From a bacterium (GTDB taxonomy: Bacteria; Patescibacteriota; Gracilibacteria; Absconditabacterales; Absconditicoccaceae): a DNA stretch of 64,000 nt. A program made the translations under genes and the position numbers. The first letter of the stretch is position 1. Each line of letters starts with the position of its first letter. Shown one piece after another: positions 1 to 64,000 of the stretch. The stretch spans positions 1 to 64,000 of the forward strand of contig JAHDFY010000006.1 in assembly GCA_020627925.1 (NCBI GenBank), in the 5' to 3' direction. The notes under the pieces were generated by a model, which saw only the letters and a list, made by a program, of their open reading frames with translations, was not told where the DNA came from and did not search any database.

Positions 1-20
1 CGTGAACGCCACACTAACAA

Positions 21-55
21 AAAAACCTGAACGTGAATGTTGTTCAGGTTTTTTT
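21..55 (+). terminator. Rho-independent terminator
   Basis: A 9-bp perfect stem (AACCTGAAC at 24-32 with GTTCAGGTT at 42-50) is followed by a T-run. It probably ends a gene lying mostly to the left of the window: a frame with TAA at 15-17 could be that gene's last codons, but 17 bases are too few to name it. Confidence 0.8.
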
Positions 56-97
56 ATAAACGCTACTTATGAGCACATAAATTCTTTCTTTTGTCTA

Positions 98-126
98 TTG
101 TAATGTCCTGTGCAAACCACTATATT
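98..126 (+). promoter_or_regulatory. Predicted sigma70-type promoter for the ABC-F gene
   Basis: TTGTAA (98-103), a 17-base spacer, and TATATT (121-126) sit 46 bases before the ABC-F start codon and just after a terminator. Only the spacing and hexamers support this. Confidence 0.45.
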
Positions 127-171
127 CTGATCATCAGCAAAAAAATTTACTATTCGATACAAAACGATCAC

Positions 172-2058
172 ATGTTGTGTCTGCACGTCAAAAACATTCA
201 TAAATCATTTTCTGATAAACCATTACTTGATGGTGTCGATTTTACCATTTTGAAGTGACAAAAAGTAGCGCTTGTCGCAAAAAACGGAGCGGGGAAGTCA
301 ACCTTGATCAAAATTCTTGAGTGATATATTGAGCCAAGCAAAGGAAGCGTACATTTTCACAAAAACATGACGGTGGGCTTCCTTTCTCAGTCGTTTGACG
401 CACCAGGGGATATGACAGTATCTGATGCCATTTATCTATACAATAATCCCTTGGGGCAGCTTCTCAAAAAGTACGAATTATTGTTGGCTGATGAGCAAAC
501 AGAGCAAGAGTTATTGCATGAAACGCTTCATCAAATAGAAAAACAACATGGGCGAGAATTTGATGTAAAAGCAAAAACAATCATGTCACAACTCCAATTG
601 ACGTCTTTTTCTGATTCTCTTATGGGGTCGCTTTCGTGAGGTGAAGCAAAGCGTGTCGCCTTGGCAAGAGCCTTGATTGATGAACCTGATTTTTTGGTGT
701 TGGATGAACCGACCAATCACCTTGATGTGGAAATGATTGAACGATTAGAAAAATATCTCAAAAAAACATCTATGACACTGTTGATGGTCACCCATGACCG
801 CTATTTTCTTGAACGTGTGTGTACGGATATCTATGAATTGGATAGAGGAATTATTCACACCTACAAGGGGAATTACGAGTATTTTTTGACCAAAAAAGCA
901 GAGCGTGAAGAACGCGAACAATTGCAAGTACACAAGCTTAAGCAGTTTTACAAAAGAGAGCTGGAATGGATTCGCAAAGCGCCAAGAGCGAGAGAAACCA
1001 AAAATGTAGATAGGCAGAAGGATTTTTATTCACTGGAATCACGTTACAAAACGAGCAAAAAAAGGCTCAGCGAGCAAGCAGTCAAACTTGAATTAAGCGT
1101 TCACAAAAAAAGACTCGGAGATAAAGTAATCAAAATTCACAACCTCAAAAAATCCTTTGGCGACAAAAAAATAGTCGATGGTTTTACTCACGATTTTAAG
1201 CAATGAGAGCGTGTTGGGATTATTGGAAAAAATGGAGTAGGGAAGACAACGTTTATGAATATGCTTGCACAACTGGAGGACTATGATAGCGGTTCTATGG
1301 TGTTGGGTAAAACGCTCAGTATCGGTTACTATAGGCAAAAACATATCACTATTGATTCCAACAAGAGTGTGATAGAATATATCAAAGGAATTGCAGACCG
1401 CATTGTCGTTGGGAAGTGAAAGATTCTAAGTGCGACAAAACTCCTTGAACGTTTTCTCTTCAGTCCCAGAAAGCAACAAGAACGTGTAGCCACCCTAAGT
1501 GGAGGAGAAAAAAAACGTTTACAGCTGTTGACTGTTCTTATACAAAGCCCCAATTTTCTTATTTTAGATGAGCCAACCAACGATCTCGATCTTGTGACAT
1601 TAGGTGTGTTAGAAGATTTTTTGCTTTCGTATGAGGGGGTGCTGGTAATTATTTCCCATGATAGATTTTTTATGGACAAACTTGTTGATCACTTGTTTGT
1701 TTTTGAGGGAGAAGGTAAAGTAAGCGATTTTTGGTGAACGTATACAGAGTATAAGCAACAACAAAAAACCAAACAAAAGCTTACAAAAGAAAAACAAACC
1801 AAACAAGAAGAAACTATTCCAAAAACAACCTATTCTTCCGCTCCCAAAAAACTTTCGTATAAAGAAAAAACAGAATTTGAGGCATTAAGCGAGCAAATAC
1901 ATCAGTTAGAAGAGAGGAAGCATGAAATTAATCTTGTATTCCAGCAAGGAGATCTCGAACATGCACAAATCAAAGAGTTGGGGAAAGAATTGAATGTGCT
2001 TCTCTCAGAGCTAACCCAAAAAGAAGAAAGACGACTCGAGTTAGCAGAAAGGGCATAA
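172..2058 (+). CDS. ABC-F family ATPase, Uup-like
   Basis: A 628-aa soluble protein with two ABC ATPase domains and no membrane segments. Domain 1 has a Walker A (NGAGKST) near residue 40, a signature LSGGE near 154-158 whose first Gly is the TGA at 637-639, and Walker B LVLDEPTNHLD near 172. Domain 2 has NGVGKTT near 352, LSGGEKKR near 442 and LILDEPTNDLD near 463. The charged C-terminal tail (about 560-625) looks like the coiled-coil CTD of Uup-type proteins. ABC-F proteins act on the ribosome or, for Uup, on branched DNA intermediates. The ATG at 172 opens directly into domain 1. Under the standard code it would break into several pieces. The family is clear; the Uup subtype is inferred from the tail. 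Confidence 0.93.
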
Positions 2059-2097
2059 AAGATGGTTGTGATTTAACTGGTAACAAAAAGAATATCT

Positions 2098-2487
2098 ATG
2101 GTAGAAAAACAAACAAACCGCTGGCATATAAAAGAAGTTCACGAATCGGTTCTTCAAGCAGTTAATCAAATTATCAATGAATACCCTCATACACTAGAAA
2201 AGCGTGAATATGGTTGGAAGTGGAAATTTACCAATGGTATGTGGTGTGATCTGCTTTGTCATGATGCTACATGACCCGCTCACTTTAGGTTGAGTCGTGG
2301 TGCGTGGTTTGTACAACAAAATCCAGCATTGGCATTTCTTTTTGATAAAACCCAAAAGGTAATTGCAACACAATATCTTGCTTCTCTAGATGATATTGAG
2401 CAAAAACAAATCAAACCATTGGTAGCGTTGATGGCTAATGCACCCAAAAATATAGGATATATGGGAGAAAAAACATGTAAGTACTAG
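2098..2487 (+). CDS. Hypothetical protein, 129 aa
   Basis: I do not recognise the family. It is a soluble protein rich in Trp and charged residues, with no signal peptide or membrane segment. One in-frame TGA (Gly) lies in the middle, so the standard code would show only the second half. It starts at an ATG 39 bases after the ABC-F stop and may be cotranscribed with it. The C-terminus ends in a short Cys/Lys-rich stretch. Confidence 0.7.
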
Positions 2488-2513
2488 TTTTATATCACTA
2501 ACAATAGCCTGAG

Positions 2514-2753
2514 ATGAGCTTTTGTTGTATTTGTGGAGAACAAGGAAAGGTAAGACACGGTCTAAATATTTGTGATAAGCATTATAATCAAATTTCATTT
2601 TTTACCCAAGAAACAGTCCAAAAAAAAGTTGATACATATGGCGTTGCTTACGAAGATATGGTCAATCAGAGATTGGAAGAATTAGAAAAAAAGTACATAA
2701 TGAGCAAACTAAAACTACTTGATATCAAAGAAAAATTGCACAAATTTATATAA
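2514..2753 (+). CDS. Small zinc-ribbon-like protein, 79 aa
   Basis: The N-terminus carries C-C-x-x-C (residues 4-8) followed by a second Cys/His pair (C20, H23), the spacing of a small treble-clef or zinc-ribbon knuckle. The rest is a charged helix (about 35-79). No TGA codon occurs. It follows the preceding gene by 26 bases in the same direction. Metal binding is inferred from Cys spacing only; the partner or function is unknown. Confidence 0.55.
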   Translation: MSFCCICGEQGKVRHGLNICDKHYNQISFFTQETVQKKVDTYGVAYEDMVNQRLEELEKKYIMSKLKLLDIKEKLHKFI

Positions 2754-2815
2754 GATTTTGCAATTTTGTTGAAAAAAGATTACAATGGGGCTGTTTATCT
2801 TTTATCAATTCCACC

Positions 2816-3049
2816 ATGGTGAAAAAAGCAAAGAAAAAAATTGAAAGTTGGTTGAAAAAAAATGCTGACTGTTGCGAAGAAACTAATGGAAGCTGTAATG
2901 GAGCAGGATACTTTCTTGCATTCCTAGGGGCAGCAATCTATTATGTTGGAGCTGCCACATCATTTGGGGCTGGAGTAGTTGGTTTTCTCAAAGCGGTAGT
3001 ATGGCCATTATTCCTCGTGCTCGAAGTATTGCAATACATTCACGGATAA
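2816..3049 (+). CDS. Small conserved-type membrane protein, 77 aa
   Basis: A basic amphipathic start (KKAKKKIESWLKK) precedes two Cys-containing turns and two hydrophobic segments (about 31-48 and 52-74). The arrangement of a Cys-rich ETNGSCNGAGYF motif before an AIYY helix resembles small integral membrane proteins I have seen annotated as conserved hypotheticals in many bacteria. No enzyme motif is visible. It ends 26 bases before a terminator hairpin. Confidence 0.65.
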   Translation: MVKKAKKKIESWLKKNADCCEETNGSCNGAGYFLAFLGAAIYYVGAATSFGAGVVGFLKAVVWPLFLVLEVLQYIHG

Positions 3050-3074
3050 TTTTTCCCAATTACTTATTTCAAAA

Positions 3075-3097
3075 AGGAGCACAAAGTGCTCTTTTTT
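3075..3097 (+). terminator. Rho-independent terminator
   Basis: GAGCAC / GTGCTC stem with an AAA loop and six T residues directly follow the 77-aa membrane protein gene. Confidence 0.75.
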
Positions 3098-3151
3098 GTA
3101 TGTTGCAGAATAGTATACTACTGTTATTCTTTTACCTTAAAAAACTACACA

Positions 3152-3466
3152 ATGAAAAAGTATTCTTGATGGTGGCTAGTGCCTGCGGCGCTCCCATTAC
3201 TTATTTATCCAGGAGTATTTATCGCTTCTATTATGTGACTAGCAGCTCATAGTGGAGGTACCCCTTGGTATGGTCTCTTGATTGTTAATGCTTTTTTTGT
3301 CACCACATTGGTATATCCTCTGACTTATATATGTTCATTGATTATATACTTTGTTTCTTCTACCATCAAAAATAAAAACTTTGCACTAATGCTTCCTTAC
3401 GGAAACTTACTACTTGTCTTACTACTTTTGTCACTCCGAGCTATGTGATCATTCATTGTTTGATAA
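3152..3466 (+). CDS. Hypothetical integral membrane protein, 104 aa
   Basis: Translated with TGA as Gly, the frame gives three hydrophobic segments (about 8-30, 40-65 and 82-102) and ends in Gly-TAA (TGA at 3461 followed by TAA at 3464). Four in-frame TGA codons hide this gene from standard-code callers. It sits alone between two terminators. Family not recognised. Confidence 0.65.
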
Positions 3467-3510
3467 TTTAGTATGCTATGACCTAAGACAGTAAATTATA
3501 TCAAACAAAA

Positions 3511-3540
3511 CTAAAAAATGAGCATTTGCCCATTTTTTAG
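3511..3540. terminator. Bidirectional terminator between convergent genes
   Basis: CTAAAAAATG...CATTTTTTAG forms an inverted repeat with A/T flanks on both sides. It lies between the 104-aa membrane protein (+) and thrS (-), so it can serve both. Confidence 0.7.
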
Positions 3541-3554
3541 TTGCAGTGTAGTAG

Positions 3555-5471
3555 TTAGTTTGTTTTTTCCAGCGCTCTTTCTTTATATTCTTTGCTCACT
3601 TGGGTAACGAGTTCACTTGTTGGTAATTCGTATTGCTTCTTACTTCTGTATTCTCTTACAGAAACAGTATTTTCTGTTTGTTCTTTTTCTCCGATGACCA
3701 GAATGTATGGTATTTTCATCATTTCAGCATTACGAATCTTCTTATTCAAGCTGTCCGTTGAATTGTCCAGTTTTACTCTCAATCCGGCCTCTTGTAATTG
3801 TTTTTGTACTTGTGCGCCATGGTCGTTGAAAGCATCAGCAACTGTCAAAATAGTTACTTGTGTTGGAGCAAGCCACACAGGGAAAGCACCCATAAAATGC
3901 TCAGTCAGCACCCCAATACAACGTTCTAGTGAACCACAAATTGCTCTATGAATAACAACAGGGCGCTCTTTTTCACCTTCTTCATTAACAAAGCTTAGAT
4001 CAAAACGTTCTGGTAGGTTGAAGTCGAGTTGTATCGTAGCGAGTTGTCGTTCACGTTTGATAGCGTCTTTAAACATAAAATCAAGTTTTGGACCGTAGAA
4101 TGCAGCTTCTCCTTCAATTTTTTTGTAAACGATGTTTTGTTCTTGTGCAAGTTCTTCGAGCGCGTTCTCCGCATTGTCCCATAGCTCGCTATCACCCATG
4201 TATTTGCTTGTATCGCTGTAATCTCTTACCGATAAACTTACCCAATACTCATCCATCATTCCCATTGTTTGATAGAATTGTTTGATAATCTCAACAATAG
4301 TTCCTACTTCTTCCTTGATTTGACTAACACGACAGAATAAATGCCCATCATCTTGAGTGATACATCTTACTCTGGTTAACCCTGATAATTGTCACGACTT
4401 TTCATCTCTATAGACTGTTCCTGGTTCAAAATATTTGACCGGCATGTCACGGTAAGAAAAATTATTGTCTGCAAATAATTGCATATGATGAGGACAGTTC
4501 ATCGGTTTAACAAAAAAATCTTCTCCTGAGCTTCCGCCTTTTACCTTAAACATATCATCTAAGTAGTGTCCTGCATGTCCCGAACATTCATACAAACTTT
4601 CCTTTGCCAAGTGAGGAGTTCGTACTTTTTGATATCCTTTATCTTTGTGCATTGATCGCAAAAACTTTTCGAGTTCTTGACGAAGAATAGTTCCATTAGG
4701 ATGAAATAATGGTAACCCAGCTCCAACAAGAGGAGAAATAGTAAAAAGTTTGAGCTTTTGTCCCAAAACTCTATGATCACGCTTTTTTGCTTCTTCCAAA
4801 AAGTTGATATGATCTGTTAATCCTTGCTTATTTTCAAAAGCATATCCATAAATCCTTGTCATCATAGGATTATTGGCATCACCCCTCCAGTAGGCACCAG
4901 CAATCTTTGACGCTTTGAACGCATTAGGTACAAGTTCCCCTGTATCATCAACGTGTGGTCCTTCACACAAATCAGCAAATGTGATAAACTTTCCTTCCAA
5001 TGTAGGAATCTTTGTCCTAAAATAGTCCGTGATGATTTCATACTTTTTTTTGAATGTTGGCGCAGCATCTTTAAGTGCAAATTCCGCTGCTTTTTCAGAA
5101 ATGACATTGAGATAATACGTTACCTTCGTATCACCTTCTTCTTTGAATTTATTTAGCAAATCCAATTTAAATTCCTGACCGAACATTTTGAGTATGGTCT
5201 CCGATTCTTCAAAGTTTGACTCGTAATGTACGAATTCTTGCTTCTCTTTTATTATTTGCTGCATCAGTTTATTGATCGGCTTTAGTTGTGCTTCGTGAAA
5301 CTCAATTCCTTCCGAAAAAATAAAATCATAATAAAAACCATTGTCGATCGCAGGACCGATTCCAAGTTTTACATCAGGATCGAGTAATCTTTGTACCGCC
5401 TGTGCCATGATATGGGCAAGCGAATGTCTATGTGTTGCTATTGGATACTCTTTTTTTTCTTTGTCAGCCAT
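3555..5471 (-). CDS. thrS: Threonyl-tRNA synthetase lacking the TGS domain
   Basis: A 638-aa class II aminoacyl-tRNA synthetase charging tRNA-Thr. The chain opens almost at once with the N2 editing-domain motif HSLAH (16-20). The second editing site CEGPHV and GAYWRGD follow, then the catalytic core with KPMNCPHH (zinc Cys), motif 2 YRDEKSG (Gly from TGA at 4392-4394) and the anticodon-binding domain at the end. The usual N-terminal TGS domain is absent, but total length is near the family norm because the editing domain carries extra residues. The ATG at 5471 begins MADKEKKEYP; an upstream in-frame ATG at 5510 lies in the terminator hairpin and is unlikely. Regulation: see the leader peptide and attenuator upstream. 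Confidence 0.95.
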
Positions 5472-5496
5472 ACTGATATAATAATCATAATAAAAG

Positions 5497-5530
5497 AAAA
5501 CTCCTTGCATGGAGATGCAGGGAGTTTTGT
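5497..5530 (-). terminator. thrS attenuator terminator (arms 3:4)
   Basis: On the minus strand a 14-position stem (5528-5515 with 5510-5497, one mismatch, 4-base loop) is followed by TTTTCTTTTATT, ending 25 bases before the thrS start codon. Its 5' arm (segment 5530-5519) can instead pair with 5559-5548 (AGGGA and TTTTGT against ACAAAA and TCCCT, one mismatch), which would abolish the terminator. This is inferred from base pairing. Confidence 0.7.
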
Positions 5531-5557
5531 TTGAGCTTATTTATTACACAAAAATCC

Positions 5558-5608
5558 CTACGCAGGCGTAGTTGATGTTTTTGTCGTAACGGTATTTAGT
5601 GCTCTCAT
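5558..5608 (-). CDS. Threonine-rich leader peptide of thrS, 16 aa
   Basis: The frame ATG...TAG reads MRALNTVTTKTSTTPA: six Thr codons (ACC, ACG, ACA, ACA, ACT, ACG) in the last eleven residues. The last codons and stop form one hairpin, CTACGC-CT-GCGTAG (5571-5558), whose 3' arm overlaps the antiterminator strand (5559-5548). Stalling on Thr codons when charged tRNA-Thr is scarce would cover the first arm, free the antiterminator, and let thrS be read. This is the logic of the classical thr leader. The frame extends further upstream to an ATG at 5776, but the short version fits the predicted promoter. Confidence 0.65.
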   Translation of the reverse strand: MRALNTVTTKTSTTPA

Positions 5609-5638
5609 GTTACACATAATATGTGATAAACCATTTGT

Positions 5639-5666
5639 AGTATAGAAAGCACATGTATTTTTGCAA
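5639..5666 (-). promoter_or_regulatory. Predicted promoter of the thrS leader transcript
   Basis: On the minus strand TTGCAA (5666-5661), a 16-base spacer and TATACT (5644-5639) lie about 30 bases before the leader-peptide ATG at 5608. The rest of 5667-5836 shows no convincing gene. Confidence 0.5.
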
Positions 5667-5836
5667 GAGAATTTTTGTGAGAGTCTTCTTGTTAAGAAAC
5701 TCTTTCTTATAAAGCATTGTAGGTCGCCTGTATAATGACTTGTTTTTGTACTCAAAAAGAATACACTATAACTCATAATGATAACAAGTCGCTGGTGAAA
5801 AATTATAAAATATTTATTTCTCAATAAAAAAACAGG

Positions 5837-6130
5837 ATGGATAATCTATTAAATGTATTGGCATTTTTATATGCAGCAACAGGGGTTATTGCTCTTTTTT
5901 GATCATTTCCTACTATTAGAGATTTGTTAGCCTACAAAGCAAGCGCAAACGTTTCGTCGTATGTCATACGAACATTTTGTCATGGAGTAAGTTTTCTTTA
6001 CGCAGTATTGATGATTTCTGATCGATTGCTTACTCTAGTAGTATGACTTAATTTTGCAGCAGTTGTCTGTGTTTTGGTATTATCACTAAGACTAAGATAT
6101 TTCAGAAAAAATTTGGTGGAAGTAGAGTAG
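5837..6130 (+). CDS. PQ-loop/SemiSWEET-like membrane protein, 97 aa
   Basis: Three hydrophobic segments (about 3-24, 45-63, 68-88) with a central FPTIRDLLAYK motif at the end of helix 1. This has the layout of a half-sized SWEET/PQ-loop unit, in which a Pro-Gln or Pro-Thr kink follows helix 1. Such proteins dimerise to move sugars or other small solutes. Two in-frame TGA codons. It converges with the rhodanese gene, with only 8 bases between stop codons. The family assignment is inferred from topology and one motif. Confidence 0.55.
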
Positions 6131-6138
6131 TTGTGATC

Positions 6139-6690
6139 TTATTCTTTTGAGTAACAACTATTATTACAAGAAGCTACTTTATTCCATGGAGCGAAGGCAA
6201 GGAGCTTGGACATAGCACAAATACCCGTTGCTCATGCAAAAAGCAATCCAGCTCAAACAAAACCACTCATAAGTAACCAGTAAGGATTAGCCCAAAAACC
6301 AAGAATAACTCATAAAAGAATCATTGTTCATGCGATCAAAAACGTTTGCCTCATAATAGGTAGCGTTTTTTTCTTTTGATCAATGGGAAGACTACTCCTT
6401 TCCCAAGCAATCATCCCTCCAATAAGATTCATCACATGGGTATGGCCTGCTTCATGAGCTTTTTGATAAAATTTAGTGCTATCAATTCCTGTGTTGCAAT
6501 ATGCAATCACATGCTTTGCTTGCTGTAGACGAGGTAGATGACGATGGCTATCACTGAGAGGAATATTGATCGCGTTATGCAGTCACGAAATAGCAAATTC
6601 TTCTTTTGTTCTTACATCAACAATAAGCACGTCGCTGTTCTTTATAGTAGTAATTTTTTTGTAAATATTTTGAGGATCTAAGTGAGCCAT
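6139..6690 (-). CDS. Rhodanese domain fused to DUF2892 membrane hairpin (YgaP-like)
   Basis: 183 aa. Residues 1-110 form a rhodanese domain: VLIVDVRTKEEF near 21-32, the active-site loop C65-NTGIDS, and GGMIAW near 90. Residues 115-175 form two membrane segments with the LMSGFVGAGLLFAGATG and LAFAPWN signatures of DUF2892. This is the same architecture as E. coli YgaP, a membrane sulfurtransferase. Four in-frame TGA codons, all in or near conserved Gly positions. It is followed upstream by the DUF134 regulator in the same direction (43-base gap), so the two likely form a sulfur-handling operon. Confidence 0.9.
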
Positions 6691-6733
6691 GATATGATTG
6701 AAATAATAAAAAATAGTAATTGTTTAAAAAATA

Positions 6734-7042
6734 TTATAACTGCTGGTCACATTGAGCGATCAATATTTTACCGTTGATCAAGCAGTCTGTCTGCTTTTTT
6801 CTTCCACTTTGATAAATTCTCGCAAAAACGGTCTTGGATATGTCCATTTTGTCAGCAGCAGCTTGCATGGATAATTGTTCAAGGTCCTTGTAGGCAAGTG
6901 CTTGTAGCTCATCAGGGGCGATAAAAACCTTTTCAAGTTTTTTAAGCTCTTGATGTGATAGTTTTAGGGGTCCCATACAAGAACATATCATCGAATCAAT
7001 ATCCAGACAGATAGTTCTTTTTATTTTTTTTCTTCCTCTCAT
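6734..7042 (-). CDS. DUF134 (UPF0251) family DNA-binding protein
   Basis: 102 aa. It has the family start (RGRKKIKRTICLD), the acidic middle (LEKVFIAPDELQALAYKDLEQLS) and a helix-turn-helix near 55-80 (QAAADKMDISKTVFARIYQSGRKK), matching the sigma-like HTH of UPF0251 proteins. It is first in an operon with the rhodanese gene. A repeated GGAATAT-CC motif surrounds its promoter region (7066-7082 and 7117-7133), so autoregulation is likely. No TGA codon. Confidence 0.88.
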   Translation of the reverse strand: MRGRKKIKRTICLDIDSMICSCMGPLKLSHQELKKLEKVFIAPDELQALAYKDLEQLSMQAAADKMDISKTVFARIYQSGRKKQTDCLINGKILIAQCDQQL

Positions 7043-7065
7043 CGGTAATTGTTACATAAAAAAAC

Positions 7066-7133
7066 GGAATATATCCCAAAAATAAACATTGAATATTATA
7101 TTGCAAGATTTTTTTAGGAATATGTTCCAAAAA
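7066..7133. promoter_or_regulatory. Candidate paired operator upstream of DUF134
   Basis: Two near-identical 17-base copies, 7066-7082 and 7117-7133 (consensus GGAATATRTYCCAAAAA), start 51 bases apart between the divergent DUF134 and VOC genes. The core GGAA..TTCC is palindromic. On the minus strand a TATAAT (near 7092-7101) lies between the copies, so a bound dimer could block the DUF134 promoter. The binding protein is inferred. Confidence 0.45.
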
Positions 7134-7212
7134 ATAAAAAAAGAGCATTATCTTGCTCTCTTCGTTTTATTCGTTACTATTTTTGTAGATTTTTTTATTG
7201 TTTTATGTGCAA

Positions 7213-7617
7213 ATGATGAAACCTCAAATTAATATGATAGGTATTGTAACCTCTAATTTTAATGATATGTTACTGTTTTATCGTGACAAGTTATGATTTG
7301 AAGTGACCTATGAAATGAAAGGAAACTATGTAGAATTCAAAAATGAATGAGTAAGGTTTGCTATTACGACTCATCAAGTAATGAAAGATGCAACGTGATT
7401 AGAAGAATATCTAACCAAAAAACATGGTCACTGTCTAGAGTTAGCATTTTCTGTTACTACGCCTGAAGAAGTCGACAAAAGCATAGAGGATCTTTTGCAC
7501 AAATGAGTAACCATTATAAAACAAGCATCGGATATGCCTCGAGGGCAAAGAACTGCTTTTTTTGCTGATCCAGATGGTAATGTCCATGAAATATTTTGTG
7601 ATTTACCACAGCAATAA
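7213..7617 (+). CDS. VOC (glyoxalase/dioxygenase-like) superfamily protein
   Basis: 134 aa in two beta-alpha-beta-beta-beta modules. Module 1 starts with INMIGIVTSNFNDMLLFYRDKLGFEV and module 2 ends with RTAFFADPDGNVHEIF, the classic VOC C-terminal signature. Candidate metal ligands are H75, E78 and the Glu of VHEIF. Substrate cannot be told; family members include glyoxalases, ring-cleaving dioxygenases and antibiotic-binding proteins. Four in-frame TGA codons, one at the Gly of KLGF. Two adjacent ATGs (7213 and 7216) could both start it. Confidence 0.85.
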
Positions 7618-7693
7618 TGCTTTCTAGGTAGCATTGAAAAGAAAAAAACGAAAGACATAGTCCTTCGCTTTCCCTCTTGATTATAGTATATTC

Positions 7694-7705
7694 TCCTTAT
7701 AAGGA
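7694..7705. promoter_or_regulatory. 12-bp perfect palindrome, possible operator
   Basis: TCCTTATAAGGA is a perfect palindrome in the 287-base gap between the VOC gene and the ABC exporter. It lies close to an AT-rich TATAGTATA stretch. Role unknown. Confidence 0.25.
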
Positions 7706-7816
7706 TAAATAATAAAAAACAAAGAAAAAAACAGAAAAATCATTCATATTTTTGTTGGCATATCTTTTTTCTTTTTCATTGAATAAAAATGATTTGTGAG
7801 TAATTTCTTCTAGCCG

Positions 7817-7860
7817 CCCAACCTCCTGCGAACTACAATGGAGGTTGGGGGATCATTTTT
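7817..7860 (+). terminator. Strong hairpin terminator or leader attenuator before ABC exporter
   Basis: A 10-bp GC-containing stem (CCCAACCTCC at 7817-7826 with GGAGGTTGGG at 7840-7849) and a T-run lie 200 bases after the VOC stop and 45 bases before the exporter start. It could end the VOC transcript, end a small RNA, or control exporter expression. Confidence 0.6.
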
Positions 7861-7904
7861 TTGTTTCGTATAATTTTTTTGATTTTTAGCTTTTTGTTGT
7901 ACTG

Positions 7905-9653
7905 ATGACTCACCGCTCTTTCCACTTTAATCCTCAATGGTCGCGCAAAAGAATGTTTATTGAACCATTGCGTGCTCTTTGGGTAAGATATGCAATCACT
8001 TCGTTTGTCTCTGTCTTGCAAGCTTTGTATGGTATTATTGTTGTTTGGTTTTCTTCTTCTATGCTAGGTGCCTTTGAGAGAAATGACCCTGCTGCTTATC
8101 AATGGTATGTAAGCGCTTTTGTTTGATTTATGCTATTCTTTTATGCAGTAAGGTGGTCAACAAGACACTTTAATAGCGATACAGACTACATAGTAGCAAG
8201 TAGACTCAAAAAATTTCTCTACGAAAGATTTCTTGCGATGGATAACAACCAAGTAGAATCGAAAGGAACAGGAAGAGTTACCGCTATTTTGTGAGAAGGG
8301 GTTGGAGGACGAAATAGTCTTCTACGATTCTTGGCGAGAAGATTGCTGAGAGAAGTAATGACAGTTGTCTTTTCTCTCATCTTTATTGCAACTATTTCAT
8401 GGCAGTTTTTTGGTCTGGCAGTGATATACATTTTATTGTTAGGAGCTTTTATGTTTTGGCTCAACAAAAAAATGCATCACCTAAGAAAAGAAAGAAAACA
8501 GTTGTGAATAGAAGAAAATAGACATAAGCTCAAAATTATGATGTCAAAATTTGAAGTACTACAAAGCGAAAAAACACAACAAGAACTTGATGAAGTCGGT
8601 ATGTTTACCGAAAAGAAAAGACTCGTACAAAGACAAATAAACAACTACAATTATCCTATGTATGACTTGCCAGGATTAGGAAACTCATGAATTAGATTAG
8701 TAGTGATGTTGACTATCGGTATGGCAGTTTTTTCTTGATCGAGCTCGATCGAAGAATTCGCCGCGTTGATGGGAGCAATTGGTTATTTGTCATCAATGAT
8801 TTTTAGGGTAACAGATTCTCACAAATTTTGGCAAGAAAAAACCGTTCATGTAGAAAAACTATATGACTTTCTCGAGGAAATCAATCCAATCCAATGACTG
8901 AACTCATGAAATGATTTTGTTTACAAAAAAGGAGATATCAAGATTGCCAATTTACGTTTTGGCTACGGTGATGAGTTGATTTTTGACGATTTTAGTCTGC
9001 AGCTTCAATGATGAAAAAAAACAGCCTTTGTCGGAGAAAGTTGATCAGGAAAATCAACACTGATGAAACTTATTGCTGGTTATCTTCATGGAGATGAATG
9101 AGAAATAAGTATTGACCAACAACCACTTTCCAAGACCAAACTTCAAAGCTACTATCGTAATATAGGATACTTGACGCAAGAGCCCTCAGTCTTTGATGGA
9201 ACGATTATAGAAAACTTAACTTACGCATCTTTCTGACCGATAAGCTCTAAAGCAATACAAAAAGCAATTTCGTTGGCAAAGTGTAATTTTATCAACGATT
9301 TTAAAGACGGATTGCAAACAGAAATTGGAGAACGCTGAATCAAGTTGTCATGATGACAGCGCCAGCGTCTCGCTATTGCAAAAATATTCCTCAAAAATCC
9401 TCAAATAATTCTATTGGATGAACCAACTTCCGCGCTTGATTCTTTCTCTGAAGAAGCGATTACGGAGGCAATGCATAATCTTTTTGCATGACGCACGGTC
9501 GTTATTATTGCACATAGATTGCAAACTGTCAAACAAGCTGACGACATTATTGTTTTTGACAAAGGAAAAATAGTCGAAAGGGGAACACACAAAGAGCTCC
9601 TCAAACAAAAAGGACAATACGCCAAAATGCTTGAGTTACAAAGCGGATTTTAA
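7905..9653 (+). CDS. ABC exporter, fused permease and ATPase (MsbA-like half transporter)
   Basis: 582 aa. The first 330 residues hold about six membrane segments of a type IV (former type I) exporter fold; the rest is the ATPase domain. Walker A GESGSGKST carries a TGA-encoded Gly at 9042-9044 (residue 380), and the signature LSGGQRQR uses TGA TGA for its Gly pair (9351-9356, residues 483-484). Walker [12 protein letters not shown] and the H-loop AHRLQT follow. About 16 in-frame TGA codons. It acts as a homodimer or with another half transporter; substrate (lipid, peptide or drug) is not deducible. Confidence 0.93.
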
Positions 9654-9660
9654 TAATATG

Positions 9661-9996
9661 TTATACGAGCCTTGCTCCGTTGGGAACTTCCCAATCAGGG
9701 CTAATCAATACTATCTCTTTTTGCTCGTCATCAAAACCAGTGACAAGGACTTCGGACATCCGAGGTCCTATTTGTTTTGGCGGAAAATTAGTGACAGCTA
9801 GTACTTGTTTGCCTACTAGTTTTTGAGGCGTATAATGACCAGTGATTTGGGCAGAAGATTTTTTAATTCCCAATGCAGATCAAAAATCTATCCTCATTTT
9901 GATTGCTGGCTTACGAGCTTCAGGAAAATCCATTGCTTCCACAATAGTTCCAACCCTCAGTTCAACTTTGTCAAAATCTTCTCGTGTAATAGTCAT
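9661..9996 (-). CDS. CsaA-like tRNA-binding domain protein
   Basis: 111 aa, a single EMAP/Trbp-type OB fold: [32 protein letters not shown], then [27 protein letters not shown], ending VPNGARLV. CsaA proteins are dimeric, tRNA-binding and have been linked to protein export. One in-frame TGA at a conserved Gly. It converges with the exporter (7 bases between stops). Confidence 0.88.
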
Positions 9997-10019
9997 TATG
10001 CAGTAGTGTTGTGTAAAAT

Positions 10020-10292
10020 TTAGTGTGCTGCTGATTTCCAATAATATGATCCATCCAACTCCTTATCAACATGGTGCTTGACATATAATTCACGCTTCAA
10101 AAGTGATGCATTACCAAAACTATGCCACTTTTCCAAAAAATCATGAAATTCTTTTTCAGTAAAATTTGTCTTAGGAGGTATATGACTTGCAAGATAACGA
10201 AGAACGATTTGTTGTTTTATTTGTGTCGATGGCCATTGTTTAATAATACCGCTAGCATCCAAAAATCACCTTATGCGTTCAAAATCAGTCAT
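10020..10292 (-). CDS. DUF2087 domain protein
   Basis: 90 aa. The core reads [20 protein letters not shown], then [33 protein letters not shown], matching the DUF2087 pattern (VLRYLA...YTE.E.N..L...H.D..TLRREL...L..R..G..YW), a winged-helix-like module often found in regulators. The start is an ATG at 10292, recovered because a TGA at residue 9 is Gly. It lies 23 bases downstream of the CsaA-like gene's start region on the same strand, so the two may be cotranscribed. Confidence 0.8.
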
Positions 10293-10352
10293 GATAAAAC
10301 ATAAAAAATAAGAATAAACCTTTACTATATTATACGATAAACAACAAAAAAC

Positions 10353-10380
10353 GTGACAGAATGCTATAGTATTTTGTCAC
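10353..10380. repeat. 28-base near-perfect inverted repeat
   Basis: GTGACAGAATGCTA is followed directly by TAGTATTTTGTCAC. The only two departures from perfect symmetry would be G-U pairs in RNA read from the + strand. It lies between the divergent DUF2087 and Nudix genes, 58 bases before the Nudix start, so it may be an operator or an RNA hairpin. Confidence 0.6.
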
Positions 10381-10438
10381 TTTTGTGATGTAGAAAGCGT
10401 AGCAATACTATGATGATTTACTTATTTTGATACAAATA

Positions 10439-11173
10439 ATGTTTACACCGTATGTACTTCACAAAGGGTCTTTGTCTTTTACTGACATTGCCATAGAGCA
10501 CACAACCCATTCCTCTTTTTGTATTGATGAAGCAACCAATGCCCGTGTCAGCGACGTACGGCAAACATTGCAACTTCGTCGTAAAGAAGAGTGAAGGCTT
10601 TGTTTCAATGGAAACTACTATAGAGTAGAAACAATACAACAACAATCACCACAGCAACTTGCTATTGGTTTGAGTACGATTCGCTACCAATACATTGCTG
10701 CATACAGATCTATGCAAGATTTTTTTGAATCATCACCCGAGCATCATCTCAATCATTTGTCCGTTGCTGCGATGATCAAAACAAGCGACAACAAATACGT
10801 TTTTGGTGTCCGTTCACACAACGGAAGTATTGACTTAATTGGCGGAGGAGTACAAAAAGATGAGCTGTTGGTGCAATCAGGAACTGATATACAAAAAACT
10901 TTGTACAAAGAATGCAAAGAAGAAATCTGACTGGATTCATGTCATATCTCATCTTGTACGTATGTGGGTACACTGTTTTCGTATACCTCCAACAATATCG
11001 TTATTGCTTCCATGCAGCTAGCTATCTCTTCGCAAGAATTGAGTGAGCTTTTTCATCAAAAAACAGATGAAGAAATGAAATGACTGCTTTATATAGAGCC
11101 ACAAGATATACAACACTTTCTTGGCAAAATGAAAAGTTATAGACCGCTTATCAATGACATACGAACACCGTAA
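10439..11173 (+). CDS. Nudix-like hydrolase, 244 aa
   Basis: The second half contains LIGGGVQKDE and, after an insertion, KECKEEIGL. This matches the Nudix box GX5EX7REUXEEXGU with R changed to K and about seven extra residues between the G/E pair and the helix. The catalytic Glu pair is kept, so activity on a nucleoside diphosphate-type substrate is possible. The first 75 residues are not recognised. Three in-frame TGA codons. The ATG at 10439 is the first in frame after the inverted repeat. Confidence 0.7.
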
Positions 11174-11211
11174 TAGTATCCTCAAAATAAAATCAATTTA
11201 TTGTTTTTGTG

Positions 11212-11220
11212 TGATATAAT
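11212..11220 (+). promoter_or_regulatory. Extended -10 promoter candidate
   Basis: TG-A-TATAAT (11212-11220) lies about 130 bases before the secreted-protein gene and after the Nudix stop. No good -35 is visible. Confidence 0.35.
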
Positions 11221-11348
11221 TAAAAAACTTGCCACATACAATGGTAAATCATCATCAAAAAAGTAATGTCTGTTATAGTAAATAAAAATAAAACTTATTA
11301 CATACACAACCAAAAGGCTTGAAATCAAGCCAATTAAAATTCAAAATC

Positions 11349-12020
11349 ATGAAACTAAAATGTATCATTCTTTCTTTTCTTTTTTACAATTGTGTTTTTG
11401 CGCAAGATAATAATCAGGTTACAATAAATAACTGCCAAAGATCAGTTAGTGTAAAGAACTATAGAGAAGGATATGTCGTTGTGCCAAAACCGACGGCAAT
11501 GCTAGGTAAAAAAGAAGGTGTTATATATGCCGAATTACCAAAAAATAAGAAATATAAGCTTACTATTAATAGTAATCAAATTACTATGTCAGGATATGGC
11601 GCTACTAAGACTATCACACACACTGTACATGATAAAATAGTTGTTTATATTAGGAAGGGACAAAACCTAAAAATAGAAATTAAAAACTCACAAAGAGTTG
11701 CTCTTAATTTGCTTGATTGTAAGTTTTTGGACTTATCTCTTACAAATAAATCTATTTGTTCAGCTCTCGTTGTTGGGTCTGATTCTACTAGTGTTTCGTT
11801 GATTAATTCTCAGATGTTTTTAGAAAAAAGCAGCTTTATTTCTGTGTACGTAGATGCTGATAAATCATCATTTTCCGCAAAAGATGACAAATCATCAGGA
11901 CTAGCAATAAAAGCGGCTAATGGGAGTACTATTCAGTGCAAAACAACAATACCTAGTGCGGATATTGATTTAATTACCGATGCAACATCAACATTTATTG
12001 ATAATGACTCAATAAAGTAG
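11349..12020 (+). CDS. Secreted protein of unknown function, beta-rich
   Basis: 223 aa from the ATG at 11349, which begins a classic signal peptide (MKLKCIILSFLFYNCVFAQ, cleavage after FA or AQ). An upstream in-frame ATG at 11319 would spoil it. The mature part alternates Ser/Thr/Ile strands with short turns (ALNLLDCKFLDLSLTN), like the right-handed repeats of DUF2807/GIN head domains in Bacteroidota; this is only a resemblance. No TGA codon among its roughly nine Gly. The signal sequence style and codon pattern suggest acquisition from a standard-code bacterium. Confidence 0.75.
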   Translation: MKLKCIILSFLFYNCVFAQDNNQVTINNCQRSVSVKNYREGYVVVPKPTAMLGKKEGVIYAELPKNKKYKLTINSNQITMSGYGATKTITHTVHDKIVVYIRKGQNLKIEIKNSQRVALNLLDCKFLDLSLTNKSICSALVVGSDSTSVSLINSQMFLEKSSFISVYVDADKSSFSAKDDKSSGLAIKAANGSTIQCKTTIPSADIDLITDATSTFIDNDSIK

Positions 12021-12049
12021 AATGTAACAAGAAAATTAATTGTATAGCG

Positions 12050-12080
12050 AAAGAGCCTCTGTAATCAGCTGGCTCTTTTC
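12050..12080. terminator. Terminator between convergent genes
   Basis: AAAGAGCC (12050-12057) pairs with GGCTCTTT (12071-12078), with T/A runs on both sides. It serves the secreted-protein gene and perhaps the DUF1905 gene from the other side. Confidence 0.75.
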
Positions 12081-12401
12081 TTAATCAATCAAAGAAAGAG
12101 ACACCAACACCTTACTTCATTCCTCAATTCTGAGCTCTTTACGAATGGCTGACTTGAGTGGTAAAAGATAGGTACCACTTTTTTTATCGGGAAAAATACT
12201 TGTTTCTCGTGAAACAAAGCCAATGGTTGCTTTTACTTTGACGGATCCTCGTCATTTTCTCGGTTTGCTTGCAGCGAGTGCTTGAATAGCTTGAGAAGAC
12301 CCCTGGTCGACATTGACAAAATATCGCGAACCTTTGTGTTTACCGTTATTTCGAATCCAAACGGTATCATTAAAACGAAATTCCGAACAGAGAGATGGCA
12401 T
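12081..12401 (-). CDS. DUF1905 domain protein
   Basis: 106 aa. It matches DUF1905: YFVNVDQGSSQAIQALAAS, then GRGSVKVKATIG, TSIFPDKKSGTYLLPLKSAIRKELRIEEGSKVLVSLSL. Proteins of this type are small beta barrels, sometimes joined to a YdeI-like domain. The conserved Gly of RKGRGSV comes from TGA. The gene is downstream of and 18 bases from the YcaQ-like gene on the same strand, likely one operon. Confidence 0.87.
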
Positions 12402-12419
12402 CGTAATAATCATATAATA

Positions 12420-13487
12420 CTAAATAATTTCTATGGTGTTTATTCAAAGAAATTGCGCATAAGAATGTGCTGCTTTTTCCATATGTGAGGAGGATAGCGC
12501 TATGTTCTGGTCAAGATGATTGATTTGTATGCGTATTTTATCTTTGAGCAGCGTGCGTTTTCGTGTTCCTGCTATGTTTCCATCAACAACCACAAGTGGC
12601 CAAAAAGTTCCATTTTTTGCGTATTGTGTTTGGTGAATTGCCAATGAGTTCCACAATTTGTCTTTGTATCCAAGAAAAAATTCATCATATGCTCACAAAA
12701 AAAATATTTCTCAAGACTGATGTCACGTTTTTTCTCCCCATGTAGGTGGCGTCGCTATGTATGTTTTCCCTTCATATTCTTGTTGTATAAGCATCTTTCA
12801 TGCTCAAGCAATTCACTGGCGGCAATCTGTTTTTCCAAGTTTTGTCCATCTTGCCATATCATCAACAGTTGCTGGTCCATGAGCACGAAAAAACATTGTT
12901 GCTAATTTTATCAATGCTTCCTCTCTTGTGGGTTGAAGAGGTTTATTGACCCATTCGTTGAGCAGTACAAATGTATCTTCGTTGCCTTTGCGAGGACCAA
13001 AACAGATAAGTTTTTTTGTTGCTGCATAGTTGAGTAGGTGGTATATCCGTTGTTTTTTGAGAGCTATTCATTTGTCTTCCCAATAATGAGCTATTTGTTT
13101 ACGTGTCATTTGTTTGCCACCTCTGAGCATTTCATCCAAAAGATCCAATGCTGTAGTTGCTTGTTTATCGGAGATTCACAGATATTCTCTACGTCATGCA
13201 AAGCTACCCAACATTTTTGATGCACACAGGTCCATCATCCAATGCACATTCTGAGGCAACAAAAAATGAATAGTACCACGCATGGGTCGTGTACGAATTA
13301 TTTTTCATTGAGCAATTGTTTCGGTGATGGTTTGGTATGATTGACCTGAACGAATTCCTATTGCTCGTGTTGCCCAATGGTAATCTTGTGCTTGCATACA
13401 TCCAAAATGCTGTACGACGTCGACAGCTCACGTCAATAAAGAGCTAGACAATCATTGCTGTGATAAACGTTGAGAGATAAGAGTCAT
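12420..13487 (-). CDS. Winged-helix DNA-binding protein, YcaQ/AlkX-like (HTH_42)
   Basis: 355 aa. N-terminal LGCMQAQD-like box (FGCMQAQDYHWATRAIGIRSG), then RTRPMRGTIHFLLPQN, FFRAHGPATVDDMARWTKL and GAYDEFFLGYKD, closing with PLVVVDGNIAGTRKR. This order is that of PF06224 proteins. Family members include AlkX/YcaQ, which unhook DNA interstrand crosslinks by glycosylase action, and AlkZ. The QAQD and other catalytic motifs of AlkZ/AlkX look kept (QAQD at about residue 34-37). About twelve in-frame TGA codons; invisible under the standard code except for a C-terminal piece. Confidence 0.88.
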
Positions 13488-13582
13488 AAGAAAGCAGTCA
13501 GGCTAAATATTTTTATCTTGTTCTTTTGGTGGCAGTCAGTAGTATTGCAATAGAAAATGTTTATTTTGTTCTTCTTACATTA

Positions 13583-13957
13583 ATGGCTACAAAAAAAATA
13601 TGGACCTATTGTTTTCATGTGGCAAGATTGCTTGCTGCAGTGATTCTTCTACAAACACTCTATTTCAAATTTTGAGCGCTACCAGAGTCTGTGGAAATCT
13701 TCACTATGTTGTGAGTAGAACCGTGGGGGAGGATCGGTAGCGGTCTTGTTGAGTTGCTCGCAGGATTACTTCTTTTGTGGCCAGCAACAGCATGGTACGG
13801 AGCTATTATTGCAGTGGTTGTCATGCTAGGAGCCATTGTTGCACATGTCGCTATTTTGTGAATAAATTCTTTGTTCTTCATGGCAATAATAACATTATTT
13901 GCTGCATTTACCACCATAATCCTCATACAAAAAAAACTACACGTAGTAAAAAAGTAA
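13583..13957 (+). CDS. DoxX-like membrane protein
   Basis: 124 aa with four hydrophobic segments. Helix 1 reads ARLLAAVILLQTLYFKFGALPES, then FTMLGVEPWGRIGSGLVELLAGLLLLWP, the typical DoxX order (xxFGxxP...G..E...LLL). DoxX-like proteins are poorly defined; some link to redox or sulfur metabolism. Three in-frame TGA codons. Confidence 0.8.
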
Positions 13958-13960
13958 GAA

Positions 13961-13986
13961 AAAACAGGCTATAAGCCTGTTTTTTG
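13961..13986. terminator. Bidirectional terminator
   Basis: ACAGGC-TATAA-GCCTGT flanked by A-run and T-run, between the DoxX-like gene and the converging DKNYY-type gene. Confidence 0.8.
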
Positions 13987-14005
13987 CTAATGATTTTTTC
14001 TTCTC

Positions 14006-15415
14006 TTATTGTGTTTGTTTTTTTCCTCTAGATCGTGTATTGTTTTCGTCTCCTGCATCTGCATAACGAGCATAGACATGAAATGTTGCTGGGTTTGCTC
14101 ACACAAGAATCTCATCATAATAGTAAACATGTTGTGAATCTTTGCTATAGCCCTCACCCAAGTATTGGTATGTCTTTGGGTCAATAAAAGGGAAATCTTT
14201 TTTATCAACAGAGACTGAATAAAGTTTTTGCCTACATCATTCTTTAAAAGCGCTTGTTTCTTGATCACAAGTATAGTATGTTTCACCATTGTTGTACGTA
14301 GCAAAAGTTGTTCCATAGTTACGAAATGAAACCCCTGTTTCTCCCAAAATTTGTACTGCTTCACCGCTATGTGGATAAAACGTCAAACTCGTTGGTTCTA
14401 AGTGAGTGCCAAATAGCTCAAACGAACCAGCTAGTTGTCATAAACTTTCCCAATCGCTGCTTGGTGAAAACTCATTTTTTTTGGTCCATCATTCGACATT
14501 AAAACCTGCCCAACATTTTTTTTCATCACAAATAACTCCTATGTTGCTGCCTTTCGTATTATGTCGATTTCACCAGTCAATACTGTGATTTTTGTAATGT
14601 GAATAGGTATCATTGAGATATTGCTTTCGTGATGCATCTTTCATAGTGGCTTTTTGCGCATAATTTTGCCAAAAGACATCCCTTCCATAGTTGTTTTGTG
14701 AGCTTCTGAGTAAATGTGTTGGCGTTTCATGCTCTTCAAAAAGCTGTGTTCCATTGAGAAAATAAGGTTCTTGTTGGAAATCAAAAATAATATAATCAAT
14801 AATATCCGCTCCAAAAATTGTTTTACGAACTAATGCAGCCGATTCAGCATCACCATCATAAGGACTGTGAGAAGCAACAAGGTACAAATTTCCTATCGAG
14901 GTATTAACTGGATAATTTACAGTATTCCCCCCATGAAAATAGACAACTTGATTGTTGTGTAATTCATGCTGATGAAGCTCCTGCATGATCGTTGGTTGCA
15001 CTTTGAGCAAAAAAATCGTCGAAGAAGCATGATGACCAAAGAGCCAAACAGACAGCATGAGCAAAAGATACAACAAGAACGCCTTCACGATTGCTCCAAA
15101 ATGATGACGTTTGGATCGTTTTTTGTGTGATGCAACATACATGATACCAATTCTTGTACAAAGATATACCGCAACAAAAAGCAACAAAAGAGGAAACATT
15201 CATTCTGGTAGAATATGACCAATAAACGGCATCGAATGCGAATGATTAAAGAAAATATAATTCCATGTTCGCATCTCTATATGAAAAAAGACAAGAAGAA
15301 TATACCCAAACATGACCAAATGAAAAAACATGACAAGTAGTCATAATATTTTTTTGTTTTGAGTATACAAAAAGACACCAGGACTCAAAAACACAGCAAA
15401 AAAGCGAGAAAACAT
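14006..15415 (-). CDS. Membrane protein with extracellular DKNYY-like C-terminus, 469 aa
   Basis: Four hydrophobic segments fill about residues 20-125. A long soluble part follows, with four Cys residues (near 290, 303, 378 and 387). The C-terminal stretch (SVDKKDFPFIDPKTYQYLGEGYSKDSQHVYYYDE) resembles DKNYY-family repeats, where displayed residues precede VYYY. The start at 15415 (MFSRFFAVFL) is the first ATG in the frame once TGA is read as Gly. The soluble part is likely on the outer face. Function unknown. Confidence 0.7.
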
Positions 15416-15561
15416 AGACAAATAATTCTTAAGACAAATAAAAAAACACAGAACACTGCGTTTGTAATCATTTTGCCAGAGAAATCTACAGAGAGATATG
15501 ATAAGAAAAAAAATAAAAGAACATATTACAGAAATACTTTATAGAAATTAATGACAAATAG

Positions 15562-15600
15562 AAAAGCACCTTCAAGAATGACCTGAGGGTGCTTTTTTTA
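15562..15600. terminator. Strong bidirectional terminator
   Basis: A 13-position stem (AAAAGCACCTTCA with TGAGGGTGCTTTT, one mismatch) and T-run. It lies just beyond the LRR gene stop and upstream of the DKNYY-type gene. Confidence 0.8.
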
Positions 15601-15608
15601 TGCAATAC

Positions 15609-16898
15609 CTATTCCTCTTTTTTGGGCATAAGTAAAAGATATGATGCTTCATCGACGCGATCCTTGTTCTTCTTGAAGTAATAGGGGTCAAATGAAAATT
15701 TATCGATGATAGGAATCAGATTTTTTGGAAAAAAAATTGGTTGTTGGCGAAAAATACCTAGTTTCCTTTTGGGTTCTGGTAATATGATTTTAGATGAAAA
15801 AGAGAAAAGCCCAAAGTTTTCCAATCATAAAAAGTCCTCCGGTATAGTACCATGATAAACGCCATAGTCGTGATTAATTTCTTTGAGATTTGTGAGAAAA
15901 ATAATTGTTTTGTCAAAATCAAACGTTTCCATTCTTTTCAAATTGATTTCTTCTAACGATGAAAAATTATTTCCCAGTCATTTCAGGTCCAGTATTCTCG
16001 TGTGATTTTCTGGTAATGATTTATTGCTTAGTGCTAATTTTTTTAGCTGGGGAAGGTGAATAGAAGTGATGTTTTCCAAAGAGTGATTTTGTATACAAAG
16101 TTCTTGAATAGTTTCCCAACCTTTCCATTGTTTGGGGAGCGTAGAAAAAAAATAATTTTCTAAACGTACAGTAGATAAACGAGGCAAGGTACTCAGTATC
16201 CCAAGGTCGTCTGCGGTTAATGTTCCTGGGCGTCCTGCTTTGTGTTCTTTGCTCCCTTTTTTGGTGGTTAATCAGACTTCTTTGTAAGTACCTATTGATA
16301 AGTCTATTTTTTGTAGCGAATGTAATTGTCAAAAGCTATCGGGTAAACTCTCTACATTAGCAACTCATAAACCAAGGTCTTGGAGGCTCCCCATTTCGCC
16401 AAACCATGACGGGAGTGATTGCCCACTATAGTTTTTGATCGAAAGTGTTTGTAATCCTTCCAGGTGCAATAAAAAATCAGGAATTTCTTCTACAACAAGA
16501 TTTGTTTCAAAGCTTTTTAGCTTTTGAGCATGTTTCAGTGATTGAGGAATTTTTGCAACGAATCTGGTATAAGTTAGTCTGTCATTGACGCAAAAATGGG
16601 TTAAATTGCTACAATAAGCTAGTTCATCAAAAGAAGGAAATGTAGAACCAAAGTACGATGTAATAGTTATCGTGTCGATTGATTCCCAAAATTCTTTTTT
16701 GTCTTTGTATTTTTTTGCAAAAAAAATTCGTTGTTCGATCGAAACTCATTCGCTCAAAAATTCTTTGGTTATTTCTTCTTCGCCCTCATGAATAAACGTT
16801 GATTTATGTTTCAAAACATTCAGTAAATCATCTTTACAAAATGACGACGGATTATTCTCAAAGTGGCTTTCCTTGCTATACTCATTTATTTCAACCAT
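15609..16898 (-). CDS. Leucine-rich-repeat protein, 429 aa
   Basis: Repeats run over about residues 90-380 with the LRR spacing of L-x-x-L-x-I/L and N/C positions, e.g. LEGLQTLSIKNYSGQSLPSWF, LHSLQKIDLS and LPQLKKLALSNKSLPEN. No signal peptide or membrane anchor is visible, so it may be cytosolic or secreted by another route. LRR proteins bind other proteins. Six or so in-frame TGA codons. It stands alone between terminators; an AT-rich divergent promoter region separates it from the UbiA gene. Confidence 0.85.
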
Positions 16899-17061
16899 CA
16901 ATAACACTGTTATTGCTAAACTATATTTATTATAAACAAAAGAAACAAAATAACAAAAAATGACTAAATAGATTTTCGCAAGACAATCACGATTGCTTTT
17001 GCTTGATAAAACAAGTGTAGTGAGTACATCTAAGATAATTTATTCTTCGCTATACAAACGC

Positions 17062-17952
17062 ATGCTGAGTATTTCACGTCCACGTTTTTGGATGTACACA
17101 ATTGGTCCCTATTTGCTCGGAACGGTTGCAGGATTGACCTCGGTTTTGGACAATCCACTTATTTTTTCCTGGATGGTGCTGCCATCTTACTTGCAATTGA
17201 TTTGGTGACTGTGACTGCTGTATTTTACGTTTCCTGCAAATTTTTTGATCTATGGTGTGAATGATATTCGAGATTACGAAACAGATAAACACAACCCCAA
17301 AAAACAACATTATGAAACGTTGGTGACACCAAAAAAACACAATGATCTGACTCGCGTAATTGTTCGAACGACAATTCCATTTTTGCTCGTTTTTTTGTGA
17401 GCAGTCGTGTATCAAGCTTCTTTGTTGCAAAACATGACGTATGCGGTTTCTCTTATGGGAGCGCTCGCTTTATTTGTCTTTTTGTGAATATTTTATAGTG
17501 CCAAACCGATAAGAGCAAAAGCAATTCCGTTTGTGGATGGGATTTTTAACTTTTTGTATGTAGTTCCTGGGATTATCTCATTTTTGTTGGTGAGAATGTC
17601 CTGAGTAGAAATTGATGGGTGAGTACTGCTTGCGGCCTTATTTTGGGTCATGGCAATGCATGCATATTCTGCGGTACCCGACATTCAAGCCGATAACGCA
17701 GCTTGAATTCCAACCGTAGCGACATTACTAACAAAAGATCTGACTTTACTCTACTGTCTGTTGCTCTATAGTGGCGCAGCATTCTTGACCTTTGACTATC
17801 TGCAATATGTGGGCGTTGCCATCGGAGCTATATATGGACTGATGATGATTGCTTCTATGTTTGTGCGCGATATCTTTGCTCTCTATCGCTGGTTTCCTCT
17901 AATCAATACGCTTTTGTGATTTGCTATTTTTATCTTTCTTGCATTCTTCTAA
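17062..17952 (+). CDS. UbiA-family prenyltransferase (lycopene elongase-like)
   Basis: 296 aa, about eight membrane helices. Motif 1 N67-DIRDYETD (NDxxDxxxD) binds the prenyl diphosphate through Mg2+, and VPDIQAD near residue 210 is the second Asp motif. It begins SRPRFWMYTIGPYLLG, typical of the UbiA subgroup next to carotenoid genes. The ATG at 17062 is preferred; a TTG at 16993 would add 23 residues. The next gene, a CrtI-like desaturase, begins on the base after the stop, so the pair is translationally linked and probably makes or modifies a C50-type or prenylated carotenoid. That product is inference. Confidence 0.88.
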
Positions 17953-19449
17953 ATGACAAAAAATATACTTATTATCTGATGATGATTTGGTGGTCTTGCG
18001 TCTGCTATTTTGATGGCAAAAGATGGTCATAAGGTGACACTAATCGAAAAAAACGACCACGTAGGAGGAAGAGCAAGTTTGCTCAAAAAAGATGGTTTTG
18101 AACGAGATATGTGACCAAGTCGATATCTTATGCCAGACGTTTTTCAAAAATTCTTTGAATCGATAGGCGAAAACGTACAAGATCACCTTACTCTGACAAA
18201 ATTATCTCCTCAGTATAGAATTTATTTTGAAGAAGATACCGAACAAAAAGAACCTCACTACATCGAAATTACCGGTGACATAGCTAAGGACATGAAAACA
18301 TTAGAAGCCATTGAACCAGGAGTTAGTGATGCGTTTATGGATTATCTCAAAAAATCAGAGCTGCAGTACGATGTAGGTATGCAGTATGTTTACAAGAACT
18401 ATGATTCTATTTTTGATTTTTTTACTTTTGAGATCCTACAACAGTGACTCAAACTCAAAATTTTTTCTACCTTTTCTACTTATGTCAAAAAGTTTTTTGC
18501 AACAAGTAAAATGCACAAAATCGTGCAATACCCATTAGTTTTTTTGGGTACAGCGCCATATGATGCACCTGCTTTGTACAATATCATGAGTCATGTTGAT
18601 TTTAATCTATGATTGTTTTATCCGCAAGGAGGGATTTATGAAATTGTGAGAGTACTCAAAAAAATAGGAAAAAAACATGGAGTAACCTATCTAACCAATA
18701 CAGAAGCACAACAACTAAACATCGATCCCCAAACAAAAAAAATTACCACAGTCCAAACGTCACAGGGGTCTTTTACTCCCGATCTTGTCATCTGTAATGC
18801 AGATATGGCCTGGGCGGAGACGACGCTTCTCGCACCAGAATATCAAACCTATCCTGCAACATACTGGCACAAAAAAACCTTTGCTCCGAGCGCGTTTCTT
18901 GTTTATTTGTGAGTAAACAAAAAGCTGCCCATTCTTCACCATACCTTGATTTTTTCTGAAGATCGAAAGAAGAATTTTGGCGCCATTTTTGATACAAAAG
19001 AATTACCAGAAAATCCATCGCTCTATATATGCACACCTTCAAAAACTGATCCTACTGTAGCGCCCGAGGGGAGGGAAAATCTGTTTGTTCTCGTACCGAT
19101 TCCCAATGGTATAACCGTTGATAAAGAAACCGAGGATCGCTATGAAAAAATGATTTTTGACTACATTGAACGTACGTGCCACATTTCTTTTCAAGAAAAT
19201 ATCGTGTCTAAGCATCGTTTTCACGTTGCGGATTTTCAAAGCAGATACAACGCACGAAATGGCACTGCACTTGGTCTCGCTCACAAACTGAGCCAAACAG
19301 CACTCCGAAGACCCAACAACATCAGCAAAAAAGTAAAAAATCTATTTTATGTAGGACATAACACAAACCCTGGTATCGGTATGCCAATGGTGATGGTAAG
19401 CGCAATGCTTGCTCACCAAAGAGTCACTAATTACCTAAAAAAACACTGA
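17953..19449 (+). CDS. crtI: Phytoene desaturase / carotenoid oxidoreductase (CrtI family)
   Basis: 498 aa. The N-terminal dinucleotide-binding loop IIGGGFGGL uses three consecutive TGA codons (17977-17985) for its first three Gly. KNDHVGGRASLLKKDGFERDMGPS and the C-terminal HNTNPGIGMPMVMVSAMLA are CrtI hallmarks. The enzyme binds FAD and removes hydrogens from phytoene-like polyenes. It follows the UbiA stop with no gap. No phytoene synthase is in the window, so substrate supply is unknown. Confidence 0.92.
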
Positions 19450-19523
19450 TAGTACTACAAAAACAATGGACTCTCAACAAAAGATGATTATTATAAGAGG
19501 GATTTAATCTTTGATAAAAAAAT

Positions 19524-19985
19524 ATGCTTAATAATGTAGCAATCACACAATCGTGCCTTATTTTCAATGAAGAATGACTGATTCTTGCGCTCAAAAGAGC
19601 CGATAATGTACAAGAAAGACCTGGTTTATGGGATATTCCGGGAAGGTTGCTTGATGCACAAACACTTGCCACATTGGAGTGAGATATTATCCATGCACAT
19701 CTACATCATATGATCAAAGAGCAAATAGGCGCTACGGTGGAAGATGACTCACCACTGCTAGTAAGCTCAAGCAATAATGATGGAACAACAACGATGCACA
19801 TGATGTATCTTGCTATGTATCACTGAGATAAAATTAAACTTTCTGAGGAACATGCAGCATATGAGCGACTTTCACCCCTTGATTTCCTTGAGCGTGATTC
19901 GGGATGGCTGGGATACGAAGTAGAAAAAGCAATCAGACAATTACAAGATGAGGATGAAGATCAAGAAGAGGAGGACGACGAGTAG
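19524..19985 (+). CDS. Degenerate Nudix-like protein, 153 aa
   Basis: The start resembles a Nudix domain (CLIFNEEGLILALKRADNVQERPGLWDIPGRLL). The box itself is lost: the expected Glu/Arg positions read HLHHMIKEQIG, so hydrolysis is unlikely. The C-terminus is a run of Asp/Glu (about 137-153). It may bind a nucleotide or act structurally. Three in-frame TGA codons. It follows crtI by 74 bases. Confidence 0.65.
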
Positions 19986-20026
19986 AAATAAAAAATCACA
20001 AATGTTTATATTATAGAACTTTTGTT

Positions 20027-20653
20027 ATGACAAAGCAGCAAATCCTCTACATTCATGGAGGAATGACTCATAAAAACAAAGAAAACTATATAAATTTTTT
20101 GAAAAACAGAAGAATTAAGCTAGAGAAGAAAAAGAAGCGACGTGATGAGTATTTGCCCAAAACATTATGAGATAATTTTCAAGTCATTGTTCCTCGTATA
20201 CCATGCCAAGATAATGCGCAATATGAAGAGTGGAAAATACATTGTGAAAAATATCTAGATTTGCTTGATGATAATCCAATTTTGATTTGATCTTCTTTGG
20301 GAGGTATTTTTCTTGCAAAATATCTTTCTGAAAATAAATTAGACAAAAAAATTCTTAAATCATATATTATCTGTCCACCATTTGATGATACCATAGAAGG
20401 TGAAGACCTTGTTGGAGGGTTCGAACTGGGAGACGATTTGAGCCTTCTTATGGAAAATTTTCCTCAAACAACTTTTATGTTCTCCGAAGATGATCCTGTG
20501 ATACCAATTGATCACGCAGATAAATACAAAAAAGCCTTACCTGATGCGGAGTATATTATCTATGAAAGTAAAAACGGACATTTTGCTATCGAAGAATTCC
20601 CTGAAATCATACAAATGATAAAAAAAGATGTCCATCACCAAAGCACTTCGTAG
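20027..20653 (+). CDS. Alpha/beta hydrolase (RBBP9/YdeN-like)
   Basis: 208 aa. It opens LYIHGGMT, the HGG oxyanion region. The nucleophile elbow GSSLGG has its first Gly from TGA at 20288-20290 and Ser90 as the likely nucleophile. SEDDPVIP (acid) and NGHFA (His) complete the triad near residues 165 and 193. A basic stretch (KNRRIKLEKKKKRRDEY) near 27-43 is an unusual insertion after the first strand. The TAG stop sits inside the terminator hairpin. Substrate not deducible. Confidence 0.85.
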
Positions 20654-20667
20654 AAGTGCTTTTTTTA
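20641..20667 (+). terminator. Terminator overlapping the hydrolase stop codon
   Basis: AGCACTTC pairs with GAAGTGCT around a tiny loop, then seven T residues. The TAG at 20651-20653 lies in the loop and 3' arm. Confidence 0.8.
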
Positions 20668-20747
20668 TGTATAGGAAATTTTAAATTTATAATATCATAC
20701 CACATCTACGCTTAGAATATATTTTTGTTTGTAATGTAGATAATATG

Positions 20748-20776
20748 TTGACATATGTTAGATTCTTGTGTATTAT
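20748..20776 (+). promoter_or_regulatory. Predicted sigma70-type promoter
   Basis: TTGACA (20748-20753), a 17-base spacer and TATTAT (20771-20776) lie 45 bases before the membrane protein gene. Confidence 0.65.
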
Positions 20777-20821
20777 TTTGCTGCTAACATCATTGCATAA
20801 AAACAGATTAAAAAACAAAAA

Positions 20822-21340
20822 ATGTTTCATTACAAACGACACCGTTTTGATTACACAAGACTTAGATTTAGTGAAAAAAGCATCAGAATAGCAACCGTTG
20901 CATTATGGGTTTGTCCCGCAATGTATGCGAGTAACCTATTTCTTCATTTCCTTTCACTAGGTAATGGTTGGAATTGGACTCCGTATCAGACTTTTTTTAT
21001 GATACCGTGTGTTTATCTTTTCTATCTATATGTAGCTGGTAAGTTGCATGACTGGTCTAGTTACCAGGACCCTGAGAAAAAAAAATTGTACAAAGCTGGC
21101 CGAATGCTAAAGGATTATGAACAAGCAATAAGAGAACGAAGATTTGCTATAACCGCTCCGATTGTATATATAGGGAGATTCCTATGTTTGTCTTTATATG
21201 TATATGCTGCTTGGCAATACATCGGTGAAGTAAATATAAACCTAATCATGCTACTTATGATATATGCTTTTATTACAGTTGTTATAGGAGTTTCTATTGT
21301 TGTTTTATTAGGGATTATTGATGCTATAAAATCAAAATAG
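20822..21340 (+). CDS. Hypothetical membrane protein, 172 aa
   Basis: Four hydrophobic segments (about 22-45, 55-72, 108-128, 133-165) and a charged loop of about 45 residues between helices 2 and 3. No TGA among its eight Gly codons. It has its own promoter and terminator. Family not recognised; it may be an import from a standard-code genome, though the Gly count is low. Confidence 0.75.
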   Translation: MFHYKRHRFDYTRLRFSEKSIRIATVALWVCPAMYASNLFLHFLSLGNGWNWTPYQTFFMIPCVYLFYLYVAGKLHDWSSYQDPEKKKLYKAGRMLKDYEQAIRERRFAITAPIVYIGRFLCLSLYVYAAWQYIGEVNINLIMLLMIYAFITVVIGVSIVVLLGIIDAIKSK

Positions 21341-21367
21341 AGTATAGTCCTTAATATTATTTTGAAT

Positions 21368-21398
21368 ATCCTGATGCGATGTGCATCAGGATGTTTTT
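21368..21398 (+). terminator. Rho-independent terminator
   Basis: ATCCTGATGC (21368-21377) pairs perfectly with GCATCAGGAT (21383-21392), followed by a short T-run. Confidence 0.8.
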
Positions 21399-21565
21399 AT
21401 AAAGAAAAAAATATTCTATTCTTGATTAAATATCTTTTTTACAAAAAATCTATTTGCAAAAATCCTCAAAACAAGTTCCCCATATTTAAAACAAAGAAGA
21501 ATATTGATTGATACGATGATACATAATGCTAATATGTATCATATAATTTTAATCAAAAAAGGAGG

Positions 21566-23302
21566 ATGAATTCAGAAAAATTAAAAAAATCACATGAAAA
21601 AGTATATAAAGAGTTTTTTGTAAAAAATTCATTAGTTTTTTCTCTTCCATTTGTTTTTAATTGGACGTCTGGTGGAGACTATTTTGAATCAAGCTCTATG
21701 AAACAAAAGGCCCCATTTCGTATGTATATTTGAATAAATTATCATGGAAAAGAAAAAGTAAATTTAGGAAAATTGATAAGTTATGATTTTGATTTGTCTC
21801 AGTTTAAATCATCAAAAATTAAGCAGTGAATTAAACGACATCAAAAAATAACTAATTTTTTTTATGAGCATGTAAAAGGTTTAGATAAAAATATCACAAT
21901 ATCAGTTTTGTCTGAGCTTGAAAGCCTTATATGACTCGATTTTGAAAGAATTTTAAGTTTGTTAGTAGCCACAGTTAAATCTAGATTTGAACAAGGTTCA
22001 TTTGATAAAAAAATTCTAAAAAATCAAAATGATAAAATACAAAGTTTGTGAGGAAGCTTAGTTGAAAAAATAATAGAGGACTCAAAAAAAATATCTTTTG
22101 AATTAAATAACAAACCATGTTCTTTAATAGAAATCACATCAATAGTAAACAGTAATTATCCGCTATTAACAATAAATACCGACAAAACAATAACAGTAAG
22201 GCAGCAATTTGAAAAAACGATTAGGGCTTCTGAAATATATGATGACATAAAAGAGGTTCCTTTTGCTTCGGTTGATTATATGCTAGTATATTCTTGATCA
22301 CCCCAAATAGATTGCGAAAAAAATAACTGAACAGAATATCTTATAAAGAAAGAAAAAACAGATAAGCTTTTTAAAGCTTTAGAGAAAAAAATAAAAATAA
22401 AAAAACAAGATTATGATTACGATAGAGATACATACATAAAAAAAGCTGAAAATTTTTCGGAAATAGTAAATAATAACGCAATATGTGCAGTAATTGAATT
22501 CTTTAGATTTCCTAATGATGAGGAAAATATCGCAAAAAACATAAGCATTTGTTGAAAATCTAGATTTGTTATGTACATTGCTTCAAATTTTTGAAGAAAA
22601 TTTACAACGGCAACAAATGTTTTTATTAGAAAATATTTTCAAGAATATGGAAATTTGTGAATAATTGGTCATACAAGAAATTGTGTTTGATGATGTTTTC
22701 TAGTTGTCGTTGAACTAAACAGATCAAGAAGTAACTTGAATGAGCGTCTTGAAAAAGTAAAAGAATTGTTCCCCTCAGCCTGCTGCCTATTCAGATCACG
22801 AGAGGATGAGTATGATGAGCGTGGCTTGGTGATAGAGCATGATATAGAAAATGGAATAATTTCTGATATGTTGGATCCTAATTTGCATATTTATTCTCGT
22901 CCGGATGGCTCGTATATTACTGGTTCATTTCATGGAATACTAGAAAATCCTGAGGTAGATGTTGCATTTGATATTGGGGATGGGAAAATCTACGTCAATG
23001 GTGAGAAAACAACGTCCAAAGAAATTCTCTCACAAACAGCCATCGTCGAGCTTATGGCATATATGATAGAAAATAAGAAACGAACAATCATGAATACGGA
23101 CTTGCCTAGATCAAGTTTTACCAGAAATAAAAACACCCTCAACGCCAAAATCATCAACCCACTCAAAAAACTCATCCGACAAAAATCGTGAAAAGAGCTG
23201 TATCTTTCTAGTAGCGGTTCTCTCACACAATTTGAAATAAGCTTGAGCCCAAGTGACGTATCTATTGGTATCATGAAAAGAGTAAGACCTCCAAAATACT
23301 AA
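21566..23302 (+). CDS. 578-aa protein, divergent GHMP-kinase-like body with winged-helix-like C-terminus
   Basis: The gene is preceded by one of the window's few clear Shine-Dalgarno sequences (GGAGG touching the ATG). The N-terminus SLPFVFNWTSGGDYF resembles the sugar-binding opening of heptose/galactokinase-type GHMP kinases. Around 105-130 lies a helix where the ATP loop would be, but the GLGSS core is missing. Around 370-390 the CVGGCFLVVVEL stretch resembles the GAGGGGF C-motif. Residues 480-578 look like a winged helix. It carries about fifteen in-frame TGA codons, including a TGA TGA pair. The kinase link is weak inference; if true, activity is probably lost and it may act as a sugar sensor. 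Confidence 0.6.
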
Positions 23303-23387
23303 AAAATAAAACTCATTACTGTTATTTGATGGGAATTATGTTTTTTTCATCTCTCTCTTTTTTTATTCTCAGTTAACAGTTGTCCTT

Positions 23388-24173
23388 ATGAAAAAACTAC
23401 ACATTACAATTTTTTACTCTCTTATCATTATTTTTTTTGTCTCGTATTTTTTTTATTATAAGAAACCTATCGATTATTCTTTATTCCATCATGTTTTTTC
23501 TTCTTGAGGTAAATGTGTGGCAGGTGATTTTATTATTCAGACAACGTCTTGAGCCATATCAAAAGAAAGTTTTCTTGGTACAGTAGATGAGAAAAGAGAA
23601 TCTGATTGGATAATTACTTCTTATTCATTAGATTCGTTTGCAATTGATACCTCTGTGTTACAAGTTTTTTGTGAAAATGATGGAACATATGTAGCCTGAT
23701 CTTGGTCCGATAATCTTTATCAAAACGGCTGATTTGCTTATCATAATAGATTTTTATTGAAACATTTTTTTACTCTTTTGTGAGAAAAAAAACGAGAAAA
23801 TGTTGTAGCTATAATGAAAAAATATAGTTGAGAAAATTATTTGTTACCATTATATATTCCTCTCAATATATTCTCTTTTTCAATAGCAGATGAATGAATT
23901 CATGGTATAGGTTTTGATTCTCATTGAATTGCCATCGTTTATTATCGTTTTTTTGAAAAAGATAATGAGTTAGTATTCAAATATACTCCATTGATGTTTC
24001 TGGGTGATAAGTCATTAGATTATGAAACTGAGCAATGGGACGATTGTTATGTTGATCCTTGATATGAACAAAAAGAAAAAAAATGTTACACGTTTTTTGA
24101 AAGCGAACGAGAAAAGTATCTACAAGAAAAAGTGTCATTTTTTGATCAGTACAACGATATTATTAAGAAATAA
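23388..24173 (+). CDS. Membrane-anchored hypothetical protein, 261 aa
   Basis: A short basic start and one hydrophobic helix (about 5-25, TIFYSLIIIFFVSYFFYYK) form an uncleaved anchor. The rest is soluble and rich in aromatic residues and Asp, with five Cys that could form disulfides outside the cell. About ten in-frame TGA codons fragment it under the standard code. Family not recognised. Confidence 0.7.
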
Positions 24174-24187
24174 ATTATTCAAATACT

Positions 24188-24220
24188 AAAAAATAGCGAC
24201 ATGTCTGTCGCTATTTTTTT
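24188..24220 (+). terminator. Rho-independent terminator
   Basis: AAATAGCGAC-ATGTCT-GTCGCTATTTTTTT follows the 261-aa gene by 15 bases. Confidence 0.85.
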
Positions 24221-24329
24221 GATAGTACTATTCCTACAATGTCAAGTTATATAACTACCAATAATTCTCTTATTTGTCAAAAGAAAGCAAGACTCATACA
24301 CTTATGATAGAGCAAATTTTACCCTTTGT

Positions 24330-24674
24330 ATGATAATGCGAGTTGATTTAGAGGAATTTCGTACATTAGATCCGGAGAATAAGTTGAAGACAGTAAGAGC
24401 CGCAGCTGATTCTATGAAGGAGACACAGTCAATGGCCGCCAATTATGCGACCTATTTATCGGCAAATAGAAGGTTTGACGATAATATGCTGTTTATTATG
24501 TACGAGTCAATGTATGCTTTTTATGCAAAAGCAGAGTGAGCATATGCAACACAAGTTGCCCAAAAAGCAGAAAAAGTGCAGGAGCATATCAAGCATATGC
24601 AAGCAATTGATGAAGCAGAACATCAGCAAGCAGACGAAGAACTCATGGCTGAACTTGAAGGTTTGGAGGAGTAA
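24330..24674 (+). CDS. Small coiled-coil protein, 114 aa
   Basis: A soluble, helical, acidic protein. Residues 68-112 (AYATQVAQKAEKVQEHIKHM..) have the heptad look of a coiled coil. One TGA (residue 70) joins the halves. ATGs at 24330 and 24336 are both possible starts. It is the first gene of a cluster with the two large orphan proteins downstream (53 bases to the next start) and may be their partner. Confidence 0.65.
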
Positions 24675-24727
24675 CGTCAACAATATTCATCATGTAATTT
24701 TTTTATTATTTTAGTGTAGATATACCT

Positions 24728-27355
24728 ATGGGAGTTGAGTCATGAAACTATAGAGAGTCAGCCGATTATTCCAATTTGGACGCAAAGGAGAGCAAAAAAG
24801 AAAAAGAGATCAGAGAGCTCATTGAGGATGCGGATTCACCAATTGCAAAACAAGAAGCAGCAAACAAAATGAATGATCATTTTAAGTTTGTCTCTATTGC
24901 TAATGACTTGAAAAATACGTTTCCGACACAGGCAACGATCACTCCACAAGATATCAAAAATTTCTTGGATACAAAACTACCAACACCAGAACAGCAAGAA
25001 GATTTTTGGCAAAATTTTGCTTTATGGCTCAAGACAGAAGAGGTTATTTTTGTAGGAACAGGAAGTCAATCCTATGATTGTCGTAATATTCCTATCGGAA
25101 ACCAACCAATGGCCGGAACACAAGCAGCAGGAGAGTTTATGTTGAGAGTGTTGGCTGGTGATACATCGTGAGTAGATGCAACGAATACGACAGAAATTTG
25201 GTTGCCACAGACTATTGCCAACTCCGCCGAGAATGTCTACAAAATGCAAGCGGTCAATGCAGGAGCAAAATTTAATGCCTCTATCGATGCGATCAATGAT
25301 ACCGACCGTGCGATCAAAAGAGCAACGGGAGAGCAAAACAGGGAGTTGCAAAACAAAAAATTAGAACAAGAGTCTGCAATGCAAAGAGAACTTGATGCCT
25401 TGTCTCACGCGATTGTAGGGATGTTGAAGTCAGACCCTAGAGGACAAAACAAGGAAACAAGACAAATACTCAAGGCATACAAAGATGCAAAAAAATCATA
25501 TGGCGTGTACCTTGAAGACCACGAGGTGGATACCTGATGGAATCAAATGAAGCAATACGACGATCGTATCAAAGAAACTAGCGCCAAGATATATACCATT
25601 CAAGTGCTCGCCCGAGAGGATCATATGGAAAATATGTATCTAGGGAGCTATGATCAAGCGATGCAAAATATTACTCAGACATGGGTACACAATGATTTTG
25701 TCCCGATGAAAGACCCGGTCAGGAGACAAGCAATGGAGCGTGCGATGGGGAAATGAATTCCTAAATTTATTGCACAAGTTCGTGACAAAGAGTGAATTGA
25801 CGGAATTCTGACCTTGCTGGATACTGTACAAGCAAAAATGGACCAAAACAATCGGCAGTCAACCAATCTGCAATGATTCTACAAGATATTCGCCACGGTG
25901 TTGCAACAATCGGTAGGAGCGGAGATGATCAATGGGGCGACTCCCCAGCAAGATATTCAGTTTTTTAAGCTGATCACTGGAAGAACTCTTGAGGATACAC
26001 CACAAGAAGAAGGAAAGCAATCAATTGCCAGGTGGCTCTATCACAATAATCCAATTACAACCTGAGCAAAAGCCGCTGCTGGATTGTTCTCATATAACTC
26101 GGCGAGGATTGATGACAATGTCAAAAATTTTGATTTGGCGGAAGTTGTTGGTTTCAAAATGATGGCTGATTCGTGACTCACTGAGTCTATCGCACAACAA
26201 AACAGAGAAGTGATGTGATTTCCTAATCAGCAAGAATTTGATGCGCAAATGAAGAAATTTGACGCATTCACCGTCAAGACTCCTGATTGACAGTCGTTGC
26301 AGTATGACGTTCGTCAGGCTCTCGGGTTAGATCCATCCATGAAGGTAGAAGAAATGACACTCAGTCAACTAAAAATATTCAATACGCTCCAAGAAACCGC
26401 TAATGATAGAGCGCTTGCTAATCTTTGGCCCAATGGAGAACAAGCAAATTTGGAAAAATTCTTCAAAGTCTTTGGAGAAGCCGCACAAAAAGTCGAAGAA
26501 GAAACAAATGCTTCTCTTGTTGTTGCTTTGGGAATTGCCAATGAAGGCAATTTATCAGCAAAACAAAAGGATGTATTCACCCTTATCAAGGACTACTATG
26601 GACAAGGCGGTCTCTTTGACATCTCTGATAGAAACTCAATGAAAGCCAAGCAATGGGCAAAAAAAATTGCTGTGATAGGCGCTACAGCTGCAGTGGCTGC
26701 AGCGACAGCATGATCATGACTACCATTTTTGTGAGCAGCAATAGTAACCGGAGCTTCATGAGCTGCTATTGATGTTGCCATCAATCAGAGAGGATTTGAT
26801 ACTCATTTTGAGTGAGTGAAGTTCTTTGGGTTTAATGCATTGCAATCGGTTATTCTAGGATGATTTGGTAAAATCCCTGCTATCAAAAATATTGGATTTG
26901 GTGTCGATGATGCAGCAGAAGCAAGCATCAAAGAAGTAGGATTGACCACATGGCTCAAGACAGTCGGGATCAATAGGGTAAAAGCAAAAGCAAACAAAAC
27001 ACTACAAGATACACTCAAAAAACCTATCAAGAACACCTTGGGTGAAGCAAGAGAAGCTCTTGTGTTTGATAAAGAGGTCGACATCAATCAAGTGATGGAC
27101 AACCTTTTCAATAAACTATGATCTAATGCAGGAATGGAACTTCTGACACAATTAGCTATTGATACTGATGATATGTCGGTGCTTGATTCGGTCGCTGACA
27201 AGCTGGAAACTGAGTCAAAGAACATTATTCCACAATATCAACAAGCCTTAGAAAAAGCACAATCACCACAAGAAAAACAAGCAATACAAACAATGTTAGA
27301 GCATCGACAGTTTGCTGGAGGAATCAAAGCACAATTGATCGAAGCAAGATGATAA
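24728..27355 (+). CDS. Large orphan protein with glycine/alanine-rich membrane-like segment, 875 aa
   Basis: I do not recognise any domain. Residues 1-640 are mostly helical, with a coiled-coil-prone stretch near 185-260. Around 650-720 lies a long Gly/Ala-rich hydrophobic region (VIGATAAVAAATAGSGLPFL, then AAIVTGASGAAIDVAI), like a membrane-inserting hairpin or glycine zipper. A helical tail follows. No signal peptide. Many in-frame TGA codons join at least six fragments; the frame ends Gly-TAA (TGA at 27350, TAA at 27353). It is cotranscribed-looking with the 741-aa protein (26-base gap). Confidence 0.75.
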
Positions 27356-27381
27356 AATACTGTTTTATATAGAATACTCTC

Positions 27382-29607
27382 ATGAGTAAACTAGAATCGT
27401 TGCATCATGTAGCAACCAATGAAAGTGATGAAACCAAATTGCTCAAAGAGCTTGATGAAAGGCATGAAAGAAGGATTGCATATCAAGAACTCATGACAAG
27501 TGGGGAGTTGACTTCATTGCAAGACACGATCAAAAAAGAGCTTATTGCGTGAACAAAAAAGTCGCTAGCAAATGCGATCAATAATGCTGCTATTCGTGCA
27601 AAAATGCTTTCCTTGACTTGGGAAGAAGCAAAGCAAAATACAGAAGCAAATGCAGAGGCCCAAGCGGCACTTGCATTGGTTTTTCTTTTGGCAAAATTGA
27701 ATGCAGAGGACGCAAATTATGATGGTTCTTTTGCTGATGCACATCTGTTATTGAGTAAAGCACAATCGTGGATTACCAATCAAAACTTTTTGAATGAGAT
27801 TGGTCAGGTAGCTGATGTTGCGGCATGAGGAGACGCTCCTACAACGAGAGGAGAAGGAAGACCAAAGCCAAAGAATACCCCAAACATTCCTACTCCAAAA
27901 AATGATGACAAAGAAAGAAGAAAAAACAACCTAGAAAAACAATTAAAAACATCCTTACAAGGAGTAACTTTCTTTGCGTCCAAAAATGATACCTCTATCT
28001 TGTATCTCAAAGATCACCAAACAGGAAAGAAACAACAAATGAAATATGATGCTGAAACTAATGTATACGAATACACAATGGGTGATGATTTTTACTTTAC
28101 TTTTGCCAAAAGCGGTGATGACGTATCACTTGTTGGATACTGCACAAAAGAGGGATGTTCACCACTGGATGATATAAAAGATCTTGCGGGACTCAAAAAA
28201 ATATACCAGGAACATCAAAAAAAACATCCTCCAACTCCCAACAAGCCCAAAAACAAACCAACACCATTATCGTACGAAAAAGAACTTGTTTTATGAAAAA
28301 ATCTTATTGAAATCAATAAAGGAACTGCAGTTCCTGACTGGTCAAAATACTGCAATGATCCCAATCAAACAACCGTTGCAATTGTCTCAACACACTGGTG
28401 TAGGGATTGTGGCCATTTTAAAAAAGAGATCCTGGCAAAAAAGCGACCAGCGAACACCAAATTTCTTTTTATTGATATGTCTTCGGACAATGGAAAGAAA
28501 CTAGATTATGCTACTGATATAAAGGCTGGAGCATATAAGAGTGGTTATGTAAAACGAAGACAAAACCATGGATTGAGCTGATGGCCCCACGTAATGACCT
28601 GGAAAGGAAACCATTATACATGATCGCTATGATATGATTATAATGCTCCAGTCAAAAATGAGCTGCGCACTCAAGTCAGTCCGTGATTTTCTATAAAAGA
28701 CAAAATGAAAAATATGAAGATGATCATTGATGACAACAATAGTTCAGATAACACAACGATCAAAAGCAATTTTGCGAATTATTTACAACGCTTTGAAGCA
28801 AGAAATCCTGGTCATACGATAAATAATTATGGTAAGGTAGTTGATAAAACAGCACCAAAAGATCCAGAAGCATTTGATGAAAGAACCGATATAAAATTAC
28901 CTTATGGACTTAAGTATTTGGATATAGAACAATGAGACCTAAAAGGATCATGGGGGTTAGAGATTCCATCAAATTCACAAGCTATCTTTCTTTCTAATTC
29001 ACAAAAACAATATACCGATGCAAACGGTAACTTAGACTTCACAAAAATTAAAACAAACATTGAAAAATCGACAGGAAAAAAGGTAATTCTACAAATGGCC
29101 GGTGGGATGACCTCCATAGTCAAAAAAAATGGCCTCAATGTCAAAGTTCCTAATGCAGGAACAAGAGTCAATGGAAAAGAAGTCGGAGATCCAAACAATA
29201 ACACTGGTTGGCTTTCATCGCTTGCTATTGATGCAAATGGAAAAATTAATTTAGTTCCTTCGAGTAGTAATTATCAAAATGGCTTTAAGACCATGGGAAT
29301 TGTTAAAAATGGAAAAGTTGCTAAAATGATAGCAAAAAGGGTAAAAGAGCGAAGGGTCTTAGCAAAAACAAAATCAGGAAAATTGCTGATGATTGATAGG
29401 CCACGAGGTAAAAAAGCCAATGAATTTGCCCAAGAATTAGTTGCAAAAGACCGAAATGGTGAAAAAATCGAAGATGCTATGATTATCGATTCTCAATGAA
29501 CTCCTTGGGAATATGTGCAAGTAGGATGATGAATCACCGTTCCATGAAATCCTTCCATCAAACAACACGCACAATGATTTAGTAATGTTATCGTCTTTGT
29601 ACAATAA
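27382..29607 (+). CDS. Large multidomain protein with thioredoxin-fold CRDC domain, 741 aa
   Basis: Residues 1-150 are helical and share the style of the preceding gene. A Pro/Lys-rich linker (about 150-175) and a small beta domain (175-275) follow. The next domain reads TTVAIVSTHWCRDCGHFKKEIL with WCRDC as a redox site, then LFIDMSSDNGKK and WPHVMTW, where the Pro fits the thioredoxin cis-Pro loop. The last 220 residues (LQMAGGMTSIVKKNG.., DAMIIDSQGTPWEYVQVGGG) resemble phosphodiester-glycosidase (NAGPA) domains; this second link is tentative. No signal peptide is seen. A terminator follows. Confidence 0.75.
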
Positions 29608-29615
29608 CAAACCAC

Positions 29616-29650
29616 AATTCTCACTCTTGTAGTGGGAATTTTTTTTATTT
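29616..29650 (+). terminator. Rho-independent terminator
   Basis: AATTCTCACT (29616-29625) with AGTGGGAATT (29631-29640) and eight or more T residues close the large-orphan operon. Confidence 0.8.
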
Positions 29651-29724
29651 CCTTTTACAAGAAAACAAACTTCGTATACTAAAAAAGCGAATTTGAAAAT
29701 GCCTTTATCTATTCATAAAAAAAT

Positions 29725-31554
29725 ATGTGTGGAATATTTGCTTATCAATGAAACAAACAAGCGTTACCTATCTTACAACGTGGTTTAGAGAGATTGGAAT
29801 ATCGTGGTTATGACTCAGCCTGAGTCTGTGTCATGGATGCTCAAGGCTCAACCAAACTTATCAAATCAGTAGGAAAAGTAAGTGAACTTGAAAGTAAAAT
29901 TAGTAAACAAACAAAAGGCAAAGAAGAAGAACTGAACGCATTCACGCGTGGGATTGCTCATACACGTTGGGCTACTCATGGTGTCGCGTCAGAAGTGAAT
30001 ACCCATCCTCACCATGATGCAGGAAATCATTTCTACGTTATACACAATGGTATTATAGAGAACCATGCAAAACTCAAAAAACAACTAAGAGAAAAATGAT
30101 ATACATTTTATTCACAAACAGATTCCGAGGTTGTACCGGCTCTTTTGGCAGAGCATTGGACAGGGGATTTACTAGAAACAGTAGAAAAAGTACTGCCATT
30201 GCTGCATGGTGCATATGCACTGGTCATTATGACAACGCATGCACCAAACGAGATTGTTGCGCTCAAACGATGAAGCCCATTGATTTTGTGAACGGCGCCT
30301 GATGGTTTTTATTGTAGTTCTGATATGCAAGCGCTTGCCGGATACGCAACGCAAACAGTGACCTTGAGTGATGGTGAACTTGTCTATATCAAAAACAACG
30401 ATTATATTATCAAAGCAGAATGAAAAATAATCAAAAAAGACTTAGAAAAATTAGATATAAAAGCAATGGATGAATCAAGAGGAGAATATGAAACATTCAT
30501 GCGTAAAGAAATTGATGAGCAACCAGCCATTATCAGGAGAGCATTTATGGGAAGAGTGAATTTTGACGAAAAAGCAATTCATGCAGACGCAACCAAATAT
30601 CTCAAAGATAAAGAAATCCAAAAAGTCGTATTTGTGGGGTGTGGTACCTCATATAATGCTGGGCAAATGGGGGCTCTTTGGATGCAAAATATTGCAGGAA
30701 TTGATGCATCAGCCAAGATTGCAAGCGAATACATGCATCAAAGAATTCCCACCGACCCAAAAACATTGCATGTGTTTCTTTCACAATCATGAGAAACAGC
30801 AGACAGTATTGAAGTACTCAAACATATCAAAGATAAAGGAGGTCTAACGTTTGGGATTGTCAATGTCGTAGGTTCAACTATTGCGACGATGACTGATTGT
30901 GGTTTTTTCTTGAGAGCAGGGTATGAAATCGGTGTTGCTTCAACAAAAGCCTTTACTGCTCAAATGATCAATATTTTGATGCTCACACTTTTTTTGTGAA
31001 AAAAATGATCACTCAGTTATGACCGTTATACCAATATCCTCCATGCTATGAAAACAGTGCCTAGCCTGATGGAGCAAATCATTGCACAAGAAGATGCTAT
31101 TGCCAACGTAGCCAAAGAGATGAGCAGATTCAATAATATGTTTTTCTTGGGAAGAAAGTACGAGTACGTTGTTGCAGATGAAGGATCTCTCAAGCTCAAA
31201 GAACTAAGCTATATTCACTCAGAAAGCTATCCTGCTGGGGAACTAAAACATGGGCCTCTGGCACTTATTGAAGAATCTTTTCCTTGTGTCTTAATCGCTC
31301 CGCATGATGGATTATTTGAACAAAATATGTCTTCAATGGCTGAAATACAATCAAGAAAGTGAAAAGTTCTTGTTGTTTCTAACAGGGAAACAGAATGAGC
31401 AGACCGAATGATTACAATCCCCTCTGCGCATCCTGCTGTGATGCCTTTTTTGACAACGATGGTGGTGCAATTACTTTCATATCATGTTGCCAAAGAATTA
31501 GGAAGAGATATAGACAAGCCAAGAAACCTTGCAAAAAGTGTTACTGTGAAATAA
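29725..31554 (+). CDS. glmS: Glutamine-fructose-6-phosphate aminotransferase (isomerizing)
   Basis: 609 aa, the usual length. It makes glucosamine-6-phosphate from fructose-6-phosphate and glutamine, the first step to UDP-GlcNAc for the cell wall. Cys2 (MCGIFAYQG) is the glutaminase nucleophile; [21 protein letters not shown] and HNGIIENH mark the GATase domain. Two SIS domains follow ([10 protein letters not shown] near 305, [26 protein letters not shown] near 475), ending [10 protein letters not shown]. Many in-frame TGA codons at conserved Gly, e.g. residue 9. No glmS ribozyme structure is apparent in the short upstream region. Confidence 0.96.
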
Positions 31555-31567
31555 TAACCTATATGTA

Positions 31568-31595
31568 TTGACAAGATAAATTGATAATGTATAAT
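31568..31595 (+). promoter_or_regulatory. Predicted consensus sigma70-type promoter
   Basis: TTGACA (31568-31573), 16-base spacer, TATAAT (31590-31595): both hexamers match the consensus exactly. It drives the 142-aa gene. Confidence 0.8.
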
Positions 31596-31633
31596 ACATA
31601 TACATCATTAATTAAAACAAAACATCAATTTTT

Positions 31634-32062
31634 ATGAAAAAAATACTATATGTCGGAGATTTCTCTTTGGGTTTAGAATCTTTCGAAGATTGGGAGAATG
31701 GATTTGATAGAGATAAAATGGGGAAAGACCATCCTCCTATCTTAATTGATGGTCCAGATGGTCATATGGCGCTACTCGACTTTGAGGAGGATCAAACAAT
31801 CATCTTTACCAGAGTCATTTCTGATAATTTGTCAGATCCTGATTATAAGGCATCGAACACCTATTATCAAGTGTCTGTTGTTCCTGGTTTACTTAGGAAT
31901 GTAGACGAGATTAATAATTTTGATTACAAAGGAGCTCAATTAAGTATTTCTTGGGGTGATTACTTTGAGGAAGAAAAAACGATCCTAGGAATCAAAAATT
32001 TATATTTCTACTATTATGTAGAAATTGAATCTGATTTAGAGAGAATAGGATTTCTCTTGTAA
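31634..32062 (+). CDS. Hypothetical protein, 142 aa
   Basis: A soluble acidic protein with mixed alpha/beta composition and no signal peptide. No TGA among about eleven Gly codons. It has its own consensus promoter and terminator, making it a free-standing cassette. Family not recognised. Confidence 0.75.
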   Translation: MKKILYVGDFSLGLESFEDWENGFDRDKMGKDHPPILIDGPDGHMALLDFEEDQTIIFTRVISDNLSDPDYKASNTYYQVSVVPGLLRNVDEINNFDYKGAQLSISWGDYFEEEKTILGIKNLYFYYYVEIESDLERIGFLL

Positions 32063-32090
32063 TAACTCTATCAGAAAATTTATAAATAAA

Positions 32091-32122
32091 ATCATCAACC
32101 TGGATCAGGTTGATGATTTTTT
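32091..32122 (+). terminator. Strong terminator, bidirectional potential
   Basis: A perfect 12-bp stem ATCATCAACCTG / CAGGTTGATGAT with a GAT loop and T-run, between the 142-aa gene and the converging GH3 gene. Confidence 0.85.
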
Positions 32123-32188
32123 GTGAAATATTTTGCGGAATAGTTTAGTAGCCTCCTGGAGGTTCATAAAATTTCCCCTGATTATTCT

Positions 32189-33805
32189 CTACTCCTTCTC
32201 TTTGAGCCAGGTGAGCATTCATTCAACAAAGGTTCTTTGAGAGGTTGCTTTGGGGATTTTGTATTGCCCGCCAAGTCTGTTGGTTGCTTTGGCATAGGCA
32301 GTGAATGTTCCGGGAGCTACAAAATGCACAATTGGCTCTCCAAGCCAAAATTCTCCTACACTATTTTGCGTGGAACGCTTTGTTTTGTAGTCATCATTCA
32401 GCTCTTGTAGATACAGATCTATTTGTTGGCGAATGTTGGTCTGCTTTGCGGTGTTGTCGCAAATAGCATGAGGAACCTCCACAATCCATTCCAAACGTTG
32501 TATCCCGTCAGAATCTTTTCCTGTATTTCAAGTAACACTAAACAATGTAATTGCTGTATCCAGGCGAGCTATCGCGCTCATGACTTGGTGTTCAGAAACT
32601 TCCTCACCTGTCATATTGATCGACGCAGGCCTTCACAAAAGAGTGTATCTCAATGGTTGCACACAAGTAATTTGAATGATATCCATCGGGCAGCGGAGCA
32701 ATCAAGGAACGGAAACAATAAGACCTACTTTTTTGTTGAGCCATTGATCAGGGTGTTGGCATAGATCACTATAATCAACAATTTTGTCGTAATGTTTCTT
32801 AGGAATGTTCCACTCACTATCATAGTACTCTACAGGAATAAATTCCGCAAAAAATCACTGTGTAGGGCGATATTGCGTTTGTTGTTGATGTATCCCTCCA
32901 TTGTGATCTGTCCAGGCTTGAAAACCAAAAATACCCTCACTGGCATTATACACACCGACCAAATTTTCCTCCAGCGAGAGTCACATCGCAAGAAATGAAG
33001 ACAAAAATGGTTGTATCGAAACACCTCACCAAACAACAACCTCCAATGATGGTAAGACCTCCTTGATTGAAGTGCTGCCTTGCTGACCATGAAGTGCGAT
33101 AATTCTTTTCAACAACATCTCTTCCCATTTTGTTACTCCATAGAGAAGAGAAATATTTTTTTGAGGAAGTGTGTTTTCGTATAACACACTTTTTTGGCTC
33201 CATGGTTGTAGAAGCGTTTGTTTAGGGTATGCGTAGAGGAGTGAAGCAAGCAAAAAATTAGCTGATTGGGTAAGCAATGCCGATACATCACCGCCAATAT
33301 AATTATTTTTTTTGTCTACTTTTTGAATAGTTCATCCCAAAGAGTGATGCTTTCCTGCAAAAATTGTTGGTTTTTGACGTTTGCGGTGGATCATCGATTG
33401 CAAATACAAACCGTTGCGAATATTGGTTTTTTTGGTATCGCGAGTAAAAGGAATTCGCTTCCCTTTGCTAGTTGTTCACGATGATTTACTAAATGCTGTA
33501 ATTTTTCCTGGCCACAAAATATTCTTTTTTTTCATGGATTGAGGAATCCATTTTTTTTGATAGTCACTGCCTGTAATGATTGGAAGGTCACGTTTCCAGT
33601 GTTGTTGAAGTTTTTTTGCATTCCACTTATTCATTCCTAGAGAATGACCTATCGCAGTACGAGAAAATTGTTGATACAAAAAACGCTGATAGTCCTTTTG
33701 GTAGGACGCATAATGTTTGTCAAAATGCTCAAAACGAGGATAAGTTATTTTATCCAAGTAAAACGAAAAAAGATGAGCAAATAATTTTTTGATAGAGGTG
33801 ATCAT
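32189..33805 (-). CDS. GH3-family acyl-adenylating enzyme
   Basis: 538 aa. The ATP loop SSGTTSKGKRIP (about 108-119, its Gly from TGA) and VGVYNASEGIFGFQ (motif with YxxSEG) are the adenylate-forming signatures of the GH3 family. The N-terminus has the YQKDYQRFLYQQF helix common to bacterial GH3 proteins, and the C-terminal domain ends GPGTFTAYAKA-like (APGTFTAYAKATNRLGGQYKIPK). GH3 enzymes join amino acids to carboxylic acids in plants; bacterial roles are mostly unknown. About ten in-frame TGA codons. No neighbour reveals the substrate. Confidence 0.85.
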
Positions 33806-33870
33806 ACAAACAATCTAGTGTTTCATGGGTGGTTTGCAAGCGCTCACCAAAAAAATGATCACCATTGTGT

Positions 33871-35079
33871 TTATTCGTATCTTAGGGCATCAATAGGCTT
33901 CATTTTGGCTGCTTTTCTTGCTGGTCAAACACCAAACAACACTCACACAGACAATGAAAATACTATCGCAACCATGAGGGTATCAAAGTTCATCAGGGCA
34001 GGTATTCACGCAAATTGAAGTCCCGTAATAATTCCCCAACTCGCAAGCACTCACAAAAGACAACCAAACAATCAAAGAATAATTGACTCGGTCAAAAATT
34101 GAAGCATGATGTCACTATCTTTTGCTCCTATTGCTTTACGAATTCCTATTTCACGAGTTCTCTCGGTGACAGATACAAGCATAATATTCATTACTCCAAT
34201 TCCTCCGACCAAAAGGGCAATACCACCAATTCCTCATAAAGCTAATTGCAGTAGCGAAGTAATTGTATTAAATTGTTCTATAAACGTTTGCGTAGAAATA
34301 ACCTGAAATTGTGCATCATCTACATGAGTGGCTCCCGTACGCTTGAGCATGAGCAATTGAGTGAGTTGTAGCGCATAATCCAAATCAGTTCCTCTTTGTA
34401 TTTTGAGCACAAGATACTGATAAAATGGGTCTCACAAAAATTTGAGCTGCACGGTACTGACCGGTAAATACATCACCAGTGGAGAAAAAAAGCCAACGGT
34501 CGGCGCCTCACTGACACCAATTACTGTAAAATGTTGATCTCCAATAATAAGCTCTTTTCCTACGCCACTTTCTCCATCAAAGACCTCTTCTACAAAGTTT
34601 GATGAAACAACCACATAGTTCCTTGCGTGAGTAATATCTTGCTCAATAAATCGTCTTCCTTCTACAATATCAATCGATTCAATTACATCCATTCCCACAT
34701 CGACACCGGCCATTTGTTCAACATTGACGTTAAGACCGCGATAGGTAACCGGTTCGCTAATACTTGATCACGCCTCAATCTCATTCACAAACGGCATAGC
34801 CTGCTTGAGATAACTAATTTCAGCATCAGTAAAGCCAGGAAACTCTTGTGATCTTTGCGGATTGAATGGATTAAAATTTTGCCCAGCAATGAGAGTAATC
34901 GTATTTCTGGAAATATCATTAAGCTCGCTTGCTATTTGGTTTTGCAATCATTCAACGAGAGATACCATGACGGTAATCGACAGAACACCAATCACCAACC
35001 CCAAAATACTCAAAAAAGATCTGAGCTTATTGGCGCTGAGTGTACGTATTGCTTGTAATATATGATCAACCAGTAGCAT
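33871..35079 (-). CDS. MacB/FtsX-type ABC transporter permease
   Basis: 402 aa. N-terminal helix [26 protein letters not shown] is typical of MacB permeases. An extracytoplasmic domain follows (about 45-275), then three helices with [33 protein letters not shown], ending [16 protein letters not shown]. It is the last gene of the adaptor-ATPase-permease operon, 21 bases after the ATPase stop. Such systems move energy across the membrane to drive export or to remodel extracytoplasmic partners. About nine in-frame TGA codons. Confidence 0.9.
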
Positions 35080-35100
35080 GTTTTCCCTCACAAAATAAAG

Positions 35101-35793
35101 TTATTTTTTTCTTCTCTTTTGGGGTTTTTCGTCTGAAGTAATCAGTCCATCTTTGATGTGAATGACTCTTTGTGCAACAGATGCAACATCCGAATCATGC
35201 GTAATCATGATGATTGTTTTGCCTTCACGATGCAGTTCTTTGAATATTTTTAGGATGTCTTTTCCGGTTTTACTATCTAATGAACCAGTGGGCTCATCTG
35301 CGAGGATAAGTGCTGGATCATTGGCAAGAGCTCTTGCTATTGCGACTCTTTGTTGTTCTCCTCATGATAACATATCAGGAGTAGATGCGAGCCTATCACC
35401 CAACCCTACACGTTCCAATAACTTTTTTGCTCTTTGATACCTTTCTTGGTAACCCCATCATCTATAAGTGAGGGGAAGTTCGACTTGATATCTTGCTGCT
35501 AATCTTGGTAACAAATCAAAATCTTGAAAAACGAATCCAACAAACTCGCTACGCAATGATGCTTTTTCTCTTTCTGTAAGATCGTTTGACTGATGATCAT
35601 TGAAAATATACTCCCCAGAGCTAGGAACATCCAACATACCAATAAGGTTCATCATCGTCGATTTTCCTGATCCTGATGGTCACATGATTGCCAAAAATTC
35701 TCACTGTTTGATAGTGAGTGAGATTCCTTGTAGTACCGCAACATCTCTTCCTCCAATAAGGTAAGACTTGGTAACATTATTAAACACAATCAT
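35101..35793 (-). CDS. MacB/LolD-type ABC transporter ATP-binding protein
   Basis: 230 aa, a complete stand-alone ATPase: Walker [11 protein letters not shown]-loop [12 protein letters not shown], signature [15 protein letters not shown] (first Gly from TGA), Walker [14 protein letters not shown]-loop THDSDVA. The ADEPTGSLD form is typical of LolD/MacB/FtsE ATPases. It pairs with the permease downstream and the adaptor upstream. Five or so in-frame TGA codons. Confidence 0.93.
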
Positions 35794-35820
35794 GTTAAGA
35801 AACCATACAATTAAAATTAT

Positions 35821-37833
35821 TTATTCACTGCCAAATATACTATCTCATTCAGCACTAATGCCATATTGAGCAAAATCTTCATCAGTAATAACACTTGCAC
35901 GAATTTCGTCGCCCATGCTAACACCAGAAAGTACTTCAGTATAAAAATTATCACTCATTCCTACTGTTACTTCTTGGGGTAGTAGAGTATTATTTTCTTG
36001 TACAACATAAACAACCTGTTCTCCATTTACTTCGTCAATAGCAAGCGAAGGTACAACCAAAGTATCTCTTTTTTCTTCAACAGTGACGATAGCAAGTGCA
36101 GTCATCCCCGCATAAATAGTAATATTTTGTTTTTCTAAGAGAACGGTTGCTTTGTAGCTTGTCCCACCTCTTTTGTTGGGAATAGGGTTTCCATTGATGC
36201 TATCAATAGTCGATGAAATAGCTATCTGAGGGTATGCATCAAACGTCAGTAACACAGGATTTCATTCTTTCATATCCACGATATCAATTTGACTGACAGT
36301 CAGCTCTAATTCAATGAGATCAGGATTTTCAATGACAACAAATTCTCTATCTTCAAAATTGTATTGCTCTCATTCTGTTATGTCGATAGAACGAATGCGT
36401 CCATTAAACTCAGCAACAATTTGGTAATCATCTTTTTGTTCTCTAATATTTTCTATTGATAATTCTGCTTGACGCACAGCATTTTGAGCTTGATTAATAT
36501 CATACGAGTCAGGCCCATCAATAATGTCCTCTAGTTCTTGATAGGACAATGCTATATTGTTTTTTATGGTGTCAATTTTTGTTTGTTGTCTTTCTAGTTG
36601 ATTTGCTTGTGATGATTTTTGTGTAGCAATTCCTTCTTGAAGGAGAGCAATTTCATCATAAAGCGACTCGACCGAAACTTGTTGTTTTTTGTAATTAGTA
36701 ACCTGAGATGCAACATTGTTTTCAAAAGTAGATTGTTGCAAATCATCAGAAATTAATGCATCAATTCTTGCTCTCAACTGATTGAGTGAATCTCTATACG
36801 AAAGAAAAGATGTTCTTGCTGTTGCAACGGTTACTGCATGCGAATCAATGGTCGCTTCTGTATATGCAATACTTACTTCTGACGCATTAATGGCGTCAGA
36901 GGCATTGCTAGTCAGCATAACCAATACTTCCAATTCATTATACAAGTTGATAATGTAGGCAGCTAATGCTTTGGGAGTGCTTTCTATCGAATCAAGTGTG
37001 TTTCTTTGGTTCTTAAGTATATTGTATGAGTGAGAGATAGCAGATTTTGTTTTTCTTTTGAAAGAAGCATCATTAGAAGACAAATAGGCTTCATATTTAT
37101 CGTCATAGAGTCTAAATTGCGGACTGTAAGCAAAAATTTTATCCAACTCAACGATGTGACTTTCCATGTCATCAAGAGAAGCAAGAATCGTTGCTCTCAC
37201 ATCATTTATTGTTTGAGCGCTAGCGTGAAGCGTTTCATTGTTTTGTTCTTCTTGCGTTTCGACATTAGTAACCAGTGTTTTTGCAGATGTTTGTAGGCTT
37301 TGACGAGCAATTTCCAAATCTTTGCTACGTTGCGCTAGTTGGTTTTTTTTGGATTGTAATGATTGTTCTAATTGTTGAGTAAGAATGAGGTATTGCTCCT
37401 CTTCCAAATTAAGGTTATTTTGCATTTCACGTATTCTTGCACGTATTTGGCTTTGCGCAAGAGAGGTATCATTGTGAAGTAATTTTTGTAAGGCTAGTTT
37501 ACTATTGGCAAGTTGTAATTCGGCGTTTTTTAGGGTATTATTATACACATCCAAATCAAGCTCTGCCAACACTTGACCGGCTTCTACGTTGTCTCAGACA
37601 TTTGCAAATATTTTTGTAATTTTTCCTTCTTGACCAAAAGATAATTGTTGTTCGTCGAGCAGTTTTGCTTCACCAGAAACTTTTACTTCTACCAAAATAT
37701 CTCCCGTATTGACTACGTGGGTCGCAAACTCTAATCCATTTCCATTTTTGTATAAATAATAATATGACGAACCAATAATTGCTCCTGCCACAACAATAGT
37801 TCATCACAATCCCATCAAAAATTTCTTTGCCAT
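35821..37833 (-). CDS. HlyD/MacA-type membrane-fusion adaptor with very long coiled coil
   Basis: 670 aa, against roughly 370-400 for typical MacA. One N-terminal membrane helix (about 5-27), a first lipoyl half-motif (GQEGKITKIFANVGDNVEAGQVLAELD, about 66-92), about 390 residues of almost unbroken helix (90-480) with Gln/Leu/Asn heptads, then the second lipoyl half (VAEFNGRIRSIDITEGEQYNFEDREFVVI) and beta-barrel/membrane-proximal parts. The adaptor is first in an operon with ATPase and permease. Few TGA codons for its size, mainly at the domain borders. Confidence 0.88.
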
Positions 37834-38047
37834 ACCTTCTTTCCTAGCGATAAAAAAATAATCTTATACACAGCAAATAGATAACTTTTCCTGTATTGCT
37901 ATGATAAAAGCGTTTCACAACTAAGATTATGGCTTTAGGAGCAAAAACTCAAAATTTTATTGCACTAATTGTTGTATTGATGGACTTCTTTTATTTTTAC
38001 TATATAGTGCTCTATTGGATGTTTTATAAAAATAGTTTTACTATTGA

Positions 38048-39004
38048 TTATATGATTTTATTTGTGTCGCTATACTTTGTACGAAGCAAAAACATACAAC
38101 AACCAATAATAATGAGAAGAAAAAAGTTGTTTGCTTTGATCGTTTCGTAGTGTGTTGTCGATTTTTCATGATCTTTGATAAGACTTCCGATGGTATCAAA
38201 AATCGAAATAAAATCTTCTTGCGCAAAAACTTTATAAAAAACACCATCGCTAGCGATCGCAATACTTTCAAGTAATGCAAGATCAATGCTCGTAGTAACT
38301 CTTACACCATCATGCATTCTCCCAATAAGTTGCTCCTCGCGACCTATCCCCAAAACATAAATTGGCACATTGGCTTTTCCAGCAATATTTGCGGCTTCTC
38401 TTGGATTTATTCCTGTGTTAGCATCTCCATCAGTGAGCAAAATAATAATTCCTGATTTGCTATCACGTTGTGCTTCACTATGAAGCTTTTTCAAAGCTAA
38501 CAGTATTGCGTCTCCCATAGCTGTCCCTTGAAAATTATCCGTTGGGGGAAAATCAGCAAAGCTTGTATGAGAAAAAGCATTATATAACGCAGTATTATTG
38601 GTGCTAAATGGGAGATGTACAATTGATTGGCCAGCAAACGCAATAATCCCTATATTATAGCCACTCAGGTTGTCAATGAGGTGGAGGATAGATTGCTTTG
38701 CAGCTTCAAATCTACTGGGTAGAATGTCCGTAGCAGCCATGGAAATCGAAACGTCATATACTATTTGGACGTTCAATGTTTTTTCTTTGATTGTTTTTTC
38801 TCCAGTGATCCATTGTATATGAAGAGGGAGGAGAGATAAGCAAAAAATCAGTATGATAGTAACCGAGCAGGTGATAACTTTGCGGGTGGTCGAAATCATT
38901 CTTGTAGGTACGGCAAAATGAGGGCGTGGTTGTCGCCACCACCATCCCAAAGAAACAATGATTATTGCTAGGCTATAGGGCCACATTGCTGTTTCTCGTA
39001 CCAT
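38048..39004 (-). CDS. von Willebrand factor A domain membrane protein (BatA/BatB-like)
   Basis: 318 aa. Two N-terminal membrane segments, then a vWFA domain with the MIDAS motif DVSISM (near residue 84), GTAMGD (the Thr position) and LLTDGDANTG, and a C-terminal membrane helix (about 293-310). This layout is that of BatA/BatB and other membrane-tethered vWFA proteins that bind partners through a metal ion. ATGs at 39004 and 38986 are both possible. No TGA codon although it has about twenty Gly, unusual here. Confidence 0.88.
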   Translation of the reverse strand: MVRETAMWPYSLAIIIVSLGWWWRQPRPHFAVPTRMISTTRKVITCSVTIILIFCLSLLPLHIQWITGEKTIKEKTLNVQIVYDVSISMAATDILPSRFEAAKQSILHLIDNLSGYNIGIIAFAGQSIVHLPFSTNNTALYNAFSHTSFADFPPTDNFQGTAMGDAILLALKKLHSEAQRDSKSGIIILLTDGDANTGINPREAANIAGKANVPIYVLGIGREEQLIGRMHDGVRVTTSIDLALLESIAIASDGVFYKVFAQEDFISIFDTIGSLIKDHEKSTTHYETIKANNFFLLIIIGCCMFLLRTKYSDTNKII

Positions 39005-39016
39005 AAATCTTGCTAT

Positions 39017-39053
39017 CTAAAAAACATCATTGAACAGTTGTACGTCAATGATG
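39017..39053 (-). terminator. Terminator after the PrgI-like gene
   Basis: On the minus strand CATCATTGA (39053-39045) pairs with TCAATGATG (39033-39025), followed by TTTTTTAG. It separates the PrgI-like gene from the vWFA gene, whose start lies 13 bases further on. Confidence 0.7.
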
Positions 39054-39104
39054 CCTCTCATGCAAGTAGATTTTGTTTTCCACTATGGTATTTTTCAAAA
39101 AAAG

Positions 39105-39554
39105 TTAGATAAGTCAGCTTTCTTTGTATTTGTCATAACTCGATTTGTCTACTTCGAGGGTTTTTTTGTCTGCAGTTTGCTTTTTTTCTTTTCATTTTTG
39201 CTTCTTGATAATAAGATCTACTTCACTGTCTTTGGCAAAGTTTACTTGAAATTTCTCTGCCGAGTCCAAAAAATATGTTCTAATATATTTGGCCACAAAA
39301 GGTATAAGCGACAACTCAGACACTTTAAAAAAAGCAATAAAAATAAATATAAGCAGTATTGGTAAGGCCATAATAATTGCCACAACTCTCCCAAAACCAC
39401 TGCTGCTTGCCAATTGAAAAATACCCAAAAAACCAGCTATTCCTATAGCCAATATCAAAAGTTGTATAAGAGTCACACTAAATGGTCCAATATTGAAGGT
39501 CAGTGAGGCAAAAATACCTTTTTGTATGTTTCTTGGAAACAGTATCTTAGGCAT
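39105..39554 (-). CDS. PrgI-like / VirB3-like small membrane protein
   Basis: 149 aa. It begins with a short N-terminal arm (FPRNIQKGIFASLTFNIGPFSVTLIQLLIL) that runs into two closely spaced hydrophobic segments (about 27-50 and 60-80), then a soluble charged C-terminus with coiled-coil character. This is the layout of PrgI-family proteins, which sit beside VirB4-type ATPases in Gram-positive conjugation systems. No VirB4 is next to it here, so the call is tentative. Two in-frame TGA codons near the C-terminus. Confidence 0.5.
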
Positions 39555-39630
39555 AAAAACTGCTTGGTAAGCAATAAAATCTCCACTCTAAGTATATCGT
39601 TATCACACTATATTCGCAAATTTTTGTGTA

Positions 39631-39663
39631 CAAAAAAAAGAGATCAGAATAGATTGATCTCTT
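39631..39663 (-). terminator. Terminator after the 540-aa lipoprotein gene
   Basis: On the minus strand AAGAGATCA (39663-39655) pairs with TGATCTCTT (39646-39638), followed by seven T residues. Confidence 0.8.
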
Positions 39664-39676
39664 CTTAGTTGTTTTT

Positions 39677-41299
39677 TTATTGAGGAATAAACGAAGAAAG
39701 TTGTTCATCAAGCTTGTAGTGATCAGGAGCAAACGATGGTGTATCTACTCACAGGTTAGGTTGCGTAATGACAAAATGCTCTTCTGCAGCAATCGAGCCG
39801 TTTGCTATTTGATAGAGACTATAGCGCTGGGTAATATATGGTTTGTCGCTGATAGCTCCCATTGCATCAGCGGGATCAGGTCTCGCAATGTATAATATGT
39901 TGTCTTTTGTCTTGTGTAAGCCAACAATATCAATGCTTGCAGGAAATGATAACCATTGCAATTCCGTTGTATAACGTCATTTATACGATTTATCGCTATA
40001 GTCGTAGAGACATATTTCTACGGGTGTCGCTCCTTCTGGTTCGTTTGTAGTGCCTACAGGTCCATAGCTAATAAGTGTATTTCATTGGAATTGATGATTT
40101 CCCCACATCTCTCATCACATACATGCATAGTTGTTTAGTTCATCAACAGTTGCCGCAGCAACATCAATCATGACATGTTTTTTTATTCGCGAATCTTGAT
40201 ATTCGTCATACAGATGATATGCAGCATATAGATGGGTTCCATCCTTATTGATTTCATAGTGACTGACATGCGTCAAGAGATAGACAGACTTCTCGTTATG
40301 GCGAACATCTACAACATAGTCAAATGAACTCGCATCAGCAAATTCATAAACAACATAGGTTATCCCATTTGCAAAACCTTCGTTGTAAGTATTAGCATGA
40401 TAGATACTTCCTGCATATTCAGGATCTTTATCAATGTTATCCAAAGTACTATAATCTACAAAATTAGGTTGAATGCTAAACAGCAAATTGCTCGCTATCT
40501 TATCTGTCGCATTTTCGGAAAGAGTTGATCACTTGAGTGCTAATGACGAGTTAAGCGAATGTTGTCTTGTAACAAGATTAACAAATGTATCGTCTTTGTG
40601 AGCAAAATAATGTTCACTAAATCATCCGACTCACCCATTTCCCATTACAACAACAAGTCATGAACCATCAGCGTAAATATCTTGACGCGTAAGCACACTG
40701 ACAAATTCTTCCGTCGTATCTGCTGTTGGATAATACCATGACAGAGGAACAAAACCATCTTTTTTGTCATAAGAAACAGCAAATGCTTCTAGTTCCGTAC
40801 AGTTAGCAGCATTGGGCTGAAAATAAACAAAAACGTCTTTTCCACCCACGACATGATGATCAACCGTTGCATCAAATTCTGTGTTTTCAACAAACACAAG
40901 AGAATCAAAAGACAGTGTCTGATCACTTTTTTGCAAGGTAAAAGATCCCTGTTTATAGTGATCTCCTACAATACCACAAAAATCATTCTTTCCATCAACA
41001 ACTCCTTTGGTTGTTTGATTTGCAACAAAAGAAACTTTTTCTAATCATCAAGTTTGACTGCTATCACGTTCTTTTTCCTCATCACGAGAAAGCGATGCTT
41101 CATCATGATTTTTTTTATTTCCACTTGATAGGGTACTGGTTTCCATTTTTTCACCTGTTTGATTGGTTTTTGATCATGTTACCAATTGGTTTACATGTAC
41201 TTTTTGTTGCTCTCCAGATACGCTGGTATCTTGATCTTGATTTGTACCGCATCCTGCAAGCAACAATACCACGCAGCCCAGTATAAAAAACTTTTTCAT
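39677..41299 (-). CDS. Lipoprotein of unknown function, 540 aa
   Basis: Signal peptide with lipobox LLLAGC (Cys17), then a Ser/Thr/Lys/Glu-rich linker of about 75 residues and a large beta-rich domain. Several repeats of the type F/Y-x-V-x-x-x-x-H/D and many Tyr/Asp suggest a propeller or jelly-roll fold, but I do not recognise a family. Several in-frame TGA codons. It starts 21 bases after the lysS stop, so it is probably cotranscribed with lysS. It is anchored on the outer face of the membrane. Confidence 0.8.
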
Positions 41300-41320
41300 T
41301 ACCTTTGCTATGTGTTAAAA

Positions 41321-43561
41321 CTATTCCTTGAACGTTTTCATTGCTTCTACTACTTCCATTGTAAATTCTTCAAGGGGGATATTGAGAAATGTTTCACAGT
41401 TTTTGACATGTTCTCTATCAACTCCCGCTGCAAATTTTTTATCTTTGATCTTTTTCTTGATAGAACTTCGTTTCATTCCTTCAAACCCTTCCGGTCTCAT
41501 ACGCGCATATGCATACAATAGTCCACTGAGCTCGTCAACAGCCGCAAGATATTTTCTAATCAGCAGATTTACTGGTACTCCTGTTTTTTCTTCGTAATGC
41601 GACTTGATATCATCAACCAGTGCCTGTGGCAAATTGATTTCTTTGACAATGGTATCAAAATGTTCTCCCAAGTGGAGTGCAGGATCTTTGTTGATGTGAT
41701 CCCAATCTATATCGTGAAGTAGTCCAGCCAAATACCAGACATGCTCGTCTTGATTTAATTTTTTTGCAAAATATTCCATGATGTGACCAACTTGTTCACA
41801 GTGTAATTTGGTCTCTGTGAGATATTTTTCTGTCAATGCATGTGCTTGTGATCTGTCAGGAACGTTCTCATAGCTCACTGTTACTGTTTCCTCTTGAGAA
41901 GAGGGAGATGCTGCACTAGCAACATTTGCGGTTGTTCCTGTTTGTGTATTTGCTTCAGGCTTGATTAATGGAAACAAGATAACATCTCTAATATTGGTTT
42001 GTTCTGTCAAAATAGCCAAAATTCTACCAATTCCCATTCCCCAACCTGATTGAGGAGGCATTCCATATTCCATTGCTTTGACAAAATCATCATCACCAGC
42101 AGTTGCTTCTTCATCTCCTCTAGCAAGCGCTCCTGCTTGTTCATCAAAATTAGCTTGTTGCAAGAGAGGATCCACCAACTCTGAGTAAGCTTTGATGAGT
42201 TCCCAACCATTAACCAGCAATTGCCATTGCTCTACCATATTGGCGTCTGTGTCGCTGACACGCGCAAGCGGTTGCATTGTTTTGGGATAATTATAAATGA
42301 AGGCAGGTCAAACAATTTGTGGCCTGGTTACTTTCTTGTATAGATAGTCGATCAACGTAGCGGTTGCTTGCATGTGAATGCCTTCCCAGTGATGTCCTTT
42401 TGCTTGTATGTCGGCTCTTAATCTGTCTTCATCCTCTGGTCCATATTGTGAAACATCAATACCAGAATCTTTTTTGATTTGTTCGATATAATCAACACGT
42501 TGCCACGGAGTAGTAAAGTCAACTTCTTTGGTAGTACCTTTCTTGTCTGTGACTTTTATGATTCTGCTTAATGCCGGTACTTTATCAAAAATACAATCAA
42601 ACATTTGTTCGGTAAATTTCATGTTGTCTTCAAAATTCCAGTAAGCAGCATAGTGTTCGATCATAGTAAATTCTTGGTGATGACTCGGGTCAGATCATTC
42701 ATTACGGAAATCTTTCGCTACTTCAAAAACCTTTTCAAACATACCAACAGTTGCTTTTTTGAGCGCAGTTTCTGGCGAAATCCTTAGATACATAGGCATA
42801 TCAAAAGCATTGTGATGGGTCACAAATGGTGCAGCAGCGGCTCCCGAAGCAGAGTTACCCAGTACTGGTGTTTCAATTTCCATGAAGCCATTGTCGTGAT
42901 AGAAATCTCTAATGGTTTTCAAAAAAGTTGATCTTAGCTTCATTCTTTTGCGTGTTGATTCGTTGTGAATCATGTCTAAGTATCTTTGTCTATATGCTGT
43001 TTCTTGACCCGCAACACCATGGAATTTGTCTCCCAAAGATTGCACTGCTTTTGCCAAAAAAGTGAATGATGAAACATAAATGGTGAGCTCTCCTTTGTGG
43101 GTATAAAACAACTCTCCATCAATTCCCATAAAATCACCTACATCAACAAACTTATCCATAAATTTGTATGCAGTGACTTCATCTCCTTTTGCATTGCTAA
43201 CATGCGCAACTGTTTCTATTACTTTGTCCCCTTCCACTTTGTTGAGATAGCAATGATCTCTATGAAACATTAATTGAATTTCTCCAGTTTCATCCATCAG
43301 TTTTCCAAACGACAGTTTTCCATGTGACCTAAAAAGCATCAAACGTCAGGCTGTTTTTACGTTGGGTTGGGGATTTTTGATGATATCGTTGACATCACGA
43401 AATGGTGATGTCCCTTCCAAATGTTTGCCGTGTTTGTCCACAAGTTTGCCAACCATTACCTGTTTATCAAATTTTTGAGCATAAGGATTTACGCCCATAG
43501 CACGCATTGCGTGTACTTTTTCGATACGAACATCACGTTCAGACATTTGCATTTGTGTCAT
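41321..43561 (-). CDS. lysS: Lysyl-tRNA synthetase fused to a C-terminal HD domain
   Basis: 746 aa against about 500 for class II LysRS. Residues 1-535 are a full LysRS: OB-fold anticodon domain, motif 2 FEVAKDFRNEG (Gly from TGA), and motif 3 GWGMGIGRILAILTEQTNIRDVILFP near 507-532. After a Ser/Ala/Thr linker (about 535-565) comes an HD phosphohydrolase-like domain: H587, then the HD pair in LLHDIDWDH (616-617), with a further Asp in AAVDELSGLLYA. HD domains of this size often hydrolyse nucleotides or cyclic compounds. Four in-frame TGA codons. The start MTQMQMS has three near Met; the first is used here. Confidence 0.93.
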
Positions 43562-43656
43562 AATTAATCATCATAGTATAAACAAGGCTTTTATAGTGTT
43601 CTTTTCTCAGTTTTCAAGTTGCTATCGTAGATTTTACAACAACAAAAATACAATAC

Positions 43657-43689
43657 AAAAAAACTCCACCTCTAATCAAGAGGGGAGTT
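43657..43689 (-). terminator. Terminator after the Pro/Thr-rich gene
   Basis: On the minus strand AACTCCCCTCT (43689-43679) pairs with AGAGGTGGAGTT (43673-43662), followed by six T residues. Confidence 0.8.
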
Positions 43690-43703
43690 CGGTAGATTTT
43701 TCT

Positions 43704-44405
43704 TTATTGTGATGGCATAGAAGGAGTTGTTGAAGCGACTGTCTCAGTAGTTTGTGCTGCCTGGGTAGTCGTAGGCGCAGTAGTTGTCGGAGCTGCTGGT
43801 GATACTACTGGTGTTGGCGTCACTGCAGGAGGAGTAGCAGGTTTTGTTTGAGGAACTGGTGCTTTAGTAACAACAGGCGGTGTCGGTGTTGTTTCCACTG
43901 GTTTGGGAGTCTCCAAAGGCGTTGTAGAAACTTCCGCTGCATTGCTTTTTGTTTGGTTCGCTACCGTTGCTTCAGGAGCTGGAGGAGTTGCGACAGGGGA
44001 AGGAGTTGTCTCTGGTGTTACAACAGGTTGTGGAGCAACAACTTTTTGTGGCTGCTTAGGCATAGGTGTTTGCACGGTTGCTTCTTTTTGTAAAGATTTC
44101 TTATCTTGTTCATGAAGATATTGATTGATTTGATTCACAAAATTATGAAGATTGGCAAGATCGCTTTCAAGGTTTGCAACTCTTTGTTCAAGGGCGTTGC
44201 CCGTGACAGTAGGGGCTGCTGTAGTGGGTGTTGTTTGCTGCGGTGCAGATACTGCCGCATTTGCTGCAACAGGAGAAGCATTTACTTGTGCTCACGGAGT
44301 AGCAGAAGCTTGTTGTGGTGTTGCCTCTTTTTTCTTTGCACCTAAACCAACCATTCAAAGCATCCCTTCAATAGTGTTGTTAAATGTATCTTCAAAGCTT
44401 GCCAT
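43704..44405 (-). CDS. Pro/Thr/Ala-rich low-complexity protein, 233 aa
   Basis: A short N-terminus (about 1-30) with a hydrophobic patch GMLGMVGLG, a low-complexity linker, a predicted coiled coil near 74-105 (LEQRVANLESDLANLHNFVNQ), and about 120 residues made of Thr, Pro, Ala and Val (TPPAVTPTPVVSP). No signal peptide. The composition suggests a flexible stalk or wall-spanning region. Two in-frame TGA codons near the start, none in the repeat region. Confidence 0.75.
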
Positions 44406-44564
44406 TATTACAAAAAATATTACCGATTAAAATAACTTAATACCCAAAGCTAATCTGTACCAAGTATAACCACAAGTAATAAAAACACCAACAATCAAAA
44501 AAGCCAGATCCATTAGGACCTGACAAAAAATATTTTTATGTTATAGTATGATGTGCTAGGTGTT

Positions 44565-45899
44565 TTAGAGTGTTTCTTTTGTGACAAAACCTCCTGAGAC
44601 ACAACCATTTTCTTCTCCTAATGATACTGCTTTGGCTCTATATGGAGCAAAAGGGCTTCCTGAGTAACTTACTTCTCGGTTTGCAGCGATTCCTTTGAGT
44701 ACAAGATAGGTATCACACGATACTTTTGTTTGTGGTTTAATCTTTTTTCCTATCATTCTTTTGAGCGCAGCTGTGTTGAATGCTCCATAGTCTGCATCAA
44801 ATTTACTGATATAAGTGAATGATGTTTTTTTGGTAGAAGATGGTGAGAGAGTATAGCGTTGTACCAAATAAGGAATAATAACGCGATAACTTAGATAACC
44901 ACTAGGAAAATCTGTTGTATTTTCTTGAGTACTATCGAGGTTACTGTTGGTATTATTGTCAGAAACTTGTCCGGTTGTAGTGCTTGTTTCTATTGTCTCA
45001 AGATCACTTGGAACAGTTCCAGTAGTGCTGTTTCCTGTTGAGGTAGTACCTGTTTGTGTGATGCCTGTTGCAACAACTCCCGTCCCTACAACTGCTCCCG
45101 AAATAGTAGCGATTTGTCCGGTCGTGTTGTCTCCTGTTAGAATGTTTCCTGTTGTTGTATTTTGTGGTGTTACTTCTCCTGTTGTCGCGTTTCCTGTGGC
45201 AAAAAATTCATCGATATAATGATTAATACTGTCCATCACATCTATTTGTTGTAGTTGATCGCTCGTAGGAAGATAGGCGGTAACTCCGGCAATAATGCTC
45301 ACAAACAACGCAGCAAAGGTAGTTAGCTTAAATGTTCGAAGTTTCCATATATTGTTTCCGTTGATAAGTCATAGTCCTTTGATCATCACAAGCAAGATGA
45401 GAACCATTGACCATAAACTTACTGATGCTCTTGCCCACCAAGACAGATTTTCAAGAACAAACCATACCACGCAAGCAAGCGTCAATGTTACCCAAAAAGC
45501 CCAATCAGTAGAAAGCATTTTTCTATGTCCTACATAAATTCCTCTTTGATGGATATGTGTATAACCAATTGCTATAACACTGAAGAAAAGCAAGGTCCCT
45601 GCTAGCATAGCTACAAGTCCTCGCATATTAGTTGCGTATACCAAGTAGAAATCAATGGTCAACGTCAATAACACGAAAACGGGAAAAAACACATATGACG
45701 CGACTTTGTTCTTTTGTTCTTTTTGGTCTTCGCTTGCCATCGTTTGGTAAATAAACGCAGCCCCCAAAAACAAAAGACAATTAAAAATTCCCATGCTGAC
45801 CAATATGGTCGTCAGCGATAGTCGTGGCAGTAGCGCACCAATCACGATCGGCTCAATACCAAGAACGATCATTCCTAACAACAGTAATCACAAATGCAT
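44565..45899 (-). CDS. Polytopic membrane protein with Thr-Gly-rich stalk and C-terminal surface domain, 444 aa
   Basis: About six hydrophobic segments in residues 1-215, then a 100-residue stalk with Thr-Gly every 4-7 residues (NTTTGNILTGDNTTGQ), then a folded C-terminal domain (about 335-444) that includes SCDTYLVLKGIAANREVSYSG. The stalk Gly are GGN, mostly from ACAGGA units, with no TGA, while the membrane part has TGA Gly. The C-terminal domain is likely displayed outside. Family not recognised. Confidence 0.75.
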
Positions 45900-46005
45900 T
45901 GCTTTATCTTCTATTTATATAAATCACCTTAGAAGATAACAAAAGGTCTGACCATTGCAACTATAATCTCTCCACAAATCGATAACTATTTGTTCAAAAT
46001 TAAAA

Positions 46006-46033
46006 CCCCTTAGGAAATTCCCAAGGAGCTTTA
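46006..46033 (-). terminator. Weak terminator after the 239-aa secreted protein gene
   Basis: On the minus strand CCTTGGGAATTTCCTAAGG, an imperfect hairpin, is followed by GGTTTTAATTTTG. Confidence 0.5.
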
Positions 46034-46058
46034 TTATGATTTTGATATTATTTCATTT

Positions 46059-46778
46059 TCACTTCAAATTGAAGTACTTTTCATCTATTTCACTGAAATT
46101 AACCTTTTTACCATTTATTTTATAGACAACTTGTGACAATGGTTGGTTACTGTAAAAGAAAATCTCTATCTTTGTACCTTTTTCATTATCTGTTTTGTCA
46201 ATTATTTGAATAGTATTAGATCCTCCTATTTCTTCATTAGAAAAATAAGAGTATAAAACATTATTCTTTTTGAGAAAAATATATGCTACATAATCTTCAC
46301 CTTTCTCTTTTATTATGTGTATTAGTTCTTTTATTTTGAGGGAAGCTGGTTTTTGACTTTCCAAAAAGGTTTTTGTATGGTAAGGAAGGTAACTTACAAT
46401 ATTATCAAAGATCTCTGTTACCTCTCTTATTATCGCTTTCTTTTTATTTGAAGGGAGTAAGGTAAAGTACTCCCCATTCAATAAGTTGTATTCAAACTCA
46501 GCATTTTGCTGAAAATTTATTACAATATGCTGCTTGTTTGTTGTTTTGATACCCATTGAAGAGTATTTGTTATGCTCATCTAAATAAACAGTATATTGAC
46601 TACCATTATCCATGAGAAAGTAGTAATTTCCATTTTCTAATTTTTTGCCACCACTCATTATGTGGCTTTTAACATCATTTGCCAAGTCCTGCCACGTAGA
46701 TTCTACTTGAGCATTGGTAAGTGTAGCAGTAAATAAAATAATGGCAAAAAGGCTCGATAAGTTTTTAAATGTTTTCAC
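46059..46778 (-). CDS. Secreted protein of unknown function, 239 aa
   Basis: Signal peptide MKTFKNLSSLFAIILFTATLTNAQ, a Bacteroidota-style sequence ending in AQ. The mature protein is mixed alpha/beta with two Gly-Gly turns and no Cys. No TGA among eleven Gly codons. It stands alone, away from the neighbours' operons. The coding style differs from the TGA-rich genes on both sides, which supports recent transfer. Family not recognised. Confidence 0.78.
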   Translation of the reverse strand: MKTFKNLSSLFAIILFTATLTNAQVESTWQDLANDVKSHIMSGGKKLENGNYYFLMDNGSQYTVYLDEHNKYSSMGIKTTNKQHIVINFQQNAEFEYNLLNGEYFTLLPSNKKKAIIREVTEIFDNIVSYLPYHTKTFLESQKPASLKIKELIHIIKEKGEDYVAYIFLKKNNVLYSYFSNEEIGGSNTIQIIDKTDNEKGTKIEIFFYSNQPLSQVVYKINGKKVNFSEIDEKYFNLK

Positions 46779-46940
46779 GTAATTGTTTTTTTAATTTCGA
46801 AATTTTATTAACGTTATTTTTTAATGATTTATTTATAGTATGTCAATGGTTTTTGCAAAAAACTAACTCACTCTATCGCTTGAAAAAGCATGATAGAGTC
46901 TTATTTTATTGCTAGTGAGTTTTTATTTTGTGTGTAGTTG

Positions 46941-47852
46941 ATGACGTTGCTTCCTCCCTATCATGGTAGCCCAATGAGAATTGATGTTTTTTTGGCGGGG
47001 CGCTTTGAGTACTCTAGAAGTTTTTTTCATCATATTATCAAGAGATGAGGAGTGACGGTCAATGACAAGCAAATCAAAAAATCGTATAAATTACAGGAAG
47101 GCGATCAGATTATTATCGATGATTTGCAAAGGTATCTTGAGCCGATAATGTTGGAAGAAGCACCAGCGATAGATATTCCTATTGTTTATGAGACCGACCA
47201 TATTTTGGTCATCAATAAGCCCAAAGGTGTCCTTTCTCATCCTAATTCGGTGCGGGATGTGCAAACACCTTCTGTCGTGGGATTTTTGTACCATAAATAC
47301 AAAAATTTACCGAGCACAGGTTCTTTTATTAGATCGGGGCTGATTCATAGGTTAGACAAAGAGACAGATGGACTGATGATCGTAGCAAAAACAGAGCAAT
47401 GACTCGCTCATTTCAAAAAACTTTTTAGTGCAAAATCGGAGGCAGACTCCATTCACGACAAAGAATCAATCCCGTTGCGTAAGTATTATCGTGCGTCCTG
47501 TTATCTCACGTCTTCATGACGTTCATTCTTGGATACGATTGAAAAATTCCCTTATTATGTACAAAGAGATGTCGTACCACAGACACCTCGTTCGGTGGTC
47601 AAGCATGGCATCACAAAAATAATGAAGGTACAAAATATTGATCAACAAACAGTACAAATCGATCTAGAAATATTGACAGGTCGTACTCATCAAATTAGAT
47701 ACCACCTTTCATACTATGGACTGCCTATTATCGGAGATTATCTATACGGTCAGTGAGATGATCAAAATCCTATGGCATTGACTGCTTATCAGTTAGCGTT
47801 TCAAGATATAGATGGGAAAACAAAAACACTAACACTAACACTTCCCTCGTAG
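46941..47852 (+). CDS. RluA/RluD-family 23S rRNA or tRNA pseudouridine synthase
   Basis: 303 aa. An S4-like N-terminal part (RSFFHHIIKRGGVTVNDKQIKKSYKLQEGDQI, with TGA for one Gly) is followed by the catalytic domain: DHILVINKPKGVLSHP, then HRLDKETDGLMIVAK with the catalytic Asp, and LLTGRTHQIRYH-like LEILTGRTHQIRYHLS. The enzyme isomerises uridine to pseudouridine in rRNA. Which site it modifies cannot be told. Four in-frame TGA codons. Confidence 0.93.
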
Positions 47853-47861
47853 GAGAAATAA

Positions 47862-47894
47862 AAAAAACTACTCATTTGAGAGTAGTTTTTTATA
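47862..47894. terminator. Bidirectional terminator
   Basis: AACTACTC-ATTTGA-GAGTAGTT between A-run and T-run, shared by the pseudouridine synthase gene and the converging small membrane protein gene, whose stop lies in its 3' flank. Confidence 0.8.
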
Positions 47895-48183
47895 AAAACA
47901 TATAACTAAATGCTAGTATTAATCAGAGGATAGTACCTATAATAAATGATTTGACATAAATACCTGTTGTCTTTGTTTCGGGGTGTTTGTTGTGTTCTCG
48001 TATGTGGGCAATAAGGTATCCCAACATAAGACCACAAAACAGCAAATATCCTGGCATAAGAAATTGAAAAATAGTGTGATATGCCTGACCTTGAATTAGT
48101 TGTTGCCCTCTCAAGTAAAAAACCCCCACAACAAGTGTGAGCAACAAAAAAATGAATTTTATAACGTCATAAAGAAGAATCAT
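47890..48183 (-). CDS. Small membrane protein, 97 aa
   Basis: Three hydrophobic segments (about 5-24, 40-62 and 78-96) separated by short charged loops. One TGA (residue 88) adds the last helix. It follows the small lipoprotein gene by 50 bases on the same strand. Family not recognised. Confidence 0.65.
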
Positions 48184-48233
48184 CGGTACCGACTGATCAG
48201 AAAAACATAAAGTAGAGTAGTATCTTATTCTGA

Positions 48234-48437
48234 TTAGTTATTGTTTGCTTCTTCTTCGATAGTCTTTTCTATAAATTGGAAGAAATCTTCTATTTCTTTA
48301 TCTTCTGCTGCAGGAGTTATTTCTCCTCCTGTTTCTGTTGGATTTGCGATTTCTGATGGATTATTATTCGGTCCAAGACCACATCCAGCAAAAATAATCA
48401 TACTCATTCATGCAAAAAGTACGAGAATTCTTTTCAT
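48234..48437 (-). CDS. Small lipoprotein, 67 aa
   Basis: Short gene with signal peptide and lipobox IIFAGC (Cys19), then an acidic linker (EIANPTETGGEITPAAED) and a helix to the C-terminus. A TGA at residue 10 lies in the signal sequence, so the standard code hides the gene. It would be tethered to the outer face of the membrane. Function unknown. Confidence 0.7.
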
Positions 48438-48562
48438 GGTGAGAACTATAATAATATCTAAATAGTGAATCCACTATATTGTTTACCTAGGTGTTTGCAA
48501 GTCTATCCTTGTGGTAAGCTATTGTTTTCTTTCAAAGTCAAGAATCTTTTTTGTCACTTCTT

Positions 48563-48590
48563 TGCAATTTTTACGTATTCTATTATAGTG
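48563..48590 (+). promoter_or_regulatory. Predicted sigma70-type promoter of the surface operon
   Basis: TTGCAA (48563-48568), 16-base spacer, TATAGT (48585-48590), 40 bases before the beta-propeller gene. Confidence 0.5.
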
Positions 48591-48629
48591 ACACTAATAC
48601 AATTACTTTATTTTTTGATTGTAATGTTT

Positions 48630-51017
48630 ATGAAAAAATTAGGTGTAGTGTTGAGTGTTTTATTGATATGAAACACTGCCTTTGCTCAAACTACTGACAA
48701 TTCTCTTATTGACGAGGTTGATAAGGCGCAACAAAAACAATTAGAAACAGTACAAGAACAATTTTCATTTCAAGCATTTGAATCATGTGTTGATATGAAT
48801 AGTGTTTTGACTGATTGGATCAAAAAGTTTGAAAATCAATATCCTGATTACAGAAGAGGGGGCATTATAGAAACCTTCGCTGTTGATGGAAATACTTTTG
48901 CACCAGAAGATGCTGATTTTGATGATGCAGCAGCTCCAGCAATGCTAAAATCAACACAAAATAACCTAGCAGGAGGTGCAGACACTGAAGAAGTAGCATT
49001 TTCCGAGACTAATCTACAAAAAAAAGGTGTTGATGAGCCAGAAATTATCAAGAGTAATGGGGAATTTCTCTATTACTATAATCAACAAGAAAGAAAAGTA
49101 TCAGTAATTAAAACACCATTACAGGCAAATAAATCAAGTTTTGATTATGATCTTACTGATGTGTTGTCAGAAATTGCAATTCCTCAAACAATGAATGATG
49201 TAGAAATGTTTTTGTATGGAGATAAATTGGTCCTTGCAGGAACAAGACGGTTGCAATTTGATATCCCTCACTCAATTATTAGTAAGCGTTCAAGAACAGT
49301 TGTAGCTATTTATGATATGTCTGATGTAAAAAATCCTAACCTTATCAAATTTCATGATATTGATGGGTCGCTCAATAATATGAGAATGATAGACAATAAA
49401 CTTTACGTTCTAACCTACCTTCCTCTCAATTGGCATCAATTTTTTGCTTATTCTTGAGATATACCAGAATGACTGGAAGCATCACAACAAAGTCTACCAA
49501 AAGTGTATTCAGTAGGAGCAGACAACAAAGTAGAATTACATACAACTGATTGTCAAAAAGTAAGTTATGTGATGCCTTCGGATGAAACAATCAAACAATC
49601 TGGTCTTTCACCACAATTCACTATGATTACCGCTCTTGATATTGAGAAACACGATGTGGAAACAACAATAGCTTTTGGTAATGCATGACAAATACACATG
49701 TCTGCCGATTCACTGTATATGGTTCAAAATCACTGGGTTCCAGATAATTATTATATGGACTGTCCAAGAGGAATGGCATGTATTAGGCCTCGTATGTGAG
49801 GAGGAGAATATTCGCTTATTCATAAGTTTGCTATAGATGAGATGAGCGTTTTATACAAAAACTCTAATGTTGTCCCAGGAAGCATGCTTACCCAATATAG
49901 TATGGATGAGGACAGAAATGGTTTTTTCAGAATTCTTACATCAGTCTGGTCTCCTGAACAAGCAACAAACTTCTATGTTTTAGACAATAAGTTAGAGTTA
50001 GAAGGAAAACTAGAATGAATTGAACCAGGAGAACGTTTCCAATCATCAAGATATATTGGCGACAAGCTCTACTTGGTGACGTTCAGGCAAGTTGATCCAT
50101 TATTTGTAGTAGATATTGCAAACCCAGCAACACCAAAAATCATAGGAGAGTTAAAAATACCTGGTTTTTCTACCTATCTTCACCCTATGGGAGGCTTGGA
50201 AAACAACAAACAATACCTTATTGGTCTTGGTCATGATGCAGACGAAAACGGTCGTAGACAAGGGTTGCAATTGTCGTTGTATGAAGTTGATTACCAAGAA
50301 AAAGAAACCGTTGAGTCAAAATGTAGTTGGCTTGAAGCAAATGAAAAAGAATACAACAAATGTAAAGCAGAAGTGAATCCAGAAAATATTCGTGTATCGC
50401 AAATCGACTCTCTCATTCAATGAGGAGAAGGAAGTCGATCAGAAGCAATGCAAAACCCAAGAATGTTTGTGATGAATACTGATTTTGACGTCACACTACC
50501 AATGTTGCTCAAAGAGAAGGAAGAAGGAGGACAAAATTGTCAAGTATTCTATGATGCGAACAATAAAGAAGTTGGTAAAGAATGTTATGATATAGAAACA
50601 TATGTAACCAAATTTCTTTGACTTAAATCATTCGCTTTTGACAAAAAAGACGGTATTAAAGAAATTAAAAGCGTTGATTATCAAGAGATGCTAGAAAAAA
50701 CAATGATGATACACGATGATAGATATAATCAAGGAATTTCTTCTCGACAATTGCATGATCTTATGATGAGAGTTGGTTTCATTGGAGATACTATGTACTC
50801 AATCAACAATGATTTCGCACACTTTTTCAATGCTGAACAAGAAAGATACCTCAATTTTGATCCTATTTTGCAAGGCCAAAAAGTAAACTGTGACACATTA
50901 GATGCTAGACAATGTGAAATCAATCCACAATGTGAAGCTATACGAGAAAACCCACCATGTGATGCAGAAGCGTGTATAGAAATTGTGAATTATGTCGGAT
51001 GTAGAGAAATTGAATAG
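48630..51017 (+). CDS. Secreted beta-propeller domain protein, 795 aa
   Basis: Signal peptide MKKLGVVLSVLLIGNTAFAQ (an in-frame ATG at 48624 adds two residues). The mature chain carries the family motif SETNLQKKGVDEPEIIKSNGEFLYYY, matching SETNxQVxGVDExDIVKTDG of the beta-propeller family PF09826, followed by repeated VVAIYDMSDVKNPNLI-type blades. Near the C-terminus is a Cys-rich segment (about 735-790, eight Cys) likely held by disulfides. Several in-frame TGA codons. It heads an operon with a small membrane-anchored protein and an SLH-like protein. Confidence 0.87.
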
Positions 51018-51040
51018 TATTTAGAAATAGTAATCGTTCT

Positions 51041-51691
51041 ATGAAATATCAAATAATGTGAGTAATGATCATTGTACTGATAGGCTTAACAGCTTATCAG
51101 TTTCAATGGTTACAGCAAATAAAACCACACAAAACCAATGCTATCAATGAAAAAATACACTCATGAACAGTCGCGAGTAAAGATGTTTCAGTAATTTTTC
51201 CTGACTTGCAAGTTACATTGATTTCATGATGGATATCTTCCACAGAAGAAAAAGTATTTGAAGGACAGCATCGACGTACAAAAACATACGAAAAAAATGG
51301 TTATATGATCAAATTGGTGCAAAGACAAAAAAGCGTGTTGGATAACGGAGGTGGAGCATTACTCAATTCTCTTGACTATGTAAAACTTCCTACCAACTTG
51401 AATGCTGAATTTTGGAGAAACAACACTCCATATTCTCTTGAGTGAATAGGGCCTTGATCTGGTCCCATTCCTGTCTATATGGATTTGTTTGTATTGGATG
51501 AGCTTTTTGAAACACCACAGCATGTTGGTAGTACAAAATATTTTTGAAAAGCATTGAGTGAATTAAATATGGGGAGTTCTGCTCTGATGGCAAATTATCT
51601 AATTCCTGTCACCGTAGAACAATACAAAGCAGGTGATTACAATCAATCCCTTCTCAATGAAATGGATCAAATTATTGAATCCCTTTGATAG
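51041..51691 (+). CDS. Membrane-anchored hypothetical protein, 216 aa
   Basis: A single N-terminal hydrophobic segment (MKYQIMGVMIIVLIGLTAYQFQW) and a soluble extracytoplasmic part. Seven in-frame TGA codons; the frame ends Gly-TAG. It starts 23 bases after the beta-propeller stop and precedes the SLH-like gene by 27 bases, so the three are probably one transcript. Family not recognised. Confidence 0.72.
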
Positions 51692-51718
51692 TAGTCTTTA
51701 CTTTATTGCAAAATACTC

Positions 51719-52363
51719 ATGAGATATCTTTTTTTATGTGTTCTTGCCTTGATGCAATTAACCAACATCTATGCATTAGATCTAGGACAAGCACTGCAAT
51801 TAACGCAATCTCAAATACAAGGAGAAATACCACAAGTCAATAATAATGAGTTAGAAGATGCCGTGGTATGGATGTTTGAACAATGATTAACCAAATTTGA
51901 CACTGTCACAGCCTTTGAACCTAACGGTACATTGACTAGAGAAGCCGCATCAAAATTTATTGGTGTTTTTGCGGTAAATACGCTAAAATTACAAGAAGAC
52001 AAACAAAAAAATACATGTGAGTTTTCTGATAATGCTACGGCTCATCAATGACTGTTGCCTAGTATTATGCAAGCTTGCTATATGGGTCTTTTCAAAGGAT
52101 CTGATGGTAAATTTTTACCAAAACAAAATCTTACCAATGGGCAAGCGCTGACGGTGTTGATGAAATCAGTATTGGGAGAATCACCAGATACTGTGTGATG
52201 AGATCATTTCTCTGATATATACCGCAACGCGGCAAAAGATTGGTGACTAGATATGAATAGCAATATTGCTCGTTCATCATCTTCGATGAGAGATGCTGCA
52301 GCAACAAGAGGTGATATTGCAATATTCATGTACAGAGTATGGAAACAATACAATCAAAAATAA
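51719..52363 (+). CDS. SLH-like surface protein, 214 aa
   Basis: Signal peptide MRYLFLCVLALMQLTNIYA. The mature chain contains SLH-type units: EPNGTLTREAASKFIGVFAV (TREA..), then FSDNATAHQGLLPSIMQACYMGLFKGSDGKFLPKQNLTNGQALTVL, and a third weaker unit ending TRGDIAIFMYRVW. SLH repeats bind wall polymers, so it may anchor the operon's surface complex. Five in-frame TGA codons, with a TGA TGA pair. Last gene of its operon, followed by a terminator. Confidence 0.85.
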
Positions 52364-52386
52364 TAACCACCTATCACAAAACCAAA

Positions 52387-52420
52387 AACATTCAATCTTT
52401 ATCGGTTGAGTGTTTTTTCA
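52387..52420 (+). terminator. Rho-independent terminator
   Basis: AACATTCAATC (52387-52397) pairs with GGTTGAGTGTT (52404-52414) with one G-U/A-C departure, then a T-run. Confidence 0.75.
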
Positions 52421-52457
52421 CCTCAAAAAAAAACTATCTCATAAGGCAAAAAATGTA

Positions 52458-52558
52458 ATACCTCAAAACTAGCAAAACGGAAGAGGTATATTGCTTGCGA
52501 AGCGTGCTAATGTTTGCATTAGTGAAGTTCTTTTACTATAGTAGTAGTGGAGCTTCAC
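52458..52558 (+). promoter_or_regulatory. Structured leader upstream of pnp
   Basis: Four neighbouring inverted repeats lie in the 317-base gap before pnp: ATACCTC/GAGGTAT (52458-52464 with 52483-52489), GCTTGC/GCGTGC (52493-52507), CTAATG/CATTAG (52507-52522) and a 9-pair GTGAAGTTC/GAGCTTCAC (52522-52530 with 52550-52558). The last two share bases, so they exclude each other. A TATAAT follows at 52564-52569, so part may lie upstream of the transcription start. In E. coli the pnp leader is a regulatory hairpin, but no homology is claimed. Confidence 0.4.
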
Positions 52559-52680
52559 GATGCTATAATGATCGCAGGGAGATTTAGTTATTTGGCAAAA
52601 GGTTCGTTGAATACTTAAACCTCCTTACGGTAAAATCGACATTATACGAGAAGTTTTGTATTTATTCTTCAAAAAATAAT

Positions 52681-54810
52681 ATGGCCGTAACAAAAAGAGA
52701 GTTAAACGTCATTTCTCATTCATTTGAATGGGAAGGACAAACAATTTCATTTGAAACAGGAAAACTTGCGCCTCATGCAGACGGAGCAGTTAAAATTCAA
52801 ATGGGTGAGAATATTTTGCTTGTCACCGCAGTGATTAACAAAAAACCAGACCTATCAAAAGATTTTCTTCCATTGATGATTGATTGGAGAGAAATGTATT
52901 CTGCAGCAGGAAGAATTGCTGGAGCTGCGTACAGAAGAAGAGAAGGAAGACCATCAGATAATGCTATTCTTTATGCAAGGTTGACTGATAGAACAATTAG
53001 ACCATTATTTCCCAAAGGAATGATCAATGATATGGTGCTTTCTATCACACCTCTTGCAATAGACGGGACCGAAGATCTTGGTGTTATGAGTATTATTGGT
53101 GCATCAGTAGCTATGATGGCAGCAGGGATTCCTATGTCTAGTGTTGCGGGAGCAGCCAGAATTGGGCGTGTTGATGGACAATTTATTATCAATCCAACCA
53201 AAGAACAAATTGAAAAAGGTGATTGTAACCTGCTTGTCGCATGACCAAAAGGAGTCATGAATATGATTGAATGTGATGCAACAGAAATAGAAGAAGCTGA
53301 TATCAAAAAAGCCTTTGAACTGGGACAAAAACATATTGATCTTATGTGTGATGTCCAAGAAGAGTTCCTAAAAAAATTGACAATCACTTCAAAACAACCA
53401 ATGTTTAATAATCCATCAGAAATGTTGATGAGTTATGTGCATGGTCTTTTGACGCAAGATTGGAAAGAGAAATTTTTTGGCCCTGAAGCTAATTTTAACG
53501 ATGCATTCTATGCGTTTCAGGATGAAGTATTTGCCTTAGCAAAAGACAAAATTGATGACAACGACAATGAAGACTTCACCCCAGTAAAAATTAAAATTGC
53601 TGTCTTCAGAACATTAAAACACGAGATTAGACACAAAACAATTCATGAATGAGTGAGGCTAGATGGAAGAGCAATGGACCAAATTAGACCATTGTACTGT
53701 GAAGTTGACGCAGTGCCAAGAGTGCACGGATCTGGACTATTTTGGAGAGGAGGTACGCAAGTACACACAACGCTGACACTTGGTGCTCCATCTGACTATC
53801 TCATTCTTGACAATATGGAGGATGATCAAGTACATCAAAAATATTTCCATCACTACAACTTTCCTCCATTCTCTACGAATGAAGCAAGAGGAACCAGAGG
53901 CGCTGGACGTAGAGAAATTGGACACGGAAAATTGGCAGAAAAAGCTCTGGAAATTATGATGCCAGACAAAGTTGATTTTCCTTATACTATAAGAGTAGTA
54001 TCTGAATGTCTATGATCGTGAGGGTCAACTTCAATGGGTTCTGTCTGTGGTTCGACGTTGGCTTTGATGGCGTGATGAGTACCAATCAAGTCACCCGTCT
54101 CAGGAATTGCAATGGGAATGATGTCAGAAAAAGATGACAACGGAAATATTACCAAATACCAAATCCTTACAGATTTAAAGGGAACAGAAGACTTTACGTG
54201 AGACATGGATTTCAAAGTAGCAGGAACAAAAAAAGGAGTAACTGCTATCCAATTAGATACAAAAGTAAAAGGTCTAACACTCCCTATGGTGTTTGAAACA
54301 ATAGAAAAAGCAAATATTGGAAGAAACGAAATTCTGGATTTCATGTTACAAACTATTGCAGAGCCTAGGAAAGAAACAAGTCCTTATGCTCCAAAAATTG
54401 TTTCATTTGTAATTCCTGAAGATAGAATCAGAAAAGTAATTGGAAAAGGAGGTGAAACAATTGATAAGATCATCGAAGCAGCAGGTGGCGTAAAAATTGA
54501 TTTTGAAGATGACGGTACTGTTTTTATTGCTGATACAGATATGGCAAAAATCCAAAAAGCAAGAGAGCTTATTGAGGATATTGCACTAGACTTGCCACTC
54601 AATCAAGAAATTGAATGAAAAGTAGCAAGAGTAGAAGCATACGGAGTATTCGTAGAATTACCAAGAAACAAAAGTGGACTTTGTCATATCAAAGCGCTTG
54701 GTCTCAAGTGAGGAACTGTTGAAGCTGCTTTCAAAGTAGGAGACCCAATCAAGGTATTGATTACAGAAATTGATCAAAAAGGAAGATACAACCTAAAAAG
54801 AGTGTTATAA
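52681..54810 (+). CDS. pnp: Polyribonucleotide nucleotidyltransferase (PNPase)
   Basis: 709 aa, the usual length. It degrades RNA 3' to 5' with phosphate. Two RNase PH-like domains (residues 1-220 and about 300-540) are joined by a helical region; [24 protein letters not shown] and [19 protein letters not shown] are hallmark motifs. A KH domain ([19 protein letters not shown] near 580) and a short S1 domain (about 645-709) follow. The S1 domain ends with little or no tail. About ten in-frame TGA codons. A structured leader precedes it. Confidence 0.96.
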
Positions 54811-54845
54811 ATTTCAATGCTCTCAAACAGAACAGGTTGTAATAA

Positions 54846-54890
54846 TAAAAAAACGTCATTGCTGATCATTACAATGACGTTTTTATTTTT
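54846..54890 (+). terminator. Terminator after pnp, probably bidirectional
   Basis: AAACGTCATTG (54851-54861) pairs perfectly with CAATGACGTTT (54872-54882), with A-run and T-run flanks. Confidence 0.85.
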
Positions 54891-54907
54891 CAGTTATTAC
54901 CCAATCA

Positions 54908-55783
54908 TTATTCAATAATGCTAATATGAGGAAATGCTCATCAGCAAATTCTTTTTATGTTCCCATGGTCTGAACTGTTAACAAAAATGTGGTCAACCCC
55001 CGCTATCGTGATAGGGGCTTCTTGAGATGACTCTAATAATTTTTTTGTAGTGTGCTCAGGAATACTAAAAAAGTAGTCTTTGACAAGTGTTTTGTTGTAT
55101 GGTTTAAATAACCATTCTTGCCCTCCAAATATAGTATTATCACGAAGACATCATAGCGGAACAGTGGCATCTTTTTTTCAGAAATTTTTATCGTAGTGCT
55201 CTTCTTCTTTGTTGGTGACTACAAAGTAGACCATGTTATACTCGTAGATGACTTCATCTTCACAAGTAAACTCACTACCACCCATTCATGGGATGCAATT
55301 TTCATAGCCTTGTTCTCTCACAACCGTTGTATATCCTTGCAAAATTTCGTGTCAACCTCGAAAAAAACTATTTCTTGATCAATTAGGGATATTGGTATCA
55401 AGACAACCATTAAAAAAATCATTAAATAAATATTTGTCATAATAGCGCAGTAGGTAGTCTGTATATTTTTTTCCTAAGAATGATTCTATTGCTTGCCTTT
55501 TTTGTGACAAAATAGTGTGTATTTTTGCTCTAAATGCAGTGGTATTTTTTTGTTTATAAAGAATTGTATCTATTCTTTCTATAAGCTGTTGTAACTGCAA
55601 AAACTGCGGAGCACATTCATATGCACTAAGCGCATCATGAATTTTTTCTTGCTGTTGTGTAGATAATTCTTCAATCACTGTTTCTTGTGGTAGTGGAGGA
55701 TCTATGTAGCCGTTAGTTACTTGGCAAAAACTAATAACAAAAACGAACATAAATAAGATATATGCAAAGTAGTGTTGTTTCAT
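54908..55783 (-). CDS. Secreted hypothetical protein, 291 aa
   Basis: Signal peptide MKQHYFAYILFMFVFVISFCQ. A helical first half (about 30-130, Gln/Leu-rich, coiled-coil-like) joins a second domain with paired Cys residues (CIP...CED and CLR) and Gly-rich loops. Six in-frame TGA codons, all in the second half, so the standard code would call a truncated 134-aa protein. It is the second gene after the M23 peptidase (65-base gap), same strand. Family not recognised. Confidence 0.75.
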
Positions 55784-55848
55784 ATTTTGTATTTGTTAAA
55801 TAAAACATTGGAATAGAGTATACCTATCCCAATGCAAAATAACAGTAA

Positions 55849-56802
55849 TTATTGATTAAATAAAAATGGCGTGCTTTGTCCGTTGGATTTGAGCAACATA
55901 CAATGAGCGTGAGGAGAGGTAGCTCCTGTGCTTCCTAATCGAGCAATTGGTTCTCCTGATCGGACGTAATCTCCTTGCTGAACAAAAGTATCTGATTGTA
56001 TATGTCCATACATAAAGCGAACATAGGAATCTCCGTACATTTGTTTTATAATAATTTGATATGCGGTGCGAACACTATTGTTGATAGTAACCTGGTAGGT
56101 ACTAATATTCTCCACTATCCCATCGACAGGGGAAGCTAATATTTTGCCATTATCAGAAAAAGGAAAGCTTGTGTTCCAGTTCCAATCCTGGCTGTAATAA
56201 AAATTTCCCGTGTGCGCATTGCATCCATGACCACACCCCATTGTCCACAGCCCAGGGCTGTTCCAACTAGATTGATCTTCATGACCAAAAGGCCAGACCA
56301 AATGACTTGTTGAATGGGGATCAATCCTGACCCTTGTGTTGTCTACATAAGAATTCCATGGTAGTGCAATAGCGCTGTTGTTATTGTCCGTGTATAAGTA
56401 TCTCCATGCCCAGTGACCAGGTAAAGAAAGCGGACCATACCAATACCAAATCCTTCCATTACTATGCCGTATCAAATTGATATAATAGGTAACTCGATCA
56501 GGCCCAAAAATACGAACTTGTGGCGCTTGAGTGAGACTACCACCGTCGTCAATTGCCCACAAATAGTTGAAGCCAGGACTTTCTACAATTTTATCATTGA
56601 GAGATCCTCGATAAAATTGTAATGCATTCCTTCCTCGATGCTTTTCCATAGATGTAATCTCTTGTTCTGCTATTGCATTAAGAGTAAGAGACTCCTGTAA
56701 AAAAGAATGTTGTTTGTCAGGATTGTTGGCGCATTCCATAGTTTCCTTTTTGCATGCACTCAGTGTGCCCAAAAAACACACCATCAAAATAATTCTTTTC
56801 AT
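55849..56802 (-). CDS. M23-type metallopeptidase lipoprotein
   Basis: 317 aa. Signal peptide with lipobox LSAC, giving a mature CKKE start in the style of Bacteroidota lipoproteins. The C-terminal third is an M23 (LytM-like) domain: H-TGNFYYSQD (zinc His and Asp), GKILASPVDGIV, YGHI near 268 and the HxH motif SPHAHCMLL. Such enzymes cut peptide cross-bridges in peptidoglycan. The middle has many Trp (RIWYWYGPLSLPGHWAWRY), perhaps a binding module. None of its 25 Gly uses TGA, in sharp contrast to neighbours. Confidence 0.9.
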   Translation of the reverse strand: MKRIILMVCFLGTLSACKKETMECANNPDKQHSFLQESLTLNAIAEQEITSMEKHRGRNALQFYRGSLNDKIVESPGFNYLWAIDDGGSLTQAPQVRIFGPDRVTYYINLIRHSNGRIWYWYGPLSLPGHWAWRYLYTDNNNSAIALPWNSYVDNTRVRIDPHSTSHLVWPFGHEDQSSWNSPGLWTMGCGHGCNAHTGNFYYSQDWNWNTSFPFSDNGKILASPVDGIVENISTYQVTINNSVRTAYQIIIKQMYGDSYVRFMYGHIQSDTFVQQGDYVRSGEPIARLGSTGATSPHAHCMLLKSNGQSTPFLFNQ

Positions 56803-56973
56803 AATTTTTGTATAAAATTTTGTTAATAATGATTATCATATTTGATGAAATATGATACACAAATTTTATAAAAAGAAAAACAAAAGAGAAGAGAGAAACG
56901 TAGTACAAAAATTCAATGTTTTTGAGGAAAAGGTGTTATTGTTTGTATGATGATATTTTTATTATGCAAAAAT

Positions 56974-57002
56974 TTTACAAATGCCTATAAAATTGCTATA
57001 AT
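56974..57002 (+). promoter_or_regulatory. Predicted sigma70-type promoter of the pilin-like genes
   Basis: TTTACA (56974-56979), 17-base spacer, TATAAT (56997-57002), 30 bases before the first pilin-like gene. Confidence 0.7.
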
Positions 57003-57032
57003 TAAGCTGTTTACCATTGTGGAAAGGAAAAC

Positions 57033-57557
57033 ATGAAACAATTATTGATGACTTTCATTGTATGTAGTGTGATAGCAAGCCTCACGTCAATCGTGTCAGG
57101 CCCTATTTTTGCACAATTACAATATATTGATCCAGACAATCCAAATATAACGCAGGATATAGATGATGTCATTGATACCACAGATGTGGGCGGTCCACAG
57201 TGACAAAATACCAATAGTATTAGGGCAGGAACTCGTTTCCCTATTGCCTCACCAGATAATTCTGAGAATATTGGAGTGATCGATCAGGGAGAAATTCAGA
57301 CTTACGAGCAAGGGCAGTTGCAAACATTGACGGTGGTGAAGAGAATGCTCAATTATTTTCTGGGTTTTCTAGGTCTTGTTGCGTTAATGTTGTTTATTTA
57401 CACTGGAATCCAGATTGTGACTGCTGGTGAAGATGACAGCAAGTACAAAGAAGCTACATCCCAATTTAGAAAAGTTGCCATGGCAATCGGAGGAATCGGT
57501 TTGAGTTGGTTTATTGTGACATTCTTATTCTATGTTATCGGACTTATCGTAGCATAA
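57033..57557 (+). CDS. Type IV secretion pilin-like (TrbC/VirB2-like) protein 1
   Basis: 174 aa. Signal peptide (about 1-29, ending FAQ), a hydrophilic segment of about 60 residues, then two hydrophobic helices (about 103-125 and 145-170) around a short loop with EDDSKYKEATSQFRKVAMAIGG. This two-helix pattern with a charged hairpin loop is that of VirB2/TrbC pilins, which are common in Patescibacteria. A GGAAAGGA-like ribosome-binding site precedes the ATG. One TGA codon. Confidence 0.8.
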
Positions 57558-57580
57558 ACATTTTATTTTTTTGAAGACTC

Positions 57581-58069
57581 ATGAAAAAAATTTTCTTGGC
57601 TGCATTGGGGGTCTTGCTTGGAGTGGGCGTGAGTACCATGACCATCAATGCTCAGTCTGATGAATTCTACTATAATACAATTGATACTACGCAGCAAGCA
57701 GATACGGAGCTGTGAACTTATGTACATGATGATGTCATCGATGAGCAGCAAGGTTTTGTGCAGAGATTGTTAGCGTTGTTTGGCTTGGATCAATATGCAT
57801 CATGAACTAATCCAGCCACAGGTGAGACCTATGGAGCAACTAACTTTATTGTGAGACTAACCAACTTGGCATTAAGTTTGTCTGCATTTGTTGCATTCCT
57901 TGTATTGGTATATGGATTTGCTATGATGTTATTTTCTTCCGAAGAAGACGGTATTGCCAAAGCAAGAAAATATATTGTATGAGCAGCTATTGCGATCGCG
58001 ATACTCGGAGTTTCATGGTTTATTGTTTCATGAATATTTTACGCATACAGAGTGATTCAAGATTTTTAG
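57581..58069 (+). CDS. Type IV secretion pilin-like (TrbC/VirB2-like) protein 2
   Basis: 162 aa with the same plan as the gene before it: signal peptide (1-25, NAQ end), hydrophilic segment, two helices (about 87-115 and 130-155) around EEDGIAKARKYIVGAAIAI. It starts 23 bases after the first gene. The pair may form a heteropilin or a translocation channel core. Four in-frame TGA codons, three of them within or near the helices. Confidence 0.8.
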
Positions 58070-58086
58070 CGCACTAATTTAGTACA

Positions 58087-58119
58087 GAAAAATAGACATC
58101 ATATGATGTCTATTTTTTT
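58087..58119. terminator. Bidirectional terminator
   Basis: A near-perfect palindrome, AAAATAGACATCAT then ATGATGTCTATTTT, with flanking A and T runs, between the pilin-like genes and the converging ftsK. Confidence 0.85.
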
Positions 58120-58173
58120 ATACCAATATATTCTTCTAATTAACTAATTCTGGAGTCTCTTAAAACCTTTGAA

Positions 58174-60372
58174 TTATATCAAAATTTGTCTTGGTTTTGC
58201 TCATTCTTGAGGTCATACAACTCATCTTTCTTCTAATGCATCCATAATTCTCGCAGCACGAGCAAATCACACATTGAGTTTACGTTGTAACATGGTTGCT
58301 GAGGCTTTACGGTGTTGAATAATTAATTCCATAGCTTTTTGGATAAGTTCTTCATCGCCACTTTTGTTGTTAGATGAAAAAACATTTCAAGAAAGTTCTG
58401 CTTTTCACTCAAGAATACGAACAATTTCGGGATGGTATACATCTTCTTCGGTGAGTCATTGCATATATTTTTCTTTGAGAGCTTCCATTATTTTTTCAAT
58501 TTCTGGAGTATCAACAAACGGTCATTGCATTCTGACGGGGTATTTTGTTTTGGTATCCAAATAAAGGAGGTCTCCTTTTCCAACAAGATCTTCTGCTCCT
58601 TTCATCCCCAAAATTGTTCTAGAATCAATTTGTGATACTACTCCAAAGGCTACTCTTGTAGGAATATTTGCTTTGATAAGACCGGTCAAAACATTGACCG
58701 AAGGTCTTTGTGTTGCAATAATAAGGTGCATACCAACGGCACGAGCTTTTTGCGCGATACGGGTGATACACGTTTCCACTTCTTTTTTATTTCCTGACAT
58801 CATCAAATCCGCTAATTCATCAACTACGATCACAATACGGTACATAAAATCATCAGGATTTTTGGTGTTATATTCCGAAAGTTTTTTTGCTTTTGCTTTT
58901 TTGAGTTTGGTGTATCTTGCTTCCATTTCTTCTACTGCCCATTGCAATAACTTGAGCGCTTTGGCTGGTCTGGTTACAATTGGCGCAAGAAGATATGGTA
59001 GTCCGTTATAAAATTCTAGTTCTACTTGCTTTGGATCTACCATAAGAAATTTAAGCTCAGCAGGAGTATTTTGGTACATGAGAGAAAGAATCATTCCATT
59101 TACTCATACCGATTTACCGGCTCCTGTTGCTCACGCAATCAAGAGGTGAGGCATTTCTTCTAGTGATTTGACTATATTAGTTCCGTCGATTCCTACTCAC
59201 AAAGCTAAGTTCGTCAGATTTTTGTTGACTCACTTTGCAAATTCGTGTGAATTGAATACATCAGCCAAATAAACCATCCTTGGTTGAGGATTCGGGATTT
59301 GTATACCGACACAATCAGTTCCTGGGATTGGTGATATAATTCTTAGTGATTTTGTTTTCATAGAAAGGGCTATGTCATTTTTGAGGTTTTCTATGGTAGA
59401 GACTTTGATTCACGAATCAGGTCTCACTCTCACTTGCACGATCGACGGTCAAATGTCAAATCCGTCAATGGTAACAGGAACATTGAATTCCATCAGTTTA
59501 TTTTGCAATGCTTTTGCATTTTGAATCAAAAATGTTTCATCAACATTAACTTCTTTACCGCTTGAGGATGGCATTAAGCTGATAGGATATGTTGGTTTGT
59601 CTGCAGGAAAATCAATTTTCATTAAGTTTTTTTCATGCATTGTGTCATTGACCTTTTTGCTAATATTATTTTTGAGAATATCTTTGAGTAGTGACTTATC
59701 GCTTCAGGTTTTTCCTAATACTCATCCTGGTTGAGAAGATGCGCCAATAAGTGGTAGTTTGCTTTTGTTTGTCGCTGCTTTGACTTTGGCAGTAATCCCT
59801 CATTGCAAGAGAGAGCCTGACGCTTTGGTCTTGCTGCTTGATTTTGACGTTTTTGCTTGTTCATGTAAGAGACGAACACTCATTGAGGGTAATGAAACAT
59901 TGTGGCTGTACAGTATTCGCCCAATAAGACAAAGCATGAGAATAAGTACAAATGATTTGATAGCCATGGGTTGACTACCAAACATGCTATCAAGTGCTCG
60001 CAAAAGTGGCCAAGAAAAATAGCCACCAAATTGTTCATATGCTAATGATGGATTGTCAATAACTGGAAAATTAAACACTCAAGAAAGGAAAAACAAAAGT
60101 AACAAAAATTGATGAAAAACGGTTTTCATCATATGACCTCTTATCATAAAAAGAAAACCGACAAGGATACATAATCAGAAAAAAGGCTGGGTTCCAATTT
60201 CTCCAAACACAAGAAAAGCTCCTTGTTCAAAAAGGCGCAAAATTGGAGAACCTTGCGCAAGAGTAAACGCAAAAAAATAAAGTCATCACAATATGATAAA
60301 AAATGATCCCAATTTGTATTTATTAATGACGAGCTGTTTGCTTTTTCTTTTCCTTCTTCTTTTTCTTGGCAT
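58174..60372 (-). CDS. ftsK: FtsK/SpoIIIE-type DNA translocase
   Basis: 732 aa. It pumps chromosomal DNA through the division septum. A very basic start (MPRKRRRKRKSK) is followed by four membrane helices (about 22-175), a linker, and the RecA-like motor with Walker A GATGAGKS near 413-420 (first Gly from TGA), Walker B IVVVDELADLMM and LIIATQRPSVNVLTGLIKANIP. The gamma winged helix ([29 protein letters not shown]) ends the chain. Many in-frame TGA codons. The start at 60370-60372 is the first ATG of the frame. Confidence 0.95.
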
Positions 60373-60484
60373 GAATTGAAACTATATAAACTATTGCTAA
60401 TCTAATACAAAAATATATATACAATCCAGACTACTATTGCAACTGAATTCAGTCCGCATCTTGCTTTTATATCGCTTTGTTATA

Positions 60485-61627
60485 ATGATTTTTGGTCTTG
60501 CCCCTATGGATGGAATTACCGATTGTATATTCCGTACTATTACCAATGAAGTTTTTTTGCGTTACAACAAAAACACTAACGATGAACTGTGGACGTGGAC
60601 TGAGTTTATGAATGCTGATGGGTATATGATCAATCCGCCTAGACTTGTCAGACACATCGTACTCAATGATGCAGAAACAAAATTGATCGCCCAAATTTAT
60701 GGATGAAACGAAGATACTTTAGTCAAAACAGCGATCGACATTGAACGTAAGTATCCTCAATATATGGGAATAGAGCTCAACATTGGCTGTCCATCACCAA
60801 AAGTAATGGCATGTGGTGCATGATCAGGAATGCTGAGGGACAAAAAAAACTGTCTTGGTATTATCAAATCAATTAGTGAAGCAATCAACATGCCATTTTC
60901 TATCAAAACAAGAGCATGACTAAACCCTGATGACAAAGTAGAACAGTTTGATTTTCTTGTTGAAGCTGCACAATATTGTCATGCGGTAGGTATTCATTGA
61001 AGAACTTATGGACAATGACATAGCGGATTTGTTGACCGAGAAATGATTGCAGCCGTCAAACAAAAAGTTGGTGATAATTGTAAAATATTAGGAAATGGAT
61101 GAATTAAAACATATCAAGAGCATATAGAAATAACAGCAAAATATAGCCTGGATGGCATTATGTCAGCACAAGCAGCTATAGCAAATCCCCGATTGTTTGT
61201 CGATTACCAACCAACAACAAAAGATAGGTATGAAATAATACTCAGACACATGAAACTTCTTGCTGCATTTGAAATCTATTTTAATGATAACGTAGGACCC
61301 GAGTACTCAAACAAACAAATTATCATTAATAGACGTAAACACGCCGATAGTAATGATGACACTAAGGGAAATGATCTGGAGCCTATTGATTTTCATGATT
61401 ATCTTTTTCCTATGCCAACTCTTGTGCAACTGGAAGAAATTGCTAATTCGTTTCCAGTAGAGGAATTGGTCGGATTAAGATCGTGTATTGAGTTTCGTAA
61501 GTATTTATTCAATTACGTCAAAGGTATCCCTGGCTCAAAAGAATTTAAAAACGAAGTAGCACAAATTAGAGACTATCCAACGTTGTTTGAAGCTGTAGAT
61601 AGGTTTTTTCTTCCTATTGTTACATAA
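60485..61627 (+). CDS. tRNA-dihydrouridine synthase
   Basis: 380 aa, TIM-barrel FMN enzyme reducing uridine in tRNA. It begins GLAPMDGITDCIFR and contains ELNIGCPSPKVMACGAGSGML (active-site Cys region), KTRAGLNPDD, GIHGRTYGQG and ILGNGGIKTYQE. The insertion EYSNKQIIINRRKHADSNDDTK (about 275-300) makes it longer than usual. The ATG at 60485 fits the first strand; a TTG further upstream is unlikely. About nine in-frame TGA codons, many at conserved Gly. Dus subtype not assigned. Confidence 0.93.
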
Positions 61628-61644
61628 ATGTTCTATTCTGACAA

Positions 61645-61678
61645 TAAAAAATGAAGACATTGTGTCTTCATTTTTATT
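61645..61678. terminator. Bidirectional terminator
   Basis: AAAATGAAGACA-TTG-TGTCTTCATTTT, between dus and the converging bacilliredoxin gene, overlapping the latter's stop. Confidence 0.85.
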
Positions 61679-62066
61679 TTTCTGATCATTTTTTTCAAAA
61701 GTCGACGCTCTTTTTTCCCAAAGCTCTGTTGACTATTCATTGCACATATCACGTAGATATCAATCAGTGAGAAACATACTCTGTAGCTGAATATTGACCA
61801 TTTTCCATCTTTTCAAAAAGGAGAACCTGAGGGGATTCATGTTTAACGTTGGCATATTCAGCGATATGCTGAGAAATATGTTTTTCATTAATGACGTCCA
61901 CTTTGTATACTACATTGTTTGCGTTTTCAATCATACCCATAGCTGCTTCAACGTTGCGACAAGCACTGCTTGATACAACACAGACAGGGCTATGTTTATA
62001 AATAACAAATGGTTCTTCTTTTTTGATTAAACGTTCAAAGTCTTGCAAAGATTTCAAAGATTTCAT
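61674..62066 (-). CDS. Monothiol bacilliredoxin BrxC-like (YtxJ family)
   Basis: 130 aa, thioredoxin-like fold of PF11009. FVIYKHSPVCVVSSSA holds the active Cys29 where BrxC has TCPIS, followed by VYKVDVINEKHISQHIAEYANVKHESPQVLLF, which is nearly the family consensus. BrxC proteins reduce bacillithiol-mixed disulfides, so a bacillithiol-like thiol may be used or obtained. Five in-frame TGA codons, all in the C-terminal 31 residues. Confidence 0.87.
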
Positions 62067-62185
62067 GTGGGAAGTGTAATATAGAGTAAACGTTGCTATG
62101 CAATGCAGTATAACGCTTATTTATTCTCAAATCAAACGAAAAAAATGTGACGTGGCAATAATGGGGTGTATTTTTCGCTTTTCTG

Positions 62186-62575
62186 TTATGTAGAAACCTT
62201 TCCTTTACAGCTATCTGGTCCGTCTCCAAAATTTCCTTTGAATGAAATATGAAGATCTTCCAAGGTAAATCCTTGAGGAAATTCAATTCATGACAGATCA
62301 ATCATGTCTATATTGATATCAAAAATTCTATTTGACAATTTGCAAATAACATGGCCATGAGATGGCTTAATCCTTTCATAGATAGTATGTTCGGTAAGTC
62401 CATTGGTTTTCATTAGCTTTCATTCATCCACAAGTTCAGTTAGATTTCTATAGACAGTTCACAGGCCAATACTTGGATAAATTCTTCTTAGTTTTTGGTG
62501 AAGTAATTGGGCTGTGGTGTGATCATTTCCAATCATAATTAAAATTTCTTGTTTATAGCGGTGTTTGTTAGTCAT
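62186..62575 (-). CDS. Fur-family transcriptional regulator
   Basis: 129 aa. The winged helix has IYPSIGLGTVYRNLTEL (its second Gly from TGA), the Fur recognition helix. The sensory part has PSHGHVICKLSNRIFDI where Fur has HxHFxCxxC: one Cys of the structural zinc CxxC is replaced by Ser-Asn, and the second CxxC is absent. So it is Fur-like but probably lacks the structural zinc site; metal specificity cannot be told. Three in-frame TGA codons. It is adjacent to, and same strand as, the bacilliredoxin gene. Confidence 0.87.
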
Positions 62576-62773
62576 AGTAAGCAGACAAGGTTATGTAATG
62601 ATAAATTGACAAGGAAAAATAGTCTAATAATTCAGTGTATTAGCTTGAATTTCTCGTACGTAAGCCTAGAGTATCATAGGTAATACGAATGCAACTAAAA
62701 GGGATTTTTGTTGCCTTCGCTGGTATTTGCCCCAAAACTATTACAAGATTCTTTACTTTTTATATTTTTACCT

Positions 62774-63508
62774 ATGTTTTATCGTACGGAAACTCATTTG
62801 GTCGGTCCTATAGGAAATAATGAGTTCGCCTATGAAAAAAGGGGCAAAATAGAACTCAATCCTAAGCTTTTGGTACCTTCTCTTATCAATGGTTCACTAT
62901 CTGATGTTATCTTAGGTGATACTACTTGTTTTGTCGAGTGGAATGATAAAAAAAGTGAACTCAAATATAATACGTGATTAAAACATCTCGTACAACGAGA
63001 AAGCGATCAGACTTATTTTTTTGTGATGGATAATCATAACCATGCTTTTTATGCTCGATGGAAAGCAATTGCACAGCAACAAGTGCAAAAGGGAGCATAT
63101 CTCATTCATTTGGATCAACACAGTGATTTAGTAGAACCTACCTACTATCCTGCTCATGATAATATGGACTCAGAAGAATATGTTGCTAATTATACCAATA
63201 ATGTGTTACAAATAGCGACCTTTATTCAGCCAGCCTTATCGGTGGGAATGATTACAGAGCAACAACAAATTAGATCAGAGTGGTGATTACTACATTATGA
63301 ATTTCCTGTGACAGCAAGTGATATTATTCTTGATATTGATCTGGATTTTTGGGCCCCAGAAATGTGTATAGAACACTATAAAAAGACCATACAAAAAGCA
63401 CAATCGTTGATCAAATATCCCCAAACGAAGCTTGTTACCATTGCTACTTCACCTCATTTTATTGAACAAAAAAAAGCACTAGATGTGCTTCATGATTTAT
63501 TGCAGTAG
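62774..63508 (+). CDS. UPF0489 family protein
   Basis: 244 aa. The motif FVMDNHNHAFYARW, followed by AYLIHLDQHSDL, is that of UPF0489 (C5orf22-like) proteins; the His/Asp cluster and ILDIDLDFWAP resemble the metal-site geometry of arginase/deacetylase-like folds. Function unknown. The ATG at 62774 is preferred over a TTG at 62708. Two in-frame TGA codons. Its stop overlaps the 3' end of rsmA by 12 bases. Confidence 0.82.
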
Positions 63509-64000
63509 TAACAACATATCATCCCAAGTTACTTCTTCTAATCTTTTGCTTGCGATATGGGGAAAGAGAGGGCAGACAGAAATTCATTTTTTTTCAAGCA
63601 TTTTTCGTATTTTTCCCATTGTTTTTCTTTTGTAAGGACTAATGTGATCCAAGAGAGAAACAAGTGTTGCAAATTGTTCTCTGCTCCCACTAGCAGAGTG
63701 TTTGGGTACAAAGGAAAGAAGGCAACTTTGAACTTTGGGAGCAGGAGAGAATGCCTTGGCTGGTACTGTTTTGCTATAGTGAACCTCATGTGCAAAGTTA
63801 CATAATCGCCATAAGTAGGATTTTTTGGGAGCATCTTGTTTGATCTTGTCACCGACCTCTCTTTGCATCATAAAAAAGCCTCATCCATATTGGCTTTGTT
63901 CATTTCCAAAAAACTTTCTTACAATAGGGGACGTGATATAATAAGGTAAATTTCCCACAATCAATGCGTTTTCGGGGCGTATTCCATGAGTGTGTAATAG
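63497..64000 (-). CDS. rsmA: 16S rRNA dimethyladenosine transferase, 3' part
   Basis: Only the C-terminal 167 residues lie in the window. IVGNLPYYITSPIV is the NxPY catalytic motif IV of KsgA/RsmA, followed by GFFMMQREVGDKI and FSPAPKVQSCLLSF, all family hallmarks. The enzyme dimethylates two adenosines near the 3' end of 16S rRNA. Two in-frame TGA codons, one at a conserved Gly. The 5' part is beyond position 64000. Confidence 0.92.

Follow-up and report, generated by a model that had tools for sequence, protein, structure and literature searches.

A threonine codon-rich leader before thrS in Absconditabacteria and related Gracilibacteria: a putative ribosome-mediated attenuator

The threonyl-tRNA synthetase gene thrS of an Absconditabacteria-type genome is preceded by a short open reading frame rich in threonine codons, which is followed by a stem-loop and a U-rich tract. 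This raises the question of whether the segment (positions 5666–5497, minus strand, of the 64,000-nucleotide stretch of DNA analyzed, termed the window) is a chance assembly or a device that regulates the gene. The thrS leader is very probably a ribosome-mediated transcription attenuator of the classical kind, by which the charging of Thr-tRNA would be sensed and thrS controlled. Sequence comparisons and folding models bring out how it is built, that it is conserved before thrS, and that its predicted helices exclude one another.

Architecture of the thrS leader

The features of the leader and its gene are as follows.

5639–5666, minus strand: sigma-70-like promoter, -35 box TTGCAA at 5666–5661, -10 box TATACT at 5644–5639, spacer of 16
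5558–5608, minus strand: leader peptide frame MRALNTVTTKTSTTPA, ATG at 5608, stop codon TAG at 5560–5558, 16 codons, six of them Thr codons
5543–5590 (about), minus strand: predicted helix 1:2 (pause/protector), Thr codons pair with strand 2; from the fold of 5608–5497 and the swap test
5517–5561, minus strand: predicted helix 2:3 (antiterminator), 5561–5548 with 5530–5517, 13 pairs and one mismatch
5492–5528, minus strand: predicted helix 3:4 (intrinsic terminator), stem 5528–5497 and U-rich tract UUUUCUUUU at 5500–5492
3555–5471, minus strand: thrS, threonyl-tRNA synthetase, ATG at 5471, TIGR00418 above cut-off

The thrS product displays the Pfam domains tRNA-synt_2b, HGTP_anticodon and tRNA_SAD, and the TIGR00418 fragments in the gene are all in frame. 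Because thrS of the window and of its relatives has in-frame UGA codons, the sequences indicate that the host genome reads UGA as Gly. The family of the window genome includes named Absconditabacteria/SR1 genomes.

A sequence-only reading of this DNA had placed a promoter at 5666–5639, and both boxes are found there. The promoter-like boxes have a composition-shuffle p of ~0.05, which is weak when taken alone; several relatives have a CTCTTGCA/T box at a comparable position. The 16-codon frame proposed by the same reading is also present, with Thr codons starting at 5593, 5587, 5584, 5578, 5572 and 5569. There is an alternative in-frame ATG at 5617, and no obvious Shine-Dalgarno sequence is seen ahead of the leader ATG. 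Of the 949 short ATG frames of the 64 kb window, no other reaches six Thr within its last 13 residues; this leader does so with either start.

Three pairings had been proposed downstream. The hairpin formed by the final codons (5571–5558) is present, but it makes up just the tip of helix 1:2, a longer stem that spans about 5590–5543 and whose strand 1 consists largely of the Thr codons themselves. The antiterminator pairing (5559–5548 with 5530–5519) is found as well, with its extent refined to that given above; it has a predicted energy of -15.6 kcal/mol (z -4.6, dinucleotide shuffles). The terminator stem at 5528–5497 holds as proposed, at -14.5 kcal/mol (z -6.3, dinucleotide shuffles), so that antiterminator and terminator are close in energy. 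It ends 25 bases ahead of the thrS ATG, and the leader stop codon lies 86 bases from thrS. The full leader (5608–5497) folds at -31 kcal/mol (z -4.6), a value equaled by 0 dinucleotide shuffles.

Conservation and covariation in relatives

The thrS regions of same-family genomes, of five other class members with code 25 and of 30 standard-code class loci were compared, and 77 were usable. A Thr leader precedes thrS in 31 of these. In 29 of them five or more of the final 13 residues are Thr; in the other two (L075 and L076) a shorter run of Thr occupies the same position before thrS. With the same scoring, no Thr-rich leader is seen in 96 regions upstream of other synthetase genes (29/77 vs 0/96, Fisher p 1.8e-12, which is a contrast and not a true probability, the related genomes being non-independent). 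At the level of sequence, this comparative evidence is decisive for the leader being more than chance.

The full element set is present in 22 of 44 same-family genomes, the window thrS region included. Three genomes of a second family with code 25 have it too, as do six class members with the standard code. Roughly half of the window's family is without it. The sequence-only reading had described a leader of a UGA=Gly bacterium. The leader is indeed conserved there, but the device extends beyond code-25 bacteria. Carriers with names are SR1 bacterium RAAC1_SR1_1 (L206) and several Gracilibacteria. Examples are MKHIHSTTTTTTTTTIV, MHLGTTTTTTTSQ (SR1 RAAC1_SR1_1) and MYICLTTTTTTTTTTI, and, with the standard code, MKSTTTTTTTTTE. 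The Thr codon run ranks among the most conserved parts of the leader, while the peptide outside of it varies freely, e.g. MKHIHS, MNVI, MHLG and MRALN.

A search of 288 class genomes with a covariance model made from 21 leaders detected the element in 25 of the 49 genomes of the family. Weaker matches that were inspected in distant families are mostly Thr leaders before thrS or in its neighborhood. Six matches (L309, L320, L322, L324, L327 and L328) were discarded; these have low scores and are Thr-rich coding sequence or show no leader. A scan of a phylum sample gave ten genomes with matches, six of them within the class. Outside the class, thrS is preceded by a Thr leader in L334 and L341, and in L340 such a leader stands before another gene; L337 was rejected as repetitive sequence. 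The Parcubacteria-type genomes among the named loci show no Thr leader before thrS. Judging from these genomes, the Thr leader is a widespread conserved element and no single oddity.

Several loci depart from the common arrangement. Some genomes have a further gene between the Thr leader and thrS, such as the NUDIX-domain gene of L031, and in L296 the leader is ~500 bases ahead of thrS. In two f18 genomes, at loci L310 and L311, the leader MNAAKIIITTTTTTTIM or MNKFALIITTTTTTTIM stands ahead of a gene that encodes ACT and homoserine dehydrogenase domains and just the end of an amino acid kinase domain. From its position, this leader appears to serve threonine synthesis with the same kind of sensor. 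In two families (L312 and L319) the gene behind the Thr leader encodes a small protein that has paired cysteines and whose end is HTH-like.

Downstream of the leader frame the strands follow in the order 2 (GGTAGGAGTTTT in many), 3 (ACTCCTACC) and 4 (GGTAGGATTTTTT). In other families, strands 2, 3 and 4 change jointly, to CGGAGGTTT, AAACCTCC and GGAGGTTTT in one set and to AGAGGGATTTTGTAA, TTTACAAATCTCTCT and AGAGAGATTTTTT in a second. The 3:4 duplex and the T-run are present in the 31 leaders.

A strand-swap test compared the duplex energies of own and swapped partners, using one leader per genus (16 leaders) and 5000 permutations, which removes the relatedness of the leaders only in part. 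Automatic terminator picking chose wrong stems in L062, L025, L051, L068, L004 and L078, and fixed windows before the T-run were used in the later tests. The mean duplex energy of 1:2 is -12.8 with own and -10.7 with swapped partners (1 of 5000 permutations as good). For 2:3 the values are -17.4 and -11.1, and for 3:4 they are -12.6 and -7.5; for each of these two helices 0 of 5000 permutations were as good. For 2:3 the window leader comes first among 31 partners; it is also first for 3:4, and third for 1:2.

Column pair counts among 21 family members give a covariation score for 3:4 that is reached by 0 of 500 shuffles. The same counts, taken on the MAFFT alignment, back 2:3 modestly (30 of 500 shuffles); in that alignment the window's strand 3 is displaced by a single base, which lowers its pair counts. 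When partners are slid, paired cells drop from ~90% to 29–57%. The mutual exclusivity of antiterminator and terminator, and that of protector and antiterminator, is by these comparisons kept by evolution.

Predicted switching and alternative explanations

The 31 leaders were folded with all bases masked up to 12 past the first base of the A-site codon. The 12-base ribosome footprint is that generally known from E. coli, and it was taken as fixed. With the ribosome at the stop codon the terminator is formed in 31 of 31 leaders, and with a stall midway along the Thr codons the antiterminator forms in 27 of 31, both under the assumed footprint. Left untranslated, 26 of the 31 leaders form the terminator. 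For the window leader a mid-run stall gives an antiterminator probability of 0.97. If the ribosome stalls at the last Thr codon, the predicted fold still holds the terminator; therefore only earlier stalls would be useful.

These folds suggest the following course, in which we infer from sequence the transcription start, translation of the leader, stalling, sensing and the control of thrS. The transcript would begin near 5632 and a ribosome would translate the leader. When Thr-tRNA is charged, the ribosome would get to the UAG at 5560 and cover strand 2; strands 3 and 4 would then form the terminator and thrS would be left untranscribed. When Thr-tRNA is scarce, the ribosome would stall at an early or middle Thr codon and helix 1:2 would be opened, strand 2 would pair with strand 3, and transcription would enter thrS. 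In an untranslated leader helix 1:2 would form, and termination would result.

The mutually exclusive pairings of the sequence-only reading are backed by both the swap tests and the masked folds. The Thr-rich frames and competing stems sought in relatives were both found there, in the 31 class regions, and with the assumed footprint the computed structures of most leaders, folded with and without the ribosome-masked part, change as the attenuation model predicts. The earlier regulatory reading is supported, with regulation itself read from sequence.

It is improbable that the hairpin is an ordinary terminator of a short upstream transcript, with a Thr frame that arose by chance and a thrS promoter further downstream. 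Terminator-like hairpins are common, and two loci (L050 and L054) do have thrS directly behind a promoter-like sequence with no leader. However, Thr-rich frames recur before thrS and are absent before the other synthetase genes scored, the covariation of strand 2 with strand 3 is unneeded for a plain terminator, and the distance from the terminator to the thrS ATG is too short for a full promoter. A third possibility, that of translational coupling or of a functional Thr-rich micropeptide in place of transcription attenuation, has very little probability. Leader genes can act by reinitiation too (PMC4833913), but here a strong terminator and U-tract lie in the 86 bases between the leader stop and thrS, and the residues outside the Thr run differ freely between leaders.

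The leader could also be sensed in another way, by ThrS binding its own leader or as a T-box, and this too is very unlikely. E. coli ThrS regulates its own gene (PMC2965389), and a T-box is present immediately before thrS in two standard-code class members (G049 and G058, E 1.6e-7 and 2.5e-7, below the gathering score, with a GGTGGAACC motif). The covariance model of the T-box (RF00230), on the other hand, gives no match in the window or in its own genome (G000), and none in the window's family sample in a search of 145 class genomes. A highly conserved run of Thr codons would be unneeded in a leader that binds a protein or tRNA. Attenuation by translation of the leader frame is the reading preferred here.

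Comparison with known leaders and significance

The E. coli thr, his, trp and pheST attenuators likewise have a leader rich in cognate codons, exclusive strands 1–4 and an intrinsic terminator before the gene. The features of a classical attenuator found here are a cognate codon run, an intrinsic terminator and exclusive helices kept by evolution. Unlike the E. coli amino acid operon attenuators, the target is thrS and no biosynthetic operon, the host is a Patescibacterium of a family with UGA = Gly, and strand 1 is formed in large part by Thr codons. The Rfam Thr_leader model (RF00506), which describes a leader of a different gene (the threonine operon) and phylum, gives a full-length collinear match at 5608–5492 of the minus strand (model positions 1–118 of 118). 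The match scores 20.6 bits (E 0.09), short of the gathering cut-off of 55 bits; therefore the window leader is likened to the E. coli thr leader and not filed in RF00506.

Leader-peptide attenuators are found before leuS and trpS2 in Streptomyces (PMC1262725) and before hisS paralogues in Bacillus (PMC2965389); comparable sensor exchanges are described for hisS (PMC2965389). The Streptomyces and Bacillus attenuators share with the present leader a synthetase gene, a cognate codon run and a terminator with a competing structure; they concern other amino acids and phyla, and are likened to it by architecture.

Many Gram-positive aminoacyl-tRNA synthetase genes use T-boxes. A T-box likewise senses the charging of its cognate tRNA; the sensor in the window is the leader frame. 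The GGTGGAACC motif of G049 and G058 is present in G057 as well; the loci of standard-code class members with a T-box-like leader directly before thrS are L331, L333 and L003. On this sequence evidence, thrS is governed by either of two tRNA-charging sensors, T-box or leader peptide, within one class.

The window's own genome displays two extra tyrosyl-tRNA synthetase genes (L198, at G000:C5:20864, and L197, at C5:261712), which are 87% identical. Upstream of each lie a leader, MI[KR]NRQNTSYYYYFRS, and a terminator with which a strand further upstream would compete; this leader is likely a Tyr attenuator, from its sequence. No match to the extra synthetase at E 1e-30 was seen in the other family genomes examined. 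In the same genome a frame that includes a Trp-Trp pair (MYQVQNNTWWTNSQKTSIGSRIFCW) is found ~100–260 bases before trpS (L189, G000:C5:255139), together with a hairpin and a terminator. There AGACCTCA could pair with TGAGGTCT inside the terminator, with a fold z of only -2.1, and the arrangement is likely a Trp attenuator.

It may be proposed, tentatively and at somewhat less than even chances, that leader-peptide attenuation generally tunes tRNA synthetases in Absconditabacteria and related Gracilibacteria (Thr widely; Tyr and Trp in the window genome), and that within this one class, whose genomes are reduced and of the host-dependent type, it has either displaced the T-box from the same gene or been displaced by it.

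A search of the open-licence literature found no report of attenuators or riboswitches in Gracilibacteria, Absconditabacteria or Patescibacteria. By that literature the Thr leader is a conserved regulatory element apparently undescribed in Patescibacteria, although the type of device is classical. Small leader frames may also be used as a check on the UGA=Gly code. One example is the Thr leader of G042 (L036, MNGITTTTTTTTNHIW / ATGAATTGAATAACAACT...), which runs through an in-frame UGA; in that form the leader, as predicted, requires UGA to be read as an amino acid. The leader of the window itself contains no UGA. The comparison provides an example of a single gene, thrS, that appears to be governed by a leader peptide or a T-box depending on the family within one class, and the leader indicates that these reduced bacteria monitor Thr-tRNA charging.

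What the first reader, a model, noticed from the sequence alone, without database searches (positions are those of the whole stretch)
24330..29607. Operon of one small and two giant orphan proteins
Three genes (114, 875 and 741 aa) in one transcript, bounded by terminators at 24188-24220 and 29616-29650. The 875-aa protein has a Gly/Ala-rich membrane-like segment; the 741-aa protein joins a helical start, a CRDC thioredoxin-like domain and a tentative glycosidase-like tail. No signal peptides are seen. The set could be a contact-dependent or secreted effector system of an episymbiont, but nothing in the sequence proves that. This is my best candidate for an undescribed system.
Basis: partly seen in the sequence, partly recalled or inferred. 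Interest (0 to 1): 0.7.

Follow-up and report, generated by a model that had tools for sequence, protein, structure and literature searches.

The report
Small-adaptor plus giant-protein gene module
Three neighbouring genes in an ultra-small bacterium with a variant genetic code look like a divergent copy of an undescribed pairing, repeated across its class, of a small helical protein with a giant protein that often ends in an enzyme, which may be how these host-dependent bacteria equip or export large cell-contact proteins.

Summary
In detail: three intact table-25 genes (114, 875, 741 aa) lie between two terminators, without signal peptides or any curated-family match. "Orphans" is only partly right. 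The 875-aa protein shares a conserved DIxGxGxFDxSD plus Gly/Ala-hairpin domain with giant proteins in 34 of 353 class genomes, including a 1946-aa giant elsewhere in this genome; it was not seen in the other classes sampled. Many of these giants, like P0002, directly follow a ~100-aa helical gene with an acidic tail. A profile built from four such small genes found relatives in 106 of 353 genomes; of 16 untrained, untruncated hits 13 precede a gene of at least 500 aa and 10 one of at least 1500 aa. So the window carries a divergent instance of a class-wide, apparently undescribed module: small helical partner plus giant, whose C-termini vary (calpain, zinc peptidase, cNMP-binding/zeta-like). 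P0001 itself does not match the small-gene profile significantly; its membership rests on position, size and acidic tail. The 741-aa gene (weak thioredoxin, unproven glycosidase-like tail) has no relative found. I favour an adaptor-guided envelope or effector module; export is not shown.

The parts
24188..24220 (+). terminator-like hairpin with T-run ending the upstream gene
   Evidence: read from the sequence: 14-bp perfect stem, 4-base loop, T-run; not listed by the scan
24330..24674 (+). P0001, 114 aa, helical, net charge -11 (last 25 aa -10); position, size and acidic tail of the small-partner family
   Evidence: Not significant against the core small-partner profile (E 3.2; 4.9); tail scores above 99.4% of 526 decoy tails but 21% of shuffles of its own tail reach it
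24728..27355 (+). P0002, 875 aa giant
   Evidence: phmmer relatives among class giants
25751..26002 (+). P0002 aa 342-425, second conserved region shared with hairpin proteins of G138, G239, G242
   Evidence: domain E 2e-6, 3e-6, 0.009
26537..26896 (+). P0002 aa 604-723, DIxGxGxFDxSD motif plus Gly/Ala-rich hydrophobic hairpin domain
   Evidence: found with P0002 alone in G096 (E 3e-4); profile finds 34 of 353 class genomes; alignment
27382..29607 (+). P0003, 741 aa; no relative found in any collection searched
28366..28623 (+). P0003 aa 329-414, thioredoxin-like segment with WCRDC
   Evidence: PF13098 E 0.029, spanning positions 6-93 of 104, below the curated cut-off
28849..29607 (+). P0003 aa 490-741, tail that resembles phosphodiester glycosidases by eye only
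   Evidence: no Pfam or profile support; class search hits are chance
29616..29650 (+). terminator closing the unit, before glmS at 29725

Best explanation
The three genes are a divergent copy of a two-part module of this bacterial class. A small helical protein (P0001), made first from the same transcript, binds the giant made next (P0002), keeps its hydrophobic hairpin soluble, and hands it to an envelope export or assembly machine through its acidic amphipathic tail. The giant's conserved DIxGxGxFDxSD/Gly-Ala hairpin then enters a membrane, of the cell itself or of a contacted cell. Catalytic work is done by variable domains, usually at a giant's C-terminus (calpain, zinc peptidase), here probably by the separate partner P0003 (thioredoxin-like plus unassigned tail). 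Shown: the ORFs, the recurring small-plus-giant pairing, the conserved hairpin domain, the variable C-termini, a second copy in this genome. Inferred: binding, export, target, P0003's activity, and P0001's descent from the small family.
For: Hairpin domain: first found with P0002 alone, then 34 of 353 class genomes, nearly all in large ORFs; none of the other-class genomes in a phylum sample of 314; phmmer with P0002 alone matches G274 2e-12, G138 2e-11, G239 1e-10. Small partner: a profile of four finds 106 of 353 genomes; of 16 untrained, untruncated hits 13 precede an ORF >=500 aa and 10 one >=1500 aa, at -14 to +115 bp; 17 of 26 family members against 4 of 85 other small genes are followed closely by an ORF >=1000 aa (Fisher p 3e-10; loci were chosen for these features). 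The improved profile hits every same-class genome in a phylum sample (29 including own). Variable C-termini: Peptidase_C2, Peptidase_Mx1, cNMP_binding with sub-threshold Zeta_toxin. Second copy here: small gene and 1946-aa giant 51 bp apart, small gene E 0.0019, above all decoys. A longer paralogue lies beside a PilT-like ATPase (PF00437, E 1e-50) in this genome.
Against: P0001 does not match the family significantly. Some hairpin giants have no such small gene upstream. No secretion signal, immunity gene or export machine is linked to this locus. The small-gene profile also meets unrelated helical proteins weakly (ribosome recycling factor, E 9e-4). No relative from the same genus is held, so constraint on these three genes could not be measured.
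Confidence: 0.42

Rival explanations
1. The giants are structural or housekeeping envelope proteins of the cell itself (surface fibres, membrane anchors, wall remodelling), and the small partner is an assembly chaperone; nothing is delivered to another cell.
For: Giant membrane proteins are reported for the related predator Vampirococcus and ascribed to its surface (PMC8080830); the own 1946-aa giant has no toxin-like domain; a hairpin giant in G027 lies next to an NlpC/P60 protein; no immunity genes.
Against: C-terminal domains differ strongly between loci and include peptidases, as in polymorphic effectors; patchy presence of the hairpin domain (about 10% of class genomes).
Confidence: 0.33
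2. P0001 is unrelated to the small-partner family; only P0002's hairpin domain is shared, and the three genes are a lineage-specific set with no common mechanism.
For: P0001 scores are not significant; P0003 has no relatives; P0002's best relatives (G138, G239, G242) sit in operons of other giants without a small gene.
Against: Same position, size, charge and helical character as the small genes, and the same layout at the second locus in this genome with a nearly equal gap (51 and 53 bp).
Confidence: 0.17
3. Remnant of a phage or mobile element, or decaying frames.
For: Orphan character; low-GC genes just upstream (0.28-0.30).
Against: Intact long frames with genome-typical composition; no PHROG, phage or viral-contig match.
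Confidence: 0.04

Closest known systems
LXG effectors with Lap1/Lap2 targeting factors, type VIIb secretion (PMC9600955)
   Same: about 100-aa helical partner encoded next to a large polymorphic protein with variable C-terminus; C-terminal export motif in the partner; glycine-rich hydrophobic segments in some effectors (PMC10434224, abstract only)
   Different: no LXG, WXG100, DUF3130 or DUF3958 match (DUF5344 only E 0.052); giants of 900-2500 aa; found in Patescibacteria; EssC not tested
Giant surface proteins of Vampirococcus and other CPR (PMC8080830)
   Same: very large, mostly unassigned proteins in host-dependent relatives
   Different: no small partner or hairpin domain is described in the passages read
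Type IV secretion of Patescibacteria (PMC12102498)
   Same: a candidate export route; own genome has a VirB4-like ATPase below the curated cut-off
   Different: no effector or adaptor family was found described in the passages read; no link to this locus

Membership tests
Hairpin-giant domain (defined here) | DIxGxGxFDxSD motif followed by a Gly/Ala-rich hydrophobic hairpin | tested here: met
   P0002 alone against other giants: E 1e-12 to 1e-5; alignment
Small-partner family (defined here) | significant match of P0001 to the family profile | tested here: not met
   E 3.2 and 4.9
Small-partner family (defined here) | about 100 aa, directly upstream of a giant on the same strand | tested here: met
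   114 aa, 53 bp before P0002
Small-partner family (defined here) | acidic amphipathic C-terminal motif | tested here: inconclusive
   above 99.4% of decoys, but 21% of own-tail shuffles reach the score
LXG/Lap type VIIb effector system | LXG domain in the effector and Lap or WXG100-type partner | tested here: not met
   Pfam and NCBIfam scans
LXG/Lap type VIIb effector system | EssC translocase in the genome | not tested
Type IV secretion effector | VirB4-type ATPase in the genome | tested here: inconclusive
   117.8 bits, E 8.7e-35, below the cut-off of 643
Polymorphic toxin with immunity gene | immunity gene directly downstream | tested here: not met
   a terminator and then glmS follow
Thioredoxin-like (P0003) | match over the family cut-off | tested here: not met
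   PF13098 15.1 bits against 27, though CxxC and domain span fit
NAGPA phosphodiester glycosidase (P0003) | match to PF09992 | tested here: not met
   three other proteins of this genome match, P0003 does not at E 10

The most novel reading that the evidence does not exclude
A class-wide, undescribed export system in which dedicated small helical adaptors, related to a protein encoded beside the PilT-like pilus ATPase, load giant polymorphic proteins onto pilus or type IV secretion machinery for delivery into the host cells these bacteria live on.
Probability: 0.15. Interest if true: 0.9.

Novelty: new variant of a known kind. Interest (0 to 1): 0.6.

Why it matters
How Gracilibacteria and related host-dependent bacteria attack or feed on other cells is almost unknown, and their giant proteins are usually listed only as hypothetical. 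A recurring small-partner gene gives a handle for finding and grouping these giants across the class, and makes the question of whether they are exported through a partner protein directly testable.

Tried and rejected
Pfam, NCBIfam, PHROGs, PADLOC and PDB searches of the three proteins: nothing significant. Viral contigs, phages and GTDB contigs: none. glmS neighbourhood in 15 relatives: gene order not conserved; only G007 has a small-plus-giant pair there. P0003 tail in 288 class genomes: hits inspected and judged chance. NAGPA by hhalign: negative. AlphaFold from single sequences: pLDDT 37 and 32, not used for fold search. Profile searches of viral contigs with the hairpin or small-gene alignments were not possible. 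The extra hits in family f1 are mostly a longer paralogue beside pilT followed by small membrane genes, not giant partners.

Full report
What is there. Read with table 25, the window holds three same-strand genes of 114, 875 and 741 aa, closed by a terminator at 29616-29650 and preceded by a 14-bp hairpin terminator at 24188-24220. Composition and TGA use resemble housekeeping neighbours, so the frames are real and resident in the code-25 lineage.

Orphan status. No curated family matches any of the three, nor any PDB sequence convincingly. P0003 found no relative in 99 related genomes or in GTDB or viral contigs, and its tail none in 288 class genomes. No other species of the genus appeared among the related genomes searched. 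P0002 is different: alone, it weakly matched one giant in the same class (G096, E 3e-4). The two together gave a profile that finds 34 of 353 class genomes, mostly in very large ORFs; the alignment shows a sharp motif, DIxGxGxFDxSD, before a Gly/Ala-rich hydrophobic hairpin. With P0002 alone as query, other giants match at E 1e-12 to 1e-5 and some share a second region at aa 342-425. Outside the class the domain was not seen in the phylum sample. A second copy lies in this genome in a 1946-aa giant.

The small partner. Many hairpin giants directly follow, often with overlapping start and stop, a small ORF of about 100-140 aa with an acidic tail. Four of these (A4) as a profile found 106 of 353 genomes at E 0.05. 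I fetched 20 untrained hits: 16 had an untruncated next gene, of which 13 were at least 500 aa and 10 at least 1500 aa. Against other small genes in the same loci the enrichment is 17 of 26 against 4 of 85; the loci were picked because they hold giants or small genes, so the p value is only indicative. A broader profile hits all 29 same-class genomes of a phylum sample, but these hits include two longer paralogue groups, one next to a GreA-like gene and one of about 212-240 aa. In family f1, including this genome, a 135-145-aa paralogue sits beside a PilT-like ATPase and small membrane genes. The core small proteins tested have no curated Pfam or NCBIfam model.

The giants. Their ends vary: calpain over cut-off in G096 and G054, Peptidase_Mx1 in G007, cNMP-binding plus sub-threshold zeta-toxin-like in G149. 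By eye only, others look like kinases or metallopeptidases; Pfam did not confirm these.

The window's case. P0002 belongs to the hairpin group. P0001 has the right place, size and acidic helical character, but no significant profile match and only an inconclusive tail motif. P0003 follows as a separate protein with a weak thioredoxin match; its tail is unassigned.

How it may work. The pairing of a small helical partner with a large variable protein resembles targeting factors of LXG effectors (PMC9600955), without sharing their defining domains. I therefore favour an adaptor that keeps the giant soluble and guides it to an envelope machine. Whether the giant stays on the cell's own envelope or acts on a host is open; a VirB4-like ATPase and a pilus ATPase locus exist in this genome, and type IV secretion is known in Patescibacteria (PMC12102498), but nothing ties them to this locus.

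Limits. Both structure predictions were single-sequence and unusable. The profiles A1, A5 and A7 contain window sequences, so their own matches to the window are not evidence. My literature search covered open-access papers only.

Noticed in passing
G000:C5:320758-326961 (locus L111): Second small-plus-giant pair in this genome: small gene ending ADADSLLKKM and a 1946-aa giant with the hairpin domain.
   Followed up: partly
G000:C5, locus L225 around 12590-15633 (minus strand): PilT-like ATPase (PF00437) followed by a 145-aa helical paralogue of the small partners and two small membrane proteins, one with a weak TrbC/VirB2 match; conserved in several genera of the family.
   Followed up: partly
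L103, L105, L110, L120 (G138, G242, G017, G191): Recurrent operon of three large unassigned proteins (about 760-970, 1050-1300 and 650-720 aa), the third with the hairpin domain.
   Followed up: partly
L229, L231, L233, L237: About 125-135-aa paralogue with a conserved SESMNEEERQYW...TPEQ motif in a fixed place after a GreA-like gene.
   Followed up: no
window 21566-24173: Two low-GC genes (0.28-0.30, 39-53% of Gly as TGA) without family matches, likely recent arrivals.
   Followed up: no
window 16993-19449: UbiA prenyltransferase next to an amine-oxidase/phytoene-desaturase-like FAD protein.
   Followed up: no
window 15612-16907 (minus): 432-aa leucine-rich-repeat protein (R13L1/DRL21-type LRRs, E 4e-13).
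   Followed up: no
window 32192-33805 (minus): 538-aa GH3-family protein (GH3 N- and C-terminal domains), unexpected in a reduced genome.
   Followed up: no
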